From contig NZ_LR026983.1 in the NCBI RefSeq assembly GCF_900604345.1, positions 558,001 through 622,000 of the forward strand: a DNA stretch of 64,000 bases, given 5' to 3'. Shown piece by piece: positions 1-64,000 of this stretch (the stretch's first letter is position 1; every line of letters begins with the position of its first letter). The notes below the pieces were generated by a model, which did not search any database, was not told where the DNA came from, and worked only from the letters and a program-made list of their open reading frames with translations. The DNA is from Maliibacterium massiliense. GTDB taxonomy: Bacteria > Bacillota > Clostridia > Christensenellales > Maliibacteriaceae. The position numbers and the translations under genes were made by a program.

Positions 1-102
1 ACTTTTGACGCCAGCTTGGCGATAGGCTCCGGCATACTGACGCGCCCGCTTATGACGGATCACCTGATCCGAAACGCGCAGTCCATATCTCATCTGATTC
101 AT
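1..102 (-). CDS. Partial CDS, N-terminal 34 residues of an unrecognised protein
   Basis: Reading the minus strand, an ATG at 102-100 opens a frame that runs off the window edge without a stop. The visible product starts MNQMRYGLRVSDQVIR and is basic (several Arg and Lys). A purine-rich AAGGCGGTG sits about nine bases upstream, acceptable as a ribosome binding site. Only 34 residues are available and no family is recognisable. It follows the SpoIID-like gene on the same strand but is separated from it by a hairpin terminator and about 380 bases, so it probably has its own promoter. Confidence 0.5.
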   Translation of the reverse strand, partial: MNQMRYGLRVSDQVIRHKRARQYAGAYRQAGVKS

Positions 103-169
103 CGGAATCACCGCCTTTTCACTTACACAACCTACACAGCAATGCGTACGGTTGTTTCAGGATAGCTCT

Positions 170-199
170 ATTGTACACGATCGGCGGTCATGGGCGCAA
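170..199 (-). promoter_or_regulatory. Candidate promoter for the partial gene at the left edge
   Basis: On the minus strand TTGCGC (199-194) is followed after 18 bases by TACAAT (175-170). Transcription would start about 60 bases before the ATG at 102. The -35 is only partly consensus. The rest of 103-436 is AT-richer non-coding DNA in which I see nothing else. Confidence 0.4.
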
Positions 200-436
200 A
201 CGCGCCGCCCTGCCATTTCGCACGAAAACACCCGCTGGAGCAAATTGTTACGGAATTATTACACAATTGTTAAAACCAAGGTCTTAAATGCTCCCATTTT
301 CTCGTTTTTACGCAGGCGTGCAAAACTTTTTTCACATATGTCCTTGTAACAGCCGCCATTTGCAGCGGATAGCGCGGCGCCCGTGGATCCAACACAGGGC
401 CTGTTGCTTCTATATTTATATAGCCATTATATGGCA

Positions 437-474
437 AAGCCGCCGCCCTGCGCAAACTGCGCCGGCGGCGGCTT
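437..474 (-). terminator. Hairpin downstream of the SpoIID-like gene
   Basis: AAGCCGCCGCC at 437-447 pairs perfectly with GGCGGCGGCTT at 464-474, eleven base pairs, with a smaller GCGCA/TGCGC stem in the loop. It begins ten bases after the stop codon of the minus-strand gene ending at 485. The T-tract after the stem is short, so termination efficiency is uncertain. Confidence 0.65.
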
Positions 475-484
475 GTGATATTGC

Positions 485-2944
485 TTACAAATTGCCACGT
501 CGGATGCCGAAGCGCTCACATTTCTTCTGGAACTCATTGGAGTAGACAAACCCAGAGAGCACCTGCCTGCGGGACTGCGTGCGCAGGCGGTTTGTCCAGT
601 CCGCCATGCCAACCGGGTCAGGTTCACGCTCGAGCATCGCGCGGTACAGCGTCGTGACGTATGCCTCGTTACTGGCGTTTTTTTTCAAAAACTCTCTGCT
701 TTCGAAGAATCCACAGGCAATGTCCGCACCAGAAGCGCCTTGACTGGAGAGCCGTTTGACCCAATCGGTCAAACCGACGGGATCTGCGGGACGCCCTAAT
801 ACATTCTGGTAAAAGCCGACGACGAACGTAGCCAAATCAATGTACTGTTCTGCCGGATCATTGCTGCTTAGCCAACCGCGGTCAATGCCGCTATCCTGAC
901 AGAAACGCGCAAATTCTTGGGAGTTGACAATGCCCAAAAGGATGGCGTTACGCGTCATGCCGCCATCAAGCTTGCTTGCCCACTGGCGAATCTCTTCCGT
1001 ACTACCGGTACGGTTGAGGCATGTGCGATACAGAATTTGCACATACGTATCATTGTCCACATTTCTACGTTTGAATTCATCGCTCATGACGAAGCCTTGC
1101 GTCATGGTACCACCCTGTACCTTACCGTTATCCAGATCGCTGACCCACCAACCGATCTCCGTAAGAGACCCCTCCCGGTTCAGCACATTTTTGTACAGGC
1201 GCGCTACAAACGAAGCCTTTGGTGTCAGTGACATCGTAACATAATCAGCACTCACCCAGCCATAGCCGCTTCCATAGCGAATACGATACCAGCCATTTTC
1301 TCCACCGACAATGCTGACCGACGAACCCTGTGCAATTGTTCCATAGCTTTGGGCCGCTGTAGAAGGTTCCGCGCGCACATTTAAGTTCGTCGCTGTCACT
1401 GTGCCAGTGGCCAGTACAGGAACCGCCACAGCAGGACCTGACCATGTTTTTGTGACCAATGTAACACTGTTATTACCTACATTGTAGTAGAATTTAAGAA
1501 TGTCCTGATAGTTCTGTCCCGTCTCCGCACGCCGCTTCGCACCAATCTGGCTCATGCCGCTGCCATGGCCGTGACGCATCGCAACCATGCGGAAGCTGCC
1601 ATCTGCCGTCACAAACACATTGAGTAAACGAAACTTCATGGGATCGCTTGGCAGTAAATACTGCGTAATAAAAGGGAACTTCGTCCCACCTGCCGACGCC
1701 TGGTAAGGCGCAAAGATCAGCTCATAGCCGGTAGTAGCGCCGCTGCTCTGATAGAGCGTGACACCTACCTTAGCACCTGTGTACACCGGCTGCGTATGGT
1801 TCTGGCGCGGCTCCTGCAGTATGACGCCATCGGTCGTCAGTTTGGTAACCTGCGAAAGGTTTACGCCCATGGAGGTGAGTTTTTCACGCAATAGTCGTAC
1901 ACCCATATCCCCACTGGAGCGTAAGGTATTTCCATCCACTGTTTTCGGAAAAGTCAACTCGACATGATAGCTGCTGGAATTAAGGCTTGCATATTCATCA
2001 GCCTCATCGTATTTAATCATGGAGTATGGATGCCCCGTTGAACCCGCACCAGAGTTTTCAACCTTTTCAGTGTAACCGCCGTTGGACGCGCTGTAGCATG
2101 TATAAACATAGCTGTTCCCCTGCATGAGCACCTGCCCACGCGTCTCATCAATTGCTTGCAGACAACGATCTGCGTTAGATACCACGCCGCGATACACTTG
2201 GGATTGTGTGGTGTTAACCAAATCATACACGCCCCGCGCGTTTTCCACCATGGCGCGCATCGCGTAGCTTCGCGCAGCCACCGCCTGGGCCTTTAAAGCC
2301 TCCAGAGGAAAGCCATTGCTCATTTCGAATGGAAGCACGCCCGCCAGATACTGCTCCATATACACATAGTTGATGACACATACGCCACCATTCTGGGTGT
2401 AAAGATACATATCGCCATGGTAGCGGTAATAGTTGTTGCCGATCTTGAGATTGATCTGCACCGTATCGGTTGCCGAACCCACCTGACGCAGGACCGCATG
2501 GCTTCCTAAATGGAAGGTTTGTCCGCTGCCATTGGTGAGCACAAGCTGTCCGGCATTATTCTGCACTGTAAACGATGCACCGCTGGAAAACTTCATCTGG
2601 CTTTGCAGCGTGCCATTCATCTCAATCTGATAGGAACCGTTCGCCGTAAAGCCAACGGACTGCGGCAGGCCATACTGTGCATATGCAGTCGCATTCCCAT
2701 TTCTGTCGACAGCAGAGATACCCGCCAGCAGCACGCGCACGGTGCCATCATCAACGGAAGCGTTGGCTGTGGGCATCCATGGCAGCATACTGGCGCAAAT
2801 CACACCCAGCGCCAACACCGCCATCATTGTTCTGCGCAATGTGCGCCGTATCGGGCGGTCATAACCGAAGATTATCTCCGTACTATTTTTAAACCATTGG
2901 CATTTAGCCCGATGTTTTGCCTTCCTAAAACGCATACAGTACAT
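485..2944 (-). CDS. Secreted SpoIID/LytB-domain protein with SH3b and DUF4214 repeats
   Basis: A protein of 819 residues. The frame also has an upstream TTG at 2965, but the ATG at 2944 has AAGGGG seven bases before it and is preferred. A hydrophobic segment at about residues 40-55 after a basic stretch, ending PTANAS, looks like a long signal peptide or anchor. Residues about 190-490 form a SpoIID/LytB domain (lytic transglycosylase family acting on peptidoglycan): PFEMS carries the catalytic Glu and is followed by LEALKAQAVAARSYA, with HGHGSGMSQIGA near the end of the domain. Residues about 515-570 are a bacterial SH3 domain (NLNVRAEP, GWVSADYV). Residues about 578-819 hold three or four DUF4214 units (LYKNVLNR, LYRTCLNR, FYQNVLGR, LYRAMLER), found in large surface proteins. 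It is therefore a cell-wall remodelling or surface protein, not the classical sporulation SpoIID. Single gene with its own promoter and terminator. Confidence 0.9.
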   Translation of the reverse strand: MYCMRFRKAKHRAKCQWFKNSTEIIFGYDRPIRRTLRRTMMAVLALGVICASMLPWMPTANASVDDGTVRVLLAGISAVDRNGNATAYAQYGLPQSVGFTANGSYQIEMNGTLQSQMKFSSGASFTVQNNAGQLVLTNGSGQTFHLGSHAVLRQVGSATDTVQINLKIGNNYYRYHGDMYLYTQNGGVCVINYVYMEQYLAGVLPFEMSNGFPLEALKAQAVAARSYAMRAMVENARGVYDLVNTTQSQVYRGVVSNADRCLQAIDETRGQVLMQGNSYVYTCYSASNGGYTEKVENSGAGSTGHPYSMIKYDEADEYASLNSSSYHVELTFPKTVDGNTLRSSGDMGVRLLREKLTSMGVNLSQVTKLTTDGVILQEPRQNHTQPVYTGAKVGVTLYQSSGATTGYELIFAPYQASAGGTKFPFITQYLLPSDPMKFRLLNVFVTADGSFRMVAMRHGHGSGMSQIGAKRRAETGQNYQDILKFYYNVGNNSVTLVTKTWSGPAVAVPVLATGTVTATNLNVRAEPSTAAQSYGTIAQGSSVSIVGGENGWYRIRYGSGYGWVSADYVTMSLTPKASFVARLYKNVLNREGSLTEIGWWVSDLDNGKVQGGTMTQGFVMSDEFKRRNVDNDTYVQILYRTCLNRTGSTEEIRQWASKLDGGMTRNAILLGIVNSQEFARFCQDSGIDRGWLSSNDPAEQYIDLATFVVGFYQNVLGRPADPVGLTDWVKRLSSQGASGADIACGFFESREFLKKNASNEAYVTTLYRAMLEREPDPVGMADWTNRLRTQSRRQVLSGFVYSNEFQKKCERFGIRRGNL

Positions 2945-3013
2945 CACCCAACCCCTTCGCTGCAATTAAGTGCTCAAGCAAGTGCAACCAATCAAAATCC
3001 TAATGTAAACTTT

Positions 3014-3042
3014 ATTGTATACTCTATATGATACCATATAAA
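3014..3042 (-). promoter_or_regulatory. Candidate promoter of the SpoIID-like gene
   Basis: On the minus strand TTTATA (3042-3037) is spaced 17 bases from TACAAT (3019-3014), in an AT-rich pocket of an otherwise GC-rich region. The start would lie about 65 bases upstream of the ATG at 2944. Confidence 0.5.
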
Positions 3043-3161
3043 GCAGACACAACAAAGCACACGAAACCATCTTTTTCGCACTTCAAGGGTTAATATAGCA
3101 AATTTTGCACGCTTATGTCAAATCAGACGGGACCAATGAGGGCTTGTGGCAGGATATACCA

Positions 3162-3200
3162 GAAAAGCAAAAGTGCCCACCATCCGTAGATGGCGGGCAC
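3162..3200 (-). terminator. Rho-independent terminator of the ferredoxin gene
   Basis: Read on the minus strand, GTGCCCGCCATC pairs with GATGGTGGGCAC (one G-U pair) around a four-base loop and is followed by TTTTGCTTTT. It lies 20 bases after the ferredoxin stop codon. Confidence 0.85.
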
Positions 3201-3220
3201 GTTTTGCATTATAGCGTAGC

Positions 3221-3430
<210 letters not shown>

Positions 3431-3448
3431 CTAATAAAGTCTGTAGCT

Positions 3449-3478
3449 ATTGTAACACATGCAAATCGCACATGTAAA
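3449..3478 (-). promoter_or_regulatory. Promoter of the ferredoxin gene
   Basis: Minus strand TTTACA (3478-3473), 18-base spacer, TACAAT (3454-3449), giving a leader of about 50 bases before the strong ribosome binding site. Confidence 0.7.
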
Positions 3479-3519
3479 CCTATCTATCGAAAGATTTATA
3501 CCAGAATATTTCCCGCTAG

Positions 3520-4809
3520 CTACTGCGTTTTCCCAGCGGACTGCTTGGCCTGCGCTCCCGCCTCGCCCGGCTTGCGCGCACCCTTGTTCCTGCCCCGCCC
3601 ACCGCGGCTTCCGCGGCGGCGCTTGGCTGGCGGCTTCTCGCCCGCGGGCGCATCCGCGTTGTGCTGTTGTGTACGCTGCTGCGGCTGTGCGGGCACCACC
3701 TTCATCTCCTGCTCCGTCTTGGCGCCCGGTTTGGGGGCTCCCCCTGCCGGACGCATGCGCACGCCGCCGCGGCCGCCCGCGGGGCGTTCCTGCGCGCGGG
3801 CAGCTTTGCCCACCGCGGGCACCAGGCGCTCCGCGCCGCCAGCAGGGCGGGCGTTGTTCTGCACGCGGGCGGGCACCACCATCACCTTCTCCTGCTGCTG
3901 TGCCACGCCCTTGCTGCGCTCGCGGTTGTTCTCACGGCGCTCCTGCGTGCGCGCCGGACGCTGCTGCACCGGCCGGGGCATGGACGCCTTGGCGATGGCC
4001 TCGGGATCCCGGTTGAGCTCATCGAGCGGGTAATGGCGCATCTCCAGCGTGCCGTCCTCCAGCATGACGCGCACGCGGCTGTTTTCCTTAAGCACGTTGT
4101 TCTCCACCACCGTGCCCACGCCGTCGGGCGTGAGCACCTCGCGGCCCACCTTGGGCATGCGCTTGCGCGCCGCCTCATAGGTATCGGACTCATACTTAAG
4201 GCAGCACATCAGCCTTCCGCACAGGCCGGAGATCTTGGTGGGGTTCAGCGAGAGGTTCTGCTCCTTGGCCATGCGGATGGATACCGGCTGAAATTCCCGC
4301 AAAAAAGCGTTACAGCAGCATACGCGGCCGCACGCACCCAGCCCGCCCAGCATCTTCGCCTCATCGCGCACGCCAATCTGTCGAAGCTCAATGCGCGTGC
4401 GGAACACATGCGCCAAATCCTTGACCAGCTCGCGGAAGTCCACACGCCCCTCGGCCGTGAAATAGAAGATGATCTTGGTGCCGTCAAAGGCGATCTCCAC
4501 ATCCACCAGTTTCATATCCAGGCCGTGCGCGGCGATCTTTTCCTCACAGATGCGCAGCGCCTCGGCCTGCTTCTGCTCCCGCTCAGCCATGCGCTGTTCG
4601 TCCTGCGGCGTCGCCTGGCGCACCGCCTTGCGCAGCGGCAGCACCACCTGGTCGTCCGGCACTTCGTGCGCGGTCTTAACCAGCTCACCGCACTCGGTGC
4701 CGTGCGCCGTCTCGACCACCACGTAGCCCTCGCTGAGCGCCAGGCCGCTTGGATCGAAATAATACACCTTGCCCGCTTTTCGGAAGCGGACGCCAATTAC
4801 TTGGGCCAT
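3520..4809 (-). CDS. ricT: RicT/YaaT-like PSP1-domain protein with long basic tail
   Basis: A 429-residue protein. Residues 1 to about 275 are the PSP1/RicT core: DVEIAFDGTKIIFYFTAEGRVD, DLAHVFRTRIELRQIGVRDEAK, GACGRVCCCNAFL and GLCGRLMCCLKYE. In Bacillus, RicT (YaaT) forms the Y-complex with RicA and RicF, carries Fe-S clusters and promotes mRNA maturation by RNase Y; the clustered cysteines at about 160-167 and 197-203 fit cluster binding. Residues about 278-429 are an added low-complexity tail rich in Arg, Pro, Gly, Ala and Gln, including RGSRGGRGRNKGARK, absent from the roughly 275-residue Bacillus protein. The gene overlaps the end of holB by 13 bases and is last in the tmk-darA-holB-ricT cluster, the conserved Bacillota arrangement. 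No clear terminator follows. Confidence 0.9.
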   Translation of the reverse strand: MAQVIGVRFRKAGKVYYFDPSGLALSEGYVVVETAHGTECGELVKTAHEVPDDQVVLPLRKAVRQATPQDEQRMAEREQKQAEALRICEEKIAAHGLDMKLVDVEIAFDGTKIIFYFTAEGRVDFRELVKDLAHVFRTRIELRQIGVRDEAKMLGGLGACGRVCCCNAFLREFQPVSIRMAKEQNLSLNPTKISGLCGRLMCCLKYESDTYEAARKRMPKVGREVLTPDGVGTVVENNVLKENSRVRVMLEDGTLEMRHYPLDELNRDPEAIAKASMPRPVQQRPARTQERRENNRERSKGVAQQQEKVMVVPARVQNNARPAGGAERLVPAVGKAARAQERPAGGRGGVRMRPAGGAPKPGAKTEQEMKVVPAQPQQRTQQHNADAPAGEKPPAKRRRGSRGGRGRNKGARKPGEAGAQAKQSAGKTQ

Positions 4810-5723
4810 CTATTTTTCTCCTTTGAAACCGCCAGCAGCAGACCGTCCACCGCCAGCGAAACATTCACGTTGCCGCGCAGCTGCTGCTGCGCCAGGGCCA
4901 CTGCATCGAGCAGATGCAACACGCCCTTTTGATAACGCCGCGCGCACGCGCGCATTTCACGCGTGGGCGGGTCGTAGTAGCACGGCGCCTGTGCGCCGCT
5001 GGATAAGACCAGTAAATCATGCAGCAGGCACTGCCACCAGGCGAGCACCTGCAGCGCGCGCTCCCGCTGCCCCTGCAGCATGTCTGTAAGCGCGCACATA
5101 TCCGCAGCGCTGCCCATCAGCGCGGTACACATCGCCCCGCAAGCCTCGCTGCCCAGCGCAAAAAACGCATCATCCTCTGCGAGGCTCTGCGCGCGCCGCA
5201 GTGATCCCTGCGCCCACATGGCCGCCTGATGCGCGCGCGGGCGCGCCACACCCTTGCCCTCCAAGTGCGCCTGCAGCTGCGCAAGCGACAGGCGCGGCGC
5301 CTGCATGAGCCCGCAGCGTGAGCGGATGGTGGGCAGCAGCAAATCCATGTTGTCACTGAGCAAAAAAAACGCGGTGTCCGCCGGAGGCTCCTCCAGCGTT
5401 TTCAGCAGCGCGTTTTGCGCCTGGGTGGTCATGGCGTCCGCCTGCTCGATGATGAACACCTTCATCTGCGCCTCAAAGGGGCGCACAAATACCTCCCGCG
5501 CAAGCGCACGCACCTGCTCAACGCCGATGCTTGTCCCTTTTGCGGGCGCCACCACATGCACATCGGGATGCTGCAGCTGGTAGACGCGGTTGCATACGCT
5601 ACAACGTCCGCAGGGCGGCTGCGCCGCCCTGCAAAACATTGCCGCTGCTTGTTGTAGCGCGACCACGCGTCCCGCGGCGATATCTCCCGAGACAATGGTC
5701 GCGTGCAGACCCATCCGCTGCAT
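4797..5723 (-). CDS. holB: DNA polymerase III delta-prime subunit
   Basis: A 308-residue clamp-loader subunit, part of the complex that loads the sliding clamp at the replication fork. Four cysteines (C31, C38, C41, C44) form the zinc module of AAA+ clamp-loader proteins, followed by HPDVHVV, ALLKTLEEPP (about 105-114) and the sensor-type IRSRC (133-137). The Walker A position reads SGDIAAGR and lacks the GKT/S signature, so this subunit should not hydrolyse ATP, as known for the E. coli delta-prime. The N-terminus is short: it starts right at the P-loop strand because darA ends four bases upstream. Starts at 5723 or at the in-frame ATG at 5714 are both possible. It overlaps ricT by 13 bases. 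Confidence 0.88.
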   Translation of the reverse strand: MQRMGLHATIVSGDIAAGRVVALQQAAAMFCRAAQPPCGRCSVCNRVYQLQHPDVHVVAPAKGTSIGVEQVRALAREVFVRPFEAQMKVFIIEQADAMTTQAQNALLKTLEEPPADTAFFLLSDNMDLLLPTIRSRCGLMQAPRLSLAQLQAHLEGKGVARPRAHQAAMWAQGSLRRAQSLAEDDAFFALGSEACGAMCTALMGSAADMCALTDMLQGQRERALQVLAWWQCLLHDLLVLSSGAQAPCYYDPPTREMRACARRYQKGVLHLLDAVALAQQQLRGNVNVSLAVDGLLLAVSKEKNRWPK

Positions 5724-5726
5724 CGC

Positions 5727-6056
5727 TTAAAGCTTCTTGAAATCCGCAACGTCCAGCACAAACACCGTTGCGCCGCCCACTGTGACTTCCACCGGATAGG
5801 GGATGTAAACACCCGTGGTGCCCGCCATGGGCGAGGGCGAGGTAACGACCTGCTTGCGGGATTTGCAGATGCGCTCGATGGTGGCAAACGCCTTATCGAG
5901 CTGTTCATCCTCCACGCCGATCATCAGCGTGGTGTTGCCAATGCGCAAAAATCCACCGGTGGTTGCCAGCTTGGTTACGCTGAATCCTTCTTTCATCAGG
6001 GCGCTCGTCACTTTCTGGCTGTCTTCGTCCTGGACGATGGCGATGATTAGCTTCAT
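5727..6056 (-). CDS. darA: Cyclic di-AMP receptor, PII-like (DarA/PstA/YaaQ)
   Basis: A 109-residue PII-like protein. The ATG at 6056 has AAGGAGGACACAGGC before it; an in-frame extension to 6155 has no such site. Family signatures are MKLIIAIVQDED at the N-terminus, TTGGFLRIGNTTLMIGVED in the ligand-binding T-loop region, ICKSRKQVV, and VGGATVFVLDV near the end. DarA proteins are trimers that bind c-di-AMP; their downstream target is not established. Position between tmk and holB is the conserved Bacillota context. The yaaR gene usually found here is absent. Confidence 0.93.
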   Translation of the reverse strand: MKLIIAIVQDEDSQKVTSALMKEGFSVTKLATTGGFLRIGNTTLMIGVEDEQLDKAFATIERICKSRKQVVTSPSPMAGTTGVYIPYPVEVTVGGATVFVLDVADFKKL

Positions 6057-6151
6057 GCCTGTGTCCTCCTTTTCACGTCGATCCTTTGGGTGGATAGGCG
6101 CGCGCATGTGCGTTGGCCTATCATGATTATAGCTTATGCAGGGTGATCCCG

Positions 6152-6781
6152 TCAAAATATCTCGGGGGTGCGCGCCTGCAAACTTTGCAGAATATGCGCA
6201 GCCATGGTTTCAGGCGGCAGCGATGCGTCAATGCACACCACGCGCGCGTCCTGCGCGGCCAGCGCCTCATAGCCCCGCTGCACCCGCGCGTGGAAGGCCT
6301 CGTCTTCCCCCTCCAGCCGGTCCGGCGCGGCGCCCCGCGCACTGATGCGCCGGATGCCCTCGGCCACCGGCAACGCAAAGTAGAAGACCACATCCGGCCA
6401 GACGCCCTGCAGCGCCAGATCGTTGAGGCGGCGCACCGCCTCCTCCCCCAGCGCCCTTGCACAGCCCTGGTAGGCCAGGGATGAGTGGATGAACCGGTCG
6501 CACAGCACCACCTTGCCCTGCGCGAGCGCAGGCTGGATGACCTGTGCTACGTGCTGCGCGCGCGCCGCGGCGTAGAGGTACGCCTCACAGCGCGGGTCCA
6601 TGGCGTTGTTTTCGGGATCCAGCAGCAGCGCGCGGATCTTTTCTGCAATGGGAACGCCCCCCGGCTCCCGCGTGCGCACGTACGCGCGGCCCGCCTGGCG
6701 CAGGCGCGCCTCCAGCAGGTCCATCTGCGTGCTTTTGCCCGCACCATCCTGGCCCTCAAAAACGATCAAGCGTCCCGCCAT
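6152..6781 (-). CDS. tmk: Thymidylate kinase
   Basis: A 209-residue kinase that converts dTMP to dTDP with ATP. The P-loop FEGQDGAGKSTQ is at about residues 8-19, the dTMP-binding TREPGG follows at about 37-42, and DRFIHSSLAYQG at about 94-105 matches the conserved DRY/F motif. Length is normal. The ribosome binding site AAAGGAGCG lies about ten bases before the ATG. It sits five bases after the HAD gene and 95 bases before darA. Confidence 0.95.
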   Translation of the reverse strand: MAGRLIVFEGQDGAGKSTQMDLLEARLRQAGRAYVRTREPGGVPIAEKIRALLLDPENNAMDPRCEAYLYAAARAQHVAQVIQPALAQGKVVLCDRFIHSSLAYQGCARALGEEAVRRLNDLALQGVWPDVVFYFALPVAEGIRRISARGAAPDRLEGEDEAFHARVQRGYEALAAQDARVVCIDASLPPETMAAHILQSLQARTPEIF

Positions 6782-6786
6782 CTGTG

Positions 6787-7458
6787 TTACGCTCCTTTAT
6801 GTGTTTCATTCAACAGGAGGCGCGCCAAATCCTGCACGCTTGCCACAAGATATGTGGGATTGCAGTCCTCCAGCTCGCCCTTGGCCGCGTAGCCGTAGCG
6901 CACCGCCACGGTATCTAGATGATTCTCCCTGCCGCCGTTTATATCAAAGCGGCGGTCCCCCACCATGGCGATGGGGCCGGGCGTCTGGCACGTGGCCAGC
7001 ACGCGTCGGATCACGTCGCCCTTCTGCTCCACCTTGTCCCCCTGCAGGTTGCTGCCCACCACCGCGTGAAAATAGGGGTACAGGCCAAAGTGCTTGACCA
7101 CCTCCACCGCGGTATTATGCCCCTTGGAGGTGGCAAGGTACAGCCGCGCGCCCGCGTCGCGCAGCTGCTCAAGCATGCGGAAGATGCCTGGGTATACGCT
7201 GCACTCATACATGCCCTTTTCTTTATAATATCTGCGGTAGTGCGCGATGGTGGCCGCACTCGCCTGCTCGTCCATGTGAAACAGCTTGCGCATCGAGTCG
7301 CGCAAAGGGGGACCGCGCATCTCTTCGAGGTCCGCAACGTCCGGCTCCGCGTAGCCCATCATCTTAAAGGCGTAGCGCGCCGCGTTCATGATGCCGCTTC
7401 CCGAATCGGTGAGCGTGCCGTCCAGGTCAAACAACAGCGTCTTGTAAAGCAATGCCAT
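6787..7458 (-). CDS. HAD-superfamily hydrolase, phosphoglycolate phosphatase-like
   Basis: A 223-residue class IA HAD phosphatase. Motif I is LLFDLDGTLTDSG with the nucleophile D11 and acid/base D13; the helical cap follows; motif II/III region reads YLATSKG; motif IV is MVGDRRFD. The start ATG at 7458 lacks a closely spaced ribosome binding site (AAAGGA is about 14 bases away); the only upstream alternative is a TTG at 7509. Substrate cannot be told from the sequence: the fold is shared by phosphoglycolate phosphatase, PpaX pyrophosphatase and 5'-nucleotidases. Being five bases from tmk, a nucleotide or general house-cleaning substrate is plausible. Confidence 0.85.
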   Translation of the reverse strand: MALLYKTLLFDLDGTLTDSGSGIMNAARYAFKMMGYAEPDVADLEEMRGPPLRDSMRKLFHMDEQASAATIAHYRRYYKEKGMYECSVYPGIFRMLEQLRDAGARLYLATSKGHNTAVEVVKHFGLYPYFHAVVGSNLQGDKVEQKGDVIRRVLATCQTPGPIAMVGDRRFDINGGRENHLDTVAVRYGYAAKGELEDCNPTYLVASVQDLARLLLNETHKGA

Positions 7459-7498
7459 AAAACGAATCGTATCCTTTCTCTCTCTGTTCCATCCACAA

Positions 7499-8908
7499 TC
7501 ACGTTCCAACCACAGCTACCTGGCCGTGGTCCACGCCAAAGGCCATGCCTCTGGATGCGGCCGCCTGCAGCAGCTGCACGCGCGGCATATCCAGCAGCTC
7601 GCCTGCCACCGCAAGCGGAATGCCCGGCGGGTAGATGCCCACCCCCTCGGCCAGCACGCAGCCCGCCGCGTCCGCCAGCTTGACCATGCGCCGCGGCGCA
7701 AACCACGCCTGGCGCAGGCCCATCGCCCGCACGGGCAGCCCCGTGGGCCAGGGCGCGCTGGACTGCTCCGGCGCAAAGTCGCGCGCCGCCTTTGCCATAC
7801 GCACCAGCGCATCGCTTAAGCGGTCAAAATCCTGGCGCGTGTTGTAGAGCGTGGCGATGCACACGACGCGCCGCTCATCGTACATCTCCACCTGCACGCC
7901 TGAGGCGCGCAGCACGTCAAACGCCATTGCCCCCGTCACCCCCCGCGCGGCGGTGTCAAACACCAGGCGCGTGGGGTCGCAGGCAAACGCCAGGCCTTCG
8001 CGCACCCACGCGGCGTGCGGACAGGGGAAGCCCGCCTCCCCTACCGCATGGGTCACCTGCTGGCAGCGAAGCAGCAGCGCGTCGATCGCGCTCGCGCCGC
8101 GCTCCTGCAGGCTGGCCCGCGCCCAGTCCAGCGACGCGGCGATCAAAAAGGAGGGGCTGGAGGTCTCCACCAGCGCGATGGCCCGCGCGATGCGCGACGC
8201 GTCTACCCCCTCGGCCACGTGCAGGTACGCGCCCTGCGTGAGCGCCGCCAGCGTCTTGTGCGCGCTGGCCACCCACACATCCGCGCCGCACTGCCCCGGC
8301 GAGGCAGGCAGCAGCGCGCAGACGCCCAGATGCGCGCCGTGCGCACAGTCCACGATGAGGTACGCGCCGTGCGCGTGCGCGGCCTGGGCGATCCTGCGCA
8401 TATCGCACAGCCTGCCGTAGTAATCGGGCGCGGTGATCACCACCGCGCGCACGCCCGGGTGCATCACAAGCGAGGTGTCCACCATCTCGCCCGTGACGCA
8501 GCCGCTGATGCGCTCTGTGGAATCGCCCGCGTTGTCCAGCCAGCAGACGTCCATGCCGCCCAGCACGCAGGCGTCCGTCACCGCACGGTGGCAGTCGCGC
8601 GATGCGATGATCTGCTCGCCCGGCTGCAGCAGCCCCAGCAGCGCCGCGGCGATGCCGCTGGACGCCCCGCCCGTCAAAAAGAAGGTCTGCGATGCGCCAA
8701 AGAAGGCCGCGGCCAGGCGCTGCGCCTCCGCAAACGCCCCCGCGGGCCTGCGCAGATCATCCGTATCGGCAAGCTCGGTCACGTCCAGGCGCGCGACCGC
8801 CTCCCAGCCTTCGGGCAGCGCGCGGCCCTTGTGCCCCGGCATGTGAAAGCGCGCGTCCTGCCGCGCGGCATAGCGCGTGAGCATATCCAGCACCGGCGTA
8901 TGCATCAT
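7499..8908 (-). CDS. Orn/Lys/Arg decarboxylase family protein, SpeA/YaaO type
   Basis: A 469-residue fold-type I PLP enzyme. It starts MMHTPVLDMLTRY and has the family signature FHMPGHKG at 21-28. SAHKTL at about 215-220 places the PLP lysine at K218, and VDCAHGAHLG at about 186-195 supplies the Asp that pairs with the PLP ring nitrogen. Members decarboxylate arginine, lysine or ornithine to polyamine precursors; the exact amino acid cannot be read off. Location next to tmk-darA-holB-ricT matches yaaO in Bacillus. It overlaps the upstream membrane-protein gene by four bases (ATGA), so the two are translationally coupled. Confidence 0.88.
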   Translation of the reverse strand: MMHTPVLDMLTRYAARQDARFHMPGHKGRALPEGWEAVARLDVTELADTDDLRRPAGAFAEAQRLAAAFFGASQTFFLTGGASSGIAAALLGLLQPGEQIIASRDCHRAVTDACVLGGMDVCWLDNAGDSTERISGCVTGEMVDTSLVMHPGVRAVVITAPDYYGRLCDMRRIAQAAHAHGAYLIVDCAHGAHLGVCALLPASPGQCGADVWVASAHKTLAALTQGAYLHVAEGVDASRIARAIALVETSSPSFLIAASLDWARASLQERGASAIDALLLRCQQVTHAVGEAGFPCPHAAWVREGLAFACDPTRLVFDTAARGVTGAMAFDVLRASGVQVEMYDERRVVCIATLYNTRQDFDRLSDALVRMAKAARDFAPEQSSAPWPTGLPVRAMGLRQAWFAPRRMVKLADAAGCVLAEGVGIYPPGIPLAVAGELLDMPRVQLLQAAASRGMAFGVDHGQVAVVGT

Positions 8909-9447
8909 GGCTGCGCCCCTTCATACGCCCCTTCATTGGAGGCATTTTCCGCCACCGCGCGGGCCAGCAGGCCATAGAGCTGCTCGCTGGGCGAGAAAAG
9001 CACCTGCTCCAGCTTTCCCTCCGGCGTCAGCACGCCCAGGGTGTACGCCTGCCTGCCCTTCCACACACCCATCTTCACGCCGGCATCCTCCGCCTTGGCG
9101 GGCGCAATGCTGCGCAGGCGGCCCAGCTGCGTGCGCAGCACGCACTTGGGGCGGAACACGCCCATCATCTCAATGTAGAGCGCGCCTTGCGTGATGGTGT
9201 AGATGAAGCGGGTGGCCCGCGTCTTGTAGAGATAGTACACGCCCAGCACCGCCACGACCAATGCCAGGTACGTCCACAGGGTATTGGGGTAGAGCGCGTT
9301 GAGCAGGCCGCACAGCAGGATGACCGCCACCATGCCCGCCACAGCGCCCAGCGCCAGCAGTATGCCCTTGCCTGCGGAGAGTTTCTTCGGCGTCGCCTGT
9401 TCACTATAGGTGATTTCCTCCAAGCACACCGCCCCTTTCCTATCCAT
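8905..9447 (-). CDS. Membrane protein with two transmembrane helices, unknown function
   Basis: Up to 180 residues. Two hydrophobic helices at about residues 28-48 and 55-72 are followed by a soluble C-terminal half (RFIYTITQGALYIEMMG..., VLRTQLGRLRSI) resembling a PH-like/YdbT-type domain, which is only an impression. The start is uncertain: the ATG at 9447 has no ribosome binding site, while an in-frame TTG at 9423 lies eight bases after AAAGGGG. First gene of the long operon that ends with ricT. Function not recognised. Confidence 0.7.
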   Translation of the reverse strand: MDRKGAVCLEEITYSEQATPKKLSAGKGILLALGAVAGMVAVILLCGLLNALYPNTLWTYLALVVAVLGVYYLYKTRATRFIYTITQGALYIEMMGVFRPKCVLRTQLGRLRSIAPAKAEDAGVKMGVWKGRQAYTLGVLTPEGKLEQVLFSPSEQLYGLLARAVAENASNEGAYEGAQP

Positions 9448-9457
9448 AGCTTGTTCT

Positions 9458-9463
9458 ATTATA
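9458..9463 (-). promoter_or_regulatory. Candidate -10 element for the ricT-end operon
   Basis: A perfect TATAAT on the minus strand just before the membrane-protein gene, with no good -35 at the usual distance. A start about seven bases downstream would leave only a few bases before the ATG at 9447, which favours translation from the TTG at 9423. Confidence 0.45.
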
Positions 9464-9476
9464 GCATCATCCCATC

Positions 9477-9514
9477 AAAAAAGCGCCGCTTTTCCTGCGA
9501 AAAGCAGCGCTTTT
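9477..9514 (-). terminator. Rho-independent terminator of greA-lysS
   Basis: Minus strand AAAAGCGCTGCTTTTC pairs with GAAAAGCGGCGCTTTT with one mismatch and a short loop, followed by further Ts, nine bases after the lysS stop codon. Confidence 0.85.
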
Positions 9515-9523
9515 GCGCTTTCT

Positions 9524-11020
9524 TCAGTCCCTGCTCTTGAGGGTGGGAAAGAGCAGCACATCGCGGATGGCGGCCGAACCGGTCAGCAGCATGCACATGC
9601 GGTCGATGCCAAAGCCGATGCCGCCGGTGGGAGGCATGCCGATCTCCAGGGCGTTGAGGAAGTCCTCGTCGGTGCGGTTGGCCTCCTCGTCCCCCTGGGC
9701 GAGCAGCTCCTCCTGCGCCTTGAAGCGCGCGCGCTGGTCGATGGGGTCGTTGAGCTCGGAGTAGGCGTTGGCCATCTCCCAGCCGTTCATAAAGAACTCA
9801 AAGCGCTCGGTATAATCGGGCTTGTCCGGCTTGCGCTTGGTAAGGGGGGATACCTCGATGGGGTAGTCCATCACAAAGGTTGGCTGCACCAGATGCTCCT
9901 CCACAAACGTTTCAAAGAACAGGCTGAGGATGTCCCCCTTCTTATGCCGCGCCTCAAAGGGCACGTGGCGCTCCTTTGCAACCGCGCGCGCCTCCTCCAA
10001 AGTGGATATCGCGTCAAAATCCACGCCCGCGTACTGCTTGACGGCATCAACCATGGTGATGCGTGCAAAAGGCTTACCCAGATCCATCTCCACCCCGTTG
10101 TAGGTGATGGTAGTAGTGCCCAGCACCTGCTGCGCCACGTGGCGGTAGAGGTTCTCGGTCAAGTCCATCATGCCGTTGTAATCGGTGTACGCCTGGTAGA
10201 GCTCCATCAGGGTAAACTCGGGGTTGTGGCGGGTATCCAGGCCCTCGTTGCGGAACACGCGCCCGATCTCGTAGACGCGCTCCAGACCGCCCACAATCAG
10301 CCGCTTTAAGTAGAGCTCCAGCGAGATGCGCAGCTTGAGATCCTCGTCCAGCGCGTTGAAGTGCGTCTCAAAGGGGCGTGCCGCCGCGCCGCCCGCGTTG
10401 GCCACCAGCATGGGGGTCTCCACCTCCATAAAGCCCTGCGCGTCCAGGTACTGGCGGATGGCGCTAATGATCCGCGAGCGCTTGATAAAGGTATCCTTCA
10501 CCTCGGGATTCATGATCAAATCCACGTAGCGCTGGCGGTAGCGCAGATCCGTATCCTTCAGGCCGTGAAATTTCTCCGGCAGCGGCTGCAGGGACTTGCT
10601 CAGCAGCACGATCTGGGTGACTTTGACGGACACCTCTCCGTGATGCGTGCGGAACACCGTGCCCTGCACGCCCACGATATCCCCGATATCCATGGCCTTA
10701 AAGCGGGCGTAGTCCTCCTCGCCCACGGCGTCTTTACGCACGTAGATCTGGATCTGCCCGTCGCGGTCCTGGATATGGGCAAAGCTCGCCTTTCCCATGA
10801 CACGCTTGGACATCATGCGGCCGGCCAGCGACACCTCCTGCTCCTCCAGCGCGTCAAACTGCGCAAGCACCTGGCGCGAGGCGTGGGTGCGCGCATAGCG
10901 CGTGCGCGCAAAGGGGTCCTGCCCCGCCTGCTGCAACTGCGTCAATTTCTCGCGCCGCACCCGAAGGATCTCGCTTACCTCCTGCTGCGAAGCACCGTTT
11001 ACCTGCTGGTTGTCCGCCAT
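9524..11020 (-). CDS. lysS: Lysyl-tRNA synthetase, class II
   Basis: A 498-residue enzyme charging tRNA-Lys with lysine. The N-terminal OB-fold anticodon-binding domain spans about 60-180 ([19 protein letters not shown]). The class II catalytic core has motif 2 around [20 protein letters not shown] and motif 3 [14 protein letters not shown] near residue 470. Length and order are normal. It begins 33 bases after greA, the usual Bacillota pairing, and shares the consensus promoter upstream of greA. Confidence 0.97.
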
Positions 11021-11053
11021 GGCTGTCTTTCCCCCGTCCTTTATGTCGATCTT

Positions 11054-11530
11054 TTATCGGCCGATCTGCTTGATTTCAAAGTGCAGCGTACCCGCCGGCA
11101 CCTGTACCTCCACCAGCTCCCCCACCTTGTGGCCGATCAGTGCGCGGCCGATGGGCGACTCGTTGGAGATTTTCCCTTTGGCGGGCTCGGATTCAGAGAC
11201 GCCGCAGATGGTAAAGCGCACGTCCTCCTTTTCATCCGCATCGTACACGTCCACGATGGAGCCCACGCTCACCGTATCGGCGGGCATATCCTCCTCGTCC
11301 ACCACGCGCGCCACGCGCAGGCGGTTTTCGATGGTCTGGATCTCGCCCTCCAGAAATGCCTGCTCGTTTTTCGCCTCGTCGTACTCGCTGTTTTCCGAAA
11401 GATCGCCAAAGGCGATGGCCGCTTTGATGCGCTGCGCCACCTCGTGCCGCTTGACGGTTTTGAGATACTCCAGTTTCTCCTCCAGCTTCGCCAGACCTTC
11501 CGGTGTTAAAATGACTTCCTTCTGTGCCAT
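11054..11530 (-). CDS. greA: Transcription elongation factor GreA
   Basis: A 158-residue factor that enters the RNA polymerase secondary channel and stimulates cleavage of backtracked RNA. The N-terminal coiled coil (residues 1-75) carries the acidic tip [17 protein letters not shown], and the C-terminal FKBP-like domain has [14 protein letters not shown]. The ATG at 11530 has AGGAGG nine bases upstream; an in-frame extension to 11551 would include the ribosome binding site and is rejected. Confidence 0.97.
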
Positions 11531-11634
11531 AACGCATGCCTCCTGTTCCAATCATGATCGCAAATTTATGAAAAGGGCGGTGCGCTCCCGAACCTTGCGG
11601 CCAAGAGCGCACACCTTTATCTGCATTCTAAATG

Positions 11635-11663
11635 ATTATATCTGTGTACATTGTGCTTGTCAA
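11635..11663 (-). promoter_or_regulatory. Consensus promoter of greA-lysS, with hairpin in the leader
   Basis: Minus strand TTGACA (11663-11658), 17-base spacer and TATAAT (11640-11635), a perfect match to the housekeeping consensus. The leader of about 100 bases contains a hairpin (GTGCGCTC pairing with GAGCGCAC, roughly 11583-11613) followed by CGCCCTTTTC; it might act as an attenuator but no regulatory RNA family is recognisable. Confidence 0.85.
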
Positions 11664-11717
11664 GCAAGGTTTCGTTCGCTTTTCCTCGTTGTAGACGATA
11701 TGCAGCTTGGGCCCGCG

Positions 11718-12680
11718 TTATGCATGCGCCGCGCAGGCGTCCAGATACGCCAGAAGCTGCTCGAGCGTGGCGCAGGCGTTGACCTGCTGGCGCAGTGCGG
11801 CCGCGCCGGGCATGCCGTGCATGTACCAGGCTACGTGCTTGCGCATCTGCAAAATGGCGACGCGCTCAGGCAGCTCCCGCACCAGCATCAGCGCATGCGT
11901 GCGGGCCATCTCCAGCCGCTGGGCAACGCTGGGCGGTGCGTACGGCGCGCCCGCAAGGCATGCGCGCACCTCTTCGAATATCCACGGATTGCCCAGCGCC
12001 GCCCGGCCGATCATCACCCCGTCGCAGCGCGTCTCTTGCAGCATGTCCAGCGCGTCTTTGCCGCTGCGCACGTCGCCCGAGCCAATCACCGGGATGCGCA
12101 CCGCCTGCTTGACCGCGGCGATCGTCTCCCAATTGGCATGGCCCGCATACTGCTGCGCGCGGGTGCGCGGGTGCACGCATACAAACGCCGCGCCATGTTC
12201 CTCTGCCATGCGCGCAAAGTCCACCGCACACAGGTGCGCGTCGTCCCAGCCGCTGCGGAACTTGACGCTGACAGGCTTTTTGCTTATCCGCACCACCGTA
12301 TCGATCACGCGCGCCGCCCGCGGCAGATCCAGCATCAGGGCGCTGCCGTCCCCCTGGCGGGTGACCTTGGGCGCGGGACAGCCCATGTTGATGTCGATGG
12401 CGTCAAAGGGCAGGTCGTTTACCTGCGCCACCGCGTAGGCAAGCACATCCTCCTCGTGGCCGAATAGCTGCACCGAGAGCGCCTGCTCGTCCGCATCGCG
12501 CGCAAGCAGGGTGCGCGTGGAGGCGGCGGAGTAATACAGGCCCTTGGCGCTGACCATCTCGGTGGTGGCGCGCACGCTGCCCTTGCGCCGGCACAGCCGG
12601 CGGAATACCCTATCGGTAATGCCCGCCATGGGCGCGAGCATCGCGCCGCGCGTCCAGCCGCTGGTATCGATCTGCGTCAT
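11718..12680 (-). CDS. dusB: tRNA-dihydrouridine synthase
   Basis: A 320-residue FMN enzyme that reduces uridines in tRNA to dihydrouridine. APMAGITD (16-23) starts the TIM barrel, INMGCPAPKV (about 97-106) holds the catalytic C101, and VIGSGDV and MIGRAALGNPW are the FMN phosphate-binding elements. The start ATG at 12680 has AAAGGAGG ten bases upstream; the frame remains open for another 300 bases upstream but that stretch is antisense to the neighbouring gene. DusB is the commonest subgroup in Bacillota. Confidence 0.93.
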   Translation of the reverse strand: MTQIDTSGWTRGAMLAPMAGITDRVFRRLCRRKGSVRATTEMVSAKGLYYSAASTRTLLARDADEQALSVQLFGHEEDVLAYAVAQVNDLPFDAIDINMGCPAPKVTRQGDGSALMLDLPRAARVIDTVVRISKKPVSVKFRSGWDDAHLCAVDFARMAEEHGAAFVCVHPRTRAQQYAGHANWETIAAVKQAVRIPVIGSGDVRSGKDALDMLQETRCDGVMIGRAALGNPWIFEEVRACLAGAPYAPPSVAQRLEMARTHALMLVRELPERVAILQMRKHVAWYMHGMPGAAALRQQVNACATLEQLLAYLDACAAHA

Positions 12681-12727
12681 GCAGCTAACCTCCTTTGGAA
12701 ACGCCCCTGGCGCGCGCAGAGCGTTTG

Positions 12728-12756
12728 AAAAAAGGCGGCAAACCCTTTGCCGCCTT
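12728..12756 (-). terminator. Rho-independent terminator of the small membrane-anchored protein gene
   Basis: Minus strand AAGGCGGCAAA pairs perfectly with TTTGCCGCCTT around GGG, followed by TTTTTT. It begins 22 bases after the stop codon at 12778 and separates that gene from dusB. Confidence 0.9.
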
Positions 12757-12777
12757 GGAACATACACATCTTGGGGG

Positions 12778-13389
12778 TCAGGACGCCGCGGGCGACTGCG
12801 CCGCCGTATCCTGCGGGCTCTGCGAGGGAGAGGCTGACGGCGTGGGGGAAACGGAAGGCTGGGGATCTGCGATAGCCTCCAGGAAGATGATGTCGGAGAT
12901 CTTCCAGCGGCCGTCAATACGCTTGCACACCAGCTTGTAGCGGGCGCTCTGCCAGGCCGGCGGCGGGAATTCCTCCTCGCTCTGCTTTTGATCATCCGTC
13001 AAAAACTCCTCACGCAGCTCCCCCTCCAGGGTGGTCATGCGCTGCTTGATGGTGACGTTGACCTCGTTTTGCCACGGCCAGCACCACAGCCACTGCTGAT
13101 CCACCTTCAAATCCCATTTGGAGATGGCGTAATCGCTGTAGGGATTGTTCAGCAGCATGGCGTCACGGTCTAGATAGTCGCTGGTGAAATATTTCTGCAG
13201 CTCTGTCGTATCGTACTCATCCTTATAGAGAATCGCCTCGGCGCGCGCCTGCATGCCGTCGGTGGACAGAATCCACAAATTGGTCATATCCATGGCGATA
13301 AAAAACGCCGAACCAGCAATGGCTGCGATTACCATAACCGCAGCGAGCAGCTTGATCCAAAAAAGCAGTAGCCTCAGTAGTGTCTTCAC
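12778..13389 (-). CDS. Membrane-anchored protein with extracytoplasmic domain, unknown function
   Basis: A 203-residue protein starting at a GTG at 13389 with AAAGGA about 12 bases upstream. One hydrophobic helix at about residues 8-33 is followed by an extracytoplasmic domain (ILSTDGMQARAEAILY, YFTSDYLDRD, RYKLVCKRIDGRWKISDIIF) that resembles small secreted NTF2-like or lipoprotein domains, without a clear match. The last 30 residues are Ser/Pro/Gln-rich, a linker-like tail. No family recognised; it lies between the large GGDEF/EAL gene and dusB and has its own terminator. Confidence 0.75.
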   Translation of the reverse strand: MKTLLRLLLFWIKLLAAVMVIAAIAGSAFFIAMDMTNLWILSTDGMQARAEAILYKDEYDTTELQKYFTSDYLDRDAMLLNNPYSDYAISKWDLKVDQQWLWCWPWQNEVNVTIKQRMTTLEGELREEFLTDDQKQSEEEFPPPAWQSARYKLVCKRIDGRWKISDIIFLEAIADPQPSVSPTPSASPSQSPQDTAAQSPAAS

Positions 13390-13470
13390 GTTGTGTGAAT
13401 TCCTTTCATTGCGTCATAGGCGATGGATAGCCATTCGTTTATTTTAGCATACTGCAGCCAGATTTGTAAA

Positions 13471-16400
13471 TCAACCGCGCTGCTGCCTGCGCAGCAGCGC
13501 CACAAAGTCCGCCTCCGGCATGGGCGCGGCAAAGTAGTACCCCTGCGCCATGCTGCAGCCCGCCTGCAGCAGAAACTCCGCCTGCTGCTTGCTCTCCACC
13601 CCTTCGGAAAGCACGCGCAGGTGCAGCTGGTTGGCCATGCCGATGGTGCATTTGATCACCGTCTGCCCCCGCGGGGTGCTCACTGTCTCGTTGAGAAAGC
13701 CGCGGTCCAGCTTGATGGTGTTGACCCGCACATCCTTGAGCATGTTCAGCGAGGAATACCCCGATCCAAAGTCGTCCATGGAGAAGAGGAATCCCACCTT
13801 TTGCAGCGTCTCCATCTTCTCATAGAGCTCGCGCGGGTTCTCGATAAAGGTGCTCTCCGTCAGCTCCAGCTCCACCAGGTCATGGGGAATCTCGTAGCGC
13901 TGCGTCAAATCCAGCAGCGTCTGGCACAGCCCCGCGTTGAAGATGTGCTTGCGCGAGACGTTCATGGAAATCGGCATGGGCACAAGGCCCTCCTGACGCC
14001 AGGCGCGCATGCATTTGAAGGTCTCCTCCCACATATAGGTATCCAGCCGGATGATAAAGCCGTTGCTTTCAAATAGGGGCACAAAGCGCGCGGGGGGCAT
14101 TACGCCCTCCGTGGGATGCACCCAGCGCACCAGCGCCTCGGCGCCGATCACCCTGCCCGTGCTGATATCGTACTTGGGCTGGAAATAGGGCCGGAACTGG
14201 CCACTCGCAAGTGCCCCCTCCATCTCGTTTTCAATCTTGCGCTCATCCAGCTGGCGGGCGCGCAGCGCGTCGTCATAGTAGGCCACGTTGCGCAGGGTGT
14301 CGCCTTTGACCGTATCGAGCGCAAGCTGCGCCCAGTCGCTCAGGGTGCTCACCGGCGCGGCGCGGTCCTCTACCAGGCAGATGCCAAAGTAGGGCACAAT
14401 GCGGTAGTCCAGCTTGTAATCGGCCAGCACGCGCGTAATGCGCTCGGTGATCTGCTGCAGCCGCGCCTGCGTCTCGTAGCGCACGCACAGGCAAAAGACG
14501 TCGCTGTTGATGCGGCCGATGATATCGCCCTGGCTTAAAACACTTCCAAAGAGCCCGGCAATGTGGCGCAGCAGCTTATCCCCCTCCTCCGTGCCGTAGA
14601 GGTCGTTGATAAAGCGGAAGCGGCGGATGTCCATGCGCATGATCGCGTAATGCGCCTCAGGATGCGTTTGCATCTCCTCCTGCGCCCGCGCAAAGAACGT
14701 CTGCCGGTTAAAGACGCCAGTAAGCGTGTCATACTCCGCCCTGTACCGCAGCGCCTGCTGGGATTTGATCATCGCGTCCACGACCGTCAACGTGCCGATG
14801 GCGCGCACCAGCCTGCCCTGCGCGTCCCGCATGCAGGTGACTACCAGGCGGCACCAGACATAGCCGCCATTGCGCCTGCGCAGGCGCACCACCGTCTCGG
14901 CGCTTTGATCGCCCTGCTGCGCAATGCGCCGCCGCAGATCCCGCAGCTTATCGCGGTCCTCCACGTGGACGACATGATCCTCGTCCAGCACCGCAAAGAG
15001 CGGCCGGCCGTCGTAGTTGCCCGCAAACTGCTGCGCAATCGAATCAGGTACAGAATGCCTGGACATCTGCGCGCTCCACTCAAAGACGCAGGCGCCCGTG
15101 CTCTCCACCACAATGCGGTAACGCTCGTCGTCCAGCTGCTGCTGGCGCAGCCGGCGGTTCTGTTCCTCCATCTCATCGGCGCGCTTTTTATCGCCGATAT
15201 CCATGATAAAGCAGAGCAGCACCTCGTCGTCCTGCCCGTTTTGCGCCACCGGAAACACGGTCAGCGACGCCCAGTGGTACGCCCCGTCCTGCCACAGCTT
15301 GCGGAATTCCCCGATCACGCTCTCGCGCCCCGCGGCAAAGGCCTTGCGGATGCTCTCGATATCAAAAAACGAGAGAAAGCGCGCGCGGTCTTCCGAAAAG
15401 ATCATGTGATCGGCCACATCCGCTATGGCCTCGTGCAGCACGCCCTGCTCGGGCGGGGTGACGTATTTGCCCTCTGTGTGGTAGACAATCCTGTAGGTAT
15501 CCTGGGTGATGTTGAGCTCATAGAGCTCATCGTAGATGTTGCGCAGCGCGGCGTCATACTGCATGCCGATGTGCTGCTGATGCTCCATCAGCTTCTGCGC
15601 GGTGACGTCCCGCATGGCGACAATGCCCGTGGGCGGATCGTCGGGCAGGGTAAAGATATGGTCCTCCGTCCACTTATAGCTGCCATCCTGCTGGCGCAGG
15701 CGGTAGGTGCAGATCACCTCGGGCAGGTGATTGCGCGCCGCGTGGCGCAGCTGCTCCAGGGAAAACGCGTTGCGCACGCGCGCGGCATCCTGCGGGTGCA
15801 CGCGCAAAAGCATCTCCTCCACCGCCGCGGCATACAGACCGCGCTCGGGCAGCTGATAGAGCTGCTGGTGTTTGAACAATGTGCGGTTGTACATACCGGT
15901 ATCCAGGCGGATTTCCAGTATCGCATCCCACGAGTTGCGGAAGATGTATTCAAAACGGTGCTCCAGCGCGGCCTGGCGCTCCTCCAGCTCCTTGCGCTGG
16001 GAGATGTCCTTGAGCATGATCATCGCGCTCGTGCAGCAGTTATCCTGCCACGCAAGGGGCACGATGCTGGCGGATATCCAGCGGTAATGGCCATCCAAAT
16101 CCTGCCGGCGGTAGCGGCCGGTGATCTCCGCATCCCCCTGCGCAAAGCACGCCTCAATGCGCTTGTTATCATACAGCTCCAGGTAAATGTCCTTATCTTC
16201 CGGATGGATGGCGGTCCTGAGCATCCGCCCCTTATCCAGGCGCATATCGCCCGTGTAGGCGATGCGCTTGAGCCGCGCGTCAGTGCGCATCAAAAGATGC
16301 AGCTCCTCTGTCTGCAGGTTGTACTGGTACACCTCGGTGTAGGTGCTCTTGAGCGCCAGCTCGTAGAGGCGCTGTTTCTGGGCGTTCATGCGCGCCCCCG

Positions 16401-18192
16401 CGCCGCCCGTCTCCTGCTCCATGGGTGTGATTACGCCGGCAAACAGCAGCGGCTGGCCCGATTCATCGCGCGACACGTAGCCGCGGCAGTGTACGCTCAC
16501 CCACTCTCCCCTGCGGTTGCGCACGCGGTATTCTTCATCGTGCGTGCTGGTGGCTCCGTTTTCAATCTCCTGCATGGAGCGGTAGAACGTAGGCCGGTCC
16601 TGTGGATGGATCAGGCTCCCCCAGATAGGCGTGGCGTTGAAGAGCACCTCTCCGGGCAAATCAAAATCACGCACCATCGAAGGGGGAAAGCGAAAGGTAT
16701 TGGTCTGCATATTGCAAATATAGATGTAGTCATCCGTGCTGCGTATCAGCGCCTCATAGAGGTGTTCCTTGTCATAGCGAAAATGCGCCGTAGGTGCGCC
16801 GCTCTGCGGTTGCCGCGCAATGCGGCTGCGGTGAAAGCGCCGCTTGTGCACGTACATCTGCTCATCGGCGCGGGAGATAATCTCCGATAAATCCATGGTA
16901 TCCTGCGGCTTTACCTCCATGACACCGTAGCAGAAGCTGACCTCATAGGGCTTCTTTTGGCGTTTGGCTTCCTGAGCAAGCGCACTCTGGATGCCGCGCA
17001 TGCGGTGGTTGGCGCGCGCGCTGTCACAGTTAAAAAACACCACCACAAACTCATCGCCGCTGAGCCGGAAGGGATAATCGCCCTTTTGCATCTTGCCGCC
17101 CACCACCTGCGCCACCAGCTTCAGCAGGCTGTCTCCTTCCAGGTGGCCGAACGTATCGTTTACCTGCTTGAGCAGGTTGACATCGTAGAGCACCACGCTG
17201 ACCGAAACATCCTGCCGGCACGCGCGCTCCAGTGTGGAGAGCAGCGCCTCCTTGCCCCCACGGCGGTTGAGCATACCTGTCAGCTCATCAATATTGGCGC
17301 TCTGGGTGATCGCCTTGGCGTCTGTGATTTCAATGGACTGCTGAAAATGCACCAGCCGCCCGTCCGTCCAGCGCATCACACTGTCGTAATTCTCATAGGT
17401 ACAGCCGGTGATGGCATTGACCTCTTCCCACACGCACGAGGGGTGAGGATCCTTGCTTTGCTGCAGCGCAACCACTGGGCAGAAGGGACAGCGACCGTTC
17501 ATCCCCTTTTGCAGCACCTGCCAGCACACCTGCCCTTCGGGATGCGCCAGGCCGTATGCCTTCTTCATTGTCTCGTTCATAAAAAGAATGCGGTCCGTCT
17601 CCATGTCCGTCACGTAGAGATGCGCGCGCATATTGTCTGTAAACTGATCAAATACCCATCCCTGCAGGGCGTAGTCCTGCAGCGCGCCGTCCGGCTCCTG
17701 CGCGGGGAGGTTGACCGTGGCAAGCAGCAGATTCAGCGCGCTTTTTTCCTCCGCACGCCACGCGCCTGCCGTGCGCTCCTTGCCAAAGAAGGCCAGGCCA
17801 ATACATGTATCGGCACGCAGCAGCGGGCGCACGATCGGGTTGTAGCCAAGCGCGTCCTGCCCCATAAATTCCTCTTGCATATGCGCCCACGTCTGTGGAG
17901 TCAGCGTACCCTGCTGCGCCAATACACGTTTGAACGCGGGCAGATAGCGCGTAAGATAGCGTTCAAAAAGCGCGTGCGAAAAATCGCCGTCCCTGCTCCA
18001 GGCGGCGTACTGCTCCGGGCGCGCATCATCGTGCAGGCGTACCAGCGCCATCTTACAGATCGGCGGGTAAAGGGAAAGCCATTGCCCCAAAAAACGGACA
18101 TTGCCCTCCAGCGTCTCCGCGCCGTTGATCAATCCCTGCATATCTTGCAGCGCTGTTATCCATTGTTTTAAATCGCCTTGCGCTAGCATCAT
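13471..18192 (-). CDS. Multi-PAS diguanylate cyclase/phosphodiesterase (GGDEF-EAL)
   Basis: A 1573-residue cytoplasmic c-di-GMP protein without membrane helices. In order: a GAF-like N-terminal region (1-165); a PAS-like domain (about 185-295) with a CPFC motif at 235-238; a GGDEF domain (about 300-455) whose active-site loop is RLSGDEF; about five PAS/PAC units (480-1130), each ending in a GEW/GHYRW/GSYKW-type strand; a second GGDEF domain (about 1145-1310) with a degenerate RINSDVF loop; and a C-terminal EAL domain (1324-1573). The EAL domain keeps EALVRW, NVS, ELTES, DDFGSGYSSL, TIKLD and EGVE, so phosphodiesterase activity is likely; the first GGDEF may be active, the second is probably regulatory. 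The start ATGATG has GAGGG six bases upstream. Single gene with its own promoter. Confidence 0.93.
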   Translation of the reverse strand: MMLAQGDLKQWITALQDMQGLINGAETLEGNVRFLGQWLSLYPPICKMALVRLHDDARPEQYAAWSRDGDFSHALFERYLTRYLPAFKRVLAQQGTLTPQTWAHMQEEFMGQDALGYNPIVRPLLRADTCIGLAFFGKERTAGAWRAEEKSALNLLLATVNLPAQEPDGALQDYALQGWVFDQFTDNMRAHLYVTDMETDRILFMNETMKKAYGLAHPEGQVCWQVLQKGMNGRCPFCPVVALQQSKDPHPSCVWEEVNAITGCTYENYDSVMRWTDGRLVHFQQSIEITDAKAITQSANIDELTGMLNRRGGKEALLSTLERACRQDVSVSVVLYDVNLLKQVNDTFGHLEGDSLLKLVAQVVGGKMQKGDYPFRLSGDEFVVVFFNCDSARANHRMRGIQSALAQEAKRQKKPYEVSFCYGVMEVKPQDTMDLSEIISRADEQMYVHKRRFHRSRIARQPQSGAPTAHFRYDKEHLYEALIRSTDDYIYICNMQTNTFRFPPSMVRDFDLPGEVLFNATPIWGSLIHPQDRPTFYRSMQEIENGATSTHDEEYRVRNRRGEWVSVHCRGYVSRDESGQPLLFAGVITPMEQETGGAGARMNAQKQRLYELALKSTYTEVYQYNLQTEELHLLMRTDARLKRIAYTGDMRLDKGRMLRTAIHPEDKDIYLELYDNKRIEACFAQGDAEITGRYRRQDLDGHYRWISASIVPLAWQDNCCTSAMIMLKDISQRKELEERQAALEHRFEYIFRNSWDAILEIRLDTGMYNRTLFKHQQLYQLPERGLYAAAVEEMLLRVHPQDAARVRNAFSLEQLRHAARNHLPEVICTYRLRQQDGSYKWTEDHIFTLPDDPPTGIVAMRDVTAQKLMEHQQHIGMQYDAALRNIYDELYELNITQDTYRIVYHTEGKYVTPPEQGVLHEAIADVADHMIFSEDRARFLSFFDIESIRKAFAAGRESVIGEFRKLWQDGAYHWASLTVFPVAQNGQDDEVLLCFIMDIGDKKRADEMEEQNRRLRQQQLDDERYRIVVESTGACVFEWSAQMSRHSVPDSIAQQFAGNYDGRPLFAVLDEDHVVHVEDRDKLRDLRRRIAQQGDQSAETVVRLRRRNGGYVWCRLVVTCMRDAQGRLVRAIGTLTVVDAMIKSQQALRYRAEYDTLTGVFNRQTFFARAQEEMQTHPEAHYAIMRMDIRRFRFINDLYGTEEGDKLLRHIAGLFGSVLSQGDIIGRINSDVFCLCVRYETQARLQQITERITRVLADYKLDYRIVPYFGICLVEDRAAPVSTLSDWAQLALDTVKGDTLRNVAYYDDALRARQLDERKIENEMEGALASGQFRPYFQPKYDISTGRVIGAEALVRWVHPTEGVMPPARFVPLFESNGFIIRLDTYMWEETFKCMRAWRQEGLVPMPISMNVSRKHIFNAGLCQTLLDLTQRYEIPHDLVELELTESTFIENPRELYEKMETLQKVGFLFSMDDFGSGYSSLNMLKDVRVNTIKLDRGFLNETVSTPRGQTVIKCTIGMANQLHLRVLSEGVESKQQAEFLLQAGCSMAQGYYFAAPMPEADFVALLRRQQRG

Positions 18193-18263
18193 CTTTCGCC
18201 CTCATGGGCGCGCATATCTGCCAGGATAGGCATCACGCGCCTTTTACACCTTCTTATTGCTTT

Positions 18264-18292
18264 ATTGTAGCAGTTTTAACAGACCGTGACAA
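18264..18292 (-). promoter_or_regulatory. Promoter of the GGDEF-EAL gene
   Basis: Minus strand TTGTCA (18292-18287), 17-base spacer, TACAAT (18269-18264), about 70 bases before the start codon. Between it and the rRNA terminator (18293-18444) I see nothing further. Confidence 0.75.
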
Positions 18293-18444
18293 TGATTGCG
18301 CACCTGCGCGCGAGAAAACGGGTGCGGGCGCGCCATGCACAGCGTCTATGACTCCCTGCGCATCATATGCATGCGATCTCTGTGCTTGCTATGGACACCC
18401 GTCGCAGCTGTGATCCTGCGCCTTTATTCACGTTCAAATACAGA

Positions 18445-18484
18445 ACAAAGCAAAGCAGAGGCCACCCTAACAGGGTGGCCTCTG
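18445..18484 (-). terminator. Terminator of the rRNA operon
   Basis: Minus strand CAGAGGCCACCCT pairs perfectly with AGGGTGGCCTCTG (13 base pairs, GTT loop), followed by CTTTGCTTTG. It begins seven bases after the tRNA-Asn 3' end. Confidence 0.9.
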
Positions 18485-18490
18485 TTTTGC

Positions 18491-18566
18491 TGGCTCCTCC
18501 AGTTGGACTCGAACCAACGACACCGCGGTTAACAGCCGCGTGCTCTACCGGCTGAGCTATGGAGGA
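18491..18566 (-). tRNA. tRNA-Asn (anticodon GTT)
   Basis: A 76-base tRNA including an encoded 3' CCA. The acceptor strands TCCTCCA and TGGAGGA pair, the D-loop has AGCTCAGCCGGTAGAGC, the anticodon loop is CTGTTAA giving anticodon GTT, and the T-loop is GGTTCGAGTCC. Located eight bases or so after the 5S gene and before the operon terminator, so it is processed from the rRNA transcript. Confidence 0.97.
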
Positions 18567-18575
18567 ATATTAGAA

Positions 18576-18691
18576 TCCGGCGACGTCCTATCCTCCCGGG
18601 CCGTTACCAGCCAAGTACTTTCGGCGCTAAAGGGCTTAACTGCTGTGTTCGGTATGGGAACAGGTGGATCCCCTTCGCTATCGCCACCGGA
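18576..18691 (-). rRNA. rrf: 5S ribosomal RNA
   Basis: About 116 bases; the ends TCCGGTGGCGA and TCGCCGGA pair to form helix I, and the internal CCATACCGAACACAG and AAGTACTTGGCTGG are the standard 5S elements. Ends are set from helix I pairing. Confidence 0.95.
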
Positions 18692-18843
18692 AATTTCTAT
18701 GCAATTCTTCTTCGCGTATCTTCGCTTCTTCCCTTCCCACGAAAACACCCGCAACCGCATAATGTCCTAGCCTCTCCACAAGAGCTTCGCTTTATTCCCC
18801 GTCAACTACTTCTTCCTCAAACAATCCTTCTCTTTCTTCGCTT

Positions 18844-23583
<4,740 letters not shown>

Positions 23584-23810
23584 AAATCCTTTTACTCTAT
23601 CTGACAAATCCTCCTCTTGCGATTCGGATCCGCTTGCGTTGATTTTTCTCTTTTCCCGGAATTGACTGCTGTTCTTCTCTCTTTGCCTGGTCTCCCGCGC
23701 ACATCCCTGCACGCTTCTTATCCAGGCTAGAACCTCGTCTTTTCTTCCTTTGCTCTGTACAGTTTTCAAGGGTCTCTTCACTGCCGTCCACAAGCGGGAC
23801 AACAGAATCA

Positions 23811-23839
23811 AGATTACCACAGCCATATTGGCTTGTCAA
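23811..23839 (-). promoter_or_regulatory. rRNA operon promoter
   Basis: Minus strand TTGACA (23839-23834), 17-base spacer, TAATCT (23816-23811), preceded by an AT-rich stretch (about 23840-23870) that could serve as an UP element. The leader to the 16S is about 225 bases. No second promoter is obvious. Confidence 0.8.
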
Positions 23840-23937
23840 CAACTTTTTTCCGAAGAAAAAGTATTGTTATGCGGCCATTCCCGACTGGGTCTTTATTCTA
23901 GCATGTCCAACTTTTAGGGGCAACTGATGATAATAAA

Positions 23938-23986
23938 AATTAAAAGCCGTTTGTTCGCGATTTACACGCGAACAAACGGCTTTTTT
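23938..23986 (-). terminator. Strong bidirectional-looking hairpin after phosphoglucomutase
   Basis: AAAAGCCGTTTGTTCGCG (23942-23959) pairs perfectly over 18 bases with CGCGAACAAACGGCTTTT (23967-23984). T-runs follow on both strands; it lies 50 bases after the minus-strand phosphoglucomutase stop and shields the rRNA promoter. Confidence 0.88.
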
Positions 23987-24034
23987 CATCTTCGTTTAAC
24001 ACAACGTTCGTATTTGGCCAATTTTTCCCAAATC

Positions 24035-25768
24035 TTAGCGCAGGTATGTGTCCATAATGTCCATAAACGCCTTTTTGAGCGCGTCCATTTTTTTCTCCGC
24101 CAGCGCCTCCGTTGCGTCGTGCACCATGTAATACACCTTGATCTTGGGTTCCGTGCCCGAGGGGCGCACCACCACGGACGAACCATCCGCCAGCTCAAAA
24201 TACAACACGTTGGACGACGGTAGCGTCAGCGCCTCCATTTGCCCGTCGCACAGGGTGCGCACGCCACTCTGATAATCCCGCAGTCCCGATACCGCCACGC
24301 TGCCAACCGCCTTAGGCGCCTGGTTGCGCAGCGCGGACATGATAGCCTGCATCTTCTCCATGCCGTCCTTACCGGGCAGCGCGAACGATGCGACGCTTTC
24401 CTTATAATAGCCGTACTTTTTATAGAGCTCCTGCATGCCGTCGTAAAGCGTCATGCCGCGCGAACGGTACCAAGCAGCCGCCTCCACCGCAAGCATGGAC
24501 GCGATGACGGCGTCCTTGTCGCGCACGAATGTGCCCGTCAGGCAGCCGTAACTCTCCTCAAAGCCGAACAAAAAGGTGGGCGTACCCGCCTGCTCAAAGC
24601 ACTCCATCTGCTCGGCGATGAACTTAAAGCCCGTCAGCACGTCCATCAGCTGCACGCCGTAATCGGCGCAGATGGCGCGCGCAAGCTCGGTGGTGACGAT
24701 GGTTTTGATGACCATGCCGTCCTTGGGAAGCGTGCCCTGTGCTTTGCGCTGCTCGAGGATATAGTTCAGCAGCAGGCAGCCGGTCTGGTTGCCGGTCAGC
24801 ACCGTGTAGACATCCCCCTCGCTGACCAGCACGCCGATGCGGTCGCAGTCCGGGTCCGTGCCCAGCACCACATCCGCGCCCACTTTTTTCGCCATGGCGA
24901 TGGCCAGGGTAAAGGCGTCGTGATCCTCCGGGTTGGGGGAGCGCACGGTGGAGAAGTCCGGATCGGGCAGCTCCTGCTCCGGCACCACAAAGAGGTGCTT
25001 GACGCCGATCTCGGTAAGCACCCTGCGCACCGGGACGTTGCCCGTGCCGTGCAGCGGAGTGTAGACCACCTTGAAATCGTCGCCCAGCTTTTCGATCAGG
25101 TCAGGCCGCAGCGAGAGGCTCTTGACACGGGCGATGTACGCGTCGTCCATCTCCTTGCCTATCATCACAAGCAGGCCCTTTTGCCTGGCCTCCGCTTGGC
25201 TGACAGTGCGCACTGCGCCATAATCCTCGATCCTGTCGATGCAGGCCAGCACATCCGCCGCATGCGCGGGCGGGATCTGGCCCCCGTCCTCCCAGTACAC
25301 CTTGTAGCCGTTGTACTGCGGGGGGTTGTGGCTGGCCGTAATGACGATACCCGCGATGCAGCGCAGCTTGCGCAGCGCAAAGGAGAGCTGCGGCACGGGG
25401 CGCAGGCTCTCGTAAAGATACGCTTTGATGCCGTTTGCCGCAAGCACCAGCGCCGCCTCTTTGGCAAAGACGTCGCTGTAGCGGCGCGAGTCGTAGGCAA
25501 TGGCCACGCCGCGCGCCATGAGCGCCGCGCCCTGGGAGACGATGTAGTCCGCCAAGCCCTGCGTGGCACGCCGCACGGTGTAGACGTTCATGCGGTTATC
25601 CCCCGCGCCGATGACGCCGCGCATGCCCGCGGTGCCAAACTCCAGCGTGGTGTAGAAACGGTCCTCCAACTCCTTGGCGTCCGAGCAAATCGCCTCAAGC
25701 TCCTTGCGCGAGGCCTCGTCCAGCCATCCGGCCGCAAGCCAGGTCTGATAACGCTTTTGTGGATCCAT
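24035..25768 (-). CDS. Phosphoglucomutase/phosphomannomutase
   Basis: A 577-residue alpha-D-phosphohexomutase interconverting glucose-6-phosphate and glucose-1-phosphate (possibly also mannose phosphates). FGTAGMRG is near residue 45; TASHNP at about 144-149 carries the phosphoserine; GTDPDCDR is the metal-binding loop; GFEESYG the sugar-binding loop; RPSGTEPKIK the phosphate-binding loop near the C-terminus. The length fits the PgcA-type Bacillota enzymes rather than the shorter 450-residue ManB/GlmM. Starts ATG at 25768, or a GTG one codon upstream. Lies 28 bases after fprA and may be co-transcribed. It links to the glycogen locus at 33-44 kb by supplying glucose-1-phosphate. Confidence 0.93.
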   Translation of the reverse strand: MDPQKRYQTWLAAGWLDEASRKELEAICSDAKELEDRFYTTLEFGTAGMRGVIGAGDNRMNVYTVRRATQGLADYIVSQGAALMARGVAIAYDSRRYSDVFAKEAALVLAANGIKAYLYESLRPVPQLSFALRKLRCIAGIVITASHNPPQYNGYKVYWEDGGQIPPAHAADVLACIDRIEDYGAVRTVSQAEARQKGLLVMIGKEMDDAYIARVKSLSLRPDLIEKLGDDFKVVYTPLHGTGNVPVRRVLTEIGVKHLFVVPEQELPDPDFSTVRSPNPEDHDAFTLAIAMAKKVGADVVLGTDPDCDRIGVLVSEGDVYTVLTGNQTGCLLLNYILEQRKAQGTLPKDGMVIKTIVTTELARAICADYGVQLMDVLTGFKFIAEQMECFEQAGTPTFLFGFEESYGCLTGTFVRDKDAVIASMLAVEAAAWYRSRGMTLYDGMQELYKKYGYYKESVASFALPGKDGMEKMQAIMSALRNQAPKAVGSVAVSGLRDYQSGVRTLCDGQMEALTLPSSNVLYFELADGSSVVVRPSGTEPKIKVYYMVHDATEALAEKKMDALKKAFMDIMDTYLR

Positions 25769-25796
25769 CACGTTTGATGCGCCCCCTTACCTGTAT

Positions 25797-27005
25797 TTAT
25801 TTTGTTTCCAAAGCAGCTGCCACCGTCTGCCCCAGGGTGTAGGCGGCATCCAGATCCTGCTGTGTGGGACGGAATTTGACGCGCAGGCAGTCGGCTACAA
25901 TCCGCATGCCCAGCGAGGCCAGGCGGTCCTGCAGCATGCCGGGCGCCTCACCGCTCCAGCCGTAGCTGCCAAACGTGGCGGCCGGCCGGCCGGTAACCGC
26001 GTAGACGGATAGCCCGCAGGTCAGATCCCACACGGGCTTGAGCGCGTCGCGGTTGATGGTGGGCGAACCTAGAATGATCGCGTCACTCGCCATCGCCGCG
26101 CGCACCGCACGCGCAAAATCCACCGATACATCAAAACAATCGGCAACAAGTCCCGCCGCCTCCACCGCCTCGCGCACGCGCATGGCCAGCGCGCGGGTGA
26201 AGCCGTAGCAGGACACATAGCCGATAAACACGCGTTTTTTGTCGCTCTTTTTCTCCTCCGGCGCAGCCCACTGTGCGTTGAGGTCCACCACGCGCGCCGC
26301 TTCCTCGCGCAATAGCGGCCCGTGGCTGGGCGCGATGATGCGCGCCTTGACCCTGCGCGCCTTTTCGATGCCCGCGCGCATATAGCTCTTAAAGGGCCCC
26401 ATGATCGCGTCAAAGTAGTACTTGCGCGCGCTGTCCAGATCGCTTGTGGGATAGCTGTCCGACCATAAATCGGCTTCGATGGCGTAGTGGCAGCCAAACA
26501 CGTCGCCGGTGATGAGCAGCTCCTCCTCGGGGATGTAGGTAAACATAGTATCGGGCCAGTGCAAAAACGGCGCGGAAATAAACTGCAGCGTCTTGCCACC
26601 CAGATCGATGCTGTCGCCATCGCCCACCACCTGCACCGCAAAGGGCATATTGGTGATATCCCGCAAAAATACGGAGGCGGCGCGCGAACAGACCACCACA
26701 GCGTCCGGCGCCTCTTTCAGCAGCTGCGCAAGCGCGCCGGAGTGGTCCGGCTCGGTGTGGTTGAGCACAATGTAGTCCAGTTTGGCGATGTCGATCAGAT
26801 CGCCAAGCGCATCGATGAGCGCCGGGCCGAAGGCGTCCTTGACAACCTCCACCAGCGCGCACTTCTCCTTGCCCTGGACAAGATAGGCGTTGTAGGTGGT
26901 ACCGTAAGGCGTGTGCATGACCACGTCAAACACGCGCAGGCCCGCATCCACGGCGCCCACGTACGTGACGCCGCCCGCAACGCGCCTGGGTTCTATGCGT
27001 TTCAT
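25797..27005 (-). CDS. FprA-family flavodiiron protein
   Basis: A 402-residue soluble flavodiiron protein (A-type flavoprotein) that reduces O2 to water or NO to N2O in anaerobes. The beta-lactamase-like domain (1 to about 250) has the diiron ligands H83, E85, D87, H88 in NHTEPDHSG, further FLHWPDTM and GDVFGCH. The flavodoxin domain (about 257-402) begins KRVFIGYVSCYGFT and contains GSYGWSGEAPG. The rubredoxin gene lies 42 bases upstream on the same strand and is the likely electron donor; the flavin reductase-rubredoxin fusion at 57 kb is a second candidate donor, as in Moorella. Confidence 0.93.
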   Translation of the reverse strand: MKRIEPRRVAGGVTYVGAVDAGLRVFDVVMHTPYGTTYNAYLVQGKEKCALVEVVKDAFGPALIDALGDLIDIAKLDYIVLNHTEPDHSGALAQLLKEAPDAVVVCSRAASVFLRDITNMPFAVQVVGDGDSIDLGGKTLQFISAPFLHWPDTMFTYIPEEELLITGDVFGCHYAIEADLWSDSYPTSDLDSARKYYFDAIMGPFKSYMRAGIEKARRVKARIIAPSHGPLLREEAARVVDLNAQWAAPEEKKSDKKRVFIGYVSCYGFTRALAMRVREAVEAAGLVADCFDVSVDFARAVRAAMASDAIILGSPTINRDALKPVWDLTCGLSVYAVTGRPAATFGSYGWSGEAPGMLQDRLASLGMRIVADCLRVKFRPTQQDLDAAYTLGQTVAAALETK

Positions 27006-27047
27006 GATAATTCTATCTCCCCCATACCCCTTGCAAAGGCGCGGCTT

Positions 27048-27191
27048 TTAGTCCTCCACGGGTTCAAACATATCCTTGCCCACGCCGCAGAGCGGGCAGA
27101 CCCAATCCTCCGGCAGGTCCTCAAAGGCGACGCCGCCCTCGGCCTCGGGATCGTACTCGTACTGGCAGACAGTGCAGACGTATTTTTTCAT
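27048..27191 (-). CDS. Rubredoxin
   Basis: A 47-residue iron protein with the four iron ligands C6-x2-C9 and C32-x2-C35 ([22 protein letters not shown]). Slightly shorter than the usual 52 residues. The start ATG at 27191 has GGAGG eight bases before it; a longer in-frame extension upstream lacks a binding site. It precedes fprA by 42 bases and most likely donates electrons to it. Confidence 0.95.
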
Positions 27192-27467
27192 GTTTTTTAC
27201 CTCCAAGCAATATAAAATGTAGCGCTGTACACTTGCATGTAGGCGGGGCGTTTGCCATACCCTACCAATATTTTTATCATACAGCATTGCGCGTCTCTTT
27301 TCAATGACCGCCGCCTGGCGCATCGAGCAACATTGGGTCGTTTTTGCGCAAAAACCGCCGCACGGTGCGCAAGTGGATCACGGCAAATAAAAAGGACGCC
27401 AGCGTGCTTAGCATGCGCACGGTGCGTCCATTTTATTGCAATGCGTGCAAATTTGCCCCCGCCCTGT

Positions 27468-27662
27468 TCAGGCGAGTTTGGCGTTGAGTTCGGCCAGCAG
27501 CGCCTCGACGTCGTTGCCATGCGCTTTGCAGGCGTCCTCCAGCGATTCCGCGCGGGAGAACGGGCAGCCAAAGCAGTGCATGCCGTAGCTGGTGAGGATA
27601 TCTGCAAGCGATGCGTCGATATTGAGCACATCATTGATGGTCATCTCTTTGGTAACTTTCAT
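27468..27662 (-). CDS. DUF1858 protein (hybrid-cluster-protein-associated redox disulfide domain)
   Basis: A 64-residue protein starting MKVTKEMTINDVL. The DUF1858 signature is present: a helical start, then GMHCFGCPFS with the C30-x2-C33 pair, then a helix ending in LLAELNAKLA. Members occur alone or fused to redox enzymes and are thought to act as disulfide or metal-binding modules; the exact role is not known. AAAGGAGG precedes the ATG. The 275 bases between it and rubredoxin hold short GC-rich inverted repeats but no clear terminator. Confidence 0.85.
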   Translation of the reverse strand: MKVTKEMTINDVLNIDASLADILTSYGMHCFGCPFSRAESLEDACKAHGNDVEALLAELNAKLA

Positions 27663-27702
27663 GCGTGTTGACGCCTCCTTTTGTCATTGGGTTTGTGGTT
27701 TC

Positions 27703-27731
27703 ATCATACCCTGCGCGCGCATTCGTGGCAA
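27703..27731 (-). promoter_or_regulatory. Promoter of the DUF1858 gene
   Basis: Minus strand TTGCCA (27731-27726), 17-base spacer, TATGAT (27708-27703). It faces away from the methyltransferase promoter. Confidence 0.65.
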
Positions 27732-27752
27732 GGGGCAATTTGGCGTTTTCCT

Positions 27753-27782
27753 TTGCCAAAGCACGTGCATGCGGTATATAAT
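27753..27782 (+). promoter_or_regulatory. Promoter of the RsmC-like methyltransferase gene
   Basis: Plus strand TTGCCA (27753-27758), 18-base spacer, TATAAT (27777-27782), about 50 bases before the start codon. Confidence 0.7.
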
Positions 27783-27835
27783 AAAAGTATCTTTATAGGA
27801 TGCATTTTGGATGGTATCGTCTTTAGGAGGCACAG

Positions 27836-28432
27836 ATGTGCGACCATTACTATTCTAGCCAACCGACAAGCGCCCATGCGCGCCAAAGTTTAACATTGGA
27901 AGACGCGGCGGGCACGCTGCGCTTTACCAGTGATGCGGGCGTCTTTTCCCGCGACCATGTCGATGCCGGCACCCGGCTGCTGTTATCGGCGCTGCCCGAT
28001 GTCTCGGGCGAGGCGCTGGATCTGGGCTGCGGCTATGGCGTCATCGGCATCGCGATGGCCAAGCGCTGCCCAAAGAGCCGCTGGCTACTTGCCGACGTCA
28101 ACGCGCGGGCGCTGTCGCTGGCGCGCGAAAACCTCGCGGCAAACGGCGTGCGCAACGCGCTCGTGATCGCAAGCGACGGCTTTGCCGCCATTGAGGGCAC
28201 GTTTGCGCTGATCGTCACCAACCCGCCCATCCGCATTGGCAAGCAGGCCCTGCAGGCGATGTGGCGGGACGCGCGCGCCCACCTGCTGCCTGAAGGGGCG
28301 CTCTATCTGGTGATTCGCAAGCAGCAGGGCGCGCCCTCTGCCAAGGCCTTTTTACAGGGGCTCTTTGGCAACTGCGAGACCGTGGCGCGCGGCGGCGGCT
28401 ACTGGGTGCTGCGCTGCGTCAAACAAGCGTGA
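27836..28432 (+). CDS. RsmC-like class I SAM-dependent methyltransferase
   Basis: A 198-residue methyltransferase. Residues about 60-72 (LDLGCGYGVIGIAMA) are the SAM-binding motif I, LLADVNARAL follows as motif II, and TNPPIR at 128-133 is the NPP[FI] motif of N-methyltransferases acting on nucleobases. It resembles single-domain relatives of RsmC, which methylates G1207 of 16S rRNA at N2. AGGAGG lies five bases before the ATG. Single gene; an rRNA substrate is inferred from family only. Confidence 0.85.
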   Translation: MCDHYYSSQPTSAHARQSLTLEDAAGTLRFTSDAGVFSRDHVDAGTRLLLSALPDVSGEALDLGCGYGVIGIAMAKRCPKSRWLLADVNARALSLARENLAANGVRNALVIASDGFAAIEGTFALIVTNPPIRIGKQALQAMWRDARAHLLPEGALYLVIRKQQGAPSAKAFLQGLFGNCETVARGGGYWVLRCVKQA

Positions 28433-28494
28433 ATGCGGCAACGCGCCGCTTGATAAAAATTTGATCCAATTTTGCACAATGGGAGGAAGAAACC

Positions 28495-29526
28495 ATGCTT
28501 GAAAAAGTACCTCTTGGCAGCACAGGCATGCAGGTGACGCGCGTCTCCTTTGGGTGCCTGCCGCTGCAGCGCATCACCAAAGAGGAGGCCGTGACCCTGC
28601 TGCGCCGCGCCTATGATGCGGGCGTCAATTTTTACGATACCGCCCACGTCTATACTGACAGCCAGAGCAAGATCGCCGCCGCGTTTGACAGCGGCATGCG
28701 CAAAAACATCTACATCGCCTCCAAAACGATGTCCACCACCTACGAGCAGGCCATGGCGCAGATCGACAACAGCCTTACGCAGCTTGGCACCGACTATATC
28801 GACCTGTACCAGTGGCACAATCCGGCGAGCATCGATCACCTGGACGATCCCGCCAGCCCTTACATGGCGCTGGTCGATGCGAAAAGGCAGGGCAAAATCC
28901 TACACATCGGCCTGACCAACCATAACTACGACAGGGCGCGCGCCGCCATCGCCTCGGGTGCGTTTGAGACGCTGCAGTATCCCTTCTCCATGCTCTCCAG
29001 CGCGCGCGAGATCGACCTTGCCCAAGAGGCGGCCGACCACGGCATGGGCTTTATCGCCATGAAGGGCATGTGCGGCGGCCTGCTGGAGGATGGGCGCGTG
29101 CCCTTTGCCTTTATGCACCAATATCCGCACGTGGTGCCCATCTGGGGCATGCAGCGCGTAAGCGAGCTGGAGCAGTTTCTGCAGCTGGCGGAAAACCCGC
29201 CCGCCTTTGATGACGATATGCGCGCGCAGATCAAGGCCATCCAGGCCGAGCTGGGCGATTCCTTCTGCCGGGGCTGCGGCTACTGCCTGCCCTGCCCGGC
29301 CCAGATCCAGCTGCCCATCGCCATGCGCATGAGCTGCTTTCTCAAACGCAACGCATTGGATAAATACTTGGACGAGGAACACTACGCACAGATGCAGCGC
29401 ATCGAGGACTGCCAGCACTGCAACGCCTGCGCCAAGCGCTGTCCCTACCACCTGGACCCGCCCACCCGACTGGCCGAGGAATGGACGCTCTATCAGCGCG
29501 CGTACGCGGATTATCACCGCAAATGA
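28495..29526 (+). CDS. Aldo/keto reductase with C-terminal ferredoxin-like Fe-S domain
   Basis: A 343-residue protein. Residues 1 to about 250 form an aldo/keto reductase TIM barrel with the catalytic tetrad D48, Y53, K77 and H108 (FYDTAHVY, ASKTM, QWHN). The C-terminus adds two Cys4 motifs, C258-x2-C261-x2-C264-x2-C267 and C306-x2-C309-x2-C312-x3-C316-P, suggesting [4Fe-4S] clusters. This fusion is common in anaerobic Clostridia but its substrate is unknown; the clusters suggest ferredoxin-linked rather than purely NADPH-linked chemistry. Own terminator downstream; a perfect inverted repeat follows the stop codon immediately. Confidence 0.9.
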   Translation: MLEKVPLGSTGMQVTRVSFGCLPLQRITKEEAVTLLRRAYDAGVNFYDTAHVYTDSQSKIAAAFDSGMRKNIYIASKTMSTTYEQAMAQIDNSLTQLGTDYIDLYQWHNPASIDHLDDPASPYMALVDAKRQGKILHIGLTNHNYDRARAAIASGAFETLQYPFSMLSSAREIDLAQEAADHGMGFIAMKGMCGGLLEDGRVPFAFMHQYPHVVPIWGMQRVSELEQFLQLAENPPAFDDDMRAQIKAIQAELGDSFCRGCGYCLPCPAQIQLPIAMRMSCFLKRNALDKYLDEEHYAQMQRIEDCQHCNACAKRCPYHLDPPTRLAEEWTLYQRAYADYHRK

Positions 29527-29530
29527 GCCA

Positions 29531-29565
29531 TTATATGTAAACCCAATCATAAAGTTTACATATAA
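29531..29565. repeat. Perfect 12-bp inverted repeat after the aldo/keto reductase gene
   Basis: TTATATGTAAAC (29531-29542) is the exact reverse complement of GTTTACATATAA (29554-29565), with an 11-base spacer. It starts within five bases of the stop codon and is AT-rich in a GC-rich region. No T-tract follows; the real terminator begins seven bases later. Confidence 0.85.
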
Positions 29566-29571
29566 CGATAC

Positions 29572-29604
29572 AGGCGCCTCCCCAATCGGGGAAGCGCCTT
29601 TTTT
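29572..29604 (+). terminator. Terminator of the Fe-S aldo/keto reductase gene
   Basis: AGGCGCCTCCCC pairs with CGGGGAAGCGCCT around AAT with one mismatch, followed by TTTTTT. Confidence 0.85.
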
Positions 29605-29643
29605 GATCTTCTTAATGCATATCTCTTTTTATTTGGGAAGCGG

Positions 29644-30564
29644 CTAAATGCCGGCAACTGCGAGAACCAGCGGCAGCGTCAGCAGGCACAGCACCGTGGT
29701 GATGCACACAAAGCGCGCAGCCGCGGCGGTATCGCCGTCAAAGTTCTCAGCAAAGAGCGATACCGTGGCCGCGGCGGGCATGCCCGATGCAGCCACAAGC
29801 GCGCCCAGCGCCACGCCTTCCAGTCCCAGCGCAAGGCCGATGCCCCAGGCGGCCAGCGGCAGCGCGAGCAGGCGCAGCGCCGCGGCAAGCATGCCCCGCA
29901 CGTCGCGCAGCACCCCATTCCACTGGATATCGCCCAGGTGCGCGCCGATCACCACCATGGCGAGGGGCGCGATGGTCGCGCCCATGGTCTCCAGGCTGGT
30001 GGCGATCACGCTGGGCAGCTTAACCTGGAACATAAACAGCGCAAGCCCCAGCATCGTGGCCACCACGTTGGGGTTGAGCAGCACCTTTTTGAGGCTGTCC
30101 TTCCAGCTTTTGCCCCGGATGCCGAAGATGCGCAGGCCCACCGTCCAGCAAAACAGGTTGAACGCGCCGGCGTACATCGCCCCAAAGAGCACCCCCACCG
30201 GCCCGTAGAGCGCCCGCAGCAGCGGGTAGCCCATAAACGTGCAGTTGGAAAACACCACGCCAAAGCGCAGCACCACGCTTGCGCCGTCCTGCCGCCTGCC
30301 CAGGGCGAGATAGGCCACGCCCGTGGCCAGCGCGTGCACCAGCATGCAGGCAAGCAGCATCCACAAAAGGCTTTTGAGCAAATCGGGCGTGTAGGCAAAC
30401 TGAAACGCGGATAACAGCATGCAGGGGGTGGCGATGTTGAGCACAAAGGGCACCAACCCTTTGATAAAGCCCTCCTTGATCACCCCTGTGCGCACCCCGG
30501 CAAACCCGATGGCCGCCATAATGCAGAGCACCAGCATCGCCTCGATTACCGGCCAGGTAGACAT
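29644..30564 (-). CDS. AEC-family transporter (auxin efflux carrier superfamily)
   Basis: A 306-residue integral membrane protein with about ten hydrophobic helices in the two five-helix halves of AEC carriers. Recognisable pieces are PFVLNIATPCMLLSAF in the first half, VFSNCTFMGYPLL around helix 4, LNPNVVATMLGL at the mid-point, and ASGMPAAATVSLFA near the end. Bacterial members export organic acids or malate-like compounds; the substrate here is unknown. Last gene of the cysK-amidohydrolase-PHP-AEC operon, 34 bases after the PHP gene. Confidence 0.88.
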   Translation of the reverse strand: MSTWPVIEAMLVLCIMAAIGFAGVRTGVIKEGFIKGLVPFVLNIATPCMLLSAFQFAYTPDLLKSLLWMLLACMLVHALATGVAYLALGRRQDGASVVLRFGVVFSNCTFMGYPLLRALYGPVGVLFGAMYAGAFNLFCWTVGLRIFGIRGKSWKDSLKKVLLNPNVVATMLGLALFMFQVKLPSVIATSLETMGATIAPLAMVVIGAHLGDIQWNGVLRDVRGMLAAALRLLALPLAAWGIGLALGLEGVALGALVAASGMPAAATVSLFAENFDGDTAAAARFVCITTVLCLLTLPLVLAVAGI

Positions 30565-30598
30565 GGTTCAATCCCTTTCTGTGCTGTTACATCCATTG

Positions 30599-31270
30599 TC
30601 ACTGTCCCATGTTGCGCTTGAACGTTTTGGCGCGGATCATGCCCAGCAAATCGGCCATATCCCTTGGCGCGCGCGGAAACACCATGGCTGCGGTGCCGAT
30701 ATCGGCGCGCACGTGCGCGTCGCTCGCCGAGAACATCAGAAGATTGTTGCGCTTGGCCCAGTTGCGCGCGATGATGTTGTAATTGGCGTGGCGCATATTG
30801 CCGTTGAACACCTCGCTGCCGTCGAGCAGGCGCGGGTTGGCGCGCCTGCAGGGGGAGCGGAAAGGGTGCGCCTGCACGATCATCAGTTTGTGCTGCAGCG
30901 CGATCTGGCGCACCGTGGGCAGATCCAGCAGGTGCAGCCGCGGATAGTCCATCAAAAACGCCTCGTCCACGCCGTACACCAGAAAATCGTCGCTCGCGCC
31001 CTTAAAGCGCAGCTCCATGCCCTGCAGCACCATCAGCCCCAGCGCATCGCCCGCGGCTTTGGCCGCGCGGTAGCCCGCCAGGTAGAGATCCATCTGCTCC
31101 CGCCACGTAAGCAGGGTTTTATCCTTGAAAAACTTGTTGAAGTAGTGGTCCGTAATCACAATGCCGTCGTAGCCGCGCTGCTTGTAGAGCGCCACCACGT
31201 CCGCAGCGGGCACCTTGCCGCAGGGGCTGGTCTCGGCGGTATGCACATGCATGTCCATGCGAAAAGCCAT
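30599..31270 (-). CDS. PHP-domain metal-dependent phosphoesterase-like protein
   Basis: A 223-residue protein. MDMHVHTAE (5-13) gives the first metal ligands, VITDHYFN the next, GMELRF, QAHPFR and FSASDAHVRADIG the remaining histidines and aspartates of the PHP fold. Related proteins include histidinol phosphatases, nucleoside-phosphate phosphoesterases and YciV/RNase AM-type enzymes. The substrate cannot be assigned. Ribosome binding site GGGAGG before the ATG; 27 bases after the amidohydrolase. Confidence 0.85.
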   Translation of the reverse strand: MAFRMDMHVHTAETSPCGKVPAADVVALYKQRGYDGIVITDHYFNKFFKDKTLLTWREQMDLYLAGYRAAKAAGDALGLMVLQGMELRFKGASDDFLVYGVDEAFLMDYPRLHLLDLPTVRQIALQHKLMIVQAHPFRSPCRRANPRLLDGSEVFNGNMRHANYNIIARNWAKRNNLLMFSASDAHVRADIGTAAMVFPRAPRDMADLLGMIRAKTFKRNMGQ

Positions 31271-31297
31271 GGGTTTGCCTCCCTCTCTTTTTTACGG

Positions 31298-32110
31298 TCA
31301 CGCCTCGCCCAGCAGGCGCTTTGCGTTGCCGGAAAAGATGGCGTGCTTCTCCGCGTCCGTCAGCGCCATGGCGCCGATGCGCGCGATGTCTTTGCCCGCG
31401 TCTCCCCAAGGCAGGTCGCTGCCAAAGAGCACGCGTTCTATCCCGTGCGTACGCGCCAGTTTGATAAAGAGCGCGTCGCTCATGTAACCGAGCGAAAACG
31501 ATGTATCGATGTAGACGTTGTTCGCCCTGCCCGCAAGTGCGCGCAGCACGCATTCCGGATGCAGCCACTGCCCCATGTGCGCGGCAATCAACGTGAGCGC
31601 CGGGTACTGCTCTGCTACCTTGCGCACATCCCCGGCGTCGGCGTGGTAGGGCGCCGCGTAGCCGATATCGCAGCCTACGTGCAATAGCAGCGCCATGCCC
31701 CGTGCCTGCAGCCCCGCGTAAATGGGCGCCATGCGCGCGTCATCCAGGCGCACCTGCTGGTACTCGGTGTGCATCTTGACGCCCCGCACGCCCGCGCGGT
31801 GCAGCCGATCAAGCTCCTGCTCCATATCCGGCGCGTCGGGGTGCATTGCGCCGAAGGCGCGCAGGCGCGCGTCGTGCAGACCCAGCACCCAGTCGTTGAT
31901 GCGCCGCACCTGCCTGCCGCTTGTGGCCACCGGCTGCAGCACCGATACGTCCACGCCGCTGCCCTCCATGTGCGCAAGCACGCCGCGCACGCTGCCGTCC
32001 GTCAGGGCGTGCACGCCTCCGCGGGCCTCCAGCGCGGAGATGGCGCGCGGCGCCAGCGCGTCGGGAAACGCGTGCACATGTATATCCATTACCAGTTGAT
32101 CGCAAAACAT
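31298..32110 (-). CDS. Amidohydrolase-family metal-dependent hydrolase
   Basis: A 270-residue TIM-barrel hydrolase of the amidohydrolase 2 family. MDIHVHAF holds the HxH metal pair at about residues 11-13; LLLHVG, LIAAHMGQW and FGSDLPWGD supply the later His and Asp ligands. The ATG at 32110 has AAGG about nine bases upstream; the frame extends to 32170 but overlaps cysK. Reaction (amide/ester hydrolysis or decarboxylation) unknown. It lies between cysK and a PHP gene in one operon. Confidence 0.85.
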   Translation of the reverse strand: MFCDQLVMDIHVHAFPDALAPRAISALEARGGVHALTDGSVRGVLAHMEGSGVDVSVLQPVATSGRQVRRINDWVLGLHDARLRAFGAMHPDAPDMEQELDRLHRAGVRGVKMHTEYQQVRLDDARMAPIYAGLQARGMALLLHVGCDIGYAAPYHADAGDVRKVAEQYPALTLIAAHMGQWLHPECVLRALAGRANNVYIDTSFSLGYMSDALFIKLARTHGIERVLFGSDLPWGDAGKDIARIGAMALTDAEKHAIFSGNAKRLLGEA

Positions 32111-32126
32111 GACGGTAACCTTGCGC

Positions 32127-33053
32127 CTAAACCGCAAAAAGCGTGGTGGAGAGATAGCGCTCCCCGCCATCGGGCAGAATCACCGCGATGCGCGCCTGGC
32201 GGTACGCATCGCGCATGGCGAGCTGTACGGCGGCGGCCAGCGCCGCGCCGGAGGAATAGCCGCAGAGCAGCCCTTCCCGGCTGGCAAGCAGGCGGGCCAT
32301 CTCCACCGCCTGCGCGCCCGAGATGTCGATCACTTCATCGACAAGCGATGCGTCGTAGTTTTTCGGGATAAAGTTTGCGCCGATGCCCTGCAGAGGGTGA
32401 GGCGCTGCCGCGCCGCCTGTAAGCACCGGGGAGTCTGCAGGCTGCACCGCCACGATGCGCGCGCTGCATCCCGCTTTTTTGAAGGCGCGCGCAATGCCCG
32501 TAAGCGTGCCGCCCGTGCCCACGCCCGCCACCAGCACGTCGATGTCGCCCCCGCTGTCGCGCAGAAGCTCCGGCCCCGTCGTCTCCTCATGGGCGCGCGG
32601 GTTTGCGGGGTTGTCGAACTGGCTGGGCATCCACAATGCATGCTGCCGGGCAAAGTGCTCGGCCCGCGCGATCGCGCCGGACATGCCCTCGCTGCCCGGG
32701 GTGAGCATCACCTCCGCGCCCATGGCGCCCAAGAGCATGATGCGCTCGCGGCTCATGGTATCGGGCATGTAGATGCGTAGTTTAAAATCCATGCACGCAG
32801 CCACCAGCGCAAGGCCCACGCCCGTGTTGCCGCTGGTCGCCTCCACAATGGTGCCGTGGGGCGCGAGCAGCCCGTCTGCCACCGCCTGCTTGATCATATA
32901 ATACGCCGCGCGGTCCTTGATGCTGCCGCCGGGGTTGGCGCTCTCCACCTTACCTAGCAGCTTGGCTGAAAGGTGCAGCGCGTCGCGCGCCCGATCCAGC
33001 GCCACCAGCGGCGTGTTGCCGATGCGCGCGAGCTGTCCCTGTAATACACCCAT
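32127..33053 (-). CDS. cysK: Cysteine synthase (O-acetylserine sulfhydrylase)
   Basis: A 308-residue PLP enzyme that makes cysteine from O-acetylserine and sulfide. IGNTPLV (11-17), ANPGGSIKDR (39-48) with the PLP lysine K46, TSGNTGVGLA, and GTGGTLTG for the PLP phosphate. The start ATG at 33053 has AGGGAGG nine bases upstream. Length is normal. A cystathionine beta-synthase-like activity cannot be excluded by sequence. First gene of the operon reaching to the AEC transporter. Confidence 0.93.
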   Translation of the reverse strand: MGVLQGQLARIGNTPLVALDRARDALHLSAKLLGKVESANPGGSIKDRAAYYMIKQAVADGLLAPHGTIVEATSGNTGVGLALVAACMDFKLRIYMPDTMSRERIMLLGAMGAEVMLTPGSEGMSGAIARAEHFARQHALWMPSQFDNPANPRAHEETTGPELLRDSGGDIDVLVAGVGTGGTLTGIARAFKKAGCSARIVAVQPADSPVLTGGAAAPHPLQGIGANFIPKNYDASLVDEVIDISGAQAVEMARLLASREGLLCGYSSGAALAAAVQLAMRDAYRQARIAVILPDGGERYLSTTLFAV

Positions 33054-33182
33054 GATCCATGCCTCCCTTTTCATCCGCATTCCGTTTTCATGTTACCGCG
33101 CGCGCGCCTTTTTGTATAGTTCGCGCGCCAGAAAAATGCACGGCATTCCTTGTATTTTTTCATCGCCGCGTGCAGGAGAACG

Positions 33183-33211
33183 TGCACAAAGCGTTTAATA
33201 CATTATATAAC
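33183..33211 (+). promoter_or_regulatory. Candidate promoter of the glycogen operon
   Basis: Plus strand TGCACA (33183-33188), 17-base spacer, TATAAC (33206-33211), in the only AT-rich part of the 392-base gap between cysK and glgB. The leader of about 230 bases contains two GGGCGC/GCGCCC inverted repeats (33240-33263 and about 33295-33335) but no recognisable riboswitch. The same AT-rich patch may also hold the cysK promoter on the other strand. Confidence 0.5.
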
Positions 33212-33445
33212 GATCATGACAATACATATAAGGTGAATGGGGCGCGTACAACGCGATGCGCCCGGATAAGATAAAGCAAGATTCTATCCCGCCTGGGCGC
33301 CGCGCGCCTTTGGCAGCGCCCCTTGGACGGTATCCCCACCCGTTTTTGCCAGATGGCGCGCGCCAATTGCATCCACAGCACCGCGCTCCGGTGCGCGGGC
33401 GCGTCACTTTGCGGAAAATACAAGGTAGATGGAGGCATACGCAGC

Positions 33446-35560
33446 ATGGCTAACAATTACGGTCCCTTGATCGGCGATATCGACGCCTATCTCTTTTTTG
33501 AGGGCACCCATCGCTACGCATACAGGTTTATGGGCGCGCACCCGCTGACAGATGGCGCGTGGCATTTCGCGCTCTGGGCGCCGCACGCGCAGGAGGTGAG
33601 CGTGGTGGGCGATTTCAACGGCTGGGACGCGCTGAGCAATCCGCTTGCGCGCGTGCATGAAAACGGCCTGTGGGTGGGTACGGTGGACAATCTCTCGCCC
33701 GGGGCGTATTACCAGTACGCCATCCAGACGCCTGCGGGCAACCGCATCTTCAAATCCGATCCCTACGCGTTTTCCTCTGCCGTGCGGCCCAACACCGCCT
33801 CGCGCCTGGTTGCGCAGGAGCCCTACCTTTGGCAGGACGCGGCCTGGATCGCGCAGCGCAGAACGCGCAACCATCGTCTCAGTCCCATGTCCATTTACGA
33901 GATCCATCTAGGTTCGTGGCGGCGCGGCGCGCTCAACGAGTTTTTAAACTACCGCGAGATCGCCGACGCCCTTGTGCCCTACCTTGTGGAGATGCACTAT
34001 ACGCACGTGGAGCTGATGCCGGTGATGGAGCACCCGCTGGACGACTCTTGGGGCTATCAGGTCACAGGCTTTTACGCGGTCAATTCCCGCCACGGCTCGC
34101 CCGATGACTTCCGTTACCTGGTCGACAAGCTACACCAGGCGGGCATCAGCGTGCTGCTGGACTGGGTGCCCGCCCACTTCTGCAAGGACGCGCACGGCCT
34201 GCGCCATTTTGACGGTGTGCCCACCTACGAGTACCAGGACGCCATCCGCGGCGAGCATCCGCACTGGGGTACCAGCGTCTTTGACTACGGCAAGGCCGAG
34301 GTAGTCAGCTTCCTGATGTCCGCAGCCCTCTACTGGATCGACGCATTCCACGTCGACGGGCTGCGCTTTGACGCGGTCTCCAGCATGCTGTATCTGGACT
34401 ACGGCCGCGACGGCGGCGAGTGGCTGCCCAACAAGGAGGGCGGCCGCGAAAACTTCGAGGCCATCGAGCTGTTGCGCAACATCAACGACGCGGTGCATCT
34501 GGAGTTCCCCGGCTGCGTTACCATCGCCGAGGAATCCACCGCCTGGCCACTGGTCACCCAGCCGCCCGAGGCGGGGGGGCTGGGCTTTGACTTCAAGTGG
34601 GACATGGGCTGGATGAACGACACCCTGGCCTACATGAAGGACGACCCCATCTACCACCAATACCACCAGGATATGCTGACATTCTCCATGATGTATGCCT
34701 ACAACGAGAACTTTATCCTGCCGCTGTCCCACGACGAGGTGGTGCACGGCAAAAAGACGTTGCTGGACAAGATGCCGGGCGACTACTGGGCAAAGTTTGC
34801 CTCCCTGCGCCTGCTGCTCGGCTATCAGTACGCCCATCCAGGCAAAAAGCTCACCTTTATGGGCACGGAGATCGCGCCATTTCAGGAGTGGCGGTTCTAC
34901 GAAGGGCTGGAATGGCATCTTTTAGAATATGACATGCATGCCCATACACAAAAGTACATGCGCGAGCTCAACGCCTTCTACAGGGCGCATCCCGCCCTGT
35001 GGCAGCGCGACGACGGCTGGCACGGCTTTACGTGGCTCAACCCCAACGACAGCGAGCATTCGGTTATCTCCTTTATCCGCGCGGCCGATGAAGAGGAGCT
35101 GGTGGTGGTGTGCAACTTTGTGCCCGTCACCTGGGAGAAGTACCGCATCGCGCTGCCCGCCGCGGGACACCTGTTTGAGGTTTTCAACAGCGACAACGGC
35201 TTTTACGGCGGCCACTGCCACACCAACGCGGCGGATATCCCCACCGAGGAAGTGCCGCTGATGAACCAAGCGTATTCCGCCTGCATCTGCGCGCCCGCGC
35301 TGGGCATGGCGATCTTCCAGTACAAGCGCGACCCTGTCAAACCCAAACGCGGCGCGCGCACGCGTACGGGCGCCAAATCCGCGGCGGCGAAACCCGCCGC
35401 CAAAAGGGCCGCCCCGCGTAAAAGCGCCGACGCCGCAACAAAAACAGCTGCAAAGGCCGCTGCCCGCAAGCGGAGCGCACCAGCAAAACGGCAGCCGGCT
35501 GTGAAAGAAACGAAGGATACAAAATCCACGAGGCAAGGGAGTGTAAAAGACCATGACTGA
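33446..35560 (+). CDS. glgB: 1,4-alpha-glucan branching enzyme with Lys/Ala-rich C-terminal tail
   Basis: A 704-residue GH13 enzyme that creates alpha-1,6 branches in glycogen. The CBM48-like N-terminal domain (about 35-115) is followed by the catalytic barrel: [15 protein letters not shown] (about 203-217), nucleophile D309 in [11 protein letters not shown], acid/base E362 in AEEST, and the [10 protein letters not shown] motif near 430. The enzyme proper ends near residue 630 with [11 protein letters not shown]. The last 73 residues (632-704) are a highly basic, disordered Lys/Ala/Arg/Pro tail (for example [18 protein letters not shown]), not part of the family and similar to histone H1 tails. 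Start ATG at 33446 has GGAGG ten bases upstream. It overlaps glgC by eight bases. Confidence 0.95.
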
Positions 35561-36779
35561 GAAAAAATGCATCGCCATGTTGCTGGCGGGCGGCCAGGGA
35601 AGCCGCCTGGGCATCCTCACACGCAATATGGCAAAGCCCGCTGTGCCCTTTGGCGGAAAGTACCGCATCATCGACTTTACGCTGTCGAACTGCACCAACT
35701 CGGACATCGACACCGTGGGCGTGCTGACGCAGTACCAGCCCCTGGAGCTGAACGCCTATATCGCCGGCGGACAGCCGTGGGACCTTGACCGCAACACGGG
35801 CGGCGTGTTCATCCTTCCCCCCTACATCCAGGGCAAAACGGGCGAATGGTACAAGGGCACAGCCAACGCCATTTACCAGAACATCGCCTTTATCCAGCAG
35901 TACAACCCGCAGTACGTGCTGGTGCTCTCGGGCGACCATATCTATACCATGGACTACAGCCGCATGCTCGACGCGCACATCAAAAACAACGCGGACGCCA
36001 CCATTGCGGTCATCGAGGTACCCTGGGAAGACGCCAGCCGCTTCGGCATTATGAACACCAACGAGGACGGCTCCATCTACGAGTTCGACGAAAAACCCAA
36101 AAAGCCCAAGTCCAACACCGCCTCGATGGGCGTGTACATCTTCTCTTGGGACGTGCTGCGCAGCTACCTGATCGCCGATGAGGCCAACCCTGCCTCCAAA
36201 AACGATTTCGGCATGAACATCATTCCGGCCATGCTCGCAGACGGCAAGCGCATGTTCGCCTATCCCTTCCGCGGCTACTGGAAGGACGTGGGCACCATCG
36301 AAAGCCTGTGGCAGGCAAACATGGACCTGCTGGCCTCTCCCCCGCTATTGGACATGCACGACCGGCGCTTCCGCGTCTACGCGCGCAACACCGGCCAGCC
36401 GCCCCACTACGTGGGCAAGAGCGGGCGGGTGGACACCAGCCTGCTTACCGAGGGCTCCATCGTGCACGGGTACGTCAAACACAGCGTGCTGTTCTCCGGC
36501 GTGCGCGTGGCGCGCGAGGCGGAGGTGGTGGACTGTGTGGTCATGCCCGGCGCGCAGATCGGCCGAGGCGCCAAGATATACCGCGCCATCATCGGCTGCG
36601 ACGTGTGCATCGGCGAAGGCGCCATCGTGGGCGAGGACTACGCCGGCCTGGATTCCGGCAGTGAGCGCCCCATCACTGTGGTGGGCAACGGCACGTGCAT
36701 CCCCCCCAAGGCCTCGGTTGCGCCGGGCGCCATGGTCTGCGATGAAGATTTTCCGAGCGAGGAGGTGGCTTCCAAATGA
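35553..36779 (+). CDS. glgC: Glucose-1-phosphate adenylyltransferase, catalytic subunit
   Basis: A 408-residue enzyme making ADP-glucose from ATP and glucose-1-phosphate, the committed step of glycogen synthesis. The nucleotide loop [13 protein letters not shown] (about 10-22), [20 protein letters not shown] and [10 protein letters not shown] are all present; the C-terminal third is a left-handed beta helix ([28 protein letters not shown]). Start overlaps the end of glgB, and its stop overlaps glgD by ATGA, indicating tight coupling. AAGGGAGTG in the glgB tail serves as ribosome binding site. Confidence 0.96.
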
Positions 36780-37894
36780 TGAAGGACGCCCTAGGCATTA
36801 TTTATACCGGTGAAAACGATCACTATCTCAAGGAAATCACCCAGAGCCGCAGCATCGCCGCGGTGCCGCTGTGGGGTCGCTACCGCCTCATTGATTTTCT
36901 GCTCTCCAACCTGGTCAACTCCGGCATCGGAAACGTGGGCATCATCGCCCAGAAGAACTACCATTCCCTCATGGACCACGTGGGCGGCGGCCGCGAATGG
37001 GACTTAAACCGCAAGCGCGACGGCCTGTTCATCCTCCCCCCCTACGTCACGCGCGAGAACCCCGGCGCCTACAACGGCGTGGTGGACGCCCTGCGCGGCA
37101 TCATGCCCTACCTGCGCCGCAGCGCGCAGCGCTACGTGGTATTCTGCAACAGCGACGTGGTCTACAAAACCACCTTTGACGACATGATGGCCTACCACCT
37201 GTCCAAAAAGGCGGATATCACCCTGATGTACTACCACTGCGACGACGTATCGGCTCGATCCAACCCCATCATACTGGACGTGGCGCGCGGCGGACGGGTG
37301 CGCGGCATCGAGATCGACCCGCTCAATCCCTCCTGCAACCGCGTGATGCTGGGCGCCTTTATCATTGAAAAAACGCTGCTGGAATACCTGGTGGACGCGG
37401 CCGCCGCCACCGGCACCACGGACTTTGTGCGCGGCGTGCTGATGCCCAACCTGGACCGCCTGCGCATCTACGGCTGCCGTTTCAACGGCTATGTGGCCTG
37501 CATGGATTCGGTGGACAGCTACTTCAAGCACAGCCTGGATTTGCTCGACGAAAAGGTGCAGGAGGAGCTCTTCTACAAGCACGGTACCGTCTTTACCAAG
37601 GTGCGCGACGAGGTGCCCGCCCATTACCTGCCCGGTGGCGACGCAGTCAACTCCTCGGTGGCGGACGGTTGCGTCATCCAGGGGCACGTGGAAAACTGCG
37701 TGCTGTTCCGCGGCGTGTGCGTGGGCGCGGGGGCGGTCATCAAAAACAGCATCCTGTTCCAGGATTCCGAGGTGCAGGCGGGCGCCGTGCTGGAGAACGT
37801 CATACTGGACAAAGAGGTGATGGTGCGTCAGAACCGGCGCCTCATCGGTCAGGATACCTACCCGATTGTCATTGCGAAAGGAGCTGTGATCTAA
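36776..37894 (+). CDS. glgD: GlgD, non-catalytic partner of glucose-1-phosphate adenylyltransferase
   Basis: A 372-residue GlgC homologue. It starts [14 protein letters not shown] and keeps [21 protein letters not shown], but the GGxGxRL nucleotide loop of GlgC is missing, as in all GlgD proteins. GlgD pairs with GlgC in Bacillota and raises its activity. The C-terminal beta helix ([20 protein letters not shown]) is present. Starts within the glgC stop codon; glgA follows one base after its stop. Confidence 0.94.
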
Positions 37895-37895
37895 C

Positions 37896-39812
37896 GTGGC
37901 TACCACCCAGAAGACCCCTGCCAGGAAACCAGCGTCCTCGCCCTCTCGCCCCAAGACAAAATCCGCAAAAAAACCGGCGGCAGGCGTAAAGGCCGCCGTG
38001 GAAGAATCGGCCGCACAGGCCGCGCCTGACGCGGCCAAACCCGCCGCGGCGAAGGAACGGACGGCCAAGGTGCCCGCCGCAAAGCCCGCGCCCAAAAGGC
38101 AGGTTGCCAGAGCGACGCAGAAGCCCGCCGCGAAGAAGCCCACAGCCAAACCTGCGCCCCAGTCCGCGCCGCAGACGGTCGCTGTGAAGCCTGCCGAAAA
38201 GGCGCCCGCGCGGTCCGCCGAACCCTCCGCACAGAACGCCGCCCCCAAGCCTGCGGCCCCTGTGGTCAAACCCGCGGCCGAAAAGCCGGTGGAACAAGCT
38301 GCGGCAAAGCCCGCGGAAGAGGCCAGCAAAAAAGCGGCCCCAAAGCCCGTCGAGCGGCCCGCGCCGGAAAAGCCCGCGCCGCTGCGCATCCTGCACGTGG
38401 CAAGCGAGGCGGAACCTTTTATCAAGACGGGCGGCCTTGCCGACGTGCTGGGCGCCCTGCCCCGCCAGCAGGCCCGCATGGGCAACGAGGTGGCGGTCAT
38501 GCTGCCCAAGTACCACGACATCCCGCAGATGTACCGCGACCAGATGCAGCATGTAATGGACTTCACCGTGCAGCTTGGCTGGCGCACGCAGTACTGCGGC
38601 GTGGAGATGCTGCGCTATGAGGATGTCACCTACTACTTTATCGACAACGAGTTCTACTTCGGCTCGCCCGGCGTCTACACAAGCGGTGAGTTTGAGGCCG
38701 AGCGTTTCTCCTTCTTCTGCCGCGGCGTGCTTGAGGCCATGGGCCGCATGGGCTACTACCCCAACGTGCTGCACTGCCACGACTGGCAGAGCGGTATGGT
38801 GCCCTTCATGCTGCGCAGCCAGTACTCCTTCAACCCGGCTTACGCGGCCATCCGCTGCGTCTTTACCATCCACAACCTGCGCTACCAGGGCGTGTTTAAC
38901 TGGCCCATGCTGGAGGGGATGCTCTTTATCGACCCGCGCTACCGCAACCCCAACGACCTGGAGTTCCATACCGGCTGCAGCTTTATGAAGGGGGGCATCG
39001 TGTTTTCGGATATCGTCACCACAGTCAGCCCCACCTATGCCCAGGAGATCCAGGGCACGTTCTTCGGTGAAAAGCTCGAGGGGCTGCTGTGCGCGCGCAG
39101 CGACCGGCTCTTCGGGGTGCTCAACGGCATCGACACCGAGGCCTACGACCCCGCGCGCGACAGCCTGATCCCGCAGCAGTACAGCCGCAGCGACAAAAGC
39201 GGCAAAGCGGTTTGCAAGCGCGCGCTGCAGCATGAGCTGGGCCTGGCGGTGCGCCCAGAGGTGCCCATCGTGGCAATGATCACCCGCCTGACCGACCAAA
39301 AGGGCCTGGATCTGCTGGAAAACGTGCTGCGCGAGCTGCTCAACGATGATCTGCAGCTGGTAGTGCTGGGCAGCGGCGAGCAGAAATACGTGGATATGCT
39401 TGGCTGGGCCAGCCATGCCTACCCGGGCAAGGTTGCCTGCCGCATCGAGATGAACAACCCGCTCGCCCACCGCATCTACGCCGGCGCGGACATGTTTTTG
39501 ATGCCCTCGCTCTTTGAGCCCTGCGGCCTGTCGCAGATGATCGCCATGCGCTATGGCACGCTGCCCATCGTGCGCGAGACGGGCGGCCTGCGCGATACCG
39601 TGCAGCCCTACAACGAGTTTGAAAACACCGGCAACGGCTTCTCCTTCGGCGCCTACAACGCCCCGGATATGCTCTACACCATCCGGCGCGCGGAGCGCTT
39701 CTTCTACAATGATAAGCAGGCCTGGGAGGGCCTGATGGACCGCGCCATGGCGGGCGACTATACCTGGGAACGCTCCGCGGCGCGGTATCTCGAACTGTAC
39801 CGCCAGGCATAA
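37896..39812 (+). CDS. glgA: Glycogen synthase with Lys/Ala/Pro-rich N-terminal tail
   Basis: A 638-residue ADP-glucose-dependent GT5 synthase. The enzyme starts near residue 163 (LRILHVASEAEPFIKTGGLADV, with the ADP-glucose-binding KTGGLADV) and runs through HCHDWQSGMVPF, VSPTYAQEI, NGIDTEAYDP and the C-terminal MPSLFEPCGLSQM, all as in the family. Residues 1-162 are an extra low-complexity segment of Lys, Ala, Pro and some Glu (repeated KPA and AKP units). It is translated: the GTG at 37896 follows AAGGAGCTGTGATCTAAC and no other start with a ribosome binding site exists before residue 163. The tail resembles the C-terminal tail of GlgB from the same operon. A long open frame on the opposite strand is a composition artefact. 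Confidence 0.95.
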   Translation: MATTQKTPARKPASSPSRPKTKSAKKPAAGVKAAVEESAAQAAPDAAKPAAAKERTAKVPAAKPAPKRQVARATQKPAAKKPTAKPAPQSAPQTVAVKPAEKAPARSAEPSAQNAAPKPAAPVVKPAAEKPVEQAAAKPAEEASKKAAPKPVERPAPEKPAPLRILHVASEAEPFIKTGGLADVLGALPRQQARMGNEVAVMLPKYHDIPQMYRDQMQHVMDFTVQLGWRTQYCGVEMLRYEDVTYYFIDNEFYFGSPGVYTSGEFEAERFSFFCRGVLEAMGRMGYYPNVLHCHDWQSGMVPFMLRSQYSFNPAYAAIRCVFTIHNLRYQGVFNWPMLEGMLFIDPRYRNPNDLEFHTGCSFMKGGIVFSDIVTTVSPTYAQEIQGTFFGEKLEGLLCARSDRLFGVLNGIDTEAYDPARDSLIPQQYSRSDKSGKAVCKRALQHELGLAVRPEVPIVAMITRLTDQKGLDLLENVLRELLNDDLQLVVLGSGEQKYVDMLGWASHAYPGKVACRIEMNNPLAHRIYAGADMFLMPSLFEPCGLSQMIAMRYGTLPIVRETGGLRDTVQPYNEFENTGNGFSFGAYNAPDMLYTIRRAERFFYNDKQAWEGLMDRAMAGDYTWERSAARYLELYRQA

Positions 39813-39849
39813 GATGGCATGGGACCGATCTCGCATGCGCAAAGCTGCA

Positions 39850-39897
39850 ATGCGCCCGCACCTTGTATGATGCATAGGTTTGCGGGCGCATGTTGTT
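39850..39897 (+). terminator. Terminator of glgBCDA
   Basis: ATGCGCCCGCACCT pairs with AGGTTTGCGGGCGCAT (11 base pairs plus four inner pairs), followed by GTTGTTT. It separates glgA from glgP. Confidence 0.75.
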
Positions 39898-39973
39898 TCA
39901 CTGCGGGGTATGTTTGCGCAGGCGCGTGCGCAAACTAACAGCTGCGCTTATTCCCCCTTGCCAGGCGGGTTCA

Positions 39974-40003
39974 TTGACAGCTGTGCGCCGCATCTGTTAC
40001 CAT
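39974..40003 (+). promoter_or_regulatory. Promoter of glgP
   Basis: TTGACA (39974-39979), 18-base spacer, TACCAT (39998-40003), about 45 bases before the AAAGGAGG of glgP. Glycogen breakdown can thus be controlled separately from synthesis. Confidence 0.65.
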
Positions 40004-40055
40004 AAAATTATTCGTTGACTTCATTGCTTTTGTTTATTAAAGGAGGTTCCCCCCC

Positions 40056-42539
40056 ATGGCGGTATCTCATCAGGCCTATGATAAGGATCTGGCTGCGCGC
40101 AAGCAGCGCATCATCGACAGCATCGCCGAAAAGCTGCGCCTGCACTTTGGCCGCACGTTTGAAGAGGCGTCCGAGACGCAGCTCTACCAGGCGGTGGCGC
40201 TCACCGTGCGCGACGCCATTATGGAGCGCTGGACGGCCTCGCGCCGGGCGCGCGTCCAGCAGCAGCTAAAGCGTGTATACTATCTCTCTGTGGAGTTTCT
40301 GGTGGGGCGTTCCCTCACCAACAACATCATCAATTTGCTGCAGGACGACGCCTACCGCGCCGCGCTCAGGGAGCTGAACGTGGACCTTTCCCAGCTGGAG
40401 GAAGTGGAGCCCGAGGCAGCGCTTGGCAACGGCGGCCTGGGCCGCCTGGCCGCCTGCTTTATGGACTCGCTGGCCACCCTCGCCCTGCCCGCCATGGGCT
40501 GCGGCATCCGCTACGAGTACGGCCTCTTTAAGCAGTACATTATCGGTGGCGCGCAGGTGGAGCAGCCCGACGTGTGGCTGGAGGACGGCAATATCTGGGA
40601 GGTGCCCACCTGGGACGACCAGATGGAAGTGCGTTTCGGCGGACGCGTGGTGGAGGACTGGAGCCAGGGGTACCTGAACATCCGCTACGAGGATACCACC
40701 ACCGTGCAGGCCGTGCCCTACGATATGCCCATCATCGGCTATGACAGCGACGTGGCGCTGTCGCTGCGGTTGTGGAGCGCCAAATCCCCCACCCGCATCG
40801 ACATGGCCTCCTTTTCGCGCGGCGAGTACGCCAAGGCCATGGAGCAGAAGGAACTGGCCGAGGTCATCTCCAAGGTACTTTATCCGGAGGATAACCACCG
40901 CGAGGGCAAGATGCTGCGCTTAAAGCAGCACTACTTCTTTACCTCGGCCACGGTGCAGTACATCATCAAAGACTTTAAAAAGCGCTATCCGGATTTGGCC
41001 ATGACCCAGCTGGGCGAGAAGGTGGTCATCCACATCAACGACACCCATCCTGCGCTGGCCATCCCCGAGCTGATGCGCATTTTGATGGATCAAGAGCACC
41101 TCTCCTTTGAGGACGCTTGGAACACCACGCGCGCCACCTTTGCCTACACCAACCACACCGTCATGAGCGAGGCACTGGAAAAATGGCCCGTGGCCATCTA
41201 CCGCGAGCTGCTGCCCCGCATCTACGATATTACCGTAGCGCTTAACGAGCACTACTGTCAGCAGCTCTCCGCCGCCTTCCCCGGGCAATGGCAGCGCATC
41301 TCGGATATGGCGATCATCGCCTACGACCAGGTGCGCATGGCCAATCTGGCCATCGCGCTGTCCTTCAGCGTCAACGGCGTCTCCCAGCAGCACGCGCAGA
41401 TTCTCAAAAGCGACGTGTTTGCCAACTTCAACGCCCTGGAGCCGGATAAGTTCATCGGCATCACCAACGGCATCACCTACCGCCGCTGGCTGATGAAGGC
41501 CAACCCCGGCCTCGCCCGCCTGATCACCGATGCCATCGGGCCTAAGTGGAAGAAGGATTTGGCCTATCTGGAGGACCTCGCCCCCTATGCGGACGACGCC
41601 GCCTTCCGCGAGAAGTTTGCCGCGGTCAAGCTGCAGAACAAGCAGCGCATGGCCCAGTGGATCCGGCGCAATATGGAGATCGACGTAGACCCCGGCGCCA
41701 TCTTCGACTGCCAGGCCAAGCGCCTGCACGAGTATAAGCGCCAGCTGCTAAACGTGCTGCGCATCCTGCACCTGTACAACACGCTGCTTGCGCACCCAAA
41801 CCTTGATATGCCCAAGCGCGTCTTTCTCTTTGCGGCCAAGGCGTCCCCGGGCTACACCCGCGCCAAGCTCATCATCCGCCTGATCAACGCTGCGGCGGAC
41901 CTCATCAACAAAACCCCGCAGGTACGCGATAAAATCCAGGTGGTCTTTCTGCCCAACTACTGCGTGTCGCTTGCCGAGGTGCTCATCCCCTCGGCGGACA
42001 TCAGCGAGCAGATATCCACCGCAGGCAAGGAGGCCTCCGGCACCGGCAACATGAAGTTTATGCTAAACGGTGCGCTCACGCTGGGCACGCTGGACGGCGC
42101 AAACGTGGAGATCGCCCAGCAGGTGGGCATGGATAACATCTACATCTTCGGCGGCACCGCCGAGCAGAACGCGGATCTCTACCGCACCGGCGCCTATCAC
42201 GCAAGCGACCTGTATATGCAGAACCCCCAGCTCAAGGCCGCGGTGGACCTGCTCATCGACGAGCGCATGCCGGGCGACCGGCACATGCAGTTTGCCGACC
42301 TGTACCAGTCCCTGCTTTCGGGCGATCCGGGCAATATCGCCGATCCCTACCTGCTACTAAACGACTTTGCCTCGTATCTGCTCGCCTCCGAAAAGACGGA
42401 CCGCGATTATGTCAAGCCCGATATCTGGTGGCGCAAGGCGGTGCTCAACAGTGCCAAAGCGGGCGTTTTCTCTTCAGACCGCACCATCGGCGAGTACAAC
42501 GCGCGCATCTGGCACCTCTCCCCCATACGGATGAAGTAA
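40056..42539 (+). CDS. glgP: Glycogen/starch phosphorylase
   Basis: An 827-residue GT35 enzyme releasing glucose-1-phosphate from alpha-1,4-glucan ends. Family landmarks: YYLSVEFLVGRSL near 75, EPEAALGNGGLGRLAACF near 122-139, VVIHINDTHPALAIPELMR, FAYTNHTVMSEALEKWP, and EASGTGNMKFMLNG with the PLP-binding lysine K667. Length is typical of bacterial MalP/GlgP. Strong AAAGGAGG ribosome binding site. The GH13 hydrolase follows 88 bases downstream. Confidence 0.97.
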   Translation: MAVSHQAYDKDLAARKQRIIDSIAEKLRLHFGRTFEEASETQLYQAVALTVRDAIMERWTASRRARVQQQLKRVYYLSVEFLVGRSLTNNIINLLQDDAYRAALRELNVDLSQLEEVEPEAALGNGGLGRLAACFMDSLATLALPAMGCGIRYEYGLFKQYIIGGAQVEQPDVWLEDGNIWEVPTWDDQMEVRFGGRVVEDWSQGYLNIRYEDTTTVQAVPYDMPIIGYDSDVALSLRLWSAKSPTRIDMASFSRGEYAKAMEQKELAEVISKVLYPEDNHREGKMLRLKQHYFFTSATVQYIIKDFKKRYPDLAMTQLGEKVVIHINDTHPALAIPELMRILMDQEHLSFEDAWNTTRATFAYTNHTVMSEALEKWPVAIYRELLPRIYDITVALNEHYCQQLSAAFPGQWQRISDMAIIAYDQVRMANLAIALSFSVNGVSQQHAQILKSDVFANFNALEPDKFIGITNGITYRRWLMKANPGLARLITDAIGPKWKKDLAYLEDLAPYADDAAFREKFAAVKLQNKQRMAQWIRRNMEIDVDPGAIFDCQAKRLHEYKRQLLNVLRILHLYNTLLAHPNLDMPKRVFLFAAKASPGYTRAKLIIRLINAAADLINKTPQVRDKIQVVFLPNYCVSLAEVLIPSADISEQISTAGKEASGTGNMKFMLNGALTLGTLDGANVEIAQQVGMDNIYIFGGTAEQNADLYRTGAYHASDLYMQNPQLKAAVDLLIDERMPGDRHMQFADLYQSLLSGDPGNIADPYLLLNDFASYLLASEKTDRDYVKPDIWWRKAVLNSAKAGVFSSDRTIGEYNARIWHLSPIRMK

Positions 42540-42555
42540 ACGTAGCCGATTCATG

Positions 42556-42597
42556 GAAAGCTCGGGCTTGCCCTCTTGCGGCGGCCGGGCTTTCTTT
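42556..42597 (+). terminator. Weak hairpin between glgP and the GH13 gene
   Basis: GAAAGCTCGG (42556-42565) pairs with CCGGGCTTTC (42585-42594, one G-T pair) over a long loop, followed by TTT. Possibly a partial terminator or attenuator rather than a full stop. Confidence 0.4.
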
Positions 42598-42627
42598 GCA
42601 CCTGCAACATTAAAGGAGCGACGTCGC

Positions 42628-44532
42628 ATGGACATCCCGCTGTATCACCATTCGCATATGCCGCTGTTTCGCACCCCCTTTGGCGCGGTGCCGCAGCACA
42701 CCAGCATCACGCTGCGCCTGGGCGTGGACCCGCATCTTCCCTGCAAGGCGCCCCATCTGCACCTGTTTCGAGATGGCACTACCCACATGCTGCCCATGAC
42801 GCGCACCGCCCTTGCCTATAACGGGTACGACCTCTACGAGGTCACCATCAGGGGCCAGTACATCGGCGCGCTGTGGTACTGCTTCTGCGTGCCTTTGCGT
42901 GACGGGGGCGCCCTCTACTGGGGCGATAATCCCAAGCGCGTGGGCGGCGAGGGCTGGATGTATTACGAGGCGCCCCCCGCCTACCTCATTACCGTGTACG
43001 CGCAAGATTTTTCCGTGCCCGCGTGGTTCCGCGACAAGGTGATGTACCAGATCTTTCCCGATCGCTTCTTCCGCAGCGCGGCGCGCACGTACCCACAAAA
43101 GCCGCGCATGCACGCCGACTGGCAGGAGGAGGTGGCCTACAGCCCGCTGCCCGACCAGGATCACTACTGCGCGGACGACTTTTTCGGCGGCAACCTGGCG
43201 GGCATCGCGGAGAAGCTTCCCTACCTCAAGAGCCTGGGCGTGTCGGTACTCTACCTCAACCCTATCTTTCTGTCCATCTCCAACCACCGCTACAACACCG
43301 CCGATTACGAGACCATCGACCCGCTGCTGGGCACGGCGGACGACCTGCGCGACCTGTGCGAAAAGGCCCGCGCGCACGGCATCTCCATCCTGCTTGACGG
43401 CGTGTTCTCCCACACAGGGGCGATCAGTCGCTACTTCAACGCGGATGGGCGCTTTGACGAAGTGGGCGCGGCGCAGTCGCCCGATTCCCCCTACGCACAG
43501 TGGTACACCTTCATCGACTGGCCGGAGCGCTACGAATGCTGGTGGGGCGATACATCGCTGCCCAACACGCGGGAGGACAGCATGTCCTACATGGACTACA
43601 TGCTGGGGAAAAACGGCATCGTGCGCAAGTGGCTGCGCCTGGGCGCGCGGGGCTGGCGGCTGGACGTGGCCGACGAGCTGCCCGACGTGTTTTTAAACGA
43701 ACTGCACGCCGCCTGCAAGCGGGAGCGGGCCGACGCGGTGGTGCTGGGCGAGGTGTGGGAGGACGCGGCCACCAAAACGAGCTACGGGCACGTGCGCCAC
43801 TACGTGCTGGGCAACCAGCTGGAGAGCGTGATGAACTATCCCTTGCGCAATGTGCTGATCAACTACTTTACCTACAAGGCATCGCCCGAGGATGTGGCCC
43901 AGCAAGTGATGGTGCTCAAGGAGCACTACCCCCGCGACTTTTTCCACAGCCTGATGAACATGACGGGCTCACACGATGTGCCGCGGCTGCTCTCGCTGCT
44001 CTCGGACGTGCCGCAGCCGGGCTACGGCACGCCGCGGGAGCACATCCGGCTGATGGAGCCCACCGACCGCCAGAAGACACTGGGACGCGCGCGCGTGCGC
44101 CTGATGGCAAGCGTGCTTTTTACGCTGCCGGGCAACCCCTGCATCTACTACGGCGACGAGGCGGGCCTGACGGGCATGACTGACCCCTTCTGCCGGCGCA
44201 CCTTCCCCTGGGGACGGGAGGATGAAGACCTCCAGGCCCATTTTCGGCATCTGGGCCAGCTACATAACGCCCATGGCGCGCTGTGCGGCGGGGACGTCAC
44301 CTTTGCGCAGGCGGGCGAGGACATCCTATGCTACCTGCGAAGCGACGCCTCCTCCCACATCGTTGTGGCCGTCAACCGCAGCGAGGACGCGCGCGTCATG
44401 GACGCGTTTTTGCCCAATCTGCCCGCCGATTGCGTGTTGCATGACCTGTACGGCGGGCCCACGCAGGCGCTATCCGGGCAGCGCCTGCGCGCCACGCTTC
44501 CCCCCTTAACCGCACTGATACTCGCTTTGTAG
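42628..44532 (+). CDS. GH13 alpha-glucan hydrolase (neopullulanase/cyclomaltodextrinase-like)
   Basis: A 634-residue cytoplasmic enzyme without signal peptide. An N-terminal beta-sandwich domain (about 1-125) precedes the barrel, which starts near WFRDKVMYQIFPDRF. Conserved region II is GWRLDVADEL with nucleophile D346, region III VVLGEVWED with acid/base E375, region IV GSHDVPR with D450. The VMYQIFPDRF and ADDFFGGNLAGI signatures place it among neopullulanase, cyclomaltodextrinase or maltogenic amylase-like enzymes; it probably trims limit dextrins or debranches glycogen after GlgP. The ATG at 42628 has AAAGGAG ten bases upstream; an earlier in-frame start lies in the hairpin and is rejected. 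Confidence 0.9.
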   Translation: MDIPLYHHSHMPLFRTPFGAVPQHTSITLRLGVDPHLPCKAPHLHLFRDGTTHMLPMTRTALAYNGYDLYEVTIRGQYIGALWYCFCVPLRDGGALYWGDNPKRVGGEGWMYYEAPPAYLITVYAQDFSVPAWFRDKVMYQIFPDRFFRSAARTYPQKPRMHADWQEEVAYSPLPDQDHYCADDFFGGNLAGIAEKLPYLKSLGVSVLYLNPIFLSISNHRYNTADYETIDPLLGTADDLRDLCEKARAHGISILLDGVFSHTGAISRYFNADGRFDEVGAAQSPDSPYAQWYTFIDWPERYECWWGDTSLPNTREDSMSYMDYMLGKNGIVRKWLRLGARGWRLDVADELPDVFLNELHAACKRERADAVVLGEVWEDAATKTSYGHVRHYVLGNQLESVMNYPLRNVLINYFTYKASPEDVAQQVMVLKEHYPRDFFHSLMNMTGSHDVPRLLSLLSDVPQPGYGTPREHIRLMEPTDRQKTLGRARVRLMASVLFTLPGNPCIYYGDEAGLTGMTDPFCRRTFPWGREDEDLQAHFRHLGQLHNAHGALCGGDVTFAQAGEDILCYLRSDASSHIVVAVNRSEDARVMDAFLPNLPADCVLHDLYGGPTQALSGQRLRATLPPLTALILAL

Positions 44533-44576
44533 CTGAAAAGCAGCGCATGTAGCCGCACGCGCCAAGCGCATACACG

Positions 44577-44608
44577 GCCGCCCCAATGCAAGGGGGCGGC
44601 TGTTTTTT
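44577..44608 (+). terminator. Terminator of the GH13 gene
   Basis: GCCGCCCC pairs with GGGGCGGC around a short loop and is followed by TGTTTTTT. Confidence 0.85.
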
Positions 44609-44629
44609 CGTTATGTTTGATCGCATGGC

Positions 44630-44664
44630 TTGACAGTCCATCGCGCTGCGCATATACTTAGTAT
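44630..44664 (+). promoter_or_regulatory. Promoter of the padR operon with overlapping palindrome
   Basis: TTGACA (44630-44635), 17-base spacer, TATACT (44653-44658). The -10 overlaps the palindrome ATACTTAGTAT (44654-44664), and a related ATATATAGTAT follows downstream. PadR regulators usually bind such AT-rich dyads and repress their own operon, so autoregulation is likely. Confidence 0.8.
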
Positions 44665-44724
44665 AACAATATATAGTATTGCTTATGAACGGAGGGGATT
44701 CTCATTCATACACAGCTGGCACCC

Positions 44725-45072
44725 ATGCCGGGAAAATTGGCGCAGCAGTTCAAAAAGGGCGCGCTGGAAATGGTGCTGCTGGCGCGCATCGTGCAGGCGC
44801 CCGCGCACGGATACGCGCTGCTGCTGCAGCTGGAACAGCTGGGCAGCCCGCTTTTTGCAGGCATCCGCGAGGGCACGCTCTATCCCATCCTCTACCGTCT
44901 GGAGGATGGCGGGCTCATCACAAGCCAGCGGGACGCGCCCGCGGCCGGCGGCCGCATCAAAAAGGTCTACCGTGCCACCGAGGCGGGCCATGCCGCGCTG
45001 CGGCAGATGCGCGCCTTTTGGGCTGACTACAAAACCTGTATCGACCATCTGATGGAGGAAAACAATGGATAA
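44725..45072 (+). CDS. PadR-family transcriptional regulator
   Basis: A 115-residue winged-helix repressor. ALEMVLLARIVQAPAHGYALL is the first helices, EGTLYPILYRLEDGGLI the recognition helix and turn, and GRIKKVYRATEAG the wing. The start is not settled: the ATG at 44725 has no near ribosome binding site, while GGAGGGG at 44691-44697 is 27 bases away; an in-frame ATT at 44704 lies six bases after it and would add seven residues. The gene overlaps the next one by eight bases, the usual pairing of PadR with a membrane partner. Confidence 0.9.
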   Translation: MPGKLAQQFKKGALEMVLLARIVQAPAHGYALLLQLEQLGSPLFAGIREGTLYPILYRLEDGGLITSQRDAPAAGGRIKKVYRATEAGHAALRQMRAFWADYKTCIDHLMEENNG

Positions 45073-45571
45073 ACAGCAGTACATCCACAGGGTTGTCAAA
45101 CGCATCAAGGTCACCGAGCGCACGCGCGCGCGCATCGAGGCGGACTTGGAGACGGAAATCCACACCCGCCAGGAGCAGGGGCTGTCCCTTGCGGAGGCCA
45201 TCGCACAGTGTGGCGCGCCGCAGGCAGTGGCGGACGGGTTCAACGAGACGTACCGCGGCACGCCCCAGCACCGGCAATATTACGTGCAGCAGGCGTTGAA
45301 GATCGGGGCCATCGCGCTGCTCATCCTCGCCGTCCTGCTCGTATCCGCCCATATCCTGCTCAACCAGGCGCAGCAGTCCGCGCTGCGCACCATGGACGAC
45401 GCCTCCGGCGCCATCATCGGCGGCGCGGACGGTCCCACGCGCATCTATGTGACCAGCCGGGCCATCCCCCTGCTGTATATGAACAACGGGCTGATTCTGG
45501 CGGGCGGGGCCGCGCTTGTGCTTGGCACGGCGGCCTGCATTGCGCTGCTGATGCTGCGCAAGCACTATTAA
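45065..45571 (+). CDS. PadR-associated membrane protein with GGADGPT motif
   Basis: A 168-residue protein. The N-terminal half (1-75) is helical and charged (RIEADLETEIHTRQEQG, SLAEAIAQCGAPQAVADGF), like the DUF1700/DUF1048-type proteins often encoded after PadR regulators. Two hydrophobic helices follow at about 79-99 and 141-163. Between them, residues 115-133 read GAIIGGADGPTRIYVTSRA, closely resembling the conserved GGADGPT segment of beta subunits of sodium-pumping decarboxylases (OadB/MmdB), though the rest is unrelated. Function unknown; likely works with the PadR regulator at the membrane. Confidence 0.8.
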   Translation: MDKQQYIHRVVKRIKVTERTRARIEADLETEIHTRQEQGLSLAEAIAQCGAPQAVADGFNETYRGTPQHRQYYVQQALKIGAIALLILAVLLVSAHILLNQAQQSALRTMDDASGAIIGGADGPTRIYVTSRAIPLLYMNNGLILAGGAALVLGTAACIALLMLRKHY

Positions 45572-45659
45572 AAAAGCGGGGCGGGCCGCGCAAAATGCGC
45601 GTGAAATCCTGCCCGCGCTGTGCACGGCGACCTGCCCCGCGCTGCTGATGCTGCGCAGG
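45525..45659 (+). repeat. Imperfect 38-bp direct repeat, partial duplication of a gene 3' end
   Basis: The segment 45525-45562, coding the last helix of the membrane protein, recurs at 45622-45659 with 33 of 38 bases identical, 97 bases downstream and past the stop codon. The second copy still reads as a similar hydrophobic stretch (PALLMLR) but has no start codon or binding site, so it looks like a decayed tandem duplication. Confidence 0.7.
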
Positions 45660-45699
45660 CGGCACTGGAAAAAACAAGACGCAGGCTGCATAAGCACAA

Positions 45700-45731
45700 A
45701 AAAGCGCGCGGGATAGGCCCCACGCGCTTTT
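45700..45731. terminator. Bidirectional terminator between convergent operons
   Basis: AAAAGCGCG pairs with CGCGCTTTT around a GC-rich loop; T-runs follow on both strands. It ends the padR operon (plus) and the DUF134-Mrp operon (minus). Confidence 0.8.
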
Positions 45732-45771
45732 GTTCTATGCATTTTTGTCCTGCTGATATGTAAGCTTCCTC

Positions 45772-46149
45772 TCAGTAGCAGTGATTGGCGCAGTCACAGC
45801 TGTGCCCCTCCTCATGATGGTGGTCGCACTGCGCCGCTGGATCGCTCGCAAGATCCCCTGCGATGTAGCGCGCCACCGCCGCATCGATGTTGCCCTGCAC
45901 GCCGTAGACCAGCTGCATGCCCGCATCCGCAAGCATGTCGCGCGCGCCCTGGCCGATGCCCCCGCAGATCACCACATCCACGTCGTGCTGCTTGAGAAAG
46001 CCCGCAAGCGCGCTGTGGCCGCTGCCCTCGGCGTCGATCACGCGCTTGCCGCACACGCGCCCTTCCTCCACGGTAAACAGCGTAAACGTGGGGCATTTGC
46101 CAAAGTGCTGAAAAATCTCGTTATCTTGTGTTGTCACTGCAATAATCAT
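45772..46149 (-). CDS. NifX/NifB-like dinitrogenase iron-molybdenum cofactor family protein with His/Cys tail
   Basis: A 125-residue protein. MIIAVTTQDNEIFQHFGKCPTF is the start of the NifX/MTH1175-type RNase H-like fold, and VVICGGIGQGARDMLADAGM its conserved loop. Stand-alone members in anaerobes accompany Mrp-type ATPases and are assumed to handle Fe-S or other metal clusters, not nitrogenase. The last 18 residues (108-125) are a metal-binding tail with five His and four Cys (CDHHHEEGHSCDCANHCY). Its ATG overlaps the stop of the upstream gene by one base (TAATG), so it is translationally coupled. Confidence 0.88.
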   Translation of the reverse strand: MIIAVTTQDNEIFQHFGKCPTFTLFTVEEGRVCGKRVIDAEGSGHSALAGFLKQHDVDVVICGGIGQGARDMLADAGMQLVYGVQGNIDAAVARYIAGDLASDPAAQCDHHHEEGHSCDCANHCY

Positions 46150-46604
46150 TACTTTTCTTCTCCTTCCAAATAGCGCGCTGTCATTGCCGCCGCGCCGCGC
46201 ACGATGCGCGCGCAGGGACGCTGCTGATAATACGCCTCGGTCCGTTTGCTGGGCGTGGTGTCCGCCTCGGGGCCCTGCAGGTGCAGCAGCTCCCGGCACA
46301 GCAGGGAGCCGTGCATCTGGGCAAAGGCGCGGCCCGCCTGGTTGATGCGCGTGTAATGTGCGTTTTTTGCCGCAACGTCGTCGGGATCGCTGTAGCCCAG
46401 GCGCATACCCAGCACCATAAACATGGCGCTTGCCGCGCCGCACACCTCGCGCAGCTTACCCATGCCCCCGCCAAAGGAGGAGGCAAGGCGCATGGCGTCC
46501 TGCTGTCTCATGCCGATCTCCCCAGCAAACGCGCCCAGCACCGCCTGCGCGCAGTTGTACCCCTGCCGAAACAGCGCCTCGGCCCGCGCCGCTTTGTCCT
46601 CCAT
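46149..46604 (-). CDS. C_GCAxxG_C_C family redox protein
   Basis: A 151-residue protein of the family named after its cysteine pattern. GYNCAQAV (15-22), FGGGMGKLREVCGAASAM and the later LLCRELL and PCARIV give the C, GCAxxG (here CGAASA), C and C positions. These small proteins are found near Fe-S and metal-handling genes in anaerobes and are presumed redox or metal-binding; the reaction is not known. Lies 12 bases after mrp and one base overlapping the NifX-like gene. Confidence 0.88.
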   Translation of the reverse strand: MEDKAARAEALFRQGYNCAQAVLGAFAGEIGMRQQDAMRLASSFGGGMGKLREVCGAASAMFMVLGMRLGYSDPDDVAAKNAHYTRINQAGRAFAQMHGSLLCRELLHLQGPEADTTPSKRTEAYYQQRPCARIVRGAAAMTARYLEGEEK

Positions 46605-46616
46605 GGTCTTCCTCCC

Positions 46617-47447
46617 CTACAGCTGGCTGATGCGCTGCGCCGCCGCGTCCAGATCATCGCTGTGCACGTCCTCGATATTGCCCGCATCGCACGCCGCCGC
46701 GATCGCCGGATCCACGGGCAGCTCGCCCAGCAACGCCAGATGGTGCTGCTGCACGGTCTCTTGGATGTGGCTTTCACCAAACAAGCGGATCTTTTTGCCG
46801 CAGTCCGGGCAGGCGACGTAGGACATATTCTCTACCACGCCCAAAATGGGGATGTTCATCATCTCGGCCATGTTGACCGCCTTGGCCACGATCATGGAGA
46901 CCAGATCCTGCGGCGAGGCCACGATCACAATGCCATCCAGGGGCAACGACTGGAACACCGTCAGCGGCACGTCGCCCGTGCCCGGGGGCATATCCACAAA
47001 CATATAGTCCACGTCGTCCCAGATCACGTCCGTCCAGAACTGCTTGACCGTGCCCGCGATAATGGGCCCGCGCCACACCACTGGCTGGGTTTCGTCCTCC
47101 AGGAGCAGGTTGATGCTCATCAGCGCGATGCCCGTCCTGCTTTTGACGGGCAGGATGCCCGCCTCTGTGCCCAGTGCCTTTTCCTGTACACCGAACATTT
47201 TGGGGATCGATGGACCCGTTACGTCCGCGTCCAATATCGCGGTGTTAAACCCCCTGCGGCGCATCGCTACAGCCAACATGCCGCACACGAGCGATTTGCC
47301 CACGCCCCCCTTGCCGCTGACCACGCCGATCACCTTTTTGATGTGGCTCTGCGGATGGGGCTGCTCGCGGAAGTCCTGCGGGCTCTTTCGGGAAGGGCAG
47401 TCTTCGCCGCACGATGCACAGTTGTTGCTGCACGTTTCTTCAGACAT
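46617..47447 (-). CDS. Mrp/NBP35-type P-loop ATPase, Fe-S cluster carrier
   Basis: A 276-residue ATPase thought to assemble and deliver Fe-S clusters. The N-terminus has a Cys motif (C6, C10, C13, C17) as in eukaryotic Nbp35. The deviant Walker A SGKGGVGKS is at 44-52, DADVTGPSIPKM follows, VDMPPGTGD is Walker B, and ACPDCGKK near residue 220 is the CxxC cluster-bridging pair. The ATG at 47447 has GGAGACAAACC upstream; it overlaps the DUF134 gene by eight bases. An in-frame extension to 47936 is not used. Confidence 0.92.
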   Translation of the reverse strand: MSEETCSNNCASCGEDCPSRKSPQDFREQPHPQSHIKKVIGVVSGKGGVGKSLVCGMLAVAMRRRGFNTAILDADVTGPSIPKMFGVQEKALGTEAGILPVKSRTGIALMSINLLLEDETQPVVWRGPIIAGTVKQFWTDVIWDDVDYMFVDMPPGTGDVPLTVFQSLPLDGIVIVASPQDLVSMIVAKAVNMAEMMNIPILGVVENMSYVACPDCGKKIRLFGESHIQETVQQHHLALLGELPVDPAIAAACDAGNIEDVHSDDLDAAAQRISQL

Positions 47448-47802
47448 GGTTTGTCTCCTCCTTGTTGCTCTGTTGCGTGTAGGGACAGTGCCGGCAATCC
47501 TGCCCGCACGCGCAGGCCTCCTGCTTGACGCGGTAATTGCCGCCGGCAATGTGGATTGCTTTGCCGTAGACCAGCGCCTCGGCGACACTGCGGCGCGCCT
47601 CATAGAGGATGCGCTGAAACGTGCCGCGCGATACCTGCATGCGCGCGCTGGCGCTGTCCTGATCCAGCGCCTCCAGATCGCACAGGCGCAGCGCCTCCAG
47701 CGCCTCCACGCGTATGGTGACGCTGCCGTGCGCCTGCGCCGGCACAAACACGCTGCAGCGCGGCTCGGCGCACACCTGCCGGCATTTGCTGATGCGCGGC
47801 AT
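47440..47802 (-). CDS. DUF134 protein, putative DNA-binding regulator
   Basis: A 120-residue protein starting MPRISKCRQVCAEP. The centre (VTIRVEALEALRLCDLEALDQDSASARMQVSRGTFQRIL) is the DUF134 helix-turn-helix, related to sigma-70 region 4-like folds. The C-terminus has CACGQDCRHCPY, a possible metal or cluster site. As first gene of the Mrp operon and located directly behind two identical palindromes in the promoter, it is a good candidate autoregulator that senses metal or Fe-S status. Start at 47802 has GGGGGTGAGG upstream. Confidence 0.88.
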   Translation of the reverse strand: MPRISKCRQVCAEPRCSVFVPAQAHGSVTIRVEALEALRLCDLEALDQDSASARMQVSRGTFQRILYEARRSVAEALVYGKAIHIAGGNYRVKQEACACGQDCRHCPYTQQSNKEETNHV

Positions 47803-47827
47803 TCCCTCACCCCCTTGCATGCGATAA

Positions 47828-47875
47828 TGTGCATATGCACAAAATCATTATCGTGTGCATATGCACATTTGTCAA
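47828..47875 (-). promoter_or_regulatory. Promoter with two identical 14-bp palindromic operators
   Basis: Minus strand TTGACA (47875-47870), 17-base spacer, GATAAT (47852-47847). The perfect palindrome TGTGCATATGCACA occurs twice: at 47854-47867, filling the spacer between -35 and -10, and at 47828-47841, just after the expected start site. Centres are 26 bases apart. A protein bound here would block RNA polymerase, so the operon is very likely repressed. Confidence 0.9.
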
Positions 47876-47897
47876 GGCCCTTTTTTGTCATGGCCGC

Positions 47898-47929
47898 AAA
47901 AAAGCGCGCCCCGCCTGCGGGGGCGCGCC
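47898..47929 (-). terminator. Terminator of the tenA-MFS-isochorismatase operon
   Basis: Minus strand GGCGCGCCCC pairs with GGGGCGCGC and is followed by TTTTTT, 20 bases after the isochorismatase-family stop. Confidence 0.88.
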
Positions 47930-47948
47930 GTATCAAAGCGCCGTATGG

Positions 47949-48470
47949 CTACGCATTTTGGATGGTGACCTGGCAGGCGCGCATGGCCTCCAGCGCCCGC
48001 GCGTGGCTTTCAGGCGTCACGCCCGCGCAGCAGGCCGCGTCCACCACAATCTCCGTCTCGGGCAGATAGGCCTTAAGGATGATCGCGTTGGAGATCACGC
48101 AGATATCCGTGCACAGGCCCACCAGCGTGACGGTATCGATGTGTGCTTCCCGATCCTGCGCGCGCAGCAGCTGGCCCAGCGCCACGCTGCCAAAGGTGGG
48201 CTTATCGATGGGCGTCTCTTTGCGCACCGCCTCGATATCCGGGTGCAGCTGCCAGCCCACCGTGCCCCGGATGCAGTGGGCCACGGGCAGCTTTTTGCCC
48301 TCCTGCGTCTTGCCATAATCCGCCCCGTGGGTGTCCCGCGTAAAGAGCACCCGTCCGTCAAATCCCCTGATCTTTTCCACCACGCGCGGCAGGATCTGCT
48401 GCGCCTCCATGCTCCCCAGCGCGCCGTCGATAAAATCGCGCTGCATATCCACAACCACCAGTACGTTCAT
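47949..48470 (-). CDS. Isochorismatase-family cysteine hydrolase (nicotinamidase-like)
   Basis: A 173-residue hydrolase. The catalytic triad is visible: D8 in VVDMQRDF, K90 in IDKPTFGS, C124 in LCTDICV. DTHGADY at about 46-52 could hold metal ligands as in nicotinamidases. The ATG at 48470 has AAAGGAGG upstream. It follows the MFS gene by 16 bases. Nicotinamide is a plausible substrate (NAD salvage), but other amides cannot be excluded. Confidence 0.87.
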   Translation of the reverse strand: MNVLVVVDMQRDFIDGALGSMEAQQILPRVVEKIRGFDGRVLFTRDTHGADYGKTQEGKKLPVAHCIRGTVGWQLHPDIEAVRKETPIDKPTFGSVALGQLLRAQDREAHIDTVTLVGLCTDICVISNAIILKAYLPETEIVVDAACCAGVTPESHARALEAMRACQVTIQNA

Positions 48471-48486
48471 TTTGTCATGCCTCCTT

Positions 48487-49782
48487 TTAGGAATCCAGCG
48501 CGTCAAACGCCTCAAGCTTGCCCTTGGGCGGCACGGGCTTGGCGTCGCCGTGCTTGACAAAGAGCATCGTCACAAAGGACAGCGCCACGCACACGGCCGC
48601 GTACGGGAACAGCGTCCAGTAGCCCACATACTGCAGCAGCGCGCCCGATAGGATGGGCGTGATTACCTGCGCGCTCATGGAAAACGTGTAGTACAGGCCG
48701 GTGTACTTGCCCACGTCCGCGCCCCGGCTCAGCTCCACCACCATCGGGTAGGAATTGACGTTAATGGCAGCCCAGCCCACGCCCGCAATGGCGAAGAACA
48801 CGAAGATCCACAGCGTAAACGTCTTAAAAAAGAAGGCTGCGGCGAACGCAAGCGCAAGCAGCGCGCAGCCGATGAGGATGGTCTTACGCCGGCCCCACTT
48901 GCTTGCCAGCTGCCCCACCGGCAGAAAGAACACGATGGCGGCCACCTGCGCGATCATCAGCGTGTAGGCGAACGCGCCCCCCTCCAGCCCCCAGTAAAAG
49001 CGGGCGTAGCGGGAGAAGGCCGTTGTCACCGCATTGTAGCCGAAGAACCACAAAAACACCGAAAGCAGGATGAACGCAAGGCTGATGCGCTTGCCGCGCG
49101 AGAGCTTCTCGTCCTTGTCGCCCGCCTCGCGCGCCTCCTGCTCCTCTTCGATGCCCAGCGCACGGGATTCGGCCTGCATGGCGCGCACCTCGCGCGGCTC
49201 ACGGATTTTCCACACCAACAGTGCGAGGGAGGCGAGCATCACCACAAAGAGCGCCACATACACGGGCATGTAGGAGGGATGCGCCTGTTTGGGCACCAGC
49301 AGCGCGACTGCCGCCAGCGCGAACAGGCCGCCCAGCGCGCCCATCAGGTTGATCACCGCGTTGCCTTTGGAGCGCAGCGGCTTGGGTGTGACGTCCGGCA
49401 TCAGCGCCACGGCGGGCGAACGGTAGCTGCTCATGGCAAGCAGCACCACGCCCAGCGCGATGAAGAACAGTGGCAGGGACTTGATGCTGTTTGCAATGGG
49501 CAAAAGCAGCATCACGCACGCGGCAATGGTCGTGCCCGCGATGATGTAGGGCATGCGCCTACCGATGCGCGTGTGCGTCCTGTCCGAAAGCGCGCCGAAC
49601 ACCGGCAGCAGGATCAGCGCCAGCACATTGTCCAGCGCCATCACCGCGCCGGAGACCGCCTCGTTTAAGTGGAAGGTCTCCTTGAGGATCAGGGGCACGA
49701 TGTTGTCGTAAATGGACCAGAAAGCGCTGATTGCCATAAAGGCCAAACCCACGTAGAGGGTGCGCTTGTAATTGAGTTTCAC
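48487..49782 (-). CDS. MFS transporter, SLC45/GPH-like
   Basis: A 431-residue major facilitator with about 12 transmembrane helices and a charged central loop (about 195-235). Motif A-like GALSDRTHTRIGRRMPYI between helices 2 and 3 and QLASKWGRRKTIL in the second half are typical. Start is a GTG at 49782 with AGGAGG eight bases upstream. Relatives carry sugars or glycosides, but here it lies between tenA and an isochorismatase-family hydrolase, so a vitamin or vitamin-precursor substrate is conceivable. Confidence 0.87.
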   Translation of the reverse strand: MKLNYKRTLYVGLAFMAISAFWSIYDNIVPLILKETFHLNEAVSGAVMALDNVLALILLPVFGALSDRTHTRIGRRMPYIIAGTTIAACVMLLLPIANSIKSLPLFFIALGVVLLAMSSYRSPAVALMPDVTPKPLRSKGNAVINLMGALGGLFALAAVALLVPKQAHPSYMPVYVALFVVMLASLALLVWKIREPREVRAMQAESRALGIEEEQEAREAGDKDEKLSRGKRISLAFILLSVFLWFFGYNAVTTAFSRYARFYWGLEGGAFAYTLMIAQVAAIVFFLPVGQLASKWGRRKTILIGCALLALAFAAAFFFKTFTLWIFVFFAIAGVGWAAINVNSYPMVVELSRGADVGKYTGLYYTFSMSAQVITPILSGALLQYVGYWTLFPYAAVCVALSFVTMLFVKHGDAKPVPPKGKLEAFDALDS

Positions 49783-49794
49783 GTGCGTTTCCTC

Positions 49795-50481
49795 CTACAG
49801 AATGTCGCGCAAAAACTTCCAATCGCGCCGGTAATAGCACATCTCCCAGCACTGCCACTCCAGCTCGCAGCTCTTCATAAAGCACAGGCGGGCGTTGTCC
49901 AGCTGCGCCCGCGAGGCTTTCTCTGCCTCCCTGTCAATGTAGGCAAGGAGCGTCTGGGCGATGGGCGCTTCGCTTTGCGGCTCCGCATACAGCTCGATCC
50001 AGCGGCGAAACGGGTGCTGGGGGTTTTCCAGCACACGGGGGTAGAGCGCCCTTCCGATCTGCCAGTACGTCCAGATACAGGGGGTCAGCGCGCAGAGCGT
50101 CTCCAGCAGCGTGCCGCAGCGGGCCTGCCGCATCACGTGCAGCACGTACAGGTCGTAGTAGGGGGCCAGCACCTTTTCGCCGTGCGCGTCGTAGGCGATG
50201 CCCGCCACGTCGCAGAAGTTCTTATGGGCGCTGGATTCGTGGTAGAGCATGTAGTCGATGTGGTCCTTGAAAAAGGCGATGTCCTCATCCGCGTCGCACT
50301 TGGCGATGCAGTGGGCGTAGACATCGATAAACGCGCGGATATAGTGGGTATCCTGCCCCACGTAAAAGGCCAGCGCCTCCTTGGGCACGTCACCACGGCC
50401 AATGCCCTGCACAAAGGGGTGGGCGATGATCTGCGCAAGCGCGCTTTGTGCCTGATCGGTGAGCGATTGTGAAAACGGCAT
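49795..50481 (-). CDS. tenA: TenA-family aminopyrimidine aminohydrolase / thiaminase II
   Basis: A 228-residue all-helical protein. D44 (YVGQDTHYI), the catalytic cysteine C135 (LTPCIWTYWQIG) and the C-terminal ELEWQCWEMCYY are as in Bacillus TenA, so it is a class II TenA with active-site Cys, hydrolysing aminomethyl-aminopyrimidine from degraded thiamin for salvage. The ATG at 50481 is preceded by GAGGATG. No TPP riboswitch is visible upstream. First gene of a three-gene operon. Confidence 0.9.
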   Translation of the reverse strand: MPFSQSLTDQAQSALAQIIAHPFVQGIGRGDVPKEALAFYVGQDTHYIRAFIDVYAHCIAKCDADEDIAFFKDHIDYMLYHESSAHKNFCDVAGIAYDAHGEKVLAPYYDLYVLHVMRQARCGTLLETLCALTPCIWTYWQIGRALYPRVLENPQHPFRRWIELYAEPQSEAPIAQTLLAYIDREAEKASRAQLDNARLCFMKSCELEWQCWEMCYYRRDWKFLRDIL

Positions 50482-50551
50482 GTACTTACATCCTCTCACG
50501 TTGTTTTGTTCTATTTTACCATAAAGGTGCGGCCCCTGGGTTAAGCGCATG

Positions 50552-50581
50552 TAAAAAGAGCGGCCGAAATCTTTCGGCCGC
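50552..50581 (-). terminator. Terminator of the hydrogenase operon
   Basis: Minus strand GCGGCCGAAA pairs with TTTCGGCCGC around GAT and is followed by TCTTTTT, 15 bases after the group B hydrogenase stop. Confidence 0.92.
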
Positions 50582-50596
50582 CCCCTATGCTTCCTA

Positions 50597-52069
50597 TCAC
50601 GCCTTGCGCTCCAGGGAAATCTCCTCAAACGGGTACCGTTCCACATTCTGCTCAATGCTGCGGTTGTCCGCGTTTTTCAGCAGCAGCGTGCGCGCCTGTT
50701 TGAGGGCGCGCGGCGACGCCACGCCTGCAGGTCCGCTGACGCAGCCCCCCTCGCAGGCCATGCCCTCGATAAAGTTGGCGTCAAACTTGCCGCTGGTGAT
50801 CATGGTCAGCACCTTTTTGCACTCGGCCGCGCCGTCGCAGCGGTGGGTGACCACCGTGGGCATCTCCTCGGACTGTTCCTGGATGGCGGTGAGCACCGCG
50901 CCCGTCACGCCGCCGGCCACGGCAAACCCCTTGCCGTGCAGCGACGCCTGCTGGCCCTCGCCGATGCACTTCTCCGCCACGATGTTTTTCGCATCCAGCA
51001 TGGCCAAGAATTCCTCCGTCGTCAGCGCGTAGTCCGCGCCGTCCTTGACATCGTCATGCAGCACCTCGCTCTTCTTCGCCACGCAGGGGCCGATGAACAC
51101 CACCAGGCAATCGGGGTGCATGTGCTTGAGCAGGCGCGCTGTGGCCACCATGGGCGATACCGTGCCCGATACGGCGGGCCACAGCTGCGGGAAGTGCTTG
51201 CGGATCATGGAGACGAACGCTGGGCAGCAGGAGGAGGTCATTTTGGCGCCGCGTGCCACCACCTCCAGCAGCTCGCGCGCCTCGTGCTGCGCCACCGCGT
51301 CGGCGCCCAGCGCCACCTCAAAGGCATCGGCAAAGCCCAGGGCCTTGGCCGCCTCCTGCAGATGGGCCATGGTCACCTTGGGACCGAACTGGCCCTCCAG
51401 CGCGGGTGCGATGATGGCGTACATCTCCCTGCCGCCGCGCAGCGCCTCGCACACCGGCACCATAAAGGAGCGGTCCGAAATCGCACCGAACGGGCACTCG
51501 CGCATGCACGCACCGCAGGAAATGCATTTTTTCTGGTCGATGCAGGCGAGCTTGTCGTCATCGTTGATGGAGATGGCGTTCACCGGGCAGCTGCGCTTGC
51601 AGGGGCGGATCAAATCCGCGATGGCGTTGTAAGGGCAGACACTGGCGCAGCGGCCGCACTCGCGGCACTTGCTCGGATCGATGTACGCCCCGCGGCCCGT
51701 CATGGAGATGGCGCCGAAAGGGCAGGCGTTCATGCACTTTTTGGCCAGGCACTTCTGGCAGTTGTCGGTTACGTGGAAGCGGTTGATGGGGCAGCCTTCA
51801 CAGGCGGCGGGAATCACGTTGACCACGTGGCCCGCGTCGTCCTTCACCCCGCCGGGCGCGTGGCCCAGCGCCAGCTGGGTGCGCTGGCGCAGGATTTCGC
51901 GTTCCTTGTATACACAGCAGCGGAACTGCGCCTGGATGCCCGGGATGATCTCGTAGGGAATCTTATCGAGCGTCTCGGGCGTGACGTTGTCGTCAAACAC
52001 CAGTTTGGCCACGTCGCGCAGCACCTTGTATTTCAGCAGTTTTACGTCGTTTTCCAGTTTCACATTCAT
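50597..52069 (-). CDS. [FeFe] hydrogenase, group B-like monomeric
   Basis: A 490-residue iron-only hydrogenase interconverting protons and H2. Ferredoxin-like cysteines occur at 104, 107, 112 and 116; 135, 138, 141 and 145; 157 and 161; and 182, 185, 188 and 192. The H-cluster motifs are L1 TSSCCPAF (C281/C282), L2 FIGPCVAKKSE (C329) and L3 EGMACEGGCVSGP (C439, C443). L1 with CCPAF rather than CCPxW and L3 ending GP fit the group B type of anaerobic Bacillota. The ATG at 52069 has AAGGAGC upstream. It follows the phosphatase gene by 30 bases. In Thermoanaerobacterium the similar hfs cluster is a main H2 producer. Confidence 0.92.
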   Translation of the reverse strand: MNVKLENDVKLLKYKVLRDVAKLVFDDNVTPETLDKIPYEIIPGIQAQFRCCVYKEREILRQRTQLALGHAPGGVKDDAGHVVNVIPAACEGCPINRFHVTDNCQKCLAKKCMNACPFGAISMTGRGAYIDPSKCRECGRCASVCPYNAIADLIRPCKRSCPVNAISINDDDKLACIDQKKCISCGACMRECPFGAISDRSFMVPVCEALRGGREMYAIIAPALEGQFGPKVTMAHLQEAAKALGFADAFEVALGADAVAQHEARELLEVVARGAKMTSSCCPAFVSMIRKHFPQLWPAVSGTVSPMVATARLLKHMHPDCLVVFIGPCVAKKSEVLHDDVKDGADYALTTEEFLAMLDAKNIVAEKCIGEGQQASLHGKGFAVAGGVTGAVLTAIQEQSEEMPTVVTHRCDGAAECKKVLTMITSGKFDANFIEGMACEGGCVSGPAGVASPRALKQARTLLLKNADNRSIEQNVERYPFEEISLERKA

Positions 52070-52099
52070 GCTATATGCTCCTTGCGCGGCAAGCCGGTT

Positions 52100-53278
52100 T
52101 TAATAGTAGGTGACTTCCACGCGCTTGCCCGCCTGGCGCATCACGTCGCACAGCTCGTTGAGCAGGCGCATCTTGATGCTCAAATCCATGGGCAGGTTGG
52201 GGTTCTGGTGCGCGGGATTGATTGCCTTGCCCACAAACATGTGCAGGTCGGTGCAGTCCTCCAACAGCAGGCGCGCCAGGCGCGCCGCGCCGTTGTCCGC
52301 GTCAATCTCACGGAAGGTGGCATCCCCCGCGTCCACCTGGCTCTTGATGGCGCCGCGCAGGATTTCCAGCGTGCGGTTGATGGTCAGCACACCCTCGGTC
52401 ACCAAATCCACACCCTGGATAAAGCCGATGGGCGGCACGAGCGGGTCGGAAAAATCCAGCGAGGTGCGCACCTCGCGGTGCAGCACGCGGCCCACGATGT
52501 TGGCGCTGGTGCCGCCGCAGACCACTTTTTTGCCGGTGCCCCGCATCCAGTCGTGCACCAGCGTCTCGTCCTTCTCCTTATCGGTGGGCGGCCCGGAGAA
52601 GAGGTTGACCACCTTCTGGGGCACCACGTGCGCCATCAGGGCGGTCGCGTCGTCCCCCGGCTTGGACATATAGAAGTTATCCACCACCTGCAGCAGCGAG
52701 GCAACGGCGCGCGGGGCGCTCATCTTCTTCTGCGCAAGCTCGGTGACGTAGGCCGCGGCGTTCTCCCACTGCCAGCCCAAATTGAGGATGGCGCCCACAC
52801 CCGCGTGGATGATGCCGTCGCTCATCAGGGTAAAGCGGTCGCCGATGGCGATGTCAAAGCGGCTCTCGCGCACGCTCTTGCCCGCGATCTCGCGCACCTC
52901 GCAGGGAATCTCGGTGAGCTTGCCGCCGCGCACCAAAATGCAGGCGGGGCTGTCGAACTCCACCAGGTAGGCCCGCCCGTCGCGGTAGAGCTGCAGGATG
53001 CTGAAGGTGGAATAGGCGATCTGGCGCACCTTGCAGATGGGCAGCGTTTTGGCGATGGTCTCCACCGCCTCGTCCACGCTGGAACCCTCCATAAGCATGG
53101 TGGTGATGATCTTGCTGGTCAGCGTAGAGAGGATGTTTGCCTTGACGCCGCTGCCCAGCCCATCGGAGAGCACCAGGATATCGGAGTCCTCGGTGCGCAC
53201 GATGCCCACCTTGTCCCCGCAGAGCTCCTCGCCATATTTGTTTAAGCTTTTCCAAGCGACATCGATATGCATCATCAT
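52100..53278 (-). CDS. SpoIIE/PP2C-type serine phosphatase
   Basis: A 392-residue protein. The N-terminal half is a PP2C-like SpoIIE phosphatase domain (VLSDGLGSGVKANILSTL, TLMSDGIIHAG, KPGDDATALMA, giving the metal-binding aspartates). The C-terminal half (about 230-392: TLVHDWMRGTGKKVVCGGTSANIV, LVTEGVLTINRTLEIL) is the extra domain found in hydrogenase-linked phosphatases. It overlaps the sensor hydrogenase by ATGA and precedes the group B hydrogenase, so it probably relays the sensor signal. Its phosphoprotein target is not in the window. Confidence 0.9.
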   Translation of the reverse strand: MMMHIDVAWKSLNKYGEELCGDKVGIVRTEDSDILVLSDGLGSGVKANILSTLTSKIITTMLMEGSSVDEAVETIAKTLPICKVRQIAYSTFSILQLYRDGRAYLVEFDSPACILVRGGKLTEIPCEVREIAGKSVRESRFDIAIGDRFTLMSDGIIHAGVGAILNLGWQWENAAAYVTELAQKKMSAPRAVASLLQVVDNFYMSKPGDDATALMAHVVPQKVVNLFSGPPTDKEKDETLVHDWMRGTGKKVVCGGTSANIVGRVLHREVRTSLDFSDPLVPPIGFIQGVDLVTEGVLTINRTLEILRGAIKSQVDAGDATFREIDADNGAARLARLLLEDCTDLHMFVGKAINPAHQNPNLPMDLSIKMRLLNELCDVMRQAGKRVEVTYY

Positions 53279-54993
53279 AATCTGCCATCTCCGTCATCGC
53301 CGATGATCATGTTTTTCAGATGCGTCAGCGTGGCCTTGGTCTCGGCCGTGGTCTCGCCCAGCAGGCTTGCGATCTCCTGCGCCGCCACCATCTGCTTGTC
53401 GATGACCTTCTGTGCCATGTCCATGGTGTCCACGCGCAGCTGGTAGAGCGCCTTTTGCCGCTCCTCCTCCTGGGTAATGTCCCAGAAGATGCCCATCACG
53501 CCGCGGTTGTTGTCCAGATGCACCAGCGTCTGGCGCAGCGTCATGCCCAATTCCTCAAACTGCACGACTTTGTCGACGATGTTTTCGCCCGACTCCAGCA
53601 CAAACTCATAGTCGCCCGTGTCCATCAGCTCATAGACGTATTTCTCCATCGCCTGGGCGCGCGTCAGGTTAAAGGTGTGCAGCGCCGCCTGGTTCATCTC
53701 ACAGATCTTGAGATTGTTGTCCGCCACCAGAATCAGGTTGGGCGTGTTGTCCATCACCACGTTGCTCATGGACTGCGCCATCTGGTACATGTAAGGCATG
53801 CACATAGAGACCTCCGCCTTATGCTGGTAGACGGCGATGGCCTTGGCGCGGCAGGTGGGATAGCCACAGGAGCCGCAGTTGAGCTCATCGTCCTCGGTCT
53901 CCTTGCCGATGGAGCGCAGAATCGCGCGGATCTCCTCCTCGCTGGGCTGGTCCTGCTCGCTGCTGCGGTCGGTATACACCTTGGCAAGGGGCACCGCGCA
54001 GGCAATATCCGGCACGGGGTCCACAGCCGCATCCTGCGCGTACGCCTCCACGCGCAGCGCGCTTTCAAAGCGGTTGCAGCCCGCCTCCGGCATGCCGGGG
54101 CCGCCCATGCAGGAGCCGTTGCACACGCTCATCTCGATAAAGCAGTTGTGCAGCTTGCCCTGGCGCACCGCCTCGAGCACGTCGCGGCAGGCGTCGATGC
54201 CGTCCACATGCAGCATACGGTAGCCCGTCATGCCGCGCTTGAGTACATTTTCCACAATGCCCGCGGAGCTCGGGTACATGCGCGCCAAGCCCGCCTCCAC
54301 CCCGTCAAAGGGCATGGGCTGCGCCTGGGCGGCGTCGATCTCCTTTTCCGCGAGCCACTTGATCATATCCTGGAAGGTGAGCACCGCATCCACGCTGCCC
54401 ATGTTGCGCACGTCCTTGGCCTCCTCCATCTTGGCGATGCAGGGGCCCACAAACACCACGCGCACATCCTCGCCCAGCTCCTGCTTGATGAGGCGCGCGT
54501 GGGCGATCATGGGCGAAACCAGGGGTGAAAGCGCGTCCACGATCTGAGGGTAGTGCTTCTCCACCAAATCCGTGGCCGCGGGGCAGCAGGTGGTGATGAT
54601 ATTGTCCATGCCCCTCTCTTTGGCGATATCCACCAGCGCGTCGCTGATGACGGCCGCGCCCTGGGCGGTCTCGCGCACCTGGTAGATACCCAGGCGCTTG
54701 AAGGCGCCCACCACGCGCATGGGATCGTCCACGTCAAACGCCCCCAGGAAGGAGGGCGCCACCGAAAAGACCACCTTTTCGCCCATGCGCAGCATGGTTT
54801 TGACCTTATCGAGCTGGCGGTTGATCACCTTGGCGTTCTGGGGGCAGGCAGATACGCACGCGCCGCACCAGATGCATTCCATGGGCATGATCTCTGCCTG
54901 GCTGTCGTTGAAACGGATGGATTTTACCGGGCATACGCGCAGACATTTGTAGCAGTTCCTGCAGTTTGCCTTCATCGATTGAATTGCGTTCAC
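53275..54993 (-). CDS. Sensor-type [FeFe] hydrogenase with PAS domain (group C-like)
   Basis: A 572-residue protein. Two ferredoxin [4Fe-4S] motifs (C11, C14, C17, C21 and C40, C43, C46, C50), then a hydrogenase domain with L1 TTCCPAA (C136), L2 VGPCIAKMEE (C185) and L3 SVCNGSCMGGPG (C291, C295). A further Cys4 module NCGSCGYPTC...C at about 376-402 precedes a PAS domain (about 412-510: NTPNLILVADNNLKICEMN) and a helical C-terminus. Unlike membrane or histidine-kinase sensors, there is no transmitter domain; output probably goes to the overlapping phosphatase. Such group C proteins are proposed H2 sensors. Confidence 0.9.
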   Translation of the reverse strand: MNAIQSMKANCRNCYKCLRVCPVKSIRFNDSQAEIMPMECIWCGACVSACPQNAKVINRQLDKVKTMLRMGEKVVFSVAPSFLGAFDVDDPMRVVGAFKRLGIYQVRETAQGAAVISDALVDIAKERGMDNIITTCCPAATDLVEKHYPQIVDALSPLVSPMIAHARLIKQELGEDVRVVFVGPCIAKMEEAKDVRNMGSVDAVLTFQDMIKWLAEKEIDAAQAQPMPFDGVEAGLARMYPSSAGIVENVLKRGMTGYRMLHVDGIDACRDVLEAVRQGKLHNCFIEMSVCNGSCMGGPGMPEAGCNRFESALRVEAYAQDAAVDPVPDIACAVPLAKVYTDRSSEQDQPSEEEIRAILRSIGKETEDDELNCGSCGYPTCRAKAIAVYQHKAEVSMCMPYMYQMAQSMSNVVMDNTPNLILVADNNLKICEMNQAALHTFNLTRAQAMEKYVYELMDTGDYEFVLESGENIVDKVVQFEELGMTLRQTLVHLDNNRGVMGIFWDITQEEERQKALYQLRVDTMDMAQKVIDKQMVAAQEIASLLGETTAETKATLTHLKNMIIGDDGDGRL

Positions 54994-55238
54994 GCCTCGT
55001 TCAGCCTCCCCAACACTTCTTCATTGAAAAACGCCTCCGTGGTGCCCGGGCTGAGCGAAAAACGCGCATCCCCGATGCGCACGCACACGCCCTCGGTGCA
55101 GTGCCCCATGCAAAACGAGCCCACGAGGTTGACCTTATCCTTCAGGTTGTGCATGCTGATGAGCCGCTCCAGTATCGCGATGATATCCTTGGAGCCCTTC
55201 AGGTAGCACGAGCTGCCAATGCAAACAACGACATCCAT
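54990..55238 (-). CDS. Thioredoxin-like [2Fe-2S] protein (NuoE-type)
   Basis: An 82-residue protein with C6-x4-C11 and C43-x3-C47, the pattern of the NuoE/HydC thioredoxin-like 2Fe-2S fold (VCIGSSCYLKGS, GSFCMGHCTEGV). It starts the hydrogenase operon and overlaps the sensor hydrogenase by ATGA, so it is probably its electron-transfer partner. AAGGAAG lies before the ATG. Confidence 0.9.
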   Translation of the reverse strand: MDVVVCIGSSCYLKGSKDIIAILERLISMHNLKDKVNLVGSFCMGHCTEGVCVRIGDARFSLSPGTTEAFFNEEVLGRLNEA

Positions 55239-55337
55239 GTTTGATTCTTCCTTCCTGATTTTGCGCGTTTCTGCGCGCGCCGCCGCGCCGGCGGCCGGTT
55301 TTTGCGCGCTGCCACGCTGGGACGATCGTCCGTATCC

Positions 55338-55365
55338 ATTGTACCATTCGTTACATTTTTGTCAT
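55338..55365 (-). promoter_or_regulatory. Promoter of the hydrogenase operon
   Basis: Minus strand ATGACA (55365-55360), 16-base spacer, TACAAT (55343-55338), about 95 bases before the first start codon. The leader includes a very GC-rich stretch (about 55270-55300). Confidence 0.6.
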
Positions 55366-55422
55366 AGTATTTTGCAAGATTTTATGCAGTTTTTTGATAG
55401 AAATATGTCCCAGCGGGGCATA

Positions 55423-55686
55423 TTACTTTTGATCGTCTTTTTCTTCCTGCAAAGCCGCCTCAAACTGGGCCGCCTCCCTGCGGGCGCGCTCCTCGGCCTC
55501 GGCGGCGATGCGCTCCGCCTTGCGCTGGCCCATGATGCGGATGGCCATCACCACGCCCGGGGCGCACAATAGCAGCGCGTACACCCCCAGGCTGCGCCAA
55601 GCCGGCACCGCCACCGAGGCCCCCGCCACCAGCAGACCCAGCCCAAAGAGCACCAGCGCCAAAGTCGCCATGGCGCGTTGCGACAT
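55423..55686 (-). CDS. Small membrane protein, two helices and charged tail
   Basis: An 87-residue protein. Two hydrophobic helices (about 5-27 and 32-50) are followed by a strongly charged, probably coiled-coil tail (ERIAAEAEERARREAAQFEAALQEEKDDQK region). GGGGGAGAGG lies just before the ATG. No family recognised. It lies 185 bases upstream of the hydrogenase operon on the same strand, beyond that operon's promoter. Confidence 0.7.
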   Translation of the reverse strand: MSQRAMATLALVLFGLGLLVAGASVAVPAWRSLGVYALLLCAPGVVMAIRIMGQRKAERIAAEAEERARREAAQFEAALQEEKDDQK

Positions 55687-55877
55687 AGATCCTCTCCCCC
55701 TTCATCTGCGCATGCCCGTCCGCGCGCGTGCGATATGGCGCCATGACACCGGCCGCCGTTGTGTGCAGCCGGCCGCACGCGCCGTACCCGCACGCGTGCG
55801 GGCAACTGCAGTTGTTTGGTTGTTATTGTAGAATTTTAGCACGCGCGCCGGCACAAAGTCAAAAAAGGCGGCCAAGC

Positions 55878-55906
55878 TTGACTTTTGCCTGCCGGCGGCC
55901 TAGGAT
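55878..55906 (+). promoter_or_regulatory. Promoter of the ZIP transporter gene
   Basis: TTGACT (55878-55883), 17-base spacer, TAGGAT (55901-55906). The 140-base leader is AT-rich and has the palindrome TATTCATGAATA at 55926-55937, just after the start site, a possible metal-regulator operator. Upstream, 55787-55802 is the perfect palindrome CCCGCACGCGTGCGGG, possibly a hairpin. The remaining gap from 55687 holds nothing else I can name. Confidence 0.6.
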
Positions 55907-56046
55907 ACAGGTGGGAAATGGTTCCTATTCATGAATATATTTTCATATGATATTTTCATCATCTTTAGGAACAAGCTCCCCCGCGCCCCGCACGTAAGGG
56001 GCCCCGCGAGAGAAAAACGACGCATAGCGAAAGGTTGATTGTTCCC

Positions 56047-56853
56047 ATGTTTGACGCTGCATCCACGCGCGCGCTGCTGCTGACGCTCGCAGCCGCGCTC
56101 TCCACGCTGATCGGGGCGTGCATTATCTTCCTCAAGAATGCCAAAAGCGAGGCTACCATCGCCGGAGCGCTGGGCCTTTCGGCGGGCGTGATGGCGAGCG
56201 TATCGCTCACCGAGCTATTGGTGGAGGCGCGCGACCATCTCTCCGAAGCGCTCGGGGGCCAGTGGGGCGTGCTGGTGGCGGTGGGCATCATGCTGGGGGG
56301 CATCGTGCTTTCGCTTGTTTTGGACAGGCTGCTGCACCGAGCCGAGCACGGGCACCATCACCTGGGCCATCTGGACTGCGCGGACGGGCGGAGCGACGCG
56401 CTCTACCACGTGGGCTTTGTCTCGATGCTTGCGCTGATGCTGCACAACATCCCCGAGGGCATCGCCACCTTTATGGCGGGCTACGATTCCGCAGCGTTGG
56501 GGGTGACGCTGGCGCTGGCTATCACGCTGCACAACATCCCGGTGGGCGTCTCGGTGGCGCTGCCCATCTACGCCGCCACAGGCAGCCGCAAGCGGGCCTT
56601 CGGGCTGACGCTGCTGTCGGCCATGGCCGCGCCGGCGGGGGCGCTCGTCGCCTACATGCTGCTGCGCCCCTTTATCACCGAGATGGTGATGGCCTGTATG
56701 TTTGCGCTGATCGCAGGCATCCTGCTCTACATCACCTTCTGCGAGGTGCTGCCCTCCTCGCGCGCGTACGGCCACGACAAGCTGGCCACGTGCATGCTCT
56801 TTGTGGGGCTGTGCATCATGCCCATCACCGCCGCGTTTGCAGGTGGGCATTAA
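56047..56853 (+). CDS. ZIP-family metal transporter (ZupT-like)
   Basis: A 268-residue membrane protein with about eight helices importing zinc or other divalent metals. A His-rich cytoplasmic loop (EHGHHHLGHLD) lies between helices 3 and 4. Helix 4 has MLHNIPEGIATF with the metal-binding His, Asn and Glu; helix 5 reads TLHNIPVGVSV, where the usual Glu is replaced by Val, so the second metal site is altered. The ATG at 56047 has AAAGG about 13 bases away; a TTG at 56035 is too close to it. Single gene. Confidence 0.9.
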   Translation: MFDAASTRALLLTLAAALSTLIGACIIFLKNAKSEATIAGALGLSAGVMASVSLTELLVEARDHLSEALGGQWGVLVAVGIMLGGIVLSLVLDRLLHRAEHGHHHLGHLDCADGRSDALYHVGFVSMLALMLHNIPEGIATFMAGYDSAALGVTLALAITLHNIPVGVSVALPIYAATGSRKRAFGLTLLSAMAAPAGALVAYMLLRPFITEMVMACMFALIAGILLYITFCEVLPSSRAYGHDKLATCMLFVGLCIMPITAAFAGGH

Positions 56854-56974
56854 CGGTATTTTCGCTGCAATGGCGGCACAGCGCGCGCAACTTATGGTAA
56901 AATAATGATAGAAGCGCCGCATTTGCGCACGCGCATAGCATGCGTATTGACATTCATCGGGGAAAGGACGTGCA

Positions 56975-57643
56975 TTGAACATGGATCCATTTGCATTGAC
57001 AAAACTGACATACGGCCTCTTTGTGGTGGGCGTGGCGTGTGAAAGCAAGGTCAACGCCTGCATTACCAACACCGTGATGCAGGTGACCGCCGAGCCCATG
57101 CGCCTGGCAGCGTGCGTCGCCAAGGACAACTACACCCACGACATGATGCTGCAAAAGGGCTCTTTTTCCATCAGCGTGCTGGCGCGCAGCGTGCCGATGG
57201 ACACCATCGCGCGCTTTGGATTTGCCAGCGGCCGGGATAAGGATAAATTTGAGGGTTTCCCCTACGATACCGATTGTAACGGCAACCCGCTGCTCAAGGA
57301 CGACGTCATCGCGGTGATCTCCTGCGACATCATCGATACCAAAGAGGTGGATACCCACACCCTGTTTATTGCGGATATCGCGGACGCGCGCATCGTCTCG
57401 CAGGCCGAGCCGCTGACATACGCGCAGTACCACAGCGAAAAGAAGGGCACCGCGCCTAAAAACGCGCCCACCTACCAGCCCGACGCACCCCCGGCAAATG
57501 ATGCAGAGGGTGAGCAAGCGGTGTATCGCTGCACCATCTGCGGCTACATCTACGATGGCGACATCCCCTTTGAGGACCTCCCCGACGACTATCTGTGCCC
57601 CCTGTGCAAAAACCCCAAATCGGTCTTTGAGCGGGTCAAGTGA
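56975..57643 (+). CDS. Flavin reductase-rubredoxin fusion (high-molecular-weight rubredoxin)
   Basis: About 222 residues. Residues 1 to about 155 are a flavin reductase-like FMN domain ([33 protein letters not shown]), followed by a Pro/Ala-rich linker and a rubredoxin domain ([31 protein letters not shown]) with four Cys ligands. In Moorella such a protein passes electrons from NADH to FprA for NO or O2 reduction. Start is either the TTG at 56975, which has AAAGGA at good spacing, or the ATG at 56981. It precedes rubrerythrin by 37 bases. Confidence 0.9.
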
Positions 57644-57680
57644 CGCCCCCGACCCGCGGCACAACAATGGAGGTTGAACC

Positions 57681-58220
57681 ATGGATGATTTGAAAGGCAC
57701 CCGCACCCAGGCCAATCTGCTTGACGCGTTTTCCGGGGAATCCCAGGCCAGAAACAAGTACACCTTTTATGCCTCACAGGCCCGCAAACAGGGTTACCGG
57801 CAGGTCGCCGCATTCTTTGAAGAGACCGCCGCAAACGAACTGGAGCACGCGAAGATCTGGTTTAAACTGCTGCACGACGGCATGCCCGATACCGCGCAAA
57901 ATCTGCGCGACGCGTTGGAGGGAGAGCACGGCGAGTGGACGGATATGTACGAAGGCTTTGCTAAGGACGCCCGCCAGGAGGGGTTTCCCCGCATCGCCGA
58001 GCTGTTTGAGGCGGTGGCCCGCATTGAGCGCGAACACGAGCTACGCTTTCGCGCACTGCTGGCCAGCGTGGAGAAGGAGACTGTCTTTCTCAAGGACGCG
58101 CCGGTGGTATGGGTGTGCAGCAACTGCGGCCACGTGCACGTGGGCACGGGCGCGCCGGCCGTCTGCCCTGTGTGCGCGCATCCGCGCGGCTTTTTCCACA
58201 TACAGCGCAAAAACTATTAA
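57681..58220 (+). CDS. Rubrerythrin
   Basis: A 179-residue peroxidase of anaerobes reducing H2O2 with electrons from rubredoxin. The ferritin-like diiron domain has [15 protein letters not shown] near residue 17 and the helix [14 protein letters not shown], then [14 protein letters not shown]; the C-terminus is a rubredoxin-like domain with [10 protein letters not shown] and [16 protein letters not shown] precedes the ATG. Probably co-transcribed with the flavin reductase-rubredoxin fusion. Confidence 0.95.
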
Positions 58221-58247
58221 GAAATGCCATCCGCGCTTTTGCGCAGG

Positions 58248-58284
58248 CGCCGAAGGGGTTCACTCCTTTGGCGTTTGTTTTTTT
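58248..58284 (+). terminator. Terminator after rubrerythrin
   Basis: CGCCGAAGG (58248-58256) pairs with CCTTTGGCG (58265-58273, one G-T), followed by TTTGTTTTTTT. Confidence 0.85.
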
Positions 58285-58291
58285 CGTATAC

Positions 58292-58320
58292 TTGAAGGGC
58301 GGCGGCAAATACAATACAAT
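58292..58320 (+). promoter_or_regulatory. Promoter of the small lipoprotein gene
   Basis: TTGAAG (58292-58297), 17-base spacer, TACAAT (58315-58320), immediately after the rubrerythrin terminator. Confidence 0.7.
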
Positions 58321-58389
58321 GTAGAAGTAGGTTGTAGGGGTAGATTCTGCAGGGGCAGATGCTTTCTTCGGCAAGGGAGGTTGACCGCG

Positions 58390-58812
58390 ATGCGCAAGGG
58401 CGCCCTGATTCTGCTCGCGCTTCTTCTGGCGCTTTTCCCGCTGTGCGGCTGCCTGCCCAAAGAGGCGGCCCCGCAGGCCAGCGCTCCGCAGGCGCCCACC
58501 ATCTACGCGCCCGACGTCACCCTGCACGTGGGCCAGCCCTTCCAGGCTATGCAGGGCGTGCAGGCGCTCGACGCGCGCGACGGGGACATTACGGCCAACG
58601 TGCAGGTAGAAGACAGCTCTGTCAACATAAAAAAAGGCGGCACCTACCAGGTGCGCTACAGCGTGACCAACAGCGCAGGCGTCACCTCCAGTGCGGTGCG
58701 CACGGTGGTGGTGGAGCAGCGTTTTCACTTCCCCAGCGCGCTTGTATGGCTGCTGCTGGGCGCATTATGTATCGGCGCGGGGGTACTGCTGGCCTGCCGC
58801 AGGCGCCGCTGA
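58390..58812 (+). CDS. Small cell-surface protein with DUF5011-like Ig domain
   Basis: A 140-residue protein. The N-terminal MRKGALILLALLLALF is a signal sequence ending in PLCGC, a possible lipobox. Residues about 38-110 form a bacterial Ig-like DUF5011 domain (LDARDGDITANVQVEDSSVN, GTYQVRYSVTNSAG). A second hydrophobic helix (about 117-134) and RRRR end the protein, as in anchored surface proteins. The two anchoring signals together are unusual. GGGAGG precedes the ATG. Function unknown. Confidence 0.8.
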   Translation: MRKGALILLALLLALFPLCGCLPKEAAPQASAPQAPTIYAPDVTLHVGQPFQAMQGVQALDARDGDITANVQVEDSSVNIKKGGTYQVRYSVTNSAGVTSSAVRTVVVEQRFHFPSALVWLLLGALCIGAGVLLACRRRR

Positions 58813-58843
58813 GAAACGCGCGCGGCGAAAGTAGAATTGTGCA

Positions 58844-58873
58844 TTGCCGCCGCCTGCCCTTGGGTGGTATAAT
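58844..58873 (+). promoter_or_regulatory. Promoter of pyrG
   Basis: TTGCCG (58844-58849), 18-base spacer, TATAAT (58868-58873). The transcript would begin near 58880 and carry a leader of about 280 bases. Confidence 0.7.
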
Positions 58874-58879
58874 AGCACT

Positions 58880-60771
<1,892 letters not shown>

Positions 60772-60802
60772 CACCATCACCTGCATGGAGGAGGTTCTGC
60801 TC

Positions 60803-61411
60803 ATGGAGAAGCCCCGCATCACCATCATCGATTACGGCATGGGCAATCTGGCCAGCGTCTCGCACGCCTTTACCCATATCGGCTGCAGCGTGCAGATCGT
60901 ATCGGAGCGCGCGCGCATCCTTGCAGCGGAGCGCCTGGTCTTTCCGGGCGTAGGGGCGTTCCCCGAGGCGATCGCGCGCGTGCGCGAAGAGCACCTGGAC
61001 GAGGCCATACTGGCCGTGGCGGCGCGCGGCACCCCTGTACTGGGCATCTGCCTGGGCATGCAGCTGATGTTCGCCGGCAGCCAGGAGTTTGGCTACCGCA
61101 AAGGGCTGGGCCTTTTTGCAGACACCATCGAGCGCATGGACGTGCCCTTAAAGACTCCGCACATGGGCTGGAACCAGGTGCGCGACAAAGCGGGCTGTCC
61201 CCTGCTTGCAGGCATTGACGGCGAAGCCTTCTATTTTGTGCACTCCTACTGGGCGCCCGATACAAGCGCGCCGCACGCGGCGGGCATCACAAATTACGGG
61301 CGGGATTTCGTCTCCGTGGCGCAGCAGGGCAACGTCTTTGGCGTGCAGTTCCATCCGGAAAAGAGCAGCGAGGCGGGCCTTGCGCTGCTGCAGAACTTTG
61401 TGACCTTATAA
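60803..61411 (+). CDS. hisH: Imidazole glycerol phosphate synthase, glutaminase subunit
   Basis: A 202-residue class I glutaminase giving ammonia to HisF in histidine synthesis. [12 protein letters not shown] near the start, [11 protein letters not shown] with nucleophile C83, PHMGWNQV, and QFHPEKSS with the catalytic His and Glu. GGAGG precedes the ATG at 60803. It lies between pyrG and hisF, apart from other his genes in the window. Confidence 0.95.
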
Positions 61412-61422
61412 GGAGGCGGCCC

Positions 61423-62193
61423 ATGCTTGCCAAACGCATCATCCCCTGCCTGGACGTGCGCGACGGGCGCGTCGTCAAAGGCGTGCACTTTGTGGATATC
61501 ATCGACGCGGGCGATCCGGTGTCCTGCGCGCGCGCCTACGACGCGGGCGGCGCCGATGAGCTGGTGCTGCTGGATATCACCGCCACGCACGAAGGGCGGC
61601 GCACCATGCTCGATGTGGTGCGCCGCGTAGCGGAGAACGTGTTCATCCCCTTTACCGTGGGCGGCGGCATCAACGATATCGACTACATCCGCCAGGTGCT
61701 GCTCGCCGGCGCGGACAAGGTATCCATCAACTCCGCGGCCGTGGCGGACCCTTCTCTCATCACCCGCAGCGCCCAGCGCTTTGGCAGCCAGTGCATCACC
61801 GTGGCGATGGACGTGAAAAAATGCGTGGACGGCTACCACGTCTTTGTGCACGGCGGCCGGCGGGATACCGGCATCGAAGCCGTGGGCTGGGCGAAGGAGG
61901 CGGTATCCCGCGGCGCGGGCGAGATCCTGCTGACCAGCATGGACGCAGACGGCACCAAGGCGGGCTACGATATGCAGATCACCCGCCAGATCGCCGCGTG
62001 TGTGCGCGTCCCCGTCATCGCCTCAGGCGGCGCGGGCAGCCTGGCGCACTTTGCCGAGGCGCTTGCCCCCGGCGCGGCCGACGCGGCGCTTGCGGCCTCC
62101 CTCTTCCACTTTAAGGAGCTGGAGATCATGCAGGTCAAGCGCTATCTGGCAGAGCGGGGCGTGGCGGTGCGCATCCCGCGCGCCCGCGCCTGA
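61423..62193 (+). CDS. hisF: Imidazole glycerol phosphate synthase, cyclase subunit
   Basis: A 256-residue TIM-barrel enzyme making imidazole glycerol phosphate and [17 protein letters not shown] holds the catalytic D11, VAMDVKK the second catalytic D130, and [18 protein letters not shown] and [15 protein letters not shown] are conserved. It follows hisH by eleven bases, forming the HisF-HisH complex. Confidence 0.96.
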
Positions 62194-62639
62194 TGTTTAC
62201 CCGATTGCCCGCGCGACTTTTCCAATCATGCTCGGTGCAGCCCGCGCGCGGCTGATACTTGCAAGGCCGAAAGCCCGGGGCGCAAATTCTTCTGCCGCGC
62301 GTCCTTTGTGTGTGCCTGACGGTGCCAGACCGGCCGCCCGCTCCTGCGCGTACCTAAGGCTTTAAAAGGGCTTGGGGCGTACCCTGGGGCCGCATCCCCC
62401 GCCCACGGGCTTTTGTTTGTACCCCCTGCGCGCATGCAGGAGGCGCCTGAGAGCATCCCTTCGCATCTGTCGGCTGTGCCCTACGTTTACGCCTTGCCTC
62501 ACCCTCTGCATACCATGCCAACCCACACGCGGCCCCGGCGGGGACGCGTTTTCTCTGCCAGCGGGCAGCGCTGGTGCAACTGCCGCCGGTTCTGTGGTAT
62601 ACTCTATACAACAACCCATTTATAAGGAGGCATTTTCCC
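62194..62639. other. 446-base intergenic region without recognisable gene
   Basis: GC-rich spacer between hisF and the aldo/keto reductase. A TGG-preceded TATACT (62598-62603) is an extended -10 promoter for the reductase, without a clear -35. There is a CTGAGA at 62447 followed by ATCCCTTCGCATCTG, superficially like a TPP riboswitch fragment, but the other conserved parts are missing. No coding potential with a start signal. Confidence 0.6.
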
Positions 62640-63470
62640 ATGCAGATTCCAGTTCGCACCCTCAACAACGGCGTGCAGGTGCCCATGATTGGCTTTGGCA
62701 CCTGGCAGCTTGCCGACCCCAACGTGTGCTACGACGCGGTCACCCGCGCGCTGGAGGCAGGCTACCGCAGCATCGATACCGCCGCCATGTACCACAACGA
62801 GGAGGCCGTGGGCCGCGCCATCAAGGATTCGGGCATCCCACGCGAGGAGCTGTTCATCACCACCAAGCTTGCGCGCGACGACCGCTCCTACGATAAGGCC
62901 CTCGCCGCCTTTGACGTGAGCCTGGAGAAACTGGGCCTGGATTACGTGGACTTGTACCTGATCCACTGGCCGGGTACGGAGGAGCGCTTTGTGCCCTCCT
63001 GGAAGGCCTTCGGCAAAATCTACGAGCAGAAGCGTGCCCGCGCCATCGGCCTGAGCAACTTTTTGCAGCATCACCTCCAGACGCTGGAGGCGGAGACGGG
63101 CATCCTGCCCGCGAGCGACCAGCTTGAGTTCCACCCCTACCTCGCGCAGTCCGAAACGGAGGACTACTGCAAGGCCCACAACATCCTGGTGGAGGCCTGG
63201 AGCCCCCTGATGAGCGGCAAGGAGGCGCTGGGCGACGCGGTGATCGTGAATATCGCCAAACGGCACGGTAAAAGCCCCGCGCAGGTGATATTGCGCTGGC
63301 ACACCCAGTGCGGCCGCCGCGTCATCCCCCGCTCGGTCACGCCCGCGCGTATCGCGGAGAACCTGCAAATCTTTGATTTTTCCCTATCGCTGGACGAAAT
63401 CGCCGCGCTCAACGCGTTGTGCGTAAAAAACGTGCGCACCGGTCCGGATCCGGATACCTTTTTGGACTAA
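62640..63470 (+). CDS. Aldo/keto reductase
   Basis: A 276-residue NADPH-dependent oxidoreductase. The tetrad is D46, Y51, K76 and the His in LYLIHWPG; RSIDTAAMYHNE, IGLSNF and IPRSVTPARIAEN (cofactor binding) are conserved. It resembles 2,5-diketo-gluconate reductase/YvgN-type enzymes acting on glyoxals and other carbonyls; substrate unknown. AAGGAGG precedes the ATG. Confidence 0.93.
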   Translation: MQIPVRTLNNGVQVPMIGFGTWQLADPNVCYDAVTRALEAGYRSIDTAAMYHNEEAVGRAIKDSGIPREELFITTKLARDDRSYDKALAAFDVSLEKLGLDYVDLYLIHWPGTEERFVPSWKAFGKIYEQKRARAIGLSNFLQHHLQTLEAETGILPASDQLEFHPYLAQSETEDYCKAHNILVEAWSPLMSGKEALGDAVIVNIAKRHGKSPAQVILRWHTQCGRRVIPRSVTPARIAENLQIFDFSLSLDEIAALNALCVKNVRTGPDPDTFLD

Positions 63471-63489
63471 AAAAGCACGATACGGCAGC

Positions 63490-63523
63490 AAAAAGCGCCG
63501 GGCTGCATGGCCCGGCGCTTTTT
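63490..63523. terminator. Bidirectional terminator
   Basis: AAAAAGCGCCGGG pairs perfectly with CCCGGCGCTTTTT, with T-runs on both strands; it ends the plus-strand aldo/keto reductase and the convergent gene at the window edge. Confidence 0.92.
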
Positions 63524-63562
63524 GCTTCTTGCACTTTTACAGCTGCCTTGTGCCCGGCGCAT

Positions 63563-64000
63563 TCACCCCTGCAGGAACGCCTCCTCGATGCGCGCGTCCA
63601 GCGGCTCCCCCGCCACCAGCACGTACGCGCCCTGCGTCAGGGTGTAGGGGGTGAAGGTCACGCCGCAGGTGTTTGCCTCCATGCCGCCCGGCCAGTAATC
63701 CTGGTGCACCAGCGCAAAGGTACACCCGCCGCCTGTATAGATCACCGCCGCGTTGAGTTCAAAATAAGTATTGTACGCTGAAGCGTCGCGCGCCACCTCC
63801 TGCACGGCAAAGGGCAGCCGTGCAAGAAAGGGCTGCGCGTCTGCACGCGCCTGCGCGATCGCCGCCCTGTAGTCTGCCGCGCGCGCCTCGGCCTGCGCAC
63901 GGCTCATCCGGCGGGGCACCTGCGGGCAGTCGCCTCCCCTTTGCAGCATATATTCCTGCCCCGCGGCCTGCAGCGCCAAAAACGCGCGCCCATCCTCCTG
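63563..64000 (-). CDS. Partial CDS, C-terminal part of an unrecognised protein
   Basis: An open frame runs in from the right edge on the minus strand and stops at 63563; 145 residues are visible. Helical, Ala/Arg-rich first half (AQAEARAADYRAAIAQARADAQ), then YNTYFELNAAVIYTGGGC, DYWPGGMEANTCGVTFTPYTL and AGEPLDARIEEAFLQG. It may be a substrate-binding or enzyme domain but I cannot name a family. Confidence 0.6.
   Translation of the reverse strand, partial: QEDGRAFLALQAAGQEYMLQRGGDCPQVPRRMSRAQAEARAADYRAAIAQARADAQPFLARLPFAVQEVARDASAYNTYFELNAAVIYTGGGCTFALVHQDYWPGGMEANTCGVTFTPYTLTQGAYVLVAGEPLDARIEEAFLQG

Follow-up and report, generated by a model that had tools for sequence, protein, structure and literature searches.

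Recurrent lysine-rich tails on glycogen synthase GlgA suggest that the growing glycogen store is tied to DNA or another polyanion

Two basic tails in a glycogen operon

The window analysed here, a stretch of 64,000 nucleotides from Maliibacterium massiliense (contig NZ_LR026983.1, positions 558,001 to 622,000), carries a glycogen operon with the following features.

33443..35560, + strand: glgB, branching enzyme (CBM48, GH13 and all-beta C domain), stop included, with GGAGG upstream of the ATG at 33443
33323, + strand: TTG, the upstream start of the mechanical open reading frame of glgB
35339..35557, + strand: H1-like tail at the C-terminus of GlgB, 73 aa, net charge +18, directly after the terminal beta domain
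35553..36779, + strand: glgC, without tail
36776..37894, + strand: glgD, without tail
37877..37883, + strand: ribosome-binding-like AAAGGAG ahead of the GTG of glgA
37896..39812, + strand: glgA, glycogen synthase of family GT5, 638 aa, stop included
37896..38381, + strand: H1-like tail at the N-terminus of GlgA, 162 aa, net charge +21, predicted to be disordered
38382..39809, + strand: catalytic core of GlgA, 476 aa, net charge -11, with the fold of E. coli GlgA (2QZS)
40056..42539, + strand: glgP, without tail
42553..44532, + strand: GH13 family enzyme, without tail

The first-pass annotation of this DNA had reported low-complexity basic segments at the end of GlgB and the start of GlgA, and composition and charge agree with this description. 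The last 73 codons of glgB, in a frame that stays open to the stop ending at 35560, encode 14 Lys and 9 Arg with 27% Ala, and the first 162 codons of glgA, read from the GTG at 37896, encode 26 Lys, 7 Arg, 30% Ala, 19% Pro and 11 KPA words. The further claims that both segments are foreign to the enzyme families, that they lie in frame behind ribosome binding sites and that the other enzymes of the operon are free of them also held. Pfam matches are confined to the enzyme parts and stop short of both tails, with Glyco_transf_5 starting at residue 164 of GlgA and the GlgB domains reaching to residue 627; GGAGG precedes the ATG of glgB and AAAGGAG the GTG of glgA; and GlgC, GlgD, GlgP and the GH13 enzyme of the window have no such tails. 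The enzyme assignments are supported by PF08323 (277 bits) and a Foldseek match to 2QZS (TMt 0.91) for the GT5 synthase, and by PF02922, PF00128 and PF02806, all over cut-off, for GlgB. In an AlphaFold2 model of GlgA built on 57 aligned sequences, block-mean pLDDT was 33-46 over residues 1-150, 61 at 151-160 and 83-98 beyond, in line with the disorder expected of the tail; a prediction without alignment was uninformative (mean pLDDT 36).

By composition and pLDDT (33-46), the GlgA tail is H1-like in the manner of PhaF and AlgP, that is disordered, Lys/Ala/Pro-rich and net positive. The phasin or AlgP-type N-terminal domain that marks the PhaF/AlgP class is absent: no phasin family was matched in Pfam, and the remainder of the tailed proteins is a GT5 or GH13 enzyme. 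Likewise, HC2/histone (PF07382) gave no match at E≤0.1 for GlgA and GlgB of the window or for the tailed proteins of two other loci, L040 and L213. A frame error is unlikely to have created the GlgB tail, since the other two forward frames contain stops, relatives have similar GlgB tails and changes at third codon positions prevail in family f74.

Distribution and composition of the tails

GlgA was tailed in 54 of 158 loci, 24 times at the N-terminus and 30 times at the C-terminus, a rate that is inflated because many loci were selected for long reading frames. Loci L032-L051 had been taken from the nearest relatives, most of L172-L211 were top-scoring GlgA matches, and L212-L231 and most of L252-L270 had been selected for long or middling reading frames; some loci are shared between the named and unnamed sets (the cores of L061 and L208 are identical), and different loci need not represent different species. 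In the same loci we found tails on 7 of 93 GlgB, 0 of 112 GlgC, 0 of 115 GlgD and 0 of 15 full-length GlgP, and further loci, with a likewise inflated GlgA rate, gave 13 of 38 GlgA, 3 of 23 GlgB and none among 28 GlgC and 28 GlgD, so that the totals stand at 10/116 for GlgB, 0/140 for GlgC and 0/143 for GlgD. Over the loci examined, the tails thus show specificity within the operon, for GlgA and occasionally GlgB. Lys-rich N-terminal extensions were also seen on the GlgP of L294 and on the partial GlgP of L228.

Three samples were not selected for tails. Across the class, 115 of 157 genomes had GlgA, and where the open frame of the match was at least 570 aa (12 cases, the window included), 11 carried an H1-like tail, in five family codes; the 11 non-window matches of this length and 9 others were inspected, and the remainder was judged by frame length. 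Among 80 named loci, seven were flagged (L054, L055, L056, L057, L060, L062, L067), all from assemblies whose titles name Clostridia, Clostridiales, Bacillota or Christensenellaceae, and none of the Paenibacillus, Lachnospiraceae or Clostridium records was. Ten of the best 30 GlgA matches had long tails by eye, with the weak cases L024 and L026 excluded. Lys-rich tails at either end of GlgA are thus a recurrent feature across an order, probably Christensenellales, and other families of the class, probably Clostridia, both names being judged from assembly titles. The solved GlgAs of E. coli and Agrobacterium, at 477-485 aa, leave no room for such a tail, and tail-less GT5 synthases share catalytic core, fold and pathway with GlgA of the window. 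The tail is dispensable, since GlgA of genome G002, from the same family as the window and the same genus as the tailed G001, has none, and L199 and L200, sisters of L046 and L047, have only a shorter extension that falls outside the tail criterion.

Of the 54 GlgA tails, 50 are net positive, two are negative and two are neutral; the median is +11, a modest +0.12 per residue. Lys makes up 8-30% (median 22), aromatic residues have a median of 0, and many tails are Lys/Glu-mixed. Their composition is partly given by construction, because the tail criterion includes Lys and Ala/Pro content; the N-terminal reading of L047, L225 and L226 was trimmed to the likely ATG.

To gauge how common such segments are in the genome itself, a fixed 50-residue criterion was applied to 864 kb (36%), consisting of the window and 40 stretches of 20 kb, using 421+366 greedy longest ORFs. 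GlgA was missing from this set because a longer antisense ORF had been taken, and was recovered in the full ORF list. The positives were GlgA, GlgB, FtsZ (an internal linker) and one overlapping ORF of 93 aa. A search for the GlgA tail elsewhere in the genome gave nothing at E≤1, and neither tail of the window contains DNA tandem repeats. The codons of both tails are mixed, and for these tails replication slippage was rejected on the absence of tandem repeats, the mixed codons and the rarity of such segments outside the glg genes; the tails of L060 and L194 are plainly repetitive as peptides. The first-pass annotation had named low-complexity expansion in a GC-rich genome as its dull alternative, and this was abandoned, because few other H1-like segments turned up in the 36% of the genome covered and the tails occur in genomes with a GC content anywhere from 0.42 to 0.67. 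In GlgA- and GlgB-centred loci totalling 1.59 Mb and 1272 ORFs, a strict criterion picked out 12 GlgA, one GlgB and none of the neighbouring genes. This specificity is not absolute, since the family of G477 and G525 has H1-like segments on other proteins too (three matches in 220 kb, two in 40 kb) and G231 has two non-Glg matches in 200 kb.

Turnover, constraint and pairing of the tails

On a tree of 95 GlgA cores, 16 changes were needed among N-terminal, C-terminal and no tail, and scoring N alone or C alone gave 8 each; the tree was a quick one with several long branches, from which L039 and most of the far rows had been left out. The state of the GlgA tail has thus changed at least 16 times on this tree, which means that gain, loss or a switch from one end to the other has happened repeatedly. 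Among 18 selected pairs of GlgA, tail dN/dS was 0.12-0.54 in eight, the tails were identical in one and nine were saturated at synonymous sites. For L213/L217 the in-frame ratio was 0.13 and the two shifted frames gave 1.43 and 1.14, with 17/19/59 differences by codon position, and for L046/L047, with only 13 differences, 0.24 against 0.87 and 1.88. GlgB tails in family f74 gave 18/15/34 and 14/8/40 differences by codon position. These values describe tails of relatives, those of the window having no relative close enough, and identity may be overestimated when low-complexity sequence is aligned. Among relatives near enough for comparison, most changes in the tails are synonymous, so that the tails are constrained at the protein level, while their length and order drift.

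An unlikely reading of these data is that disordered, soluble extensions are simply tolerated on the ends of GlgA, and that Lys, Ala and Pro are kept because other compositions would be harmful, the tail being an entropic bristle, a solubility aid or a product of near-neutral drift. The differences in presence and end among sisters fit this, as does the fast turnover of sequence and length, exemplified by a 27-nt in-frame indel between the otherwise identical tail DNA of L055 and L178. However, tails occur on GlgA and GlgB and on none of the GlgC and GlgD counted above, H1-like segments are rare in the other genes of the genome part examined, dN/dS was below 1 in all eight computable pairs, and all but one of the 12 long class-wide extensions were of this one type. 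We conclude that the glycogen-building enzymes bear genuine polycationic appendages that are under selection and predicted to be disordered.

The two tails of the window had been called matching, and holding GlgA and GlgB together had been named among their possible functions; a co-evolving pair of this kind found no support as stated. Their rough composition is indeed alike, but little else is shared, and their common 4-mers amount to weak similarity only. The tails of the window are confined to the two chain-building enzymes, but in the nearest tailed relative, G001 of the same family, only GlgA is tailed. Of the ten GlgB tails, nine are accompanied by a tail on GlgA of the same genome, whereas 45 of 54 tailed GlgAs accompany a tail-less GlgB. 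Over the 94 loci with both genes, GlgB is tailed in 9 of 54 with and 1 of 40 without a GlgA tail (Fisher p=0.04, with kinship ignored and three of the nine co-occurrences from one genus); before the last loci were joined, the figures were 6/44 and 1/27 (p=0.24). When the 54 GlgA tails were ranked by 4-mers shared with a GlgB tail, the tail of the same genome came first for L057 and L177 and second for L220, but only 14th for the window, 12th for L222 and 41st for L189; by composition it ranked 3rd to 13th in all six pairs, the window last at 13th (GlgB tails of L220 and L222 trimmed to the end part). Since both tails are cationic, they should repel each other, and with GlgB tail-less beside most tailed GlgAs we regard mutual binding of the two enzymes through their tails as highly improbable.

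Possible functions of the tails

Proteins with H1-like or histone-like DNA-binding parts position other bacterial granules (excerpts of PMC13052382, PMC9239181 and PMC3574117). PhaF of Pseudomonas, a granule-bound protein with a histone-like, lysine-bearing disordered domain at its C-terminus, binds DNA and keeps PHA granules distributed along the nucleoid (excerpts of PMC13052382 and PMC3574117); unlike the window proteins, where the tail sits on a polymerase or branching enzyme, it is a non-enzyme phasin with a helical PHA-binding domain, and the Glg tails differ further in occurring at either end and in carrying less net charge. AlgP of Pseudomonas aeruginosa needs its KPAA-type disordered tail for the spacing of polyphosphate granules (excerpt of PMC9239181), but it stands as a protein of its own, whose N-terminal domain is helical, whereas GlgA beyond the tail consists of a GT5 enzyme. 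PhaM of Cupriavidus necator has a histone-like DNA-binding end, forms a complex with the PHB synthase PhaC and links granules to the nucleoid (excerpt of PMC13052382); it is a separate synthase activator, whereas in the window synthase and tail form one chain. By this analogy, fusion of the tail to the polymerase itself is what sets the Glg tails apart from PhaF, PhaM and AlgP. Among the matches listed in a mainly open-access search of titles and abstract openings, none described tails on GlgA, GlgB or PPK; the words 'disordered' and 'histone' do not occur in the consulted part of a review of prokaryotic glucan enzymes (PMC11046441), nor 'glycogen' in the granule-positioning review (PMC13052382) or the AlgP paper (PMC9239181).

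The recurrence of Lys-rich tails on GlgA suggests that the growing glycogen store is tied to DNA or another polyanion. In E. coli, GlgA-GFP collects at the old poles and the polar glycogen of a csrA mutant excludes the chromosome (excerpt of PMC4836754), so that a positioning problem exists for glycogen. On the strength of composition and of analogy with the granule proteins, we tentatively favour a tail that tethers with low specificity to a polyanion, most probably the DNA of the nucleoid or else nascent RNA. The folded enzyme part would hold the growing glucan, the tail would contact the polyanion through many weak lysine contacts, and the polymerase itself would thereby tether nascent glycogen particles, which might stay small and dispersed and be split between daughter cells rather than massed at the old pole. 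The end that bears the tail would be immaterial, since a flexible tether would work without a defined docking geometry.

Polyphosphate is a rather improbable partner, through which the tail would link glycogen building to a phosphate or energy store. PPK1 of G477, where GlgA and GlgB are both tailed, has an N-terminal H1-like tail (HC2 match of 28.2 bits, below the cut-off of 40), ppk1 lies no more than about 6-8 kb from glgA in G113, G301 and G128, 19 of the 32 tailed genomes and 9 of the 25 untailed ones have PPK1 (raw counts of a split by hand), and AlgP associates with polyphosphate granules (excerpt of PMC9239181). Long open frames of PPK1 also occur in G396, G451, G525, G476 and G025. 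Yet PPK1 of the window's genome is of ordinary length (714 aa), and 11 of the 32 tailed genomes, one of them only 51% complete, have neither PPK1 nor PPK2, so that polyphosphate was rejected as a general partner, unless genes were missed.

Somewhat doubtful, though less so than polyphosphate, is a condensate or coat at the granule surface, in which tails would cluster the glycogen enzymes by weak multivalent contacts with acidic cores, RNA or metabolites, or hold particles apart like a brush, with no link to the nucleoid. It would suit the acidic cores of the window (GlgB -35, GlgA -11, GlgC -8, GlgP -9), the K/E/A-rich tails of L212-L217 and L219 with their 3-7% proline, the weak Apolipoprotein and Senescence matches of L213 (Pfam, below cut-off) and the extended GlgPs of L228 and L294. 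Against it stand the net positive charge of 50 of the 54 tails and the acidity of the neighbouring enzymes, which does not rise where GlgA is tailed: GlgB medians are -19 and -19 with and without a GlgA tail (p=0.66), and GlgC and GlgD likewise show no rise (p=0.57 and p=0.62). A tail aimed specifically at acidic GlgB cores was rejected on the same comparison.

Returning to the tether, its widest form is possible but less secure than the tether itself: Clostridia may repeatedly have made storage-polymer polymerases (GlgA, at times GlgB, and PPK in one genome) self-tethering through an H1-like tail at either end, the synthase binding nascent glycogen to the nucleoid and so providing positioning and inheritance without a separate phasin or ParA-type protein. 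Positioning proteins have been described for PHA and polyphosphate granules (excerpts of PMC13052382 and PMC9239181), and a tail acquired convergently by the glycogen polymerase would point towards such a system for glycogen. The Glg tails also offer a natural case of a disordered region added to either end of an enzyme, with mainly its composition kept.

Several observations on the tails count against a DNA-binding tether, among them the lack of a histone-family match for GlgA of the window, the close relatives whose GlgA has no tail or a shorter extension, and the H1-like segments on non-Glg proteins noted above. AlgP and PhaF are reported at net charges of +55 and +35 (excerpt of PMC9239181) against the median of +11 for GlgA tails, and besides the Lys/Glu-mixed tails there are those of L040 and L213, which by eye are helical or LEA/apolipoprotein-like rather than DNA-binding-like. 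KPAAKK-type runs like those of the tails also occur in HC2-like/DUF6465 proteins, which differ in being small and stand-alone, with profile matches below cut-off, and of which G525 and G477 have stand-alone copies.

Anatomy and enzyme distribution of the tails

Both low-complexity extensions reported by the first-pass annotation are real. GlgB ends, and GlgA begins, with an in-frame basic segment, encoded at the following positions of the window:

33443-44532, glgB-glgC-glgD-glgA-glgP-GH13 operon
35339-35557, GlgB tail beyond the terminal beta domain; 73 residues, Ala/Lys/Arg-rich, net charge +18
37896, GTG start codon of GlgA, preceded by AAAGGAG

The first 162 residues of GlgA are Ala/Pro/Lys-rich (net +21) and are followed by the GT5 core, which matches E. 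coli GlgA 2QZS structurally (TMt 0.91). The tails had been taken to be disordered, and AlphaFold2 prediction from 57 aligned sequences agrees for GlgA, with block mean pLDDT of 33-46 for residues 1-150 and 83-98 for the core. No DNA tandem repeats were found inside either tail, and codon usage is mixed in both. The GlgB tail differs from its core in Lys codons (AAA:AAG 11:3 vs 3:13) and in GC3 (0.59 vs 0.83), a bias suggesting that it is perhaps a recent acquisition. Elsewhere in the window, an rRNA operon (16S, 23S, 5S) with tRNA-Asn occupies 18491-23583 on the minus strand.

The distribution of tails was assessed in two locus sets, many members of which had been selected for long reading frames, which inflates the tail rates: in the first (the window, L032-L131 and L172-L231; full-length GlgA counted), tails were present on 54/158 GlgA (24 N-terminal, 30 C-terminal) and 7/93 GlgB and absent from GlgC (0/112), GlgD (0/115), GlgP (0/15) and GH13 (0/4), and in later loci they were present on 13/38 GlgA and 3/23 GlgB and absent from GlgC and GlgD (0/28 each). 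Free of such selection were 80 named loci, seven of which carry tails, and 157 genomes drawn from across the class, 115 of them with GlgA. Eleven of the 12 GlgA matches with an open frame of at least 570 aa in this draw have an H1-like tail (the window, five of family f42, three of f74, and genomes G396 and G429); the match in G456 has none. N-terminal Lys/Ala-rich extensions also occur on GlgP in L228 (a partial GlgP) and L294, and GlgA is tailed in both genomes. The GlgA of L227, L229 and L230 carry N-terminal open extensions of 285-457 aa that are Asn/Lys/Glu-rich, unlike the H1-like tails.

GlgA and GlgB as tail carriers

The first-pass annotation regarded the two tails as matching and suggested, among other roles, that they could hold the enzymes together. 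Among 94 loci having both genes, GlgB is tailed in 9/54 with a GlgA tail vs 1/40 without (p=0.04; 6/44 vs 1/27, p=0.24, minus the later loci), the sole exception being L037 of genome G029, with a tail on GlgB and none on GlgA. In the nearest tailed relative, G001, GlgA alone is tailed, and the pair idea is weakened, since most tailed GlgA accompany a tail-less GlgB. By 4-mers, the GlgA tail of the same locus ranks first of 54 for the GlgB tails of L057 and L177, 2nd in L220, 12th in L222, 14th in the window and 41st in L189. Ranked by composition, it comes 13th in the window and between 3rd and 6th in the other five pairs. From locus counts and both rankings, therefore, the recurrent feature is the GlgA tail, and a tail of comparable composition occasionally occurs on GlgB as well.

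Recurrence, constraint and rarity

The tails form a broader, convergent pattern. A quick tree built from 95 GlgA cores, with several long branches, requires at least 16 changes among the states N, C and none, and 8 each for the N and C states alone; within the window's family, the window and G001 have N-tails and G002 has none. Of 18 chosen GlgA pairs, eight gave a tail dN/dS of 0.12-0.54, one had identical tails and nine were saturated, and the cores of compared pairs gave 0.01-0.20. For L213/L217, tail dN/dS was 0.13 in frame vs 1.43 and 1.14 out of frame, with 17/19/59 differences per codon position; for L046/L047 it was 0.24 vs 0.87 and 1.88, from 13 differences. Codon-position counts for f74 GlgB were 18/15/34 and 14/8/40. 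By these ratios, frame controls and counts, the tail peptides are translated and under constraint, more loosely than the cores. Tail Lys content is 8-30% (median 22%) across genomes of GC 0.42-0.67 and drops with rising GC (rho -0.43), and net charge is positive in 50/54 tails.

Near-identical DNA shared by L055 and L178 spans the 3' half of glgA, the tail and the downstream region, contains a 27-nt in-frame indel within the tail, and lies next to upstream DNA of mostly 60-95% identity per 100 bases; by this pattern, the stretch is evidently a recombination tract. What looks like a short linear motif, EPNPVVVDI, is found at the GlgA C-terminus of relatives that lack an H1-like tail (L042, L061, L185, L208), with variants such as GPNPVVVDI and NPVVIDI in L180, L188 and L190; in L057, the H1-like tail comes after a variant of the motif.

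The fixed criterion for an H1-like segment was a 50-residue stretch containing no fewer than 7 Lys, 8 Lys+Arg and 15 Ala+Pro, and no more than 4 residues from the set FILMWYCH. In the window's genome (864 kb, 787 greedy ORFs), only GlgA, GlgB, the FtsZ linker and one 93-residue overlapping ORF matched. Across 1.59 Mb around GlgA or GlgB elsewhere (1272 ORFs), 12 GlgA and one GlgB passed and nothing else did; L172-L231 (392 ORFs) added no further gene, just a frame shadow of one GlgA. Stretches away from the glg operon in other tailed genomes gave 0/156 ORFs in G319, 0/95 in G441, 2/153 in G231 (a 4Fe-4S protein and a small protein), 1/15 in G396 (within an ABC transporter), 3/168 in G525 and 2/37 in G477 (PPK1 and a stand-alone H1-like protein). 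By these scans the segments are rare, yet commoner in the G525/G477 family. Two small, KPAAKK-rich proteins that stand alone and resemble each other in a short C-terminal part, possibly nucleoid proteins, are encoded at:

L329:14917-15432, minus strand, with DUF6465 and HC2 matches, both under cut-off
L312:16371-16856, plus strand

Candidate role and binding partner

PhaF, PhaM and AlgP are described as binding DNA through a histone-like part, and their loss as disturbing granule spacing (PMC13052382, PMC9239181, PMC3574117); E. coli GlgA-GFP is described as accumulating at old poles, and old-pole glycogen as excluding the chromosome in a csrA mutant (PMC4836754). Beyond the demonstrated anatomy, specificity, recurrence and constraint of the tails, we infer by analogy that the GlgA tail would place a DNA tether on each active polymerase. 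The tails would then be a variant of the known H1-like granule tethers, although tailed GlgA and GlgB are not members of the phasin or AlgP families. The tails may instead serve as a coat or condensate, and the mixed Lys/Glu tails of L040, L212-L217 and L219 are the main warning in that direction.

As to what a tail might bind, the enzyme cores are acidic, and their acidity is not higher where tails occur. Polyphosphate is favoured as partner by one genome, G477, in which GlgA, GlgB and the polyphosphate kinase PPK1 itself are tailed:

L329:5895-8354, minus strand, PPK1 with an N-terminal H1-like tail of ~80 residues

Two genomes of the same genus, G451 and G525, have long PPK1 frames, known from frame length alone; the frame is ordinary (686-747 aa) in the window's genome and most tailed relatives searched, and 772 aa in G292. 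PPK1 occurs in 19/32 tailed vs 9/25 untailed genomes and PPK2 in 13/32 tailed ones, but neither kinase was found in 11/32 tailed genomes, so polyphosphate would not cover all cases. Nucleic acid, being present in every cell, would fit them all. In three genomes of a single genus, ppk1 lies no more than ~6-8 kb from glgA (G113:C92, G301:C29 and G128:C48), the match in G128:C48 being reported with two internal stop codons.
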